Source: Lysobacterales bacterium (GTDB lineage: Bacteria; Pseudomonadota; Gammaproteobacteria; Steroidobacterales; Steroidobacteraceae). Taken from it: DNA of 39,643 nucleotides. Position 1 is the first letter of the stretch, and each line of letters begins with the position of its first letter. The notes beneath the pieces are model-generated. The model did no database searches. It was not told where the DNA came from and saw nothing but the letters and a program-made list of their open reading frames with translations. Position numbers and translations under genes: made by a program. Positions 1 to 39,643 of this stretch are shown here, in pieces. The stretch spans positions 1 through 39,643 of the forward strand of contig RPQJ01000022.1 in the NCBI GenBank assembly GCA_003819815.1, given 5' to 3'.

Positions 1-1
1 C

Positions 2-673
2 CTGGACATGCGGCAGGACCTCGGGGGCGCGGAACGCGCATACCGCGAGTCGCTCGCGATCAACCGCCAGCTCCTCGGCGACGAGCATCCGACGATCGCG
101 ACCAACCTGAACAACCTGGCCTTCACGGTCTACGCGCGGGGAAACCACGCCGAGGGCATCGACCTGCTGCGACAGGCACTCGAAATGCGTCGCCGCGTGC
201 TCGGGCCCGAGCACCCCGCCGTCGCCGGAAACGCGACGAGCCTCGCCTACTGGCTCGTCGACGAAGGTGCGCTGGACCAGGCGTCGCGGCTCGTCGAGGA
301 AGGCCTCGCGATCCGCACCAAGGTCCTCGGGCCCGATCACCCGCAGGTCGCGGGCACGCTCACGGTGAAGGCGAGCCTGCGCCTCGCGCAGCGCCGCTAC
401 GAGGACGCGAGGCAGCTCGCAGTCGAGGCGCGCAGCATCCTTCTCGCCGCGGACCTGCCCGACGACTCGTGGCAGGTCGCCGCCGCGAAGGCCACGGAGG
501 GTGCCGCGCTCACCGGCCTGAGACGCTACGCCGACGCCGAGCCGCTGCTGACGAGCAGTCTGCCGTCGCTCGCCGGGTCACCGATCCCGGGACTCGAGCA
601 GAAGGGCCGGAGCCGGCTCGTCGATCTCTACGTCGCCTGGGGGGAGCCTGCGAAGGCGGAGCGTTACCGGTAG
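2..673 (+). CDS. TPR (kinesin-light-chain type) protein, 3' part
   Basis: The reading frame is open to the left edge, so the N-terminus is missing; the ATG at 8 is probably internal. The visible ~223 residues are tetratricopeptide repeats of the 42-residue kinesin-light-chain type, with the recurring pattern 'A..L...L.IR...LG.DHP.VA' seen at least three times (GDEHPTIA, GPEHPAVA, GPDHPQVA). Such repeats form a helical scaffold that binds other proteins. In GC-rich proteobacteria they often make the C-terminal half of Ser/Thr protein kinases or of large sensor proteins, but no kinase domain is visible here, so that is inference. It ends 15 nt before the convergent M20 peptidase, with no recognisable terminator between. 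Confidence 0.85.
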   Translation: MDMRQDLGGAERAYRESLAINRQLLGDEHPTIATNLNNLAFTVYARGNHAEGIDLLRQALEMRRRVLGPEHPAVAGNATSLAYWLVDEGALDQASRLVEEGLAIRTKVLGPDHPQVAGTLTVKASLRLAQRRYEDARQLAVEARSILLAADLPDDSWQVAAAKATEGAALTGLRRYADAEPLLTSSLPSLAGSPIPGLEQKGRSRLVDLYVAWGEPAKAERYR

Positions 674-688
674 CGGACGCCAGGCGCT

Positions 689-2152
689 TCAGCGCGCGGC
701 GGTCGCGACGAGCCGCGCGTAGAACGTCACCAGCCGCTCGAGGTTCTCGAGCTTCAGGTGCTCGTCGGTGCCGTGGATCATCTCGAACTCGCGCATGCTC
801 GCGTGGATCGGCTGGTAGCGATAGACGTCGCCTGCGAGGTCCGCGAACGAGCGGCTGTCCGTCGTCGCCGTGACGAGGCCGGGCGCCACCGGCACGCTGC
901 CGCGCTCGGATGCGAGCGTCGCGATCAGTCGGAACGCGTCCGAGCCAGTCGACGACACGCGGGACGGTTCGTAGGGCGGCCGCTGCCAGTCGATCTCGAC
1001 CGCGAGGCCGCCGGTGGCGGCCCGCGCGTGATCGAGCACCGCCGCCGCGCTGTGCCCGGGGGCGATCCGGTAGTTGATCCAGGCGGCCGCATCCTGCGGC
1101 AGCACGTTCTCCTGCGGGCTGCCGCGCAGCATCGTCGGTGCGATCGTCGTGTGGAGCGTCGCCGCCCCGCCGGGCGTCGATGCGAGTTGTCGCACGAGAA
1201 GTGGCTCGAACAGCCAGTCGTTCGCGACCGCCACGCGCACCGGCAGCGGCGCATGCGGGGCGAGAGCGCGCAGCATGTCCGCCGCCGGTCCGTCGAAGCG
1301 CATCGGGAACGGCTGCGACGTGATCGCCAGTACCGCGCGGGCCATCACTTCGACGCCGGTCTCCGGCGGAGGAGCGGAGGAGTGCCCGCCGGTCGCAGGG
1401 GCCGTGATGCGCAGCGTGCCGTAACCTTTCTCCGCGACGCCCACCAGCGCGACGGGCCGCCCGAGCAGCGGGAAGTCCGTCACGGTCGCGAGGCCCTCGT
1501 CGAGCACGAACTCGAGCTGGGTCCCACGCGAGCGCAGCAGCTGCGCCGCGGCTGCCGCACCGGTGCCGCCCGTTTCCTCGTCGTGGCCGCTCACGACGAT
1601 CACGGTGCGTGCGGGCCGGAACCCATGGCTCGCCAGCGCCTCGAGCGCCTCGAAGATCGCGACCAGCGAGCCCTTGTCGTCGATCGTTCCGCGGCCCCAG
1701 ACCGCGCCGTCCGCGACCGTCCCGGAGAACGGCGGATGCGACCACTGCGAGTCGGTGCCGCCCGTCACCGGCACGACGTCGTGGTGCGCAAGGAGCAGCA
1801 TCGCGGGCCGCGACGCATCGCTGCCGGCCCAGGTGTAGACGAGCGTGCGACCCGCCACGACCTCCTTCTGCATCACGGCGTGCGCCGCCGGGTAGGCGGA
1901 GGCGAGCCACTCGTGAAAGCGATCGAATTCCGGCGCGTACGCTTCGTCGGATGCGCGGATCGTGCGGAATCGAACGGCCTCGCCGACTCGACGCGCCGCT
2001 CCGTCCAGATCGAATGCAGGCGCCGGCGCAACGGCCTCGGCGTCGAGGAGCGTCACCGGCGAGTCGAGCGCGAGGGTGCGCACCGCGATCGTGCCCGCGA
2101 GGGCGGCGAGCGAGAGCGCCAGCACGAGAAGGATCCTGCGGAGGAGTCGCAT
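689..2152 (-). CDS. M20 family metallopeptidase, membrane-anchored (CPS1/PM20D1-like)
   Basis: Zinc-dependent exopeptidase or amidohydrolase of the M20 family. An N-terminal hydrophobic segment (about residues 6-28) acts as signal anchor, so the enzyme is probably periplasmic. Family motifs are present in order: AHHDVVP (metal His and Asp), GRGTIDDKG (bridging Asp), GHDEETGG (catalytic and metal Glu), VLDEG, the dimerisation-domain GGHSSAPP, and a C-terminal HGTDEHL (last metal His). Length (487 aa) suits the carboxypeptidase S/PM20D1 branch, which is longer than DapE or ArgE. I chose the ATG at 2152 over the in-frame GTG at 2167 because AAGGTG lies just upstream of the ATG. It is divergent from the Nramp-like transporter. 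The substrate is unknown; peptides or N-acyl amino acids are possible. Confidence 0.9.
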   Translation of the reverse strand: MRLLRRILLVLALSLAALAGTIAVRTLALDSPVTLLDAEAVAPAPAFDLDGAARRVGEAVRFRTIRASDEAYAPEFDRFHEWLASAYPAAHAVMQKEVVAGRTLVYTWAGSDASRPAMLLLAHHDVVPVTGGTDSQWSHPPFSGTVADGAVWGRGTIDDKGSLVAIFEALEALASHGFRPARTVIVVSGHDEETGGTGAAAAAQLLRSRGTQLEFVLDEGLATVTDFPLLGRPVALVGVAEKGYGTLRITAPATGGHSSAPPPETGVEVMARAVLAITSQPFPMRFDGPAADMLRALAPHAPLPVRVAVANDWLFEPLLVRQLASTPGGAATLHTTIAPTMLRGSPQENVLPQDAAAWINYRIAPGHSAAAVLDHARAATGGLAVEIDWQRPPYEPSRVSSTGSDAFRLIATLASERGSVPVAPGLVTATTDSRSFADLAGDVYRYQPIHASMREFEMIHGTDEHLKLENLERLVTFYARLVATAAR

Positions 2153-2198
2153 CGACGCACCTTGCACGGCGACCGGAATGCATGGAGGCTACGCTGCG

Positions 2199-3419
2199 AT
2201 GAGGGGGAAGGCGAGTCGGCGGGAACCGTCCGCGGGGAGACCCCGCAGCGCGCTCGCAGGCGCGATGTTCCTCATGGCGACGAGCGCGATCGGGCCGGGG
2301 TTCATCACGCAGACGACGCAATTCACGGCCCAGCTCGGCGCGGCCTTCGCCTTCGCGATCCTGGCCTCCGTGCTCGTCGACGTCGCGGTGCAGCTGAACG
2401 TCTGGCGCGTGATCGGAGTCTCCGGGCTGCGGGCCCAGGATCTGGCCGACCGGATGTGGAGCGGACTCGGCGCGGTGCTCGCCGGCATCGTCGTTCTCGG
2501 CGGCCTCGTGTTCAACGTCGGCAACGTCGCGGGCGCAGGGCTCGGCCTCGAGGCGCTGCTCGGCCTGCCGGCGCGCTGGGGTGGAGCGCTGTCGGCAGTA
2601 CTCGCCGTCGGCGTCTTTCTCTCCCGGCGCGCAGGGGTCGCGATGGACCGCATCGTCGTCGTGCTCGGCGCGCTCATGATCGTGCTGACGACGTACGTCG
2701 CGCTCGTGTCGGACCCGCCGGTCGGGGACGCGCTCCGGAACTCCGTGCTTCCCGAACGGATCGACCTGCTCGCGATCACGACCCTGATCGGGGGCACCGT
2801 CGGCGGCTACATCACCTACGCCGGGGCGCACCGACTGGTGGATGCCGGGGTGCAGGGCGTCGATCGCGTGGGAGAGATCTCGCGGGCCGCCGTGACCGGC
2901 GTGCTGCTGACCGGCGCGATGCGCGTGCTGCTGTTCCTGGCCGTGCTCGGCGTCGTGTCGGCAGGTCACGCGCTCGATCCCGCGCATCCGGCGGCTTCCG
3001 CGTTCGAGGCCGCGGCGGGCGAAGTCGGCCGGCGCGTGTACGGGCTGGTGCTGTGGGCGGCCGCGATCACCTCCGTGATCGGTGCTTCCTACACGTCGGT
3101 TTCCTTCTTCGCGAGGGCCGGCGCGAGCGATGGTCCGCGCCGCAGCGCGGGCGTTGTCGCCTTCATTGCGGTGTCGGCCGCGATCTACCTCGCGATCGGT
3201 ACGGCCCCGGTCTCGCTCCTCGTCTTCGCCGGCGCGTTCAACGGCATCCTGCTGCCGGCCGGACTTGCGGTGATGCTGTGGATCGCCGTGGGACGGCCGG
3301 ACCTGCTGGGCGGATACCGCTACCCCCGCGGCCTGATCGTGATGGGCGTCGCCGGCTGGCTCGTCACTCTGTATCTTGGCGCCCGCTCGATTGCGGGGCT
3401 TGCGGCGCTGCTGCGGTGA
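2199..3419 (+). CDS. Nramp-fold transporter of the YcsG-like branch
   Basis: Polytopic inner-membrane protein (406 aa, about 11 hydrophobic segments) with the opening MATSAIGPGFITQTTQ typical of Nramp-related proteins similar to Bacillus YcsG. Canonical Nramp metal-binding motifs are absent: TM1 has GPGFITQTTQ where DPGN is expected, and the TM6 region (about residues 191-212, GGTVGGYITYAGAH) has no MPH. It therefore may not carry Mn or Fe; substrate is unknown. In Bacillus the ycsG gene sits with 5-oxoproline metabolism genes; here its divergent neighbour is an M20 peptidase, which might hint at amino-acid or peptide-derived substrates (inference). Start at ATG 2199 is preferred for GGAGG at 2184-2188; an in-frame ATG at 2178 is the alternative. 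Confidence 0.85.
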   Translation: MRGKASRREPSAGRPRSALAGAMFLMATSAIGPGFITQTTQFTAQLGAAFAFAILASVLVDVAVQLNVWRVIGVSGLRAQDLADRMWSGLGAVLAGIVVLGGLVFNVGNVAGAGLGLEALLGLPARWGGALSAVLAVGVFLSRRAGVAMDRIVVVLGALMIVLTTYVALVSDPPVGDALRNSVLPERIDLLAITTLIGGTVGGYITYAGAHRLVDAGVQGVDRVGEISRAAVTGVLLTGAMRVLLFLAVLGVVSAGHALDPAHPAASAFEAAAGEVGRRVYGLVLWAAAITSVIGASYTSVSFFARAGASDGPRRSAGVVAFIAVSAAIYLAIGTAPVSLLVFAGAFNGILLPAGLAVMLWIAVGRPDLLGGYRYPRGLIVMGVAGWLVTLYLGARSIAGLAALLR

Positions 3420-3603
3420 ACGCCCGGGAGAGCGTCGGAAAAATTGACGATCGCGAACGAGCGCGGCATCGGGGGCGAGGCAGCGCGCTCGTTTCCTCGC
3501 GTCGCTGGCAGGAATGTCCGACACTGGTGCGACAATTGCATCCGGCCTCGATCGTTCGTCCATGCTGATCGCCGCACGCAGCCTTCCGAGGGAGACCACC
3601 AGA

Positions 3604-4287
3604 ATGTCCACGAATCTCCGTTCGAGCATCCCGAATCGAACGCCGGTGCGACTGGCGACGGCAGCGGTCGCGATCCTTGCCGCAGGCCATGCGCACGGGC
3701 AGGCCGCGCCCGAGCTCGCGTCCCTGACGTTGCAGAAGTCGCTGATTGCAGGCTGCCTGCCCGTGAAATCCACGATCGCGCTCACAGCGCCCGCGCCCGC
3801 GGGCGGGCTGAAGGTGACGCTGAGCGAGACGCTCGCGGCGGCCACGGTCGCCACGACGGTGACGGTGCCGGAGGGCGCGACCTCGAAGGTGTTCTACGTG
3901 AAGACGCAGCGCGTGTACGCGGAGGAGACGGGCACCGTGAGCGCGACGCTCGCCGGGACGACGCTGACGCAGGGCCTCACGCTGCACCCGATCGGCATGT
4001 TCTGGGTGCGGCTGACGCCGTACGCGACGCACGGCGGCACGCCGGTCGAGATGACGGCCAAGCTCGACTGCAAGATCGTCGGCGAGCCGGTGCTGATCGA
4101 GTTCTCGAGTTCCGATCCGTCGGTGGCCGGCACGACCGTGCCGAGCATCCTCGCGACCGAGGGCATGTGGTACGTGCCCGTGCCCGTCTACACGAATCCG
4201 GTGAGCTCGACGAAGAAGGTGGTGCTGACCGCGACGGCGAACGGCTATTCGAAGTCGCGCACGCAGACGGTGTGGCCGCCGAAGTAG
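3604..4287 (+). CDS. secreted protein with two Ig-like repeats, unknown function
   Basis: 227 aa with a clear signal peptide (basic n-region, hydrophobic LATAAVAILAAGHAHG, likely cleavage after AHGQA). The mature part shows two copies of a beta-sandwich repeat: the first carries TIALTAPAPAGGLKVTLSE and TVTVPEGATSKVFYVKT, a pattern common in bacterial surface and secreted Ig-like repeats; the second (from about residue 130) is weaker and ends in VVLTATANGYSKSRTQTVWPPK. No enzyme motif, anchor or sorting signal is visible. GAGGGAG at 3588-3594 supports the ATG at 3604 over the in-frame ATG at 3514. It stands alone between the transporter and tRNA-Glu. The 184 nt upstream contain a TTGACG (3444-3449) but no good -10. 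Confidence 0.7.
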   Translation: MSTNLRSSIPNRTPVRLATAAVAILAAGHAHGQAAPELASLTLQKSLIAGCLPVKSTIALTAPAPAGGLKVTLSETLAAATVATTVTVPEGATSKVFYVKTQRVYAEETGTVSATLAGTTLTQGLTLHPIGMFWVRLTPYATHGGTPVEMTAKLDCKIVGEPVLIEFSSSDPSVAGTTVPSILATEGMWYVPVPVYTNPVSSTKKVVLTATANGYSKSRTQTVWPPK

Positions 4288-4292
4288 GCGGC

Positions 4293-4308
4293 GCGGGCGG
4301 CGGCCCGC
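4293..4308. terminator. GC-rich hairpin between convergent genes
   Basis: GCGGGC/GCCCGC stem with a 4-nt loop just after the stop of the secreted protein and before the 3' end of tRNA-Glu, so it could help end transcription from either side. There is no T-run on either strand, so it is not a classical intrinsic terminator. Confidence 0.2.
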
Positions 4309-4339
4309 CGGGCGGGAACCGGGACAGGCCTTCGGAGAA

Positions 4340-4415
4340 TGGCGCTCCCAGAGGGATTCGAACCCTCGTACCAGCCTTGAGAGGGCTGTGTCCTGGGCCT
4401 CTAGACGATGGGAGC
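4340..4415 (-). tRNA. tRNA-Glu(CTC)
   Basis: 76 nt including an encoded CCA. The acceptor stem GCTCCCA/TGGGAGC is perfect with discriminator G. D-arm, CGTCTAGAGGCCCAGGACAC and T-arm GGTTCGAATCC match bacterial tRNA-Glu closely. The anticodon stem CAGCC/GGCTG encloses loop CTCTCAA, giving anticodon CTC, which reads GAG. Many bacteria use only the TTC isoacceptor; a CTC gene fits a genome where GAG dominates. Confidence 0.95.
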
Positions 4416-4457
4416 GTGCCTGGACGGACGGACTAACGAGTCCGCGTGAGGGCGCGT

Positions 4458-4485
4458 ATTATACGCAGCCCTTTGCATTGGTCCA
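4458..4485 (-). promoter_or_regulatory. promoter of tRNA-Glu
   Basis: On the minus strand a perfect -10 TATAAT (4463-4458) follows TGGACC (4485-4480; 4 of 6 matches to the -35 consensus) with a 16-nt spacer. The presumed start is followed by a GC-rich discriminator (GCGCCC), typical of stable RNA promoters under stringent control. The tRNA begins about 40 nt downstream. The -10 sits in the palindrome GCGTATTATACGC, so the same bases give TATTAT (4457-4462) on the plus strand towards pcnB. Confidence 0.75.
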
Positions 4486-4500
4486 GCGGAAGACGACGCA

Positions 4501-5862
4501 TTGCGCCCGTTCGAAGAAGACATCCCTGCGGGGCACCCGCCTCCCGTCGTCGTCCCCCGCGCCGAGCACACGATCTCGCGCGCGAACATCTCGCCGAACG
4601 CGCTCAGGGTGCTCTACCGCCTGAAAGACGCGGGCTACCAGGCCTTCCTGGTCGGCGGGGCGGTGCGGGACCTGCTGCTAGGCCTCGGGCCGAAGGATTT
4701 CGACATCGCGACCGACGCGCACCCCGAGCAGGTCCGCAAGCTCTTCCGCAACTGCCGCCTGATCGGCCGGCGCTTCCACCTGGCCCACGTGCGCTTCGGC
4801 ATGGAGATCGTCGAGGTCGCGACCTTCCGCGCGGCCCACACGGAAATGGACGAGGACCACGGCGTAGACGAGTCCGGCCACCGCGTGCTCGACGAGCACG
4901 GCCGCATCCTGCGCGACAACCTCTACGGCACGATCGAGGAAGACGTGTGGCGGCGCGACTTCACCGCGAACGCCCTCTACTACAACATCGTCGACTACTC
5001 GATCTGGGACTACGTGGGCGGCGTGCCCGACGCGCGCGACCGCGTGCTGCGCCTCATCGGGGACCCGATGACGCGCTACCGCGAAGACCCCGTCCGCATG
5101 CTGCGGGCGGCGCGATTCGCCGGCAAGCTCGGCTTCACGCTGCACCCTGACACCGAGGCGCCGATCCACGATCTCGCCTGGATGCTCGACTCGGTCCCGC
5201 CCGCGCGGCTCTACGACGAGACGGCCAAGCTCCTGCTCACGGGCTCCGCGGAAGTGTCGTTCGACCTCCTTGGGCAGCTCGACCTCCTGCCGCACCTGAT
5301 GCCGGACGTCGCAGCTGCCGTGCGCGAGGCGCCGGACTCGCCCGGCGTGCGCCTGTTGCGGCTCGGCCTCGAGAATACCGACCAGCGCATTGCGGCGGAC
5401 CAGTCGGTCACGCCGATGTTTCTCTTCGCGGTCCTGCTCTGGCCGGCGATCCTGCGCGCGGCCGGCACGCCGAACGGCCCGCTGACCGACGACGTGACCG
5501 CGCTGTCGGCCGTTTGCGATGCCGTCGTTTCCCGGCAGATGCGCCGCATCGCGGTCCCGAAGCGCTTCACGCTGCCGATGCGCGACCTGGTGCTGCTGCA
5601 GCCGCGCTTCGAGCGACGCTCGGGTCGACGCGCACTGCGACTGCTCGAGCACCCGCGGTTCCGGGCAGCCTACGATTTCCTGCTGCTGCGGGCGGCTTCG
5701 GGCGAGATCGACCCGGAGGTCGCGGAGTGGTGGACGCGCCTGCAGGCCATGCCGGAGCAGGAGCGGATAGCGGAAGTCGAGAGCCGGCCGGTCGAGGAGG
5801 GCGCGGCGCCGCCGCGCAGCCGTTCGCGTCGTCGCCGGCGTCGACGCCCTGCGGCCGGCTGA
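4501..5862 (+). CDS. pcnB: poly(A) polymerase I
   Basis: Adds poly(A) tails to RNA 3' ends, marking them for decay. The class II nucleotidyltransferase core is clear: LVGGAVRDLLLG, the catalytic DFDIAT (two metal-binding Asp), and PEQVRKLFRNCRLIGRRF with RFGMEIVEVATFR, which follow E. coli PcnB rather than CCA-adding enzyme. The RNA-binding domain follows (RMLRAARFAGKLGF). The C-terminus is a very basic tail (SRSRRRRRRRP), as in other PcnB proteins. Length is 453 aa. The start is a TTG at 4501, as no ATG or GTG lies near the conserved N-terminus; an upstream non-standard ATT cannot be excluded. folK follows after 12 nt, the usual order. Confidence 0.95.
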   Translation: MRPFEEDIPAGHPPPVVVPRAEHTISRANISPNALRVLYRLKDAGYQAFLVGGAVRDLLLGLGPKDFDIATDAHPEQVRKLFRNCRLIGRRFHLAHVRFGMEIVEVATFRAAHTEMDEDHGVDESGHRVLDEHGRILRDNLYGTIEEDVWRRDFTANALYYNIVDYSIWDYVGGVPDARDRVLRLIGDPMTRYREDPVRMLRAARFAGKLGFTLHPDTEAPIHDLAWMLDSVPPARLYDETAKLLLTGSAEVSFDLLGQLDLLPHLMPDVAAAVREAPDSPGVRLLRLGLENTDQRIAADQSVTPMFLFAVLLWPAILRAAGTPNGPLTDDVTALSAVCDAVVSRQMRRIAVPKRFTLPMRDLVLLQPRFERRSGRRALRLLEHPRFRAAYDFLLLRAASGEIDPEVAEWWTRLQAMPEQERIAEVESRPVEEGAAPPRSRSRRRRRRRPAAG

Positions 5863-5874
5863 AGCGCGCTCGTC

Positions 5875-6378
5875 GTGGCCGTGGCCCGCCTGTCGCCCGC
5901 CTACGTCGCGCTCGGGAGTAATCTCGACGACCCGCGCTCGAGGGTGCTCGAAGCGCTCGATGCCCTCGAGCATCGAGTGCGCGCCACGAGGCTCGTGCTG
6001 CGTTCGTCGCTTTATGTCACCTCCCCGGTCGGGCCCGTCGAGCAGCCGGACTTCGTCAACGCCGTGGCGGGACTGCTGACCGGACTCGATCCTGCGTCGC
6101 TGCTCGCCGAACTCAAGGAACTCGAGCGAAGCCTCGGCCGTGCGCCGTCCAGCGTGCGCTGGGGCCCGCGACGGATCGACCTCGACCTGCTCGTGCATGG
6201 CCCATCGCGTCTCGCGTCGCCGGGACTCCTGCTGCCGCACCCGGGCATCGCCGGGCGGGCGTTCGTCCTCGAGCCGCTCGCGGAGATCGCGCCGGATCTC
6301 GAGGTGCCGGGTGTCGGCGTCGTCCGCGACCTGCTCGCGCGCGTGGATCGCAGCAGCGTCGCAAGGATCGCCGCATGA
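5875..6378 (+). CDS. folK: HPPK, folate biosynthesis pyrophosphokinase
   Basis: Transfers pyrophosphate from ATP to 6-hydroxymethyl-7,8-dihydropterin, the step before dihydropteroate synthase. Visible are the N-terminal YVALGSNLDDP, SSLYVTSPVG, QPDFVNAV, and the family signature RWGPRRIDLDLL with its two Mg-binding Asp, then LPHPGIAGRAFVLEPLAEIAP. 167 aa is normal. The start is GTG at 5875, with a second GTG at 5881 equally possible; neither has a strong Shine-Dalgarno. Its stop overlaps the next start (ATGA at 6375-6378), so the deoxynucleoside kinase is probably translationally coupled. Confidence 0.95.
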   Translation: MAVARLSPAYVALGSNLDDPRSRVLEALDALEHRVRATRLVLRSSLYVTSPVGPVEQPDFVNAVAGLLTGLDPASLLAELKELERSLGRAPSSVRWGPRRIDLDLLVHGPSRLASPGLLLPHPGIAGRAFVLEPLAEIAPDLEVPGVGVVRDLLARVDRSSVARIAA

Positions 6379-7046
6379 GCGTCGCGGTCGACACGATCCT
6401 GCAGACGCCGCATCGGTACGTCGTGGTCGAGGGGCCCATCGGCGTCGGCAAGACGAGCCTCGCGCGCCGGCTCGCGAAGAGCTTCGGCAGCGAACTCGTG
6501 CTCGAGCAGGGCGACGAGAACCCGTTCCTCGAGCGCTTCTACCGCAACCCGCGGGCTGCAGCTTTCCAGACGCAGCTCTATTTCCTGTTCCAGCGCGCGC
6601 GCCAGATCCAGGACCTGCGCCAGGCGGATCTCTTCGAGCGGGTGAGGGTGGCGGACTACCTGCTCGACAAGGATCGCCTGTTCGCGCGGCTCACGCTCGA
6701 CGACGAGGAGTACGCGCTCTACGAGCAGGTCTACTCGCGGCTCGCGATCGATGCGCCGGTGCCGGACCTCGTGGTCTACCTGCAGGCGCCCGTCGACGTG
6801 CTGCTCGAGCGCGTCGCGCGCCGCGGCATCGCCTACGAGCAGGCCATCGAGCGGCGCTACCTCGAGCGCCTGGTGGAGTCGTATTCGCGGTTCTTCCTCG
6901 AGTACGACGCCGCGCCGGTGCTCATGGTCAACGCGACGGAGATCGACCTCGTGGGCAGCGAGGCGGACTACGCCGGGCTCCTGGCCGAGGTGGTCCGGGC
7001 ACGCAGGGGCCGGCACTATTTCAATCCCATGAAGAGCCTCGTGTAG
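6375..7046 (+). CDS. deoxynucleoside kinase (dCK/dGK family)
   Basis: Phosphorylates a deoxynucleoside at the 5' position in dNTP salvage. The P-loop is VEGPIGVGKTSLARRLAK (about residues 17-34). NPFLERFYRNP corresponds to the substrate-side motif of bacterial dAK/dGK enzymes, DRLFARLTLDDEEYALYEQVY to the nucleoside-binding helix region, and YLQAPVDVLLERVARRG to the lid. 223 aa matches the family. It is annotated in many gammaproteobacteria simply as deoxynucleoside kinase; which base it prefers cannot be told. The first codon overlaps the folK stop, and panB follows after 62 nt. Confidence 0.9.
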   Translation: MSVAVDTILQTPHRYVVVEGPIGVGKTSLARRLAKSFGSELVLEQGDENPFLERFYRNPRAAAFQTQLYFLFQRARQIQDLRQADLFERVRVADYLLDKDRLFARLTLDDEEYALYEQVYSRLAIDAPVPDLVVYLQAPVDVLLERVARRGIAYEQAIERRYLERLVESYSRFFLEYDAAPVLMVNATEIDLVGSEADYAGLLAEVVRARRGRHYFNPMKSLV

Positions 7047-7108
7047 CCCCGGCGTTGATGTTTCGGGGCCGGTCCGTCATTCTTGCGCCCTGGTCCGGGA
7101 CGGCGCCG

Positions 7109-7936
7109 ATGTACACACAACTCCAACTGCGGGACTCAGCCCGCCCGCCGGTCAACGTCTCGACCTTGCGCCGCATGAAGGAGCAGGGCGAGAAGATCGC
7201 CAGCATCACCTGCTACGACGCGAGCTTCGCCGCGCTGGTCGACGCGGCCGACGTCGACGTCGTGCTCGTCGGCGACTCGCTCGGCATGGTGATCCAGGGG
7301 TACGACACGACCGTGCCGGTCACGCTCGACAACGTCATCTATCACTGCAAGGCGGTCGCCCGTGGGCTCGTGCGGCCGTTCCTGATGGCCGACATGCCGT
7401 TCATGACCTACACCTCCCGCGAGCAGGCACTGCAGAACGCGGTACGACTGATGCAGGAGGGCGGCGCGAAGATGGTGAAGCTCGAGGGCGGCGCGGGCCA
7501 GGTCGAGATCGTCGAATTCCTCGCGAAGCACGACATCCCGCTCTGCGCGCACCTCGGGCTCAAGCCGCAGTCGGTGCACAAGACGGGCGGCTTCCGGGTG
7601 CAGGGCCGCGAGGACGCCGCCGCCGAGCAGATGGCGCGTGATGCCGAGGCGCTGCAGGACGCCGGCGCCGACATCGTGCTGCTCGAGTGCATACCGGCCG
7701 CGCTCGGGGCCGCGATCACCCGCCGCCTGCACGTGCCCGTGATCGGCATCGGCGCCGGACCGGACACCGACGGCCAGATCCTCGTTCTCTACGACGTGCT
7801 CGACATCACGCCGGGGCGCAAGCCGCGGTTCGTACGCAACTACATGGCGGGGCACGACAGCCCACTCGCCGGCATCCGGGCGTACGTCGAGGCGGTGAAG
7901 TCCCGTGCTTATCCCGCGCCGGAACACTGCTTCTGA
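7109..7936 (+). CDS. panB: 3-methyl-2-oxobutanoate hydroxymethyltransferase
   Basis: First committed enzyme of pantothenate synthesis: adds a hydroxymethyl group from methylene-tetrahydrofolate to 2-oxoisovalerate, giving ketopantoate. TIM-barrel motifs: TCYDASFAALVD, VGDSLGM (metal Asp), YDTTVPVTLDN, MADMPFMTY (second Asp), MVKLEGG, AHLGLKPQSVHKTGGF, and the catalytic Glu in LLECIPAAL, then VIGIGAG. The C-terminus EHCF aligns with the normal end. The ATG at 7109 follows a GGGACGG; ATG 7058 in frame would add 17 residues without support. The folate link to folK next door is a natural grouping. panC starts 10 nt after the stop. Confidence 0.96.
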   Translation: MYTQLQLRDSARPPVNVSTLRRMKEQGEKIASITCYDASFAALVDAADVDVVLVGDSLGMVIQGYDTTVPVTLDNVIYHCKAVARGLVRPFLMADMPFMTYTSREQALQNAVRLMQEGGAKMVKLEGGAGQVEIVEFLAKHDIPLCAHLGLKPQSVHKTGGFRVQGREDAAAEQMARDAEALQDAGADIVLLECIPAALGAAITRRLHVPVIGIGAGPDTDGQILVLYDVLDITPGRKPRFVRNYMAGHDSPLAGIRAYVEAVKSRAYPAPEHCF

Positions 7937-7946
7937 CGCGCCCGCG

Positions 7947-8819
7947 ATGCGGACGATCGAGAGCATCGCCGAGCTGCGAGAGCGGGTGCGCGAATGGCGC
8001 CTCGCGCGGGAGAGCATCGCGTTCGTGCCGACGATGGGCAACCTGCACGCGGGCCACGCGAGCCTCATAGGGGCCGCGCACCACCACGGGCGGCGCGTGG
8101 TCGCGAGCGTGTTCGTGAACCCGCTGCAGTTCGGCCCGAACGAGGACTACGCCGCCTATCCCCGCACGCCCGACGAGGACGCCGCGCTGCTCGCAGGGCA
8201 GGGCGTGGACGTGCTGTTCCTGCCCACGGTCGACGAGATGTACCCGAAGGGCACGGCCGGCAGCACGATCATCGACGTGCCGGAACTCTCGGGCATTCTC
8301 TGCGGCGCCGTCCGGCCCGGGCATTTCCAGGGCGTGGCGACGGTCGTCGTCAAGCTCCTGAATCTCGTGCAGCCCGACACCGCGATTTTCGGCGAGAAGG
8401 ACTACCAGCAGCTCACCATCATCCGGCGCTCCGTCGAGGATCTCTGCCTGCCGGTGAAGATCGTGGGCGCACCGACGGTGCGCGCCGACGACGGGCTTGC
8501 GCTGAGCTCGCGCAATCGCTACCTGAGCGCCGAGGAGCGCGCGATCGCGCCCACGGTCTACCGCACGCTCGATCACGCGCGCCGGCGGCTCGAAGGCGGC
8601 GACACCGACGTCGCGGACATCGAGCGCGAGGGCATGGAGACGCTTCGCGCGGCCGGGTTCCGGCCCGACTACTTCGCGGTGCGGCTCGCCGGGACGCTCG
8701 AGCTTCCGCGCGGGCAGGACATGGACTGCGTCGTGCTCGCCGCGGCGCGCCTCGGGCGCGCCCGGCTCATCGACAACCTGCAGTGCCGCGCCACGGGAGT
8801 GCTTCCGGCGCCGCGCTGA
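7947..8819 (+). CDS. panC: pantothenate synthetase
   Basis: ATP-dependent condensation of pantoate with beta-alanine to pantothenate. Motifs: FVPTMGNLHAGHASL containing the HxGH adenylate motif (HAGH), VASVFVNPLQFGPNEDYAAYPR, the second nucleotide motif in GEKDYQQL, and LSSRNRYLS of the KMSKS-like loop. 290 aa is standard. The ATG at 7947 gives the canonical N-terminus MRTIESIAELR; the longer in-frame form from 7905 would overlap panB. The gene ends one nucleotide before the 3' end of convergent queG, so no room exists for a terminator between them. Confidence 0.96.
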   Translation: MRTIESIAELRERVREWRLARESIAFVPTMGNLHAGHASLIGAAHHHGRRVVASVFVNPLQFGPNEDYAAYPRTPDEDAALLAGQGVDVLFLPTVDEMYPKGTAGSTIIDVPELSGILCGAVRPGHFQGVATVVVKLLNLVQPDTAIFGEKDYQQLTIIRRSVEDLCLPVKIVGAPTVRADDGLALSSRNRYLSAEERAIAPTVYRTLDHARRRLEGGDTDVADIEREGMETLRAAGFRPDYFAVRLAGTLELPRGQDMDCVVLAAARLGRARLIDNLQCRATGVLPAPR

Positions 8820-8820
8820 A

Positions 8821-9906
8821 TCACGACGCCGGCGCTTCCCGCTCCGCCGAGTCGCGGCGGGCACCGAGTTCCGCCAGCGCCCACTGCACCGCTTCCCTCA
8901 CGACCTCGCTCGGGTGCCATGCCCGGGCCGCGAGCGCCTCGCGCACCTCCGGCGAGTCGGGGCCGTTGCCGAGCGCGATCGCCACGTTGCGCAGCCAGCG
9001 GACGTGGCCGATGCGACGGATCGCACTGCCATTGGTGCGCTCGAGAAACGTGGCCTCGCTCCATGCGAGGAGCTCGGCGAGCCGCGGCGCGTCGAGGCCG
9101 TGCCGTGGATGGAAGTCCGGCTCGGTGGTCGTCCGCGCGTAGCGGTTCCAGGGACACACCAGTTGGCAGTCGTCGCAGCCGTAGATGCGGTTGCCGATCG
9201 CGCGGCGGAACTCCTGCGGGATCGAGCCCTCGAGCTCGATCGTCAGGTACGAGATGCAACGTCGCGCGTCGAGCTCGTAGGGCGCGACGATGGCTCGCGT
9301 GGGGCACACGTCGATGCAGGCCGTGCAGCTGCCGCAGTGCGGCGTCACGGGCACGTCGGCCGGCAGCGGGAGGTCGGTGTAGATCTCTCCGAGGAAGAAC
9401 CACGAGCCGTCCTGCCGGTCGAGCAGGTTCGTGTGCTTGCCGATCCAGCCGAGGCCCGCATCGCGGGCGAGCGGCTTCTCGAGCACGGGACCGCTGTCCG
9501 TGAAGGCGCGGTAGCCCGCGCTGCCCACGGCGTCGGCGAGCCGGTCGGCGAGGCGCGCGAGCCGGGGCCGCACGAGCCGGTGATAGTCGCGCCCCAGGGC
9601 GTACCGCGAGACGTAGCCCAGCGATGCGTCCGCGAGCACGGCGTTCGGATCGGCCCCCGGTGGCCAGTAGTCGATGCGCGCCGAGATCACGCGCACGGTG
9701 CCCGGCAGCAGCTCCGCAGGACGCGCGCGCCGCGTCCCGTGGCGCTCCATGTAGTGCAGTTCCCCGTGACGCCCGAGCGCAAGCCACTCGAGCAGGTGGC
9801 GCTCGTCGTCCGGCAGGTCGACGGCGGCGATGCCGACTTTCTGGAAACCGAGTTCGAGGCCCCACGCCTTGACCTGGGCGGCGAGCGCCGTGAGATCCAT
9901 CGGCAT
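8821..9906 (-). CDS. queG: epoxyqueuosine reductase
   Basis: Cobalamin- and iron-sulfur-dependent enzyme that converts epoxyqueuosine to queuosine in tRNA, the last step of Q modification. Two 4Fe-4S ligand sets are visible: CGSCTACIDVCPTRAI and CDDCQLVCPWN. Also present are YVSRYALGRDYH, DSGPVLEKPLARDAGLGW with the conserved Asp region, GWIGKHTNLL and GSWFFLGEI. A HEAT-like C-terminal tail follows (RIGHVRWLRNVAIALGN). The start is ATG 9906 or ATG 9900 (MPMD); neither has a clear Shine-Dalgarno. It is divergent from nnr across a 45-bp spacer with a shared -10 region. In E. coli queG also neighbours nnr-tsaE-amiB-mutL-miaA. Confidence 0.95.
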   Translation of the reverse strand: MPMDLTALAAQVKAWGLELGFQKVGIAAVDLPDDERHLLEWLALGRHGELHYMERHGTRRARPAELLPGTVRVISARIDYWPPGADPNAVLADASLGYVSRYALGRDYHRLVRPRLARLADRLADAVGSAGYRAFTDSGPVLEKPLARDAGLGWIGKHTNLLDRQDGSWFFLGEIYTDLPLPADVPVTPHCGSCTACIDVCPTRAIVAPYELDARRCISYLTIELEGSIPQEFRRAIGNRIYGCDDCQLVCPWNRYARTTTEPDFHPRHGLDAPRLAELLAWSEATFLERTNGSAIRRIGHVRWLRNVAIALGNGPDSPEVREALAARAWHPSEVVREAVQWALAELGARRDSAEREAPAS

Positions 9907-9937
9907 TACGGATCCGGGGGTAACGTCGAGGGCGGCC

Positions 9938-9945
9938 AGTATAAT
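9938..9945. promoter_or_regulatory. overlapping divergent -10 boxes, queG/nnr
   Basis: Plus strand TATAAT (9940-9945) and minus strand TATACT (9943-9938) share bases in the 45-bp spacer. No good -35 is seen on either side. Transcription rightwards would begin at about 9952, on or beside the nnr ATG, implying a leaderless mRNA. Leftwards it would give a ~25-nt queG leader. Confidence 0.5.
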
Positions 9946-9951
9946 GCGCGA

Positions 9952-11433
9952 ATGCACGTGCCTTCCGTCGCGCTGTACACGGCCGCAGAGGTGCGCGCGC
10001 TCGATCGTCGCGCCATCGCCGAGCTCGGCATTCCGGGCTACGAACTGATGACGCGTGCCGGACATGCCGCGCTCGACGCGCTGCGCCGCGCCTGGCCCGA
10101 GGCGCGTTCGCTCGCGGTGCTCTGCGGCCCCGGCAACAACGGCGGCGACGGCTACGTGATCGCGCGGGCCGGCCGCGCGCTCGGCTACACGGTGCGCGCG
10201 GTGTCGCTCGGCGACGTCGCCGCGCTCCGCGGGGATGCGCGTCGCGCATACGAGGACTACGCGGCGGCCGGCGGAAAGCTGCAACCCTGGTCGCCCGACG
10301 TCCTCGATGCCGACGTCGTCGTGGACGCGCTCTTCGGCACCGGGCTCGCGCGCGCACCGGACGGCATCGCCGCCGGGATGATCCGGTGCATCAACGGCGC
10401 CGGGCGCCCGGTGGTCGCCGTCGACATTCCGTCCGGCCTGCACTCCGACACCGGCGAGGTGCTCGGGGACGCAGTCCGGGCCGACCTCACGGTGACCTTC
10501 ATCGGGCGCAAGGTCGGTGCTCACCTCGGCTGCGGTCCCGATCACGTCGGCCGCGTCGTCTTCGACGATCTCGGCGTTCCGGCCGCGACCTACGAAGGTT
10601 CGCAACCGGCGGCGCGGCTCGTGAGCGACGAAGACCTCGCGCGCGTGCTGCCGAGGCGCGTGCGCACTGCGCACAAGGGCGACCATGGGCACGTGCTGGT
10701 CGTCGGTGGCGGTCCCGGCATGCCTGGGGCAGCGCGCCTCGCGGGCGAGGCCGCGTTGCGCGCCGGGGCCGGCCTCGTCACCGTCGCGGTGCATCCGGAG
10801 AATCTCGCGGCGCTGGCGGCCCGGCCCGAACTGATGGCCGTCGCGGCGACGACGCCCGCTCGGCTGGCCGCGCCGCTCGCGCGTGCGACCGTCGTCGCGC
10901 TGGGCCCGGGGCTCGGCCGCGGGTCGTGGAGCCGCGAGATGTTCGAATCGGCCATCGCCGCGGGCCAGCCCACGATCGTTGACGCCGATGCGCTCAACCT
11001 GCTCGCCGAGTTCCCGCGCCGCCGCGACGACTGGGTCCTGACGCCGCACCCGGGCGAGGCAGGGCGCCTGCTCGGCATCGCGACCGAATCAGTGCAGGCC
11101 GACCGGCTCGGCGCGGCCCGTGCGATCGTCGAGCGCTACGGTGGCACGGTCGTGCTGAAGGGCGCAGGTTCGATCGTGCATTCCGCGGGTGCAATCCCAT
11201 GGATCTGCGATCGCGGCAATCCGGGCATGGCGGCTGCGGGCATGGGCGACGTGCTGACCGGAGTCGTCGCGGGACTTGCCGCGCAGTGCCGCAACCTGTC
11301 GCTCGCTGCCGCCGTAGGCGTCCATGTCCACGCGAGTGCGGGAGACAGGGCAGCGCACGCGGGCGAGCGGGGGCTGCTTGCGGGAGACTTGCTCGAGCAC
11401 GTACGCGCGTGCGTGAACCGTACGTGCGACTGA
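9952..11433 (+). CDS. nnr: bifunctional NAD(P)HX epimerase/dehydratase
   Basis: Repairs hydrated NADH and NADPH. The N-terminal half (about residues 1-215) is the YjeF_N epimerase: LMTRAGHAALDAL, LCGPGNNGGDGYVIAR, VDALFGTGL, VAVDIPSGLHSDTG. The C-terminal half (about 230-490) is the ribokinase-like ADP-dependent dehydratase: KGDHGHVLVVGGGPGMPGA, ALGPGLG, IVDADALN, LTPHPGEAGRL, and GNPGMAAAGMGDVLTGV with the catalytic Asp. 493 aa is the normal full-length fusion. No Shine-Dalgarno precedes the ATG, and a -10 box ends 6 nt before it, so initiation may be leaderless. The 3' end overlaps tsaE, the usual arrangement. Confidence 0.96.
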   Translation: MHVPSVALYTAAEVRALDRRAIAELGIPGYELMTRAGHAALDALRRAWPEARSLAVLCGPGNNGGDGYVIARAGRALGYTVRAVSLGDVAALRGDARRAYEDYAAAGGKLQPWSPDVLDADVVVDALFGTGLARAPDGIAAGMIRCINGAGRPVVAVDIPSGLHSDTGEVLGDAVRADLTVTFIGRKVGAHLGCGPDHVGRVVFDDLGVPAATYEGSQPAARLVSDEDLARVLPRRVRTAHKGDHGHVLVVGGGPGMPGAARLAGEAALRAGAGLVTVAVHPENLAALAARPELMAVAATTPARLAAPLARATVVALGPGLGRGSWSREMFESAIAAGQPTIVDADALNLLAEFPRRRDDWVLTPHPGEAGRLLGIATESVQADRLGAARAIVERYGGTVVLKGAGSIVHSAGAIPWICDRGNPGMAAAGMGDVLTGVVAGLAAQCRNLSLAAAVGVHVHASAGDRAAHAGERGLLAGDLLEHVRACVNRTCD

Positions 11434-11903
11434 CGCTCGCCGGCGCCGACGAAACGCGTCTCTTCGGCGCGCGCCTCGGCGCCGCGCTGCGGGATCACGC
11501 GGGGAGCGAGGCGCTCATGGTGCACCTGAGCGGCGATCTGGGTGCCGGCAAGACCACGCTCGTCGCCGGGGTGCTGGCCGCGCTCGGCCACGAGGGCGCG
11601 GTGCGAAGCCCGACGTACGCGCTCGTCGAGCCTTACCGCCTCGCCGGCCGCGACGTGACCCACTGCGACCTCTACCGGCTGCGACACCCGGACGAGCTCG
11701 AGGATCTCGGGCTCGCCGACATGCGGACGCCGCGCAGCGTGTTGCTCGTCGAATGGCCGGAGCGCGCGGCCGGCCGCCTCGGCACGGCCGACCTCGGACT
11801 CTCGCTCGAATACGCGGGCGACACGGCGCGTCTCGTGACCGTTGCGCCAGCGACGGCGGCAGGCGCTTCGATCGCGTCGGGCCTGGGCCTAGATGCGGCG
11901 TGA
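11409..11903 (+). CDS. tsaE: tRNA t6A synthesis ATPase TsaE
   Basis: ATPase partner of the TsaB-TsaD complex, which adds threonylcarbamoyl to A37 of ANN-decoding tRNAs. Motifs: Walker A GDLGAGKTT, SPTYALVEPY (switch region), HCDLYRL, and LVEWPER. 164 aa from the GTG at 11409, which overlaps nnr by 25 nt; GTG 11424 is an alternative that would shorten the N-terminus by five residues. No start has a convincing ribosome-binding site, so coupling to nnr translation is likely. The C-terminus ends in an Ala/Gly-rich tail. amiC follows after 40 nt of unusually AT-rich sequence. Confidence 0.93.
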   Translation: MREPYVRLTLAGADETRLFGARLGAALRDHAGSEALMVHLSGDLGAGKTTLVAGVLAALGHEGAVRSPTYALVEPYRLAGRDVTHCDLYRLRHPDELEDLGLADMRTPRSVLLVEWPERAAGRLGTADLGLSLEYAGDTARLVTVAPATAAGASIASGLGLDAA

Positions 11904-11921
11904 TGAATCGTCCGTATGTAC

Positions 11922-11960
11922 ATAATTTCATTGAATTATCGACATGATTCGCGGTAGATT
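11922..11960 (+). promoter_or_regulatory. AT-rich dyad and candidate promoter before amiC
   Basis: A short AT-rich island contains the inverted repeat ATAATT-6 nt-AATTAT (11922-11939). Overlapping it, TTGAAT (11931-11936) and TAGATT (11955-11960) are 18 nt apart, each 4 of 6 to consensus. If used, transcription would start close to the second in-frame ATG of amiC (11968). The dyad could be an operator or just promoter AT-richness. Confidence 0.35.
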
Positions 11961-13326
11961 ACGTCGAATGCGCGCCCGACTTTTCCATGCTTGGATCCTG
12001 CCGCTGTTCATCGCCGCGCCGTGGAGTGTCCACGTTTCGGTTGCCGCGACCACCGAGGTCGAGGACGTGCGGCTGTGGTCGGGTCCGGAAGGGACTCGAT
12101 TCGTCATCGAGATGTCGACGCCCGCGCGTTACGAGGTGTTCACGCTCGACGATCCGGCACGAGTCGTCGTCGATCTCGACCGCACGCGACTCGCGATGCG
12201 GCAGCCCTTGCCCGCGGGGCAGGGACCGGTGCGCAGCGTCCGGTCGGGGCCGCAGGCGGGCGGCGGGCTGCGGATCGTCCTCGATCTCACCCGGGCGCAG
12301 GCCGTCAAGGCGTTCACCGTCCCCGCGGACGATACGGAAGGCCACCGTCTGGTCGTCGAGCTGCCGGCCGCGGGCGCGCCCGTGCCGCCGGCGCGCGGGT
12401 TGTCGGTCGGCGCGCCGCCTGCGCAGGCACCGCCTGCTGCGTCGCCGCCATCGGGTCCGCTTTCAAGTCAGGTACTGGCCGCTTCGTCGCAGGCCGTGGC
12501 GCGCGAGGCGGTCGCCGTGGCGAATCCCGTCAAGACCGTTGCGGCCGGCGCGGCGGCCCGTGGGCGCGATCTCGTGATCGCGATCGACGCCGGCCATGGC
12601 GGCCAGGATCCGGGCGCGATCGGGCGGGGCGGCACCCGGGAGAAGGACGTCACGCTCGCGATCGCGCGCAAGCTCGCACGCTCGATCGATGCCGAGGATG
12701 GCATGCGCGCCGTGCTGATCCGCGAGGGAGACTACTTCGTGAGCCTGCGCAACCGCGTCCGCAAGGCGCGCGAGCAGCGGGCCGACATGTTCGTGTCGGT
12801 GCACGCCGATTCCGTGCTGAACCGGGGCGTGAACGGCTCGTCGGTCTACGTGCTCTCGCTGCGCGGCGCGAGCGACGAGGCGGCCCGCTGGCTCGCCGAG
12901 CGCGAGAACGCAGCCGACCTCATGGGCGGCGTCTCGCTCGACGACAAGAACGACGTGCTTGCCTCCGTGCTGCTCGACGTCACGCAGAAGGAGGCGGTCA
13001 GCAACAGCGTGGACGCCGCCTCGAGCGTGCTCGACGCGATGCGCCGCGTGGGCGACGTGCACCGCCCGCGGGTGCAGCACGCGGGCTTTGCCGTGCTCAA
13101 GTCGCCCGACATCCCGTCGATGCTCGTCGAGACGGCGTTCATCTCGAACGCTTCCGACGAACGCAGGCTCCGGGACGCCGCGCACCAGCAGCGGCTCGCG
13201 GGCGCGATCTTCGAGGGCATCCGCAACTACTTCTACGAAAAGCCGCCCCCGGGCACGCGGCTCGCCGCGATCGTCGCAGCGCGCGACGGCGCGGCCGCCG
13301 CGCCGAGGACGCTCGCCGAGCGCTGA
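11944..13326 (+). CDS. amiC: N-acetylmuramoyl-L-alanine amidase AmiC-type
   Basis: Periplasmic zinc amidase that cuts the septal peptidoglycan cross-link for daughter-cell separation. In order: signal peptide (hydrophobic WILPLFIAAPWSV), AMIN domain (about residues 35-140) that binds peptidoglycan at the septum, an Ala/Pro-rich linker (about 145-200), and the Amidase_3 domain. Zn and catalytic residues are in IDAGHGGQDPGAIG (His), REKDVTLAIA (Glu), SVHADS (His) and ETAFISNASDE (Glu). No C-terminal LysM domain is present, unlike E. coli AmiB neighbours with longer tails. Start 11944 or 11968; the shorter form has the tidier signal peptide (MRARLFHAW) and neither has a Shine-Dalgarno. Position between tsaE and mutL is the conserved one. 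Confidence 0.93.
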   Translation: MIRGRLRRMRARLFHAWILPLFIAAPWSVHVSVAATTEVEDVRLWSGPEGTRFVIEMSTPARYEVFTLDDPARVVVDLDRTRLAMRQPLPAGQGPVRSVRSGPQAGGGLRIVLDLTRAQAVKAFTVPADDTEGHRLVVELPAAGAPVPPARGLSVGAPPAQAPPAASPPSGPLSSQVLAASSQAVAREAVAVANPVKTVAAGAAARGRDLVIAIDAGHGGQDPGAIGRGGTREKDVTLAIARKLARSIDAEDGMRAVLIREGDYFVSLRNRVRKAREQRADMFVSVHADSVLNRGVNGSSVYVLSLRGASDEAARWLAERENAADLMGGVSLDDKNDVLASVLLDVTQKEAVSNSVDAASSVLDAMRRVGDVHRPRVQHAGFAVLKSPDIPSMLVETAFISNASDERRLRDAAHQQRLAGAIFEGIRNYFYEKPPPGTRLAAIVAARDGAAAAPRTLAER

Positions 13327-13375
13327 CCCGGGGCGCTTGCTATCCTCGCGCACCCGAGCGCGAGGCTGCGGCCGC

Positions 13376-15157
13376 ATGTCCATCCGGGTCCTTCCCGATC
13401 AACTGATCCACCAGATCGCTGCCGGCGAGGTCGTCGAGCGGCCCGCGTCGGTCGTCAAGGAACTGGTCGAGAACAGCCTCGACTCCGGTGCTCGCAGCAT
13501 CGAGATCGAGGTCGAGCAGGGTGGCGCCGCGCTCGTGCGGGTGCGCGACGACGGCTGCGGCATCCCGTCGGACGAACTGCTGCTCGCGCTCACCCGCCAC
13601 GCGACCAGCAAGATCGGGTGCATCGAGGATCTCGAGGCGGTGCGCACGCTCGGGTTCCGCGGCGAGGCGCTGCCGAGCATCGCCTCGGTCTCGCGGATGC
13701 GCGTGGTCTCGCGGCCGGTCGACGTGGCCACGGCCTCGGAAGTCCGCTGCGTGGACGGCGAGCTCGCCGGGCCGGCGCCGCAGCCGCATCCGCCCGGCAC
13801 GACCGTCGAGGTGCGGGACCTGTTCTTCAACGTCCCGGCGCGGCGCAAGTTCCTGCGCTCCGAGCGCACGGAGCTGGGCCAGGTCGAGCGACTCGTCGAG
13901 CGGCTCGCGCTCAGCCGCTACGACGTCGGCTTCCGGCTGCTCTCCGCGCGGCGCACGCTCGCGGATCATCCGCCGGCGACCGACGAGCGGGCCCGCGATG
14001 CGCGGGTCGCCGCGGTCCTGGGCAACGACTTCCTGCGCCACGCGCTCAAGCTCGACCACGAGGCGTCCGGCCTGCGGCTCCACGGCTGGTTCTGCCAGCC
14101 GACGTACGCCCGGAGCCAGCCCGACCAGCAATACTTCTTCCTCAACGGCCGTCCCGTGCGGGACAAGCTGGCGGCGAGCGCCGTGCGGCTCGCATACCGC
14201 GACGTGCTGTACCACGGTCGCCACCCGGCCTACGTGCTCTACCTCGAGATGAACCCGTCGCGGGTCGACGTCAACGCGCATCCGCAGAAGCTCGAGGTGC
14301 GATTCCGGGAGCCGGGGCTCGTGCACGACTTCCTTTTCCGCACGCTCGAGCGCGCGCTCGCCGACACGCGGCCGACCCAGCCTGCCGCGGCCTCGATGCC
14401 GGCGGCGACGTTCGATCTCGCGCCGCGCGGAGCCGCGGGCGACACGCCCGGCACCTCGGCGCTCGAGTTCTACGGTGCAATGTCGGAGGGCGTTCGTGAC
14501 GACGACCGCGCGGCGGGCGCGGTGCAGCCATCCACGGCCGACGCGAGCGCATCGCCGGCCGCTCCGGGCGCCGCTTCCGCGCACCCGCTCGGCTACGCAA
14601 TCGCGCAGCTCCACGGCATCTACATCCTCGCACAAGCGCCCGGCGGCCTCGTGCTGGTCGACATGCACGCGGCCCACGAGCGCACGACCTACGAGCGGTT
14701 GAAGGCGGCGTTCGACTCGGGCCGCCTCGCGAGCCAGCCGCTGCTCGTGCCGGTGCCGGTCGGGCTGTCGGTCGCCGAGGCAGACGCAGCCGAGGCACAT
14801 GCTCCCGCGCTCGCGGACATCGGGATCGAGTACACGCGCGCCGGGCCGACCCAGCTGCTCGTGCGGGCGCTGCCAGCGCTGCTCGGCACGGCCGACGCCG
14901 CCGTGCTGCTGCGCGATTCGCTTGCGGACCTCCGCGAGAACGGCGGCGGCGGGCGGCAGGCGCTCGACCGCGTGCTCGGAACGATGGCCTGCCACCGGGC
15001 CGTGCGCGCGAATCGCCGGCTCGGCCTGCCCGAGATGGACGCGCTGCTCAGGGAGATGGAGCGCACCGTCCGGGCCGACCAGTGCGTGCACGGCCGGCCC
15101 ACGTGGTCGTTCGTGAGCCTCGAGGAACTCGACCGGATCTTCCTGCGCGGCCGATGA
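13376..15157 (+). CDS. mutL: DNA mismatch repair protein MutL, with nuclease motif
   Basis: Couples MutS mismatch recognition to strand removal. The GHKL ATPase half shows IAAGEVVERPASVVKELVEN, DDGCGI, RHATSKI, and GFRGEALPSIASV. A Pro/Ala linker (about residues 340-405) leads to the dimerisation domain. That domain holds DMHAAHERTTYE (residues 429-440), matching the MutL endonuclease motif DQHAx2Ex4E except Met for Gln, plus ACHRAVRAN (Cys539) and CVHGRP (Cys570), the other metal-site motifs. It is thus of the nicking type, unlike E. coli MutL which depends on MutH. 593 aa. GAGG at 13362-13365 precedes the ATG. The stop overlaps miaA (ATGA). Confidence 0.96.
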   Translation: MSIRVLPDQLIHQIAAGEVVERPASVVKELVENSLDSGARSIEIEVEQGGAALVRVRDDGCGIPSDELLLALTRHATSKIGCIEDLEAVRTLGFRGEALPSIASVSRMRVVSRPVDVATASEVRCVDGELAGPAPQPHPPGTTVEVRDLFFNVPARRKFLRSERTELGQVERLVERLALSRYDVGFRLLSARRTLADHPPATDERARDARVAAVLGNDFLRHALKLDHEASGLRLHGWFCQPTYARSQPDQQYFFLNGRPVRDKLAASAVRLAYRDVLYHGRHPAYVLYLEMNPSRVDVNAHPQKLEVRFREPGLVHDFLFRTLERALADTRPTQPAAASMPAATFDLAPRGAAGDTPGTSALEFYGAMSEGVRDDDRAAGAVQPSTADASASPAAPGAASAHPLGYAIAQLHGIYILAQAPGGLVLVDMHAAHERTTYERLKAAFDSGRLASQPLLVPVPVGLSVAEADAAEAHAPALADIGIEYTRAGPTQLLVRALPALLGTADAAVLLRDSLADLRENGGGGRQALDRVLGTMACHRAVRANRRLGLPEMDALLREMERTVRADQCVHGRPTWSFVSLEELDRIFLRGR

Positions 15158-16098
15158 GCGGGGCGCACCCGAGCCGGCCCGAGGCGGTGCTGCTCGCGGG
15201 CCCGACGTGCAGCGGCAAGACGGCGCTCGCGCTGCGGCTTGCGGAAGACTTCCCGGTGGAGATCGTCAGCGTCGACTCCGCGCAGGTTTATCGCGGCATG
15301 GACATCGGCACGGCCAAGCCGCCCGCCGAGGTCCGCGCGCGGGTGCCGCACCACCTGATCGACGTGTGCGATCCGCGCGACCCGTATTCGGCAGGCCGCT
15401 TTCGCAGCGACGCGCTCGAACTCATCGCCGCGATACGCTCCCGTGGGCGGATTCCGCTCCTGGTCGGCGGAACCATGCTGTACTTCCGCGCGCTCGTGCG
15501 CGGCATCGCGCCGCTGCCGACCGCCGACCCCGCGATCCGGGCCCGACTCGAAGAACGGGCGACCCGGGCCGGCTGGCCTGCGCTGCATGCCGAACTCGCC
15601 GCCCGCGATCCGGTCGCGGCAGCGAGGATCCGTCCGGCCGATGGCCAGCGTATCCAGCGGGCGCTCGAGGTGCTCGAACTCACGGGAGAGCGGCTGTCGG
15701 ACCTGCAGCGCCACGCGACGCCCCCCGCCGTCCGCTTCGCGGCATTCGCGCTGAAGCCGGCCGATCGGGCGGAGCTCTACGCCCGGATCGACGCCCGGTT
15801 CGCGGCCATGATGGAGCAGGGGTTCCTCGCCGAAGTGCAGGCCCTCAGGGCCCGGGGCGACCTGCATGGCGACCTGCCAAGCCTCCGGGCCGTTGGCTAC
15901 CGCCAGATCTGGTCCTGCCTGGCCGGCGAACGGGGACTCGAGGAAGCCGTCGCGGCTGCGCAGCGGGCGAGCCGCCAGCTCGCGAAGCGGCAACTGACCT
16001 GGTTGCGGTCGGAATCGTCCTTCGAGGCGATCGGTACCCTTGAAGATCAACAACTTGGGCCCATACATCGGACATTGAACCTGATTGCCGGACACTGA
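15154..16098 (+). CDS. miaA: tRNA dimethylallyltransferase
   Basis: Transfers dimethylallyl to A37 of tRNAs that read UNN codons, the first step to ms2i6A. P-loop LLAGPTCSGKTALALRLA, followed by SVDSAQVYRGMDIGTAKP, HHLIDVCDP, YSAGRFRSDA and LLVGGTMLYFRAL; later the RNA-binding RAVGYRQIWSCLAG and KRQLTWLR. 314 aa is normal. It overlaps the mutL stop by 4 nt and is followed by hfq, the widely conserved mutL-miaA-hfq-hflX order. Its last ~20 codons are clearly less GC-rich than the rest, and the hfq promoter candidate starts right at its stop. Confidence 0.96.
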   Translation: MSGAHPSRPEAVLLAGPTCSGKTALALRLAEDFPVEIVSVDSAQVYRGMDIGTAKPPAEVRARVPHHLIDVCDPRDPYSAGRFRSDALELIAAIRSRGRIPLLVGGTMLYFRALVRGIAPLPTADPAIRARLEERATRAGWPALHAELAARDPVAAARIRPADGQRIQRALEVLELTGERLSDLQRHATPPAVRFAAFALKPADRAELYARIDARFAAMMEQGFLAEVQALRARGDLHGDLPSLRAVGYRQIWSCLAGERGLEEAVAAAQRASRQLAKRQLTWLRSESSFEAIGTLEDQQLGPIHRTLNLIAGH

Positions 16099-16122
16099 CG
16101 AAGCGAACGCCTGTGCTACGAT
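16095..16122 (+). promoter_or_regulatory. candidate hfq promoter
   Basis: CTGACG (16095-16100) and TACGAT (16117-16122) are 16 nt apart, each 4 of 6 to consensus. A transcript from here would have a ~90-nt leader before hfq. Other hfq genes also have promoters at or within the miaA end. Confidence 0.4.
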
Positions 16123-16218
16123 CGGACTCGTTCTTGTTCGTCGAGACGACGCGTCACGGCGGCTTCATGGAAGATCGCGCGGCAGGAACGGCATCTGCGA
16201 AAAACAAGGAGATCGAAC

Positions 16219-16476
16219 ATGGCCAAGGGCCAGTCCCTGCAAGATCCTTTCCTGAATGCGCTGCGCAAGGAGCGGATTCCCGTTTCCATCTATCTGGTCA
16301 ACGGTATCAAGCTTCAGGGCCAGATCGATTCCTTCGACCAGTTCGTGGTCCTGCTGCGCAACAGCGTGAGCCAGATGGTCTACAAGCACGCCATCTCGAC
16401 CGTCGTGCCCGCTCGCAACGTGCGCCTGCCGATGGGCGATGACGAGCCCGTCGCCGAGGACGTGCCGGCCACCTGA
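16219..16476 (+). CDS. hfq: RNA chaperone Hfq
   Basis: Hexameric Sm-like protein that pairs small RNAs with their mRNA targets. The Sm1 motif ([20 protein letters not shown]) and Sm2 motif ([12 protein letters not shown]) are intact, with Gln8 and the YKH proximal site. The rim patch is RKER (residues 16-19) where E. coli has RRER, so it keeps the arginines at both ends. 85 aa: the C-terminal tail after the Sm core is short and acidic ([13 protein letters not shown]) compared with the 35-residue tail of E. coli. AAGGAG at 16206-16211 is an excellent ribosome-binding site. Confidence 0.98.
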
Positions 16477-16506
16477 GCCGGCCGGACCTCAAGGAGACTC
16501 GGCCAC

Positions 16507-17850
16507 TTGTTCGACCGCCCGAGCAGCGGTGAGCGCGCGATCCTCGTCTGCGTCGGGCTCGGCCATGCGCCGGATCCCGATCGCGTCGAAGAATTCGCCG
16601 CGCTCGCACGCTCCGCAGGAGCCGAGGTCCTCGAGGTCCTCGTCGTCACGAGGAAGACCGCCGAACCGCGGTTCTTCCTGGGCACCGGCAAGGTCGCCGA
16701 ACTCGCGGAGCGCATCGCCTCGCTGCGAGCGGATCTCGTGGTCGTCGACCATGCGTTGACGCCCGGCCAGGAGCGCAACCTCGAGAAGGAGCTCGAGTGC
16801 CGCGTGCTCGACCGCAGCGGCCTGATCCTCGACATCTTCGCGCAGCGCGCGCGCTCCTTCGAAGGCAAGCTTCAGGTCGAGCTCGCGCAGCTGCAGCACG
16901 TCGCGACGCGGCTCGTGCGGGGCTGGACCCACCTCGAGCGCCAGAAGGGCGGCATCGGGCTGCGGGGTCCCGGCGAGACCCAGCTCGAGACGGACCGCCG
17001 GCTGGTCGCGCGGCGCATCAAGACCCTGAACGACCGCCTCGACAAGGTCCTCGTGCAGCGGGACACGACGCGCCGGGAGCGCAAGCGTGGCGAGGTGCCG
17101 ACCGTGGCACTCGTGGGCTACACGAACGCCGGGAAGTCGACGCTCTTCAACCGCCTCACGTCGGCAGATGCGTACGCCGCCGACCAGCTCTTCGCGACGC
17201 TCGACCCCACCGTTCGCCGCCTGCACCTCGCGCCCGGGCTCGAGGTGGCGCTTGCCGACACCGTTGGCTTCGTTCGCGACCTGCCGCACGAGCTCGTGGC
17301 GGCATTCCGCTCCACCCTGCAGGAGGCGCGCGAAGCGGATTTGCTGCTCCACGTGATCGACGCCGCCGACCCGGAGAGGACCGAGCGCATCGCACAGGTC
17401 AACGAGGTGCTCGAGTCCATCGGGGCCGAGTCGCTGCCGCAGATCGAGGTGTACAACAAGATCGACCGCACGGGCGAGGAGCCCCACGTCGAATCGGACG
17501 CCGAGGGGCGCGTCGACCGCATCTGGCTCTCCGCGCATTCGGGTGCCGGCGTCGAGCGGCTGCTCGAGGTGCTGCACGACCGGCTCGGCGCGGACCTGCA
17601 CCACTGCATGCTCAGGCTGCCTCCGGCCGAGGGCCGGGCGCGTGCACGGCTGCACGCGGCCGGGGCGGTGCTCGGCCAGCGCGAACTCGAGGACGGCGGC
17701 GTCGAACTCGAGGTGAGCCTGCGTCGCCGCGACCTCGAGCGCATCTGCCGGGAGGCCGGTCTCGAACTTCGCGCGGTATCCTCGCCTTGTGCCGGCCCGA
17801 GCGCGTTCCTACAATCCCGAGGCTGTGCCGCCGCCGGGGCCGCTGGGTGA
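16507..17850 (+). CDS. hflX: ribosome-splitting GTPase HflX
   Basis: GTPase that splits stalled or hibernating ribosomes. An N-terminal nucleotide-binding domain contains FFLGTGKVAEL and VVVDHALTPGQERNLE; the linker has GGIGLRGPGETQLETDRR; the G domain has G1 GYTNAGKST, G3 DTVGF and G4 NKID. The start is TTG 16507, supported by AAGGAG at 16491-16496, 10 nt away. 447 aa is slightly long: the last ~25 residues (from about SPCAGPSAF) are Ala/Gly/Cys-rich and overlie the hflK promoter, so this tail may be poorly constrained protein. The TTG start may keep expression below that of hfq. Confidence 0.95.
   Translation: MFDRPSSGERAILVCVGLGHAPDPDRVEEFAALARSAGAEVLEVLVVTRKTAEPRFFLGTGKVAELAERIASLRADLVVVDHALTPGQERNLEKELECRVLDRSGLILDIFAQRARSFEGKLQVELAQLQHVATRLVRGWTHLERQKGGIGLRGPGETQLETDRRLVARRIKTLNDRLDKVLVQRDTTRRERKRGEVPTVALVGYTNAGKSTLFNRLTSADAYAADQLFATLDPTVRRLHLAPGLEVALADTVGFVRDLPHELVAAFRSTLQEAREADLLLHVIDAADPERTERIAQVNEVLESIGAESLPQIEVYNKIDRTGEEPHVESDAEGRVDRIWLSAHSGAGVERLLEVLHDRLGADLHHCMLRLPPAEGRARARLHAAGAVLGQRELEDGGVELEVSLRRRDLERICREAGLELRAVSSPCAGPSAFLQSRGCAAAGAAG
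17787..17815 (+). promoter_or_regulatory. promoter of hflK inside the hflX 3' end
   Basis: TTGTGC (17787-17792) and TACAAT (17810-17815) are separated by exactly 17 nt; the -10 matches 5 of 6. The predicted start lies near 17822, giving a leader of about 100 nt for hflK. It lies within the coding sequence of the atypical HflX tail. Confidence 0.55.
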
Positions 17851-17922
17851 CCCAGCCGCCGGCGGAAGCCCGGCCTTAGGCCCGACCCGCAACCACCGAT
17901 CACTCCGGAGCAACGCATCACC

Positions 17923-19083
17923 ATGGCCTGGAACGACCCGGGCAGGAACCGCAGTCCCTGGGGCAACCGCCCCGACCGGGGAACCGCGGACCTCGACGAG
18001 GCCCTGCGCAATCTGCAACGACGACTCTCCGGGATCTTCGGCGGCCGCGGCGCCGGAGGAGCGGGCGGCGACGGCGACACGCCGGGCGGTGGCGCGATCC
18101 GGGGCTTCGGCGCCGGAACCGTCGTGCTCGTGCTGCTCGCGATCTGGGCCGCGACGGGCCTGTACAAGGTCGACGCGGCGGAGCGCGCCGTCGTGACGCG
18201 CTTCGGCCAGTACGTGGCCACCACCGAACCCGGCCTGCGCTGGCACATGCCGTGGCCGATCGAAGCCCGCCAGATCATCAACGTCGGCAACGTCGAGGGC
18301 TTCAGCGACCAGACGCGGATGCTCACTTCCGACGAGAACCTGGTCGACATCAACATCGCCGTGCAGTACCGGCGCGCCGAGGCGAAGCCTTACGCGTTCG
18401 TGGTCCGCGACCCGGAGTCGACGCTCGGCGAGGTGAGCGAGAGCGCGATCCGCGAGATCGTCGGCCGCAGCACGCTCGATTTCGTGCTCGAGGAAGGCCG
18501 GCAGGAGATCGCGGCGCGCACCAAGGAACTCATCCAGCGCACGCTCGATTCCTACAACACCGGCATCGAGGTCACCTCGGTCAACCTGCAGGGCGTGGCG
18601 GTGCCCGAGCAGGTGTCGAGCGCCCAGCGCGACGCCATCAAGGCCCGCGAGGACAAGGAGCGCCTGGCGCTCGAGGCGCAGGCCTACGCGAACGACATCC
18701 TGCCGAAGGCGCGCGGTTCGGCCGCCCGCCAGGTCGAGGATGCGCAGGCGTACCGTTCGCGGCTCATAGCCGACGCCGAGGGCGAAGCGCAGCGCTTCAC
18801 GAAGCTGCTCGAGGCGTACGAGCGGGCGCCTGGCGTCACGCGCCAGCGGCTCTACCTCGAGACCGTCGAGGAAGTCCTCGGCAACACCAGCAAGGTGTTC
18901 GTCGACACGAAGGGCCCGGGCAACATGCTCTACCTGCCGCTCGACCGCCTGACCGAGAAGCGCACGCCGGCTCTCACGGTCGACGAACAGCGCCAGTCCG
19001 CGGCCGCTCGAGCGCCGGCCATGACGGAAGAGGCCGCGGCCGAGAGTCCCACCGACGCCCGCCGCGAGCGGGGGAGCCGCTGA
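17923..19083 (+). CDS. hflK: HflK, SPFH membrane regulator of FtsH
   Basis: Inner-membrane subunit of the HflK-HflC cage that surrounds and modulates the FtsH protease. The N-terminus is Gly/Arg/Asn-rich (NDPGRNRSPWGNRPDRG), then a TM segment at about residues 65-83 (TVVLVLLAIWAATGLYKV), then the SPFH/band-7 domain (ERAVVTRFGQYV, PGLRWHMPWPIE) and a long charged coiled-coil region (REDKERLALEAQAYANDI). The C-terminal tail is Ala/Glu-rich. 386 aa. The ATG follows CCGGAG by 12 nt. The stop overlaps the hflC start by one base (TGATG), so the two subunits are translated together. Confidence 0.96.
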   Translation: MAWNDPGRNRSPWGNRPDRGTADLDEALRNLQRRLSGIFGGRGAGGAGGDGDTPGGGAIRGFGAGTVVLVLLAIWAATGLYKVDAAERAVVTRFGQYVATTEPGLRWHMPWPIEARQIINVGNVEGFSDQTRMLTSDENLVDINIAVQYRRAEAKPYAFVVRDPESTLGEVSESAIREIVGRSTLDFVLEEGRQEIAARTKELIQRTLDSYNTGIEVTSVNLQGVAVPEQVSSAQRDAIKAREDKERLALEAQAYANDILPKARGSAARQVEDAQAYRSRLIADAEGEAQRFTKLLEAYERAPGVTRQRLYLETVEEVLGNTSKVFVDTKGPGNMLYLPLDRLTEKRTPALTVDEQRQSAAARAPAMTEEAAAESPTDARRERGSR

Positions 19084-19952
19084 TGAGCAACCGCAGCTAC
19101 CTCGCGATCATCGTCCTGGGCTTCCTGGCCCTGGTGCTGTCGATGGCCGCGTTCACCGTCCGCGAGACCGATCTCGCGATCAAGTTCCGCTTCGGCGAGA
19201 TCGTGCGGGCCGACTACCAGCCGGGCCTGCACTTCATGATCCCGCTCGTGAACAACGTGCGTAAATTCGACCGCCGCATCCTCACGCACGACTACCCGGC
19301 CGAGCAGTTCCTGACGAGCGAAGGCAAGATCCTCAAGATCAACTTCTTCGTGAAGTGGCGCATCTCGGACGTCGCGCGCTTCTACACGTCGACGGCGGGC
19401 GGCAGCGAGGATGTCGCGAACCGCCGCCTCGGCGAAATCGTGAAGGACGGCATCAAGGGCGTGATCGCGCGCCGCACGATCCAGCAGGTGGTCGCGGCCG
19501 AGCGCTCGGAGTTCCTGAACGAGGTGCGCAAGGTGGCCGAGGCCAACGTCGCGGGCCTCGGCATCGAGCTGATCGACGTGCGCGTGAAGAGCATCGACCT
19601 TCCGGAGGAAGTGAGCGAGTCGGTGTTCAACCGCATGCGTCAGGACTTCGCGCGTCAGGCGGCGCAGCTTCGCGCCGAGGGTTCGGCCGTGTCGGAGCGT
19701 ACCCGAGCCGAGGCCGACCGCCAGCGCACGGAGATCCTCGCGGACGCGTACCGCCAGGCGGAGATCATCCGCGGCGAAGGCGATGCCGCCTCGACCGACA
19801 TCTACGCCCGCGCGCACGGCCGCAACCCGGAGTTCTTCGCGTTCCACCGCTCGATGCAGGCCTACCGCCGCTCGCTCGGCAAGCCGGGCGACGTCGTGGT
19901 CGTGCAGCCCGACGGCGAGTTCTTCAAGTACCTGAAGGAATCGGGCCGCTGA
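19083..19952 (+). CDS. hflC: HflC, SPFH membrane regulator of FtsH
   Basis: Partner of HflK. One N-terminal TM anchor (LAIIVLGFLALVLSMAAF, about residues 7-24) with the bulk in the periplasm. The SPFH domain shows TDLAIKFRFGEIV and PGLHFMIPLVNNVRKFDRR, then a coiled coil with RMRQDFARQAAQLRAEG and EADRQRTEILADAYRQAE. 289 aa, typical. Translation is coupled to hflK. The usual next gene in many gammaproteobacteria is hisZ; here a small DUF2065 gene follows and then purA. Confidence 0.96.
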   Translation: MSNRSYLAIIVLGFLALVLSMAAFTVRETDLAIKFRFGEIVRADYQPGLHFMIPLVNNVRKFDRRILTHDYPAEQFLTSEGKILKINFFVKWRISDVARFYTSTAGGSEDVANRRLGEIVKDGIKGVIARRTIQQVVAAERSEFLNEVRKVAEANVAGLGIELIDVRVKSIDLPEEVSESVFNRMRQDFARQAAQLRAEGSAVSERTRAEADRQRTEILADAYRQAEIIRGEGDAASTDIYARAHGRNPEFFAFHRSMQAYRRSLGKPGDVVVVQPDGEFFKYLKESGR

Positions 19953-19968
19953 GCCGGCCCGCGCCGCC

Positions 19969-21481
<1,513 letters not shown>

Positions 21482-21497
21482 CCCGGCAGGCTGCCCC

Positions 21498-22643
21498 ATG
21501 AAGCCCCACGTCTCTCCCTGGATGGACGACGACCTGCAGATGCTCCGCGAGGCGGTGTCGCGGTTCGTGGAAACGGAGATGCTTCCGCACGAGGCGCGCT
21601 GGCGGGCACAGCACCGCGTCGACCACGAGACCTGGCGCGCGGTCGGCGAAGCGGGGTTCCTGCTGATGGACGTGCCCGCGGAGTACGGCGGCGGAGGCGG
21701 GGACTTCCGGCACGAGGCGGTGCTCTACGAGGAACTAAACCGGCGCGGGCTCTCGGGCTTCGGCCAGGGGGTGCACAGCATCGCCGCGCACTACGTCCTC
21801 AATTACGGCACCGAGGAGCAGAAGCGCCGCTGGCTGCCGCGCATGGCGCGAGGCGAGCTGATCGGCGCGATCGCGATGACCGAGCCCGGAGCGGGCTCGG
21901 ACCTGAAAGGCATCCGCACGCGCGCCGTGCGCGACGGCGAACACTACGTCGTGAACGGATCGAAGATCTTCATCACGAACGGGTCGATCGCCACGATCCT
22001 GATGCTCGTGGTCCGCACGGACCCGAACGAGCGCAGCCGCGGACTCTCGATCCTGATGGTCGAAACCGGGGGGCTCGCCGGCTACCGCGTCGGTCGCGTG
22101 CTCGACAAGATGGGTCTCACCGCGCAGGACACGTCCGAACTCTTCTTCGAGGACGTACGCGTGCCGGCGGACTGCCTGCTCGGCGCCGAGGAAGGTCGCG
22201 GCATGCACCAGCTGATGGGCGACCTGCCCTACGAGCGCATCACGATCGCGCTCGCCGGCGTCGCTGCGATGGAAGGCGCCTATGCGGAGACGGTGCGGTA
22301 CGTCAACGAGCGCCGGGCGTTCGGCCAGCGCATCGTGGAATTCCAGAACACGCGCTTCAAGCTCGCGGAGGTCGCGACGCTGGTGCGGGTGGCCCGCACG
22401 TTCGTCGACAGCTGCATCGCCCAGCTCGTCGCCGGCACGCTCGACACCGAGACGGCCGCGATGGCCAAGTGGTGGATCACCGACGTGCAGCAGCAGGTGA
22501 TGGACGAGTGCGTGCAGCTGCACGGCGGCTACGGGTACATGAACGAGTACCTCGTCTGCCGCATGTTCGCGGACTCGCGCGTGCAGCGGATCTACGGCGG
22601 CACGAACGAGATCATGAAGGAACTGATCTCGCGCAGCCTTTGA
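21498..22643 (+). CDS. acyl-CoA dehydrogenase (FAD)
   Basis: Flavoprotein that introduces a trans-2 double bond in an acyl-CoA. Family signatures: [17 protein letters not shown] (signature 1, FAD and substrate contacts), [50 protein letters not shown], and [12 protein letters not shown] with [12 protein letters not shown], where the Glu in GGTNEI is the usual catalytic base. 381 aa. It is closest in motifs to the medium/long-chain-type bacterial ACADs; chain length cannot be told. It sits alone among housekeeping genes, only 16 nt after purA, so it may be a later insertion into this locus that is read from the purA transcript. Confidence 0.93.
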
Positions 22644-22674
22644 CGGGATGCTAGAGTCCGGCCGGCCGGCCGGG

Positions 22675-22759
<85 letters not shown>

Positions 22760-22801
22760 TTCGGTCGCGGCGCGGCCCGGGGGCCCGCTGGAAGGTGGCG
22801 C

Positions 22802-22830
22802 AATTTACTGTCGGCCCCCGGGGCTGTCAA
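22802..22830 (-). promoter_or_regulatory. strong promoter of tRNA-Leu
   Basis: On the minus strand a perfect -35 TTGACA (22830-22825), a 17-nt spacer and TAAATT (22807-22802; 4 of 6). It is the best sigma-70-type promoter in the window. The start would lie about 36 nt before the tRNA. It is divergent from rnr, whose ATG is 30 nt beyond the -35. Confidence 0.8.
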
Positions 22831-22859
22831 CGAATACCCGCTCGCGGGCTCATGATCCG

Positions 22860-25100
22860 ATGAAGACTCCCAGCAAACGCACTCGTCGCGCGTCGACACG
22901 AACCCCGGGACCCGGACGATCGCGCGCACCCCAGCGTACGCCGCCCGGCGGCGGCAATCCCGTGCTCGGCGTGCTGCGGCGCGCCGGCCGGCCACTGCGC
23001 CTCGAGGAGATCGTCGCCGCGCTCGGGCCCACGTCCGCGGCCGCGGCGCCCGCGCAGATCGAGGAGCTGCTGCGGCTCGGCGAAGTCGTCCAGAACCGCC
23101 GCGGCCAGTACTGCCTGCGCGAGCAGCTGCCGGGCCTGGTCGTGGGCACGGTCCAGGCCCATCGGAACGGCGACGGCCTGCTGCTGCCCGACGACGCCTC
23201 GGCGCCGATCCACCTGACCGCGCACGAAATGCGCGCGGTCATGCACGGCGATCGGGTCGCCGTCCGCATCGAGGGCCCGCGATTCCGCGGTCGCCCGCAG
23301 GGCTCGATCGTCGAGGTACTCGAGCGCCGCACGCGCGAAGTCGTCGGGCGCCTGCACGTCGAGGCCGGCCTGGCGCACGTGGTGGCCGACAACCCGCGGG
23401 TCACCCACCGCGTGCTGGTGCCCCCGACGGGGCTCGGCGGCGCGGAGCCGGGCCAGATCGTGATCGTCGAGCTGGTGCGACCGCCCGGGCGGGACGCCCA
23501 GCCCGTGGGCCGCGTCACGCGCGTGCTCGGCGAGCACGGCGCACCCGGCATGGAGACGGACATCGCGATCCACTCCCACTCGTTGCCGTTCGAGTTCGCG
23601 GCCGACGTCCTCGCGGAGGCCGCGGCCTACGGCACGCGGATACCGGAGGACGCGATCGCCGGCCGCGAGGACCTGCGCGGCCTGGAGCTCGTCACCATCG
23701 ACGGCGAGGACGCCCGCGACTACGACGACGCCGTCTGGTGCGAGCGCGTGCGGAGCGGCTGGCGGCTGATCGTCGCGATCGCGGACGTCGGCCATTACGT
23801 GCGGCCCGGCAGCGCACTCGACCGGGAGGCCCGCGAGCGCGGCACGTCGGTCTACTTCCCGAACCGCGTGCTGCCGATGCTGCCCGAGGCCCTCTCGAAC
23901 GGCCTGTGCTCGCTCGTGCCCGGCGAGGACCGGCTGAGCCTGTGCTGCGAGTTGCGCGTGAGCGAACAGGGCCGCATCACCCGCTCGCGGTTCTTCGAGG
24001 GCGTGATCCGCTCCGCCGCGCGACTCACCTACCGCGACGTCGGTGAGTTCCTCGCGAAGCCCGCCGCCCGTCACGCGCCCGCGCTCGAGGCGCTGCGCGA
24101 GCGCCTGCTCGCGCTGCACGGCGTCTACCGCAGCTTCATCCGGGAGCGCAGCGGCCGCGGCGCGCTCGAGCTCGACACGCCCGAGCTCAAGCTCAAGTTC
24201 GACGCGCAGGGTCGCGTGGCCGCGCTGGTCGAGCAGGCCCGCAACGACGCCCACCGGCTGATCGAGGAGTGCATGATCGCGGCGAACGTCGCCGCGGCGC
24301 GGTTCCTCGATCGTCACCGCGTCCCGACGCTGTACCGCGTGCACGGCCTGCCGGAACTCGACCGCCTCGAGACGCTGCGGCTCTTCCTGCGGGAGTTCGG
24401 CCTCTGGCTGCCCCCTGCGGAGGAGATCAAGCCCGAGCACCTGCGCGAGCTGCTGCGCCAGATCGGCGACCGGCCCGACGCGCTCCTGATCTCGACGGCG
24501 GTGATCCGCTCGATGACGCAGGCCGTCTACCAGCCGGGCAACATCGGGCACTTCGGGCTCGCGCTCGACCACTACGCGCACTTCACCTCGCCGATCCGGC
24601 GCTACCCGGACCTCGTCGTGCACCGGGGGATCCGCCAGGTGCTGCTCGCACAGGACCCGCAGGCGCTCGTCGACTGGCACGGCCCGTTCCCGGTGCTCGG
24701 CCAGGAATGCTCGTTCCGCGAGCGTCGCGCCGACGAGGCCACTCGCGGCGCCGTCGCCTGGCTCAAGTGCTACTACATGCAGGAACGCATCGGCGAGGAG
24801 TACGACGGGATCGTCTCGGGCGTCGTCGACTTCGGGTTGTTCGTGCAGCTCGAGGGGCTCCAGGTCGACGGCCTCGTGCACGTCTCGGCGCTCGGCCAGG
24901 ACTACTTCACGCGGGATCACTCCGGATTCCGGCTCGTCGGCCGCAGCTCCGGCCGGATCTACAAGCTGGGCGACCGGCTGCGGGTCCGCGTCATCAACGT
25001 CTCGCTCGACGAGCGGCGCGTCGATTTCGAGCCGGCCGGGGAGAGCGGCGAGGCGGAGCGCAGGCGACGCCGCGGCCGGCCGTTCGGCCGCCGACGCTGA
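22860..25100 (+). CDS. rnr: ribonuclease R
   Basis: Processive 3'-5' exoribonuclease of the RNase II family, able to degrade structured RNA. Order: basic N-terminal tail (about residues 1-35), winged-helix region (LGVLRRAGRPLRLEEIVAAL), cold-shock domains, the RNB catalytic domain with the Mg-binding Asp cluster in TIDGEDARDYDDAVWC, then DVGHYVRPGSALDREA, YRVHGLPELDRL and HFTSPIRRYPDLVVHR. A C-terminal S1 domain follows (YDGIVSGVVDFGLFVQLEG). 746 aa; the Lys-rich tail of E. coli RNase R is replaced by a short Arg-rich end (ERRRRRGRPFGRRR). The stop overlaps the rlmB start (TGATG). Confidence 0.96.
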   Translation: MKTPSKRTRRASTRTPGPGRSRAPQRTPPGGGNPVLGVLRRAGRPLRLEEIVAALGPTSAAAAPAQIEELLRLGEVVQNRRGQYCLREQLPGLVVGTVQAHRNGDGLLLPDDASAPIHLTAHEMRAVMHGDRVAVRIEGPRFRGRPQGSIVEVLERRTREVVGRLHVEAGLAHVVADNPRVTHRVLVPPTGLGGAEPGQIVIVELVRPPGRDAQPVGRVTRVLGEHGAPGMETDIAIHSHSLPFEFAADVLAEAAAYGTRIPEDAIAGREDLRGLELVTIDGEDARDYDDAVWCERVRSGWRLIVAIADVGHYVRPGSALDREARERGTSVYFPNRVLPMLPEALSNGLCSLVPGEDRLSLCCELRVSEQGRITRSRFFEGVIRSAARLTYRDVGEFLAKPAARHAPALEALRERLLALHGVYRSFIRERSGRGALELDTPELKLKFDAQGRVAALVEQARNDAHRLIEECMIAANVAAARFLDRHRVPTLYRVHGLPELDRLETLRLFLREFGLWLPPAEEIKPEHLRELLRQIGDRPDALLISTAVIRSMTQAVYQPGNIGHFGLALDHYAHFTSPIRRYPDLVVHRGIRQVLLAQDPQALVDWHGPFPVLGQECSFRERRADEATRGAVAWLKCYYMQERIGEEYDGIVSGVVDFGLFVQLEGLQVDGLVHVSALGQDYFTRDHSGFRLVGRSSGRIYKLGDRLRVRVINVSLDERRVDFEPAGESGEAERRRRRGRPFGRRR

Positions 25101-25861
25101 TGGCCGGGTCGATCGCCTGCGGCGTGCACGCCGTGCGGGTGTTGCTTTCGCGCACCCCGGAGCGCGTGCTGCGCGTGCATCTCGCCTCGGGCCGCGAGAT
25201 CGGGCGGCTCGCCGAGATCCGCACGCTCGCCGATCGCGCCGGCATCGCAGTCGTGGGCGCGGATCCGGCTTCGCTGGACCGGTTGGCGGAGGGCGCGCAC
25301 CACCAGGGCGTCGTCGCCGAAGTGGCGCCGCGCTCCGGCGATCCCGAGACGCAGCTCGAGCAGGCGCTCGAAACCGCCGCCGGTCCGCCGCTGCTGCTGG
25401 TGCTCGACGGCGTGCAGGACCCGCACAACCTCGGGGCCTGCCTGCGCAGCGCCGATGCAGCGGGCGTCGCTGCGGTCATCGTGCCGCGGGACCGGGCCGT
25501 GGGTCTCACGCCGGTGGTCCGCAAGGTGGCCGCCGGTGCCGCCGAGACGGTGCCGCTCGTGTCGGTCGTCAACCTCGCTCGTACGCTGCGCGAGCTCAAG
25601 GAACGGGGCATCTGGCTCGTCGGGACCGACGACTCGGCGTCGGCCACGCTGTACGACGCGGATTTCAGCGGCCCGGTGGCACTCGTGATGGGCTCGGAAG
25701 GTGAGGGCCTCAGGCGCCTGACGCGCGAGACCTGCGACCAGCTCGTGGCGATCCCGATGGCCGGCGCCGTCGAGAGCCTGAATGTGTCCGTGGCTACGGG
25801 CGTGGGGCTGTTCGAGGCCGTGCGGCAGCGGTCCGTTCAGTCGGCGCGGAAGAAGAAATAG
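25100..25861 (+). CDS. rlmB: 23S rRNA (Gm2251) 2'-O-methyltransferase
   Basis: SPOUT methyltransferase that modifies G2251 in the ribosomal P loop. The short N-terminal substrate-binding domain opens with GVHAVRVLL. The trefoil-knot domain shows LDGVQDPHNLGACLRSADAAG, VALVMGSEGEGLRRLT and IPMAGAVESLNVSVA, the SAM-binding and catalytic motifs. 253 aa, normal. It is translationally coupled to rnr, the usual gammaproteobacterial pair. The C-terminus (SARKKK) is immediately followed by the repeat array, whose first hairpin begins 22 nt after the stop. Confidence 0.95.
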   Translation: MAGSIACGVHAVRVLLSRTPERVLRVHLASGREIGRLAEIRTLADRAGIAVVGADPASLDRLAEGAHHQGVVAEVAPRSGDPETQLEQALETAAGPPLLLVLDGVQDPHNLGACLRSADAAGVAAVIVPRDRAVGLTPVVRKVAAGAAETVPLVSVVNLARTLRELKERGIWLVGTDDSASATLYDADFSGPVALVMGSEGEGLRRLTRETCDQLVAIPMAGAVESLNVSVATGVGLFEAVRQRSVQSARKKK

Positions 25862-25882
25862 CGCGTCGGGGCGTGGGTGCGG

Positions 25883-25953
25883 GCGGGCTTTCCGGGCGCA
25901 TCCCGGACTCGCGAGGAAGACATGCTCGCCCGGGATGCGCCCGGAAAGCCCGC
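25883..25953 (+). repeat. array long hairpin, copy 1
   Basis: Arms 25883-25906 and 25930-25953 are complementary over all 24 bp. The 23-nt loop contains GCGAGGAAGACATGCTCGC, which closes a further 5-bp stem (GCGAG/CTCGC). Apex orientation is taken here as forward. Confidence 0.9.
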
Positions 25954-25998
25954 TCGATACGCGGCGCCTGAGCGAGTTCTTCGCAAAGCCGAAGAGCT

Positions 25999-26089
25999 CG
26001 CACGGCGCAAGCAGCGTCACGGGGCCTCACGTCGGCATCGGCTCCCGCGCGTACCGCCGGGGTCCGGCAGGCGCTGCATGCGACGTGCA
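25999..26089 (+). repeat. array core, copy 1 (decayed)
   Basis: Begins CGCACGGCGC like the other cores and ends GCGACGTGCA, so the outer helix has two mismatches. The inner helix is lost. The most divergent core together with copy 4. Confidence 0.6.
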
Positions 26090-26132
26090 ATCGGGTGGAT
26101 CCGGCTGGGCGCGCAACGTCGGGCCGGTGGCA

Positions 26133-26203
26133 GCGGGCATTCCGGGCGCGTTCCGGACTCGCGAGGAAGACATGCTCGCCCGGGATGCGCCCGGAAAGCC
26201 CGC
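26133..26203 (+). repeat. array long hairpin, copy 2
   Basis: Exactly 250 bp after copy 1. The right arm and apex are identical to copy 1; the left arm differs at three positions, so this stem is slightly imperfect. Forward apex. Confidence 0.9.
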
Positions 26204-26248
26204 TCGATACACGGCGCCTGAGCGAGTTCTACGCCGATCCGGCGAACT

Positions 26249-26339
26249 CGCACGGCGCAAGCAGCGTCACCGGATCCCATGCCGGGCAGCGGCTGCATCC
26301 GTTCAGCGTGGGTCCGGTGGGCGCTGCATGCGCCGTGCG
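26249..26339 (+). repeat. array core, copy 2 (structured)
   Basis: Outer helix CGCACGGCGC (26249-26258) with GCGCCGTGCG (26330-26339) is perfect. Inner helix CACCGGATCC (26268-26277) with GGGTCCGGTG (26310-26319) pairs with one T-G wobble. Confidence 0.75.
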
Positions 26340-26343
26340 ATGC

Positions 26344-26365
26344 GGTGAGCCGTTCAAGGCTCACC
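26344..26365. repeat. array small hairpin, copy 1
   Basis: GGTGAGCC-GTTCAA-GGCTCACC, perfect 8-bp stem, between core 2 and long hairpin 3. Confidence 0.8.
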
Positions 26366-26388
26366 CCGTCGCTCAGGCGCCCGACATC

Positions 26389-26460
26389 AGGCGGGGGATC
26401 GGGGGCTTCCCGGGCGAGCATGTCTTCTTCGCGAGTCCGGAAGCCCCCGATCCTCTGCCT
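26389..26460 (-). repeat. array long hairpin, copy 3 (apex inverted)
   Basis: The apex GCGAGCATGTCTTCTTCGC (26414-26432) is the reverse complement of copies 1-2 with one change. Arms are different in sequence (GGATCGGGGGCTTC type) but still pair. Outside them GTCGCTCAGGCG (from 26369) can pair with CGCCTGGGCGAC (to 26482) across a 9x9 internal loop, extending the hairpin to about 114 nt. Confidence 0.88.
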
Positions 26461-26500
26461 GAGCACAGACGCCTGGGCGACTTCACCGGGCCGAAGAACT

Positions 26501-26591
26501 CGCACGGCGCAAGCAACGTCACCGGACCCCATGCCGGGTAGCGGCTGCACCCGTTCAGCGTGGGTCCGGTGGGCGCTGCATGCGCCGTGCG
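26501..26591 (+). repeat. array core, copy 3 (structured, best copy)
   Basis: Outer helix 26501-26510/26582-26591 and inner helix CACCGGACCC (26520-26529)/GGGTCCGGTG (26562-26571) are both perfect over 10 bp. A third stem CGGGT/ACCCG (26535-26539/26549-26553) sits inside. Nested helices of this kind look like a folded RNA or a single-stranded DNA structure. Confidence 0.75.
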
Positions 26592-26593
26592 AT

Positions 26594-26619
26594 GGGGTGA
26601 GCCGTTCGAGGCTCACCCC
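26594..26619. repeat. array small hairpin, copy 2
   Basis: Ten-bp perfect stem GGGGTGAGCC/GGCTCACCCC with loop GTTCGA, between core 3 and long hairpin 4. Confidence 0.8.
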
Positions 26620-26641
26620 GTCGCTCAGGCGCCCGGCATCA

Positions 26642-26713
26642 GGCGGGGGATCGGGGGGCTATCCGGGCGAGCATGTCTTCCTCGCGAACCCGGGTAGCCC
26701 CCCGATCCCCGCC
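26642..26713 (-). repeat. array long hairpin, copy 4 (apex inverted)
   Basis: Arms 26642-26666 and 26690-26713 pair over 24 positions with one G-T wobble and one bulged G. Arm sequence is unlike copy 1 except next to the apex. The apex is inverted. Confidence 0.9.
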
Positions 26714-26761
26714 CTGAACCTCCGCGGCGGCCGTGCGAGCTCTAGGCCGATCCAGTGAACT

Positions 26762-26853
26762 CGCACGCCGCAAGCAACGTCACCGAACCCCGCCGTACGC
26801 ATTGGCTGCCGGACGTGCCGCCGGGATCCGGTGGGCGTTACATGCGCCGTGCG
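26762..26853 (+). repeat. array core, copy 4 (decayed)
   Basis: Recognisable by CGCACGCCGCAAGCAACG and the end GCGCCGTGCG, but the interior has many changes and only partial pairing remains. Confidence 0.6.
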
Positions 26854-26855
26854 AT

Positions 26856-26881
26856 GGGGGGAGCCGTTCGAGGCTCACCCC
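26856..26881. repeat. array small hairpin, copy 3
   Basis: Same hairpin with a single T-to-G change in the left arm that breaks one pair, between core 4 and long hairpin 5. Confidence 0.75.
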
Positions 26882-26903
26882 GTCGCTCAGGCGCCCGACA
26901 TCA

Positions 26904-26975
26904 GGCGGGGGATCGGGGGGCTATCCGGGCGAGCATGTCTTCCTCGCGAACCCGGGTAGCCCCCCGATCCCCGCC
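26904..26975 (-). repeat. array long hairpin, copy 5 (apex inverted)
   Basis: Identical to copy 4 over the hairpin. It is the last element; no core follows. The candidate rpsF promoter begins 18 nt downstream, so transcripts or polymerases crossing the array meet this hairpin last. Confidence 0.9.
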
Positions 26976-26993
26976 CAGGACCCGCCGCAGCAG

Positions 26994-27022
26994 TTGCGGG
27001 AACGAGACCGGTCCCCTATCCT
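26994..27022 (+). promoter_or_regulatory. candidate promoter of the rpsF operon
   Basis: TTGCGG (26994-26999), 17-nt spacer, TATCCT (27017-27022). Weak in the -35 but correctly spaced. It gives a ~85-nt leader before rpsF, enough for an autoregulatory structure. Confidence 0.45.
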
Positions 27023-27065
27023 ACGCGGCTCCCCACGAGCCCAACCGGGCCCCGGGGCACTCCTT

Positions 27066-27088
27066 GCCGCACCGCGAGAGCGGGTGGC
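27066..27088 (+). promoter_or_regulatory. rpsF leader hairpin, possible S6:S18 site
   Basis: CCGC-GAGA-GCGG stem with a GNRA tetraloop, flanked by an internal loop and GCC/GGC. S6 operon leaders in many bacteria carry a hairpin bound by the S6:S18 dimer for feedback control; position fits, but I cannot confirm the conserved bulge. Confidence 0.35.
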
Positions 27089-27112
27089 TTCAACCAAAGG
27101 GAGCACAATTCA

Positions 27113-27496
27113 GTGCGTCACTACGAGATCGTGTTTCTGGTCCACCCTGACCAGAGCGAGCAGGTTCCGGCCATGATCGAGCGCTACCGCGGCATGATCG
27201 CCACGGGCGGCGGCGCGATCCATCGCGTCGAGGACTGGGGCCGCCGGCAGCTGGCGTATCCGATCGCCAAGGTGCACAAGGCGCATTACGTGCTGATGAA
27301 CATCGAGGCGGACAAGAAGACCCTCGACGAGCTCACCGGCGCGTTCCGGTTCAGCGACGCCGTGATCCGTCACCTCGTCGTGTCCATGCCGGCAGCCGTC
27401 GTCGAGCCGTCGCCGATGGCCCGCGCCGAAGAGGAAGGGACCCGCGAGGATGGCGGCGCGCCCGAGAGCTCGGACGAGTCGGCCTCCGCCGCCTGA
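27113..27496 (+). CDS. rpsF: ribosomal protein S6
   Basis: 30S subunit protein that binds S18 and the central domain of 16S r[23 protein letters not shown] at the N-terminus, then [21 protein letters not shown], are diagnostic. The last ~25 residues (from about [12 protein letters not shown]) form an acidic tail that, in E. coli S6, receives added glutamates. The start is GTG 27113 with AAAGGGAG at 27097-27103. 127 aa. The next gene is rpsR directly; priB, which lies between them in enterics, is absent. Confidence 0.97.
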
Positions 27497-27536
27497 GCCC
27501 GCTTCCCCCGACACGCACGCATCCGACAGGTGACCC

Positions 27537-27761
27537 ATGGCACGTTTTTTCCGCCGCCGTAAGTTCTGCAAGTTCACGGCCGAGGGCGTCGAGCGCATCG
27601 ACTACAAGGACCTCGCCACGCTGAAGGGCTACATCACCGAAACCGGCAAGATCGTCCCGAGCCGCATCACCGGCACGCGGTCGAACTACCAGCGCCAGCT
27701 CGCGCTCGCGGTCAAGCGCGCGCGCTTCCTCGCGCTGCTGCCGTACACGGACCAGCACTGA
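27537..27761 (+). CDS. rpsR: ribosomal protein S18
   Basis: 30S protein, forms a dimer with S6. 74 aa: basic N-terminus [33 protein letters not shown] and [22 protein letters not shown] are canonical. The single Cys in KFCKF is of the zinc-free type (no CxxC). Start ATG 27537 with an AGGTGA upstream, 40 nt after rpsF. Confidence 0.98.
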
Positions 27762-27799
27762 GCGCGGGCGCCTCGCGGCCGCAGGGCCCGGGTGCTGCC

Positions 27800-28699
27800 A
27801 TGAACCGGTCGTTCGCCAGCTGGATCGCTGCCAACCCGGGAGCCGCCGTCTTCGTGACGGCCCTGCTCGGACTGCTGCCGTTGATCGGGCTCGGCTTCGC
27901 GTTCTTCCTGCCGGGGGCGGTCCCGGCGCTGGTGGCGCTGACGCGGGGCCCGCGGTTCGGCGTCACGGTGGCGCTCGGCGCGAGCATCCTGCTCGCCATC
28001 GCGATGATGGTGATCGGGCGGCCGGCGCCGGTCGGCCTGATCTACGCCGCATGGGTGCTCGGCCCGCCGCTCGCCCTCGGCGTGCTGCTCGCCCGCACGG
28101 GCTCGCTCACGCTGTGCCTGCAGGTGGCGGTGCTCGCGGGAGCGGTGATGGTCGTGCTGCTGCACGCGACGCTCGGCGACCCCGAGCGCTTCTGGGCCCC
28201 GTTCGTGCGGGACCTCGCGCAGGAGATGCAGCGCCACGGCCTCGAGATGGACCTCGCGGAGGACGGATTCGTCGAGGCGATGGCGCGGACGCTGTGGGGC
28301 TGGGTGACGACGCTCACCGTGGTGCTCGCGATGTGCGCGCTGTTCCTCGCCCGGTGGTGGGAGTCGCTGCCGGAGCGGCGGGGCGAGTTCGGCGCGGAGT
28401 TCCAGCGGCTCCGGCTCGGCATCGCGCTCGGCGCGCTGGCCGCGGTCGCGATCGTCGCGTCGATGCTGACCGACCAGCCGCTGGTCGACGACCTGGCCCG
28501 CCTGTTCCTGGGCGCGCTGATGATCGTCGGGCTCGCGGCGGCCCACCGGCTCAAGGCCGAGGGACGGCTGAACGGGACGTGGCTGTGGGTGATCTACCTG
28601 CTGCTCGTGTTCGCGGCTCCGCTCATGGTGGCGGCGCTCGCGGGGTGGGGATTCGTTGACAACTGGCTGCGCTCCCAGCGGGCGGCGCAGAGCGCATGA
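27800..28699 (+). CDS. DUF2232-like polytopic membrane protein
   Basis: 299 aa with about seven or eight hydrophobic segments, starting with AAVFVTALLGLLPLIGLGFAFF and ending with LWVIYLLLVFAAPLMVAAL. A membrane protein of this kind occupies the slot between rpsR and rplI in many non-enteric gammaproteobacteria such as Pseudomonas. Function is unknown; the family is related to Bacillus YybS, and an energy-coupling or substrate-binding membrane role has been guessed. Start ATG 27800 lies 38 nt after rpsR, and rplI follows 32 nt after the stop, so it is in the operon. No soluble domain or catalytic motif is visible. Confidence 0.8.
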   Translation: MNRSFASWIAANPGAAVFVTALLGLLPLIGLGFAFFLPGAVPALVALTRGPRFGVTVALGASILLAIAMMVIGRPAPVGLIYAAWVLGPPLALGVLLARTGSLTLCLQVAVLAGAVMVVLLHATLGDPERFWAPFVRDLAQEMQRHGLEMDLAEDGFVEAMARTLWGWVTTLTVVLAMCALFLARWWESLPERRGEFGAEFQRLRLGIALGALAAVAIVASMLTDQPLVDDLARLFLGALMIVGLAAAHRLKAEGRLNGTWLWVIYLLLVFAAPLMVAALAGWGFVDNWLRSQRAAQSA

Positions 28700-28731
28700 A
28701 CTGACCGAAGATACGGATCGAGGACACTACG

Positions 28732-29181
28732 ATGGAAGTCATCCTGCTGCAGAAGGTCGCCAACCTCGGCAACATCGGCGACAAGGTCAAGGTGAAGCCG
28801 GGTTACGGCCGCAATTTCCTGCTTCCGCAGGGCAAGGCGGCGCTCGCGACTTCGGCCAACCTGAAGAAGTTCGAGGAGCGCCGCGCCGAGCTCGAGAAGC
28901 TCGCCGCCGACGAGTTCGAGAGCGCGAAGCTGCGCGCGGGCCAGCTCGAGAATTTCCGCCTCAGCCTGACGGCGAAGGCCGGCGGCGAGGGGAAGCTGTT
29001 CGGCTCGATCGGCACCGCCGACGTCGCCGAGGCGCTCTCGAAGGCGGGTATCCGCATCGAGCGCAGCGAAGTGCGCATGGGTGGCGGCCCGATCCGACTC
29101 GTCGGCGAGCACCACGTGCGACTGCACCTGCACTCGGACGTCGTGATCGACCTGCCGGTGGACGTCGTCGCCGAGGAATGA
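28732..29181 (+). CDS. rplI: ribosomal protein L9
   Basis: Elongated 50S protein at the base of the L1 stalk that helps keep reading frame. N-terminal domain [19 protein letters not shown] and [16 protein letters not shown] (family signature), then the long connecting helix ([19 protein letters not shown]) and the C-terminal domain with [15 protein letters not shown]. 149 aa, normal. GAGGACAC lies just before the ATG. dnaB starts 28 nt later. Confidence 0.98.
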
Positions 29182-29209
29182 TCCTTCCTCCGGCGACCGG
29201 CTGACGTCG

Positions 29210-30619
29210 ATGGAGCAGGACGCAGGCAGCGACAACAGGCGACGGAGGGCGCGACCCGTGCCCGAGACGGACGCGCTGCGCGTCCCGCCGCACTCGCTCG
29301 AGGCCGAGCAGGCGGTGCTCGGGGGACTGCTGCTCGACAACAGCACCTGGGACGCGATCGCCGACCGCCTGCGCGCCGAGGACTTCTACCGGCGCGACCA
29401 CCAGCAGATCTTCACCGGCATCGCGGAGCTCTCGGCCCGTTCGGAACCGAGCGACGCCGTCACGCTCGCCGAGTACCTCGCGGCGAAGGGCGTCGGCGAG
29501 GAAACCGGCGGGCTCGCCTACCTGGCCGGCCTCGCCCGTGACACGCCCACCGCGGCGAACATCCGCGCCTATGCCGACATCGTCCGCGAGCGCTCGCTGC
29601 TCCGGAACCTGATCCGCGTGAGCGGCGAGATCGCCGCGAGCGCCTACGAGAGCGAGGGACGTCCCGCCACGGAGCTCGTCGACGAGGCCGAGCGCCGCGT
29701 GTTCGCGATCGCGGAGCAGGGCCGCCGCACGGGCTCGGGCTTCGTGCCGCTGCGCGACATCCTGGGCGCCGCGATCGACCGCCTCGACCTCCTGCACCAG
29801 TCGCAGGGACAGCTCACCGGCGTGAGCACCGGCTACCACGACCTCGACCGGATGACCGCGGGGCTGCAGCCCGGCGACCTCGTCATCGTCGCGGGCCGGC
29901 CCTCGATGGGCAAGACGACGCTCGCGCTCAACATCGCGGAGAACGCCGCGATCGGGGCGGGCCGGTCCGTGGCCGTGTTCTCGATGGAAATGTCGCGCGA
30001 GCAGCTCGCGATGCGCATGATCTCCTCGATCGGCCGCGTCGACCAGGGGCACCTGCGCACCGGCATGTTCGGTGACGAGGACTGGGCGCGCATCAACAGC
30101 GCGATCGCGCAGATGAAGACGGCCCCGATCCACATCGACGACAGCGGCGCGCTCACGCCGACCGAGGTGCGTGCCCGCGCGCGTCGCCTCGCGCGCGAGA
30201 CCAAGGAAGGGCTCGGGCTCATCGTCATCGACTACCTGCAGCTCATGCAGGTGCCCGGCACGAAGGAGAACCGCGCGACGGAAATCTCCGAGATCTCGCG
30301 CTCGCTGAAGGCGCTCGCGAAGGAACTCAAGGTGCCGGTGATCGCGCTGTCTCAGCTCAACCGCAGCGTCGAACAGCGCACGGACAAGAAGCCGGTGATG
30401 TCGGACCTCAGAGAATCGGGAGCGATCGAGCAGGATGCAGATTTGATCATGCTCATCTATCGCGAAGAAGTGTACGAGCCCGACACGCCCCGCAAGGGCA
30501 TCGCGGACATCATCATCGCGAAGCAGCGCAACGGCCCGACGGGCGAGGTGCACCTGACGTTCCTCGGCAAGTACACGCGGTTCGAGAACCTCGCCGGCGG
30601 CGACCATGGTTACGGCTGA
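29210..30619 (+). CDS. dnaB: replicative DNA helicase
   Basis: Hexameric 5'-3' helicase at the replication fork. A basic leader (NRRRRARPVPE) precedes the N-terminal domain (PPHSLEAEQAVLGGLLLDN), then the RecA-like motor: Walker A GRPSMGKTTLA, Walker B IVIDYLQLM, H3/H4 in ALSQLNRSVEQR and SDLRESGAIEQDAD. 469 aa. No intein interrupts it. It is the fifth gene of the S6 operon, as is common outside enterics. alr starts 21 nt after its stop. Confidence 0.98.
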   Translation: MEQDAGSDNRRRRARPVPETDALRVPPHSLEAEQAVLGGLLLDNSTWDAIADRLRAEDFYRRDHQQIFTGIAELSARSEPSDAVTLAEYLAAKGVGEETGGLAYLAGLARDTPTAANIRAYADIVRERSLLRNLIRVSGEIAASAYESEGRPATELVDEAERRVFAIAEQGRRTGSGFVPLRDILGAAIDRLDLLHQSQGQLTGVSTGYHDLDRMTAGLQPGDLVIVAGRPSMGKTTLALNIAENAAIGAGRSVAVFSMEMSREQLAMRMISSIGRVDQGHLRTGMFGDEDWARINSAIAQMKTAPIHIDDSGALTPTEVRARARRLARETKEGLGLIVIDYLQLMQVPGTKENRATEISEISRSLKALAKELKVPVIALSQLNRSVEQRTDKKPVMSDLRESGAIEQDADLIMLIYREEVYEPDTPRKGIADIIIAKQRNGPTGEVHLTFLGKYTRFENLAGGDHGYG

Positions 30620-30640
30620 GGGCGGCGCGGCCGCGCTCCG

Positions 30641-31717
30641 GTGCGCGGGCTGATACGGGCGATCGTCGATACCGCGGCGCTGCGCCACAACCTCGGGCGC
30701 GTGCGCGCCGTCGCGCCCGCATCGCACGTGATGGCGGTGATCAAGGCGAACGCCTACGGCCACGGGCTCGTGCCCGCGGCGAAGGCGCTGGCCGAGACGG
30801 ACGGCTACGCGGTGGCACGGCTGGAGGAGGGCCTCGCGCTGCGCGCGGCCGGGCTCACGAACCGGCTGCTGCTGCTCGAGGGCGTGTTCAGCCCGGCGCA
30901 GCTCGAGGCCGCGGCGGAGCACCGCTTCGACCTGATGGTGCACAGTCCCGAGCAGCTCGCGATGCTCGAGGGACGCGCGGGCTCGCAGCCCGTCTCGGCG
31001 TGGATCAAGGTGGACACGGGAATGAATCGCCTCGGGTTCCGCGTCGAGGACTTTGCCGCGGCCTACGAGCGGCTGTGCCGCATACCGAACGTGCAGCCCG
31101 CCCCGACGCTGGTCACGCACCTCGCATGCGCGGACGACAGACGCGACCCGAAGACCGCGCTGCAGGTCCGGGCGTTCGGCGCCGCCACCGAGGGACTGCC
31201 GGGCGCCCGCAGCATCGCGAACTCGGCGGCGTTGCTCGCGTGTCCCGAGACGCGCGGAGACTGGGTGCGGCCCGGGCTCGTGCTCTATGGCGTCTCGCCT
31301 TTCCCGAGCGGTACCGGCGCCGAACTCGGGCTGCGGCCGGTCATGACGCTGCAGAGCGAGGTGATCGCCGTGAAGGCCGTGCGTGCCGGCGAGACGGTCG
31401 GCTACGGCGGTGCCTGGCGCGCAGCGCGTGACACGCGCATGGCGGTCGTCGGCGCGGGCTACGGGGACGGCTACCCGCGCAGCCTGCCGTCAGGCGCGCC
31501 GGTGCTCGTGAACGGCAGGCGAGCCCCGCTGATCGGCCGCGTGTCGATGGACATGGTCACCGTCGACGTCACGGACCTCACGGGCGTGGCGACCGGGGAC
31601 CCGGTCGTGCTGTGGGGCGAGGGCGTGCCGGTCGAGGAGATCGCCCGGCAGGCGGGCACGATCCCGTACGAACTGATCTGCGGGGTCAGCCAGCGCGTGC
31701 AGCACGAGCTGCGCTGA
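30641..31717 (+). CDS. alr: alanine racemase
   Basis: PLP enzyme that makes D-alanine for peptidoglycan. Lys35 in MAVIKANAYGHG binds PLP as a Schiff base. Other fold-type III motifs: WIKVDTGMNRLGF, SIANSAAL, WVRPGLVLYG, ETVGYGGAWRA with the second catalytic Tyr, GDGYPRSLPSGAPV and RVSMDMVTVDVTD. 358 aa. Start GTG 30641 (MRGLIRAIVD) lacks a strong Shine-Dalgarno. Location after dnaB is conserved in Pseudomonas and Xanthomonas relatives. Only 4 nt separate its stop from the 3' end of the convergent FHA gene. Confidence 0.97.
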   Translation: MRGLIRAIVDTAALRHNLGRVRAVAPASHVMAVIKANAYGHGLVPAAKALAETDGYAVARLEEGLALRAAGLTNRLLLLEGVFSPAQLEAAAEHRFDLMVHSPEQLAMLEGRAGSQPVSAWIKVDTGMNRLGFRVEDFAAAYERLCRIPNVQPAPTLVTHLACADDRRDPKTALQVRAFGAATEGLPGARSIANSAALLACPETRGDWVRPGLVLYGVSPFPSGTGAELGLRPVMTLQSEVIAVKAVRAGETVGYGGAWRAARDTRMAVVGAGYGDGYPRSLPSGAPVLVNGRRAPLIGRVSMDMVTVDVTDLTGVATGDPVVLWGEGVPVEEIARQAGTIPYELICGVSQRVQHELR

Positions 31718-31721
31718 CCGC

Positions 31722-32447
31722 TCAGGCGACGAAGAAGCCCATCTTCACGCCGGCGAGCTGCACCACGTCGTTGTCGGCGAGCTTCCGGGCCTGCGGCCCG
31801 ATCGCCACTCCGTTCACGAGCGGGTAGTCGCCTTCGCGGCCGCTCTCGACGTGCACGATGTAATAGCCGTCGGCACGCCGCGTGATCGCGGCCACCTGGA
31901 CGCCCGGACGGCCGAGCGTCGTGAGGGTCTTGACGAGTTCGAGCTCGCGGCCGGCGAACTGTCCCGACAGCACCTGGAGCTTGGCCTTGGGCAGCGCGCC
32001 GAGCGCGTACCCGGCGCGGGCCGGGCTTGCCGATGCCGCGGGAGCAGCCGGCGCGGGCGGCGGCGGAGGCGGAATCGCGGAGGCGGGCAGGCGCAGGTTC
32101 GCTGCTTCGCGGGCGCCAATGACCATCGTCTTCTCGAACTCGTCCGCGGGCTCGTCGGTTTCCCCATCGACGAACCGCAGCGCATGGTGGCCGACGGTGA
32201 TCACGTCGCCATGCTGCATCGCGTGTTTCTTGATCAGCTTGCCGTTGACGTACGTGCCGTTGGTGCTGTTCAGGTCCTCGAGGAACGAGTCGTTGAGGAT
32301 GTTGATGATGAGCGCGTGATGGCCGCTCACGGCGGGGTTGTCGATCCGGATGTCGTTGTCCGGGAGACGCCCGACGGTGTAGCGCTCCTTGCTCATGTTG
32401 TACTCGGCGAGCACCTGCCCGTCGAGGCTGAGAACAAGCCTTGCCAT
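31722..32447 (-). CDS. FHA-domain protein, second FHA-like domain degenerate
   Basis: 241 aa. The N-terminal FHA domain (about residues 5-95) is intact: VGRLPDNDIRIDNPAVSGHH and LEDLNSTNGTYVNG carry the Arg, Ser/His and Asn that bind phosphothreonine. A linker rich in Pro and Ala (about 120-145) contains EKTMVI, a plausible phosphothreonine site. The C-terminal part (from about 160) repeats the FHA plan (LGRPGVQVAAITRRADGYYI, LVNGVAIG) but lacks the SxxH pair, so it may not bind phosphate. It is the last gene of a kinase-phosphatase-FHA unit, 20 nt after the phosphatase, so the kinase may phosphorylate or recruit it. Confidence 0.9.
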   Translation of the reverse strand: MARLVLSLDGQVLAEYNMSKERYTVGRLPDNDIRIDNPAVSGHHALIINILNDSFLEDLNSTNGTYVNGKLIKKHAMQHGDVITVGHHALRFVDGETDEPADEFEKTMVIGAREAANLRLPASAIPPPPPPAPAAPAASASPARAGYALGALPKAKLQVLSGQFAGRELELVKTLTTLGRPGVQVAAITRRADGYYIVHVESGREGDYPLVNGVAIGPQARKLADNDVVQLAGVKMGFFVA

Positions 32448-32467
32448 GCGTCTACCTGCGTGTCGTG

Positions 32468-33292
32468 TCAGCCGAGCATCCGGCGCAGCCGGTCGATGAT
32501 TCCGCGCCGCGCCGGGAACGCGTCGAGGGCCCGGACCAGCACGACGGAGATGTTGTCCCGTCCACCGTTGTCGTTGCCTAGCAGCACCAGCTGCTGCGCC
32601 AACGTGTCAAGGTTAGCACCAAAGGTGTTGATCGTTAATTGAATATCGTCGTCCTCGACCATGTCCGACAAGCCGTCGGAGCAGAGCAGGTAGAGGTCGT
32701 CCTTCCGAACCGGGACTTCCGTCACATCCACCTCGACGGTAGGTTCCACCCCGAGCGCGCGCGTGACGTAGTTCTTGGCGGCTGCGCGCTGTGCCTCCTC
32801 GGGGGTGTAGAAGCCGCGCTGCACGAGTTCCTGCAGCAGCGAGTGATCCTGCGTGACCTGCGACAGTTCCCGCGCCCGCAGCCGGTAGAGCCGCGAGTCG
32901 CCGACGTGCGCGATCGTGAGCTTGTCGTCGTAGAAGATGCCCGCGACGATCGTCGTGCCCATGCCCTCGCAGTTCGCCTGCGTCCGGGCGGTCTGGTAGA
33001 TGATCTTGTTGGCGCGCTGGATCGCGTCGCGGAGCAGGATGCCGGGCCGGCTCAGGCCGCTGTCCCCGTCGTGTCGCGAGAGGTCCTCGCGTTCGACCGC
33101 GTCCTTCACGAGCGTGAGTACCGTGCGGATCGCGATGCCGCTCGCGACCTCGCCGGCCTTGTAGCCGCCCATGCCGTCGGCGAGCACGACGAGGCCGATG
33201 TCCGGGTCGGTGCCGATCGTGTCCTCGTTGTGCTCGCGCACACGGCCGGCGTCGCTCACGCCCACGCACGACAGCTTGCCCTTGAGGTGCAC
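32468..33292 (-). CDS. PP2C-type Ser/Thr phosphatase
   Basis: Mn/Mg-dependent phosphatase that reverses the neighbouring kinase. Motifs in order: REHNEDTIG, LADGMGGYKAGEVAS, GMGTTIVAGIF, IAHVGDSRLYRL, TQDHSLLQELVQRG, NYVTRALG, LCSDGLSDMVEDDD and GGRDNISVVLV, with all metal-binding Asp in place. 274 aa from GTG 33292; the longer frame to 33346 would run into the kinase gene. It begins one nucleotide after the kinase stop. Codons ~213-231 (near 32600-32655) are strikingly AT-rich, including a TTA leucine (32636-32638), unlike the rest of the gene. No membrane segment. Confidence 0.94.
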   Translation of the reverse strand: MHLKGKLSCVGVSDAGRVREHNEDTIGTDPDIGLVVLADGMGGYKAGEVASGIAIRTVLTLVKDAVEREDLSRHDGDSGLSRPGILLRDAIQRANKIIYQTARTQANCEGMGTTIVAGIFYDDKLTIAHVGDSRLYRLRARELSQVTQDHSLLQELVQRGFYTPEEAQRAAAKNYVTRALGVEPTVEVDVTEVPVRKDDLYLLCSDGLSDMVEDDDIQLTINTFGANLDTLAQQLVLLGNDNGGRDNISVVLVRALDAFPARRGIIDRLRRMLG

Positions 33293-33293
33293 G

Positions 33294-34205
33294 CTAGCCC
33301 CGGCTCCGCGCGACGAGGTCGCGCAGCGCGAGCGCGAAGGCGGCACCGTGCGGCAGGCGGTCGGCCGGGTGTTTCGCGAGCGCCCGGTCGAAGAACTCGT
33401 CGATGCCGACCGGCAGGTCCGGGCGCAGCGCGCGGATCCTCGGGTGCGGCTCCTGCGCGATCCGCAGCATCAGGGACGGCATCGAGTCGGCCCGGAACGG
33501 GAGCTGGGAGGTGAGCAGCTGGAACAGCGTGATCCCGAGCGAGAAAAGGTCGGAGCTCCCCGTCACGGCGCGGCCCTGCAGCTGCTCCGGCGACATGAAC
33601 GAGGGCGTGCCGAGGACGATGCCGGTGCGCGTGCGGCCCGAGTCCGTGAGGCGGGCGATGCCGAAGTCGGTGAGCTTGAGCTCGCCGCCCGCCGGGTCGA
33701 ACATGATGTTGGCCGGCTTGATGTCGCGGTGCACGATGCTCTGCTGGTGTGCGTAGTGCAGGGCGCCCGCGAGGCGCGCGACGAGTTCCATCGCCGCGGC
33801 CGCCGGCAGCAGGCGGTCCGGCTGAGTGTACTCGACCAGGTGCACGCCCTTCAGCAGCTCCATCGCGATGTAGGCGGTGCCGTCCTGTTCGCCGGCGTCG
33901 TAGATCGTGACGATGTGCGGGTGGCTCAGCCGGCCCGCCATCTCCGCCTCGCGGAAGAACTTGGTGCGCGCGTCCTCGAGCTCGTCGCCTTCGAATTCGG
34001 CGGCGAGGGGTATGGTCTTGAGCGCCACCGCGCGGTTGATCATCGGGTCGCGCGCGCGGTAGACGGTGCCCATGGCGCCGCGCCCGATCTCGTCCAGGAT
34101 CTCGTACCGGCCGAGCTGCGGGGGCACGCCCGGGGCCGCCGATGGCGTCCTGCCACGGCGCTCCGGTCCGGTCGAGATGAGCGTGTGTTCGGCGCGGCTG
34201 TTCAT
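33294..34205 (-). CDS. Ser/Thr protein kinase, soluble (Hanks type)
   Basis: 303 aa, almost entirely a kinase domain: P-loop IGRGAMGTVYRAR, catalytic Lys63 in VALKTI, HRDIKPANIMFD, TDFGIARL, GTPSFMSPEQL and DLFSLGITLFQLL. There is no transmembrane or sensor domain after the kinase domain, so it acts in the cytosol or through partners such as the FHA protein. The in-frame ATG at 34205 (MNSRAEHTL) is preferred to 34259 because a TATACT -10 box lies at 34222-34217, inside the longer frame. That leaves only a short leader of about 5 nt and no Shine-Dalgarno. Confidence 0.94.
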   Translation of the reverse strand: MNSRAEHTLISTGPERRGRTPSAAPGVPPQLGRYEILDEIGRGAMGTVYRARDPMINRAVALKTIPLAAEFEGDELEDARTKFFREAEMAGRLSHPHIVTIYDAGEQDGTAYIAMELLKGVHLVEYTQPDRLLPAAAAMELVARLAGALHYAHQQSIVHRDIKPANIMFDPAGGELKLTDFGIARLTDSGRTRTGIVLGTPSFMSPEQLQGRAVTGSSDLFSLGITLFQLLTSQLPFRADSMPSLMLRIAQEPHPRIRALRPDLPVGIDEFFDRALAKHPADRLPHGAAFALALRDLVARSRG

Positions 34206-34216
34206 GGTCGCCGCCG

Positions 34217-34224
34217 AGTATAAA
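34217..34224. promoter_or_regulatory. overlapping divergent -10 boxes, kinase/radA
   Basis: Minus strand TATACT (34222-34217) points to the kinase, plus strand TATAAA (34219-34224) to radA. -35 sequences are weak on both sides. The radA leader would be about 90 nt, the kinase leader only about 5 nt. Confidence 0.45.
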
Positions 34225-34321
34225 GTCCGGCGTACCGCAGGAATTGCAGTCGACGTCACACATCCGGGCCGGTCCGGAGGCGCGTGCTAGCATCCGGCCT
34301 CCGCGGAAGGACGGCCGGTCG

Positions 34322-35677
34322 ATGGCTAAAGCGAAAGTGAGCTACGTGTGCGGAGCCTGCGGCGCCCGCACGCCGCAGTGGCAGGGCCAGTGTCCGGCCT
34401 GCCAGGCCTGGAACACCCTCGAGCTCGCTGCTTCGGCGCTCTCGATGCGCCCGGTGCCGGACCGCGGCGGCCCGGGGCGTGCCGCGAGCCGGACCGTGAC
34501 CGAGGTCTCGGAGGAGACCGAACCGCGTGCCGTCTCCGGCATCGGCGAACTCGACCGGGTGCTCGGCGGCGGGCTGGTCGCCGGCTCCGTGATCCTGCTC
34601 GGGGGCGACCCGGGCATCGGCAAGTCGACGCTGCTGCTGCAGGCCGCGGACGCCCTGAGCCGTGAGCAACCGGTCCTGTACGCCTCGGGCGAGGAGTCCG
34701 TGCGCCAGGTCGCGCTCAGGGCGCGCCGGCTCGGCCTGGGCTCGACGACGCTGAGGCTGCTCGCCGAGACGCGCGTCGAGTCGATCGTCGCCGAGGCGAT
34801 CGCAGCCCGCGCGAGCATCCTCGTCGTCGACTCGATACAGACGATGCACACGGAACTGAGCGAGTCCTCGCCGGGGTCCGCCGTGCAGGTCCGGGAGTCC
34901 GCCGCACGGCTCGTCCGCTACGCGAAGGACACGGGGACGGCCGTGCTGATCATCGGCCACGTGACCAAGGAGGGCCTGATCGCGGGGCCGCGCATCCTCG
35001 AGCACATGGTCGATACCGTGCTCTATTTCGAGAGCGAGCCCGGCAGCCGCTACCGCGTGGTGCGCGCGGTCAAGAACCGCTATGGCGCCGCGAACGAGAT
35101 CGGCGTGTTCGCGATGGCGGAGCAGGGTCTGCGGGAAGTCCGCAATCCCTCGGCGATCTTCCTTTCGCGCCAGGAGCCGGCCGTGGCCGGCAGCGTCGTC
35201 ACCGTGGCCCGCGAAGGCAGCCGGCCGCTGCTCGTCGAACTGCAGGCGCTGGTCGACGACGCCCAGGGCGTCTCGCCGCGGCGGGTCGCGGTGGGGTTCG
35301 AGGCCAGCCGGCTCGCGCTGCTGCTCGCGGTGCTGCACCGCCACGGCGGCGTCTCGACGTCCGGGCAGGACGTGTTCGTGAACGTCGTGGGCGGCGTTCG
35401 CATCGGCGAGACGGCGGCCGACCTGCCCGCCGTCGTCGCGGTGCTCTCGAGCCTGCGCGGCCGCGCGGTGCCGCACGACGTCGTGTGCTTCGGCGAGCTC
35501 GGCCTCACCGGCGAGGTGCGCCCGGTGCCTTTCGGCGACGAGCGGCTGCGAGAGGCCGCGAAGCAGGGCTTCCGGCGCGCCCTCGTGCCCGCGGCCAACG
35601 CGCCGCGACGCGCGATCGAAGGGCTCGAGGTGCTCGCCGTCGGGCGCCTCGAGCAGGCGCTAGCCGCGGCGTTCTGA
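34322..35677 (+). CDS. radA: DNA repair protein RadA (Sms)
   Basis: Helicase that promotes branch migration of recombination intermediates. Order: zinc finger (CGACGARTPQWQGQCPAC), RecA-like ATPase with Walker A GGDPGIGKSTLLLQ, LVVDSIQTM, the RadA-specific KNRYG, and the C-terminal Lon-protease-like domain (GVSTSGQDVFVNVVGGV, GELGLTGEVRPV). The Lon-type catalytic Ser-Lys dyad is not expected in RadA. 451 aa. GGAAGGA upstream supports ATG 34322. Its 3' end overlaps the convergent membrane protein gene by 18 bp. Confidence 0.97.
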   Translation: MAKAKVSYVCGACGARTPQWQGQCPACQAWNTLELAASALSMRPVPDRGGPGRAASRTVTEVSEETEPRAVSGIGELDRVLGGGLVAGSVILLGGDPGIGKSTLLLQAADALSREQPVLYASGEESVRQVALRARRLGLGSTTLRLLAETRVESIVAEAIAARASILVVDSIQTMHTELSESSPGSAVQVRESAARLVRYAKDTGTAVLIIGHVTKEGLIAGPRILEHMVDTVLYFESEPGSRYRVVRAVKNRYGAANEIGVFAMAEQGLREVRNPSAIFLSRQEPAVAGSVVTVAREGSRPLLVELQALVDDAQGVSPRRVAVGFEASRLALLLAVLHRHGGVSTSGQDVFVNVVGGVRIGETAADLPAVVAVLSSLRGRAVPHDVVCFGELGLTGEVRPVPFGDERLREAAKQGFRRALVPAANAPRRAIEGLEVLAVGRLEQALAAAF

Positions 35678-36967
35678 GACGGGCCCGGGCTCCGCTGCGG
35701 GCGCCGGCACGCTCGGCCGCAGCCGCACGGTCTTCACGGCGTTGTCGCCGGTCTGCAGGATGTCGATCACGTAGTCGTTCAGCGTGAGCGTCGCGCCCGG
35801 CTCGGGGATGGTTTCGAGGCACTCGATGACGAGCCCGTTCAGCGTTCGCGGCCCGCTGGTGGGCAGCGTCCACCCCATCTTGCGGTTCAGCGTGCGGACG
35901 CTGGCCGAGGCATTCACGATGAAGGTGCCGTCCTTCTCGCGATGGACGTCCTTGTGCAGCGAGCTCGGATCGGAAGTGAACTCGCCCACGATCTCCTCGA
36001 GCAGGTCCTCCAGCGTCACGAGCCCCTGCACGTCGCCGTACTCGTCGACGACGAACGCGACGCGCCGGCGCTGCCGCTGGAACTGCACGAGCTGCGTATT
36101 GAGGGACGTCCCTTCGGGCACGTAGTAGGGCTCGCGGGAGCGGGTGAGGGCGACGAGCTGCTCGCGGTCGAATTCGCCGCGCGCGAGGAGACGCGCGACC
36201 TTCTTCATGTGCAGGATGCCGACCAGTTCGTCGATGCTGCCGTCGTAGACGGGCAGGCGGGTGTGGCGGCTGTCGCGCAGCTGGGCGAGGATGTCGTCCC
36301 ACTCGTCCGAGAGATCGATGCCCGCGATCTCGGTGCGCGGGACCATGATGTCCTCGACGTTGATGCGCTCGAGGTCGAGGATGCTCATCAGCATGCGCTG
36401 GTGGCGGTGCGGGATCACGGTGCTCGCCTCGGCGACCACCGTGCGCAGCTCCTCGCGGCTCAGCGAGGTCGTGCTCGCCTTCTCGCGCGAGATGCCGACC
36501 AGCCGCAGCACGCCGTTCGCGAGCAGGTTCGTGACCCACACGACGGGGTACAGCAGCTTGAGCAGCACCCGGTAGACGAGTGCCGCGGGCAGTGCGAGGC
36601 GCTCGGGGTAGAGCGCGCCGAAGGTCTTGGGCGCCACCTCGCCGAAGATGATCAGCACTACGGTGAAGATGCCGACGCCGACCGCCGCGTACGCCTCTCC
36701 GCCCAGAGACAGCGTGATGAGCGTCACGAGCGCCGCCGCCGCGGAGTTGACGAAGTTGTTGCAGACCAGGATCACGCCGATCAGGCGGTCCGGCTGGGCG
36801 AGCAGCTGCTCGGCGGTCTTCGCGCCGATGCTGCCTTCGCGCGCGCGGTGCCGAAGGCGGTAGCGGTTGATGCTCATCAGGGCCGTCTCGGTGCTCGAGA
36901 AGAACCCGGAAAGCAGGATGAGGACGACGAGGATCCCGAAGAGCCAAGGCAGCGGAACGTCGTTCAA
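35660..36967 (-). CDS. CNNM/CorC family membrane protein (YfjD-type)
   Basis: Probable inner-membrane protein of the HlyC/CorC (CNNM) family, often linked to Mg or Co efflux. The N-terminal DUF21 domain (about residues 1-180) has several TM helices with LLSGFFSSTETALMSINRYR, LVCNNFVNSAAAAL and FGEVAPKT. A CBS pair follows (about 205-325; IMVPRTEIAGID, VAFVVDEYGDVQGLVTLEDL), then a CorC_HlyC domain (about 340-425). 435 aa. The ypjD-type gene lies 6 nt upstream, and ffh-rpsP beyond it, the same neighbourhood as E. coli yfjD-ypjD-ffh. The last 18 bp overlap the radA 3' end on the other strand. Confidence 0.92.
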   Translation of the reverse strand: MNDVPLPWLFGILVVLILLSGFFSSTETALMSINRYRLRHRAREGSIGAKTAEQLLAQPDRLIGVILVCNNFVNSAAAALVTLITLSLGGEAYAAVGVGIFTVVLIIFGEVAPKTFGALYPERLALPAALVYRVLLKLLYPVVWVTNLLANGVLRLVGISREKASTTSLSREELRTVVAEASTVIPHRHQRMLMSILDLERINVEDIMVPRTEIAGIDLSDEWDDILAQLRDSRHTRLPVYDGSIDELVGILHMKKVARLLARGEFDREQLVALTRSREPYYVPEGTSLNTQLVQFQRQRRRVAFVVDEYGDVQGLVTLEDLLEEIVGEFTSDPSSLHKDVHREKDGTFIVNASASVRTLNRKMGWTLPTSGPRTLNGLVIECLETIPEPGATLTLNDYVIDILQTGDNAVKTVRLRPSVPAPAAEPGPVSERRG

Positions 36968-36973
36968 CGCAGC

Positions 36974-37783
36974 TCAGCCCCAGTGCCGGCCCAGGACGTT
37001 CTCGAGCACGATCTTGCTGCCGAAGTAGGAGAGGCCGAGCAGCCCGTAGCCGGCAAGCGTCCAGTGCATCGCCTTGCGGCCCCGCCACCCCATGCGCCAC
37101 CGGCCGAGCAGCAGGATGCCGAAGACGATCCACGCGACGATGGCCAGCACGACCTTGTGTACGAGATGCTGCGCGAACAGGTTCTCGATGAAGAACGCCC
37201 CCGTGACGAGCGCGAGCGTGAGCAGCGCGAAGCCCGCCCAGATGCTCTGGAAGCAGCCCGACTCTACCGACTCGACCGGCGTCAGGATCTTGAGCCAGCC
37301 GAGCGGCCGCCGGCTGCGCAGGCGCCGGTCGACGAACACCTGGGCCACCGCGAGCACCGCGCCGATCGTGAGGAAGGCAAAGGCCGTGGTCGCCATCGCT
37401 ACATGGAACACGAGCTCCCAGCCGGGCCGCCCGACGGAAAACTGGCGGGCCCCCTCCGAGAAGGCCGCTTCGAGCACCGCTGCGATCACGAGCAGCACCG
37501 CGGCCATGCCGCGCAGGCGGGGCCGCAGCGCCATCAGGATCGCCGTGATCGAGATCACGAGCGCGACGAGCGCGAGCGTGTCGCCCAGCGAGAGCGCGGC
37601 GTCGGGAGCGAGGCGGCGTTCCTGCACGAGCGCGGCGGCGTGCACGAAAATGCCGATCGAGGCGATCGCGAACGCGGCGATGCGCCTGCCCCGCCCGTGG
37701 TGGGCGTCGCCCCAGTAGGCCGAGAGGCCGAGACCCAGGGCCCCGAACATGTAGCAGGCGACGGCGATGAGGGGGAGCAGCAA
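36974..37783 (-). CDS. CcsA-like inner-membrane protein (YpjD-type)
   Basis: 269 aa with about eight hydrophobic helices. It belongs to the cytochrome c assembly (CcsA/YpjD) family: VFHVAMATTAFAFLTIGAVLAV and the paired His regions (HVAMATTAFAF, AQHLVHKVVLAIVAW) are typical. In E. coli ypjD sits between yfjD and ffh. The family is related to haem handlers, but the role of YpjD itself is unclear. The start is taken as TTG 37783; no ATG or GTG lies in the right place and no Shine-Dalgarno is seen, so the exact start is uncertain. It shares a divergent promoter region with ffh. Confidence 0.85.
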   Translation of the reverse strand: MLLPLIAVACYMFGALGLGLSAYWGDAHHGRGRRIAAFAIASIGIFVHAAALVQERRLAPDAALSLGDTLALVALVISITAILMALRPRLRGMAAVLLVIAAVLEAAFSEGARQFSVGRPGWELVFHVAMATTAFAFLTIGAVLAVAQVFVDRRLRSRRPLGWLKILTPVESVESGCFQSIWAGFALLTLALVTGAFFIENLFAQHLVHKVVLAIVAWIVFGILLLGRWRMGWRGRKAMHWTLAGYGLLGLSYFGSKIVLENVLGRHWG

Positions 37784-37863
37784 GCGAGGCTCGGCGAATC
37801 CGGGGTCGGTGGGGACGATGTTACAACACCCGGACCGCGGGGAGGCGCCGCGGGCGCCGCGAA

Positions 37864-37871
37864 CCTATAAT
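37864..37871. promoter_or_regulatory. -10 of ffh with weak reverse counterpart
   Basis: Plus strand TATAAT (37866-37871), 54 nt before the ffh GTG, with no clear -35. The same bases read TATAGG (37869-37864) on the minus strand towards the ypjD-type gene. The 142-bp divergent spacer holds no other obvious signal. Confidence 0.5.
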
Positions 37872-37925
37872 CGCACTTCCACCCGCTGCACGACCCGCCG
37901 CCCCCGGCCCCGTTCGAGGTATCCC

Positions 37926-39281
37926 GTGTTCGACAAGCTTTCCGCACGTCTCGCGACCGTGGTCGAGGGCCTGCGCGGCCGGGGACGCCTCACCGAGGAG
38001 AACATCGGCGACACGCTGCGTCAGGTGCGGATGGCGCTCCTCGAGGCGGACGTCGCGCTGCCGGTCGTCAAGGAGTTCATCGAGGCGGTCAAGGCGCGTG
38101 CGATCGGCCTCGACGTGCACAAGAGCCTCACGCCCGGCCAGGCGCTGATCCGGGTGATCCACGAGGAGCTCGTCCGCGTCATGGGCGAGGGCGTGCGCCC
38201 GCTCGAGCTGCGCGTGCAGCCGCCGGCCGTGATCCTGCTCGCGGGCCTGCAGGGCGCCGGCAAGACGACGACCGCGGCGAAGATCGCCCTTTGGCTCCGC
38301 GAGCGCGAGCGCAAGCGGGTGCTGCTCGTCTCGACGGACGTCTACCGCCCGGCCGCGATGCTGCAGCTCGAGCGCCTGGGCGAGCAGCTCGGCATCGACG
38401 TGGCGCCCGCGGATGCGTCGCGCCGTCCGGTGGACATCGCGACTGCCGCGCTCGAGACGGCGCGCCGCGGCGTCTACGACGTGCTGCTCGTCGACACGGC
38501 GGGCCGGCTGCACGTCGACGAGGAGATGATGGCCGAGGTCCGCGACCTCGGCGCGACGCTGCGGCCGGCGGAGACGCTGTTCGTCGTCGACAGCATGGCG
38601 GGACAGGACGCCGTGAACGCAGCGCGGGCCTTCGGTGCCGCACTCGACCTCACCGGCGTCGTGCTCACCAAGGCCGACGGCGACGCGCGCGGCGGCGCGG
38701 CGCTCTCGGTGCGGCGCGTGACGGGGCGGCCCATCCTGTTCGTGGGCGTCGGCGAGAAGCCGGAGGCGCTCGAGGCCTTCCAGCCCGAGCGCATGGCGTC
38801 GCGCATCCTCGGCATGGGCGACGTGCTGAGCCTGGTCGAGGAGGTGACGCGCAAGGTCGATCGCGAGGAAGCCGAGAAGCTCGCGCGCAAGGTCGCGAAA
38901 GGCAAGGACTTCGACCTCGACGACCTGCTCTCCCAGCTGCGGCAGCTCGAGGGCATGGGTGGCGTCTCGGCGCTGCTCGAGAAACTGCCCGCGCACATGG
39001 TGGCCAAGGCCGGAGCGCTCCCGCAGGGCAACGATCGCGAGATCCGCCGCCAGATCGCGATCCTCTGCTCGATGACGGCGAAGGAGCGCCGCTACCCGAA
39101 AGTGATCGACGGGTCGCGCCGCCGCCGCATCGCGCAGGGCTCCGGCACCCACGTGGCGGACGTGAACCGCCTGCTCAAGAATTTCCTGCAGATGCAGAAG
39201 ATGATGAAGGGCATGGGGAAGGGCGGGTTGGGCCGGATGATGCGCTCGATGGCCGGACGGCTCCCCACCGGGTTCCGGTGA
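37926..39281 (+). CDS. ffh: signal recognition particle protein Ffh
   Basis: GTPase that binds signal sequences of nascent membrane proteins and docks with FtsY. N domain (about residues 1-90; [15 protein letters not shown]), G domain (about 95-295) with G1 [29 protein letters not shown]3 DTAGRL, G4 TKADGD, and GVGEK; M domain (about 300-451) with [20 protein letters not shown], which binds 4.5S RNA, and Met-rich helices QMQKMMKGM. 451 aa. Start GTG 37926 with GAGGT at 37916-37920. rpsP follows after 121 nt with its own candidate promoter. Confidence 0.98.
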
Positions 39282-39318
39282 CCCCCTCCGCGGCATTTCT
39301 TTCCGTCCGGCTTTTCGG

Positions 39319-39324
39319 TATAGT
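39319..39324 (+). promoter_or_regulatory. candidate rpsP -10 box
   Basis: TATAGT in a locally AT-rich stretch between ffh and rpsP; TTTCTT 17 nt upstream is a poor -35. A start near 39331 would give RNA beginning close to CTCTTTTTTGG and a ~72-nt leader. Confidence 0.4.
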
Positions 39325-39339
39325 TTGCGGCTCTTTTTT

Positions 39340-39368
39340 GGCCGGGAACCCCACGGGGCCTACCGGCC
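39340..39368 (+). promoter_or_regulatory. rpsP leader hairpin
   Basis: GGCCGG (39340-39345) pairs with CCGGCC (39363-39368), with an inner CCCC/GGGG stem. It lies after, not before, a run of six T, so it is not an intrinsic terminator of ffh; a role in the rpsP leader is possible. Confidence 0.3.
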
Positions 39369-39402
39369 TTGGCCGAATGAAACGCTGAGGCACGGGCAGA
39401 CG

Positions 39403-39643
39403 ATGGTGACGATCCGATTGATGCGCCGCGGTGGCAAGAAGGAACCCTTCTACCACGTGGTGGTGACCGACAGCCGGCGCAGCGGCGGTGGCTCGCTGGA
39501 GCAGGTAGGGTTCTACAACCCCGTGGCGCGCGGCGGCAGCGAGGAGCTCCGGCTCGATCTCGCGCGCGTCGACCACTGGATCGCCTGCGGCGCCCAGCCG
39601 TCTGAGCGTGTGGCCCAGCTGCTGAAGAGCTACCGCAAGACCC
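39403..39643 (+). CDS. rpsP: ribosomal protein S16, 5' part
   Basis: Cut by the right edge after 80 codons. [20 protein letters not shown] is the canonical N-terminus, followed by [39 protein letters not shown] and [12 protein letters not shown]16 helps 30S assembly. The start ATG 39403 has GAGG at about 39387-39390. In gammaproteobacteria rimM, trmD and rplS normally follow, presumably just outside the window. Confidence 0.97.

Follow-up and report, generated by a model that had tools for sequence, protein, structure and literature searches.

Integron attC sites and the ends of IS200/IS605 elements are recombination substrates in the form of folded strands, which are read by their structure and whose stems can vary. 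REPs are short non-coding palindromes that lie mostly between convergent or unidirectional genes and often form head-to-head pairs, and some of their families have long self-complementary inner loops, of up to 27 bp in GTAG-14, as described in sections of the survey by Di Nocera et al. (2013; PMC3733652). Arm homogenisation together with spacer inversion is given as the mark of template switching in part of one report (PMC8604942), and part of another (PMC8794818) attributes to it compensatory changes of several bases.

The window analysed here, a stretch of 39,643 nucleotides from a Lysobacterales bacterium (GenBank assembly GCA_003819815.1, contig RPQJ01000022.1), contains between rlmB and rpsF an array of five repeat units (25880-26978; Table 1), each made of a long hairpin (H1), whose purine-rich apex is conserved, and a smaller one (H2) behind it. 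The five long hairpins at 250-262 bp described in the initial annotation are borne out by the apex positions (starts at 25911, 26161, 26414, 26667 and 26929, spaced by 250, 253, 253 and 262) and by the single-stranded DNA folds predicted for H1 of copies 1-5, which reach -45.7, -35.2, -28.3, -35.9 and -34.8 kcal/mol (z of -10.3, -6.4, -5.1, -6.0 and -6.3), with 0 of 200 shuffles as stable in each case. With as many as 3 mismatches allowed, the window has 5 matches to the 19-nt apex against 0.05 expected, and the extragenic position assigned to the array stands, both flanking genes scoring above the cut-offs of their profiles. Units 1-2 lie on the plus strand and units 3-5, their reverse complements, on the minus strand; because copies 3-5 are inverted, the arms of copies 1 and 4, rightly described as almost unrelated with each pairing, had been quoted in opposite orientations, and they still differ in unit orientation. 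H1 of copies 3 and 4 is flanked on both sides by H2-like stretches. At gathering score, the Rfam matches of the window are two tRNAs and nothing else.

Table 1. Features of the array and its flanking genes (window coordinates)
Feature	Position	Strand	Parts	Evidence
rlmB, left neighbour	25100..25861	+		TIGR00186, 246 bits, above cut-off
Unit 1	25880..26022	+	H1 25880-25956 (apex 25911-25929), H2 25964-26008, tail	model 136.9 bits, H2 pattern, fold
Unit 2	26130..26272	+	H1 26130-26206, H2 26214-26258, tail	model 121.6 bits, H2 pattern, fold
Unit 3, inverted	26316..26461	-	H2 26330-26380, H1 about 26385-26461	model 90.1 bits, H2 pattern, fold
Degenerate second H2, opposite side of unit 3 H1	26388..26524	+		model 73.7 bits, + strand; sequence read
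Unit 4, inverted	26568..26716	-	H2 26582-26632, H1 about 26638-26716	model 98.6 bits, H2 pattern, fold
Degenerate second H2, opposite side of unit 4 H1	26640..26785	+		model 66.6 bits, + strand
Unit 5, inverted	26830..26978	-	H2 26844-26894, H1 about 26900-26978	model 97.7 bits, H2 pattern, fold
rpsF, right neighbour	27113..27496	+		TIGR00166, 109 bits, above cut-off

H1 alone measures about 75 nt, with arms of about 26-31 bp, and the covariance model of the unit, built on an alignment of 32 units, spans 146 positions. H2 has a conserved foot (GCGCC-TGA-GC ... GC-AC-GGCGC) and a variable, self-complementary inner stem, and is weaker than H1: the two H2 folded give z of -3.0 and -2.6, equalled by 1 and 3 of 200 shuffles. 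Across 119 hairpins of the repeat family, H2 stands on the expected side in 76 (on both sides in 2) and on the opposite side in 1, the hairpin with the inverted apex described below. In the remaining 42 no H2 was recognised, a limit of the regular expression; several of them, inspected by eye, have an H2 that is degenerate or reduced. Pairing between the H1 apex and H2, promising in the window, failed by eye in other copies. Variants were also seen. An H1 sub-family with a different apex, CGCGAAATGAGATTTCGCG, occurs at L244:1873-1998, L244:5900-6028 and L042:2647-2772 (G000), and at L289:6723-6803 (G007:C224) H2 is present and H1 has shrunk to its joined bases, CAGGCGGCCGCTTG, as if excised or palindrome-deleted. 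A second palindrome type, GGGGAC...GTCCCC, stands alone in G007 (L285:14308-14380, L287:188-258), is found also within the H2 inner stem of L242 (G008), and resembles the GGGGWSAS motif of RAYT-linked TIRs mentioned in part of a published survey (PMC3733652).

Searches of the genome and its relatives with DNA sequence, the H2 pattern and a covariance model, the last as originally proposed, returned a second array, more copies, and the repeat family in all 9 genomes of the genus; the prospect that the sequence might be unique to this locus is thus not borne out, relatives carrying paired arms elsewhere. The second array of the window's genome (C36:17890-18705) has four units in the order ++--, and further copies lie on C44, C57, C110 and C181. 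With the covariance model under stricter filters, the repeat family was found in 0 of the 191 other genomes among 200 of the bacterial family, and when 60 genomes were searched at the DNA level, 10 of them matched, of which 8 are of the genus (the window's own included) and 2, short and weak, lie outside it. Model matches per genus genome, with no more than 150 candidates scored in each, number 115, 99, 87, 30, 7, 4, 4, 3 and 1, figures that exceed the true unit numbers because a palindrome matches on the other strand too. The exact H2 pattern occurs 14 times in G000, 15 in G004, 15 in G005, 14 in G007 and 3 in both G002 and G008, whereas G001, G003 and G006 lack it; its reversed control appears once in total. 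Among 80 listed of at least 119 contig stretches elsewhere, a unit is present only in three of JAPLSF01, a Lake Pavin sediment MAG that shares contig coordinates with G004, the next best reaching 29.1 bits; there may be rare carriers outside the genus. A viral origin was rejected, as the 40 apex and 12 H2 pattern matches of a viral search score at most 21.5 bits by the model.

At orthologous sites in the three unit-rich species, a unit is present on both sides in 40 of 40 testable rows, the place having been found for 28 of 81 clusters in stretches that had been chosen for having units. The rlmB-rpsF interval, on the other hand, is without a unit in all four relatives that have both genes on one stretch (G003, G004, G005 and G008), so that the array was gained in this lineage or else lost in all four. 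By eye, the interval holds other, unrelated palindromes of CTAACC-like composition in L344 (G008) and L346 (G005).

On balance, these data probably describe a genus-restricted family of dispersed non-coding palindromic repeats, mostly behind genes, which are REP/BIME-like and whose hairpins are kept near-perfect by arm-to-arm template switching and by the exchange of whole hairpins. As far as the data go, this upkeep is by copying and not by compensatory RNA evolution. The conserved apex between arms that vary with their pairing kept, a central point of the initial annotation, is confirmed in the 32-unit alignment, where 27 of 33 H1 pairs change on both sides and the covariation score of 0.536 compares with 0.177 for shuffled controls (0 of 500 reach it) and at most 0.174 for slid ones. 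Over 116 distinct H1 (3248 pairs), 5.3% of pairs are non-Watson-Crick, and 36 H1 are perfect across 28 bp. Between orthologous H1, 191 of 594 pair positions differ in 22 comparisons (21 among G004, G005 and G007, non-independent within these three related species, and one between G006 and G008), some of those scored as unpaired being one-base indels, and 127 of the 191 are mirrored (73 transversions, 54 transitions), where arms changing independently would, by our estimate, give a few per cent. These comparisons omit two with L336 and one with an inverted apex, in which the apex pattern failed. At one orthologous site (G004 L333 against G005 L305) the same arms enclose the apex in opposite orientation, an inversion in place, and it is from the mirrored changes and this single inversion that we infer template switching: during replication one arm would template the other (quasipalindrome template switching), which would leave the arms alike and make a flip of the apex possible. 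The repeats thereby resemble inverted repeats homogenised in this manner, with arms alike, several compensatory changes at once and spacer inversion, as far as these are covered in parts of two reports (PMC8604942, PMC8794818); there the process concerns short repeats of yeast genes and RNA genes, whereas here the repeats are dispersed, have long stems and also undergo hairpin replacement. Counting against template switching, mirrored transitions exceed transversions between close copies (514 to 305, from non-independent pairs).

Exchange of hairpins is visible as a pattern: near-identical whole H1 occur at unrelated sites and take each other's place at orthologous ones, with the result that the two arms change together. 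In 5 of 11 orthologous pairs (those comparable out of 14), H1 identity is 0.42-0.61, yet one partner or both have a match of 0.91-1.00 among the non-orthologous H1, although one of these best matches (L336, 0.95) is itself a third orthologue. In three cases (L318:717, L286:10027 and L286:10323) the non-orthologous match, at 0.98-1.00, comes from the same genome. One hairpin of G005 recurs unchanged at three sites whose surroundings are unrelated; measured from a point in the apex, the identity extends for 37-38 nt on the upstream side and 39-60 nt on the downstream side. A wider set of non-allelic near-identical pairs (84 pairs of 51 hairpins, 33 of the pairs having both members in a single genome) was selected on arm identity (-25 to -1 and +16 to +40) and unrelated distant flanks, so that identity inside the hairpin is by choice and only the fall outside it is informative: just outside, identity on the upstream side is 0.35-0.57, against 0.26-0.35 in the control, and on the downstream side mostly 0.4-0.7, against 0.3-0.6. 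The shared piece is therefore scarcely more than the hairpin, and the residual identity outside it fits relics, linker and H2 foot. A second apex lies 41-120 nt upstream in 31 of 112 H1, at exactly 57 nt in 22 and at 57-60 nt in 28, against 2 of 112 in the downstream control, and L338/L319 and L331/L304 look like before/after pairs, with the old left arm and apex, a new hairpin and a similar H2. Replacement would thus sometimes leave behind, 57 nt upstream, a relic that consists of the former left arm and apex, while the enzymology of the exchange is something we only infer. Behind one pilT-family gene (assigned from a 90-residue piece that scores 60 bits with TIGR01420, less than the cut-off for the whole protein), H1 is present in four species with four different arms, and a fifth species has none. 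Neither the inversion of units 3-5, nor H2, nor the divergence of arms partly through replacement of whole hairpins was part of the earlier picture.

It is conceivable, although we hold it to be distinctly less probable, that a dedicated trans-acting enzyme recognises the apex together with the shape of the hairpin, using H1 as a folded single strand for its substrate and replacing H1 as its reaction; the arms would then be free to vary and be kept paired by the need for mobility. In an equally tentative form of this idea, H1 would be mobile DNA of a new kind, a gene-less hairpin cassette that travels as one folded strand from one conserved dock to another and ousts the hairpin residing there, either close to the base of that hairpin or at the apex, a putative trans-acting enzyme reading apex and shape but not the arms, and template switching keeping the cassette near-perfect and so mobile. 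Consistent with such an enzyme are the fixed distance in 22 of the 31 upstream apices, the identity of the three-site G005 hairpin, which stops close to the base, the conserved apex, the strand asymmetry of H1 mismatches and, within the limit of the regular expression, the 42 of 119 H1 without a recognised H2. However, the 57 nt could descend from one founder through recombination at the apex, and no dedicated enzyme was found. The hairpin with its variable stem is like attC and the IS200/IS605 ends, but a linked enzyme was not found for the present repeats. Y1 transposases were detected in 6 of the 9 genus genomes (that of G000 above the REP_Tyr_transpos cut-off) and not in G001, G004 or G007 (78-85% complete, two of the three unit-rich), and the unit motif is absent from all six Y1 loci (2.3-3.3 kb). 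Reverse transcriptases (PF00078) were found in G004 and G007 only, with none in G005 (91% complete) or G000, and a retron-like origin was rejected since presence of the gene does not track copy number. An autonomous element was likewise rejected: 8 long inter-unit stretches share no common sequence bar two orthologous pairs, and their open reading frames show no mobile gene by eye.

Cleavage by SbcCD at the apex, initially favoured as the start of the exchange, was dropped because no SbcD (TIGR00619) scores above cut-off in the 9 genus genomes or in 60 genomes drawn from the bacterial family, of which 4 belong to the genus; the profile is passed by 8 of 14 control genomes. Partial matches under the cut-off occur in 1 of the 9 and 6 of the 60, and the bacterial family may have a diverged SbcD-type nuclease. 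In E. coli, SbcCD cuts long palindromes, and a strain with a 460-bp perfect palindrome grows normally with SbcCD repressed, according to part of one study (PMC4245961). Lack of SbcD may permit many long palindromes, but it fails to explain the restriction to the genus because repeat-free relatives lack SbcD too. None of Y1 transposase, reverse transcriptase and SbcD tracks the repeat family.

Improbable, in our assessment, is a structured RNA, for which the opposite strand is the likeliest source and whose stems selection would maintain through compensatory mutations. The strong covariation and the position of units behind genes would suit it, as would the H1 mismatches, which on the element strand are A.C in 84 cases and G.T in 17 (57 to 17, 70 to 17 and 50 to 17 as distinct events at 80%, 90% and 70% clustering) and so amount on the opposite strand to an excess of G.U or G.T (84 against 17 A.C). 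The fivefold excess of A.C over G.T in H1 is not what plain template switching would lead one to expect and counts against that account; it could reflect a functional hairpin of the opposite strand, as RNA or DNA, or selection on that strand. Yet mismatches in H2 are even (19 to 19, in 63 of 75 H2, the remainder being too poorly paired), the Rfam matches of the window are confined to the two tRNAs, and stems are replaced by copies from other sites. The arms are, moreover, less identical than the flanks (0.83 against 0.92, p 0.0003, in 23 overlapping comparisons) and than H2 with tail (0.89, p 0.015), and mirrored transversions outnumber transitions, as given above. Of the two causes proposed at the outset, selection for structure or arm-to-arm correction, arm-to-arm copying fits better than RNA selection on the element strand, because mirrored transversions exceed transitions, A.C exceeds G.T, and one apex is inverted in place.

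The genomic context of the units is REP-like, in keeping with the main reading above, but ordinary REP/REPIN elements mobilised by a RAYT transposase of the genus are very unlikely. The 134 model matches examined, picked by hand from 248 with opposite-strand shadows omitted, come from 848 kb made up of the window, four stretches of G000 and 60 of the three unit-rich species, and they include 36 convergent neighbours against 3 in ++ and 3 in -- order, and minus-then-plus neighbours never occur as separate hairpins, the two exceptions sharing one H1. As judged by a home-made gene finder, which missed rlmB, 35 of 82 clusters lie between convergent genes, 24 between tandem genes and 2 between divergent genes, while 9 run into a predicted gene and a neighbour is missing on one side of 12, compared with 64, 120 and 53 convergent, tandem and divergent cases for all gaps of at least 100. 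The units may also have a side role at the 3' ends of genes. In being extragenic, behind genes and in head-to-head (convergent) pairs, the units are like REP/BIME, with a context similar to that reported in part of the literature (PMC3733652), and the Y1 transposases of six genomes, one above the REP_Tyr_transpos cut-off, could suggest the same. Unlike the 20-40 nt REP/BIME palindromes, however, the unit comprises two hairpins over 146 model positions, with an H1 of about 75 nt; GTAG is found in 0 of 99 cases within the 6 nt 5' of H2, and the 3' tail has GTAG/CTAC in 4 of 99 and CGTC in 25 of 99. Unlike GTAG-type REPs, no RAYT gene is flanked by the repeat at the 6 Y1 loci, and three genomes, two of them unit-rich (78-85% complete), have no Y1 match; hairpin replacement and relics further set the present repeats apart. 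The family is thus REP-like, yet membership among REPs fails on size, tag and linked transposase. The early suggestion of an undescribed system holds insofar as no description of the family was found in the open-licence PMC literature, motif strings included, and is qualified by its resemblance to REP/BIME as a kind. A local accident of tandem duplication, which the mutual resemblance of the window's units might evoke, has next to no probability, being contradicted by the genus-wide occurrence of units in 9 of 9 genomes.

With more than 100 paralogous hairpins from closely related species, the repeats form a natural library for watching how long stems stay near-perfectly paired while their letters change. 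Covariation is commonly read as proof that an RNA is functional; in these repeats it beats every shuffled and slid control though copying at the DNA level explains it better, which should caution those who look for RNAs by covariation. The interesting part of the system is the transfer step: if it is true that the hairpin is the transferred unit, this would be a gene-less cassette system, whose docks and relics would permit before/after comparison.
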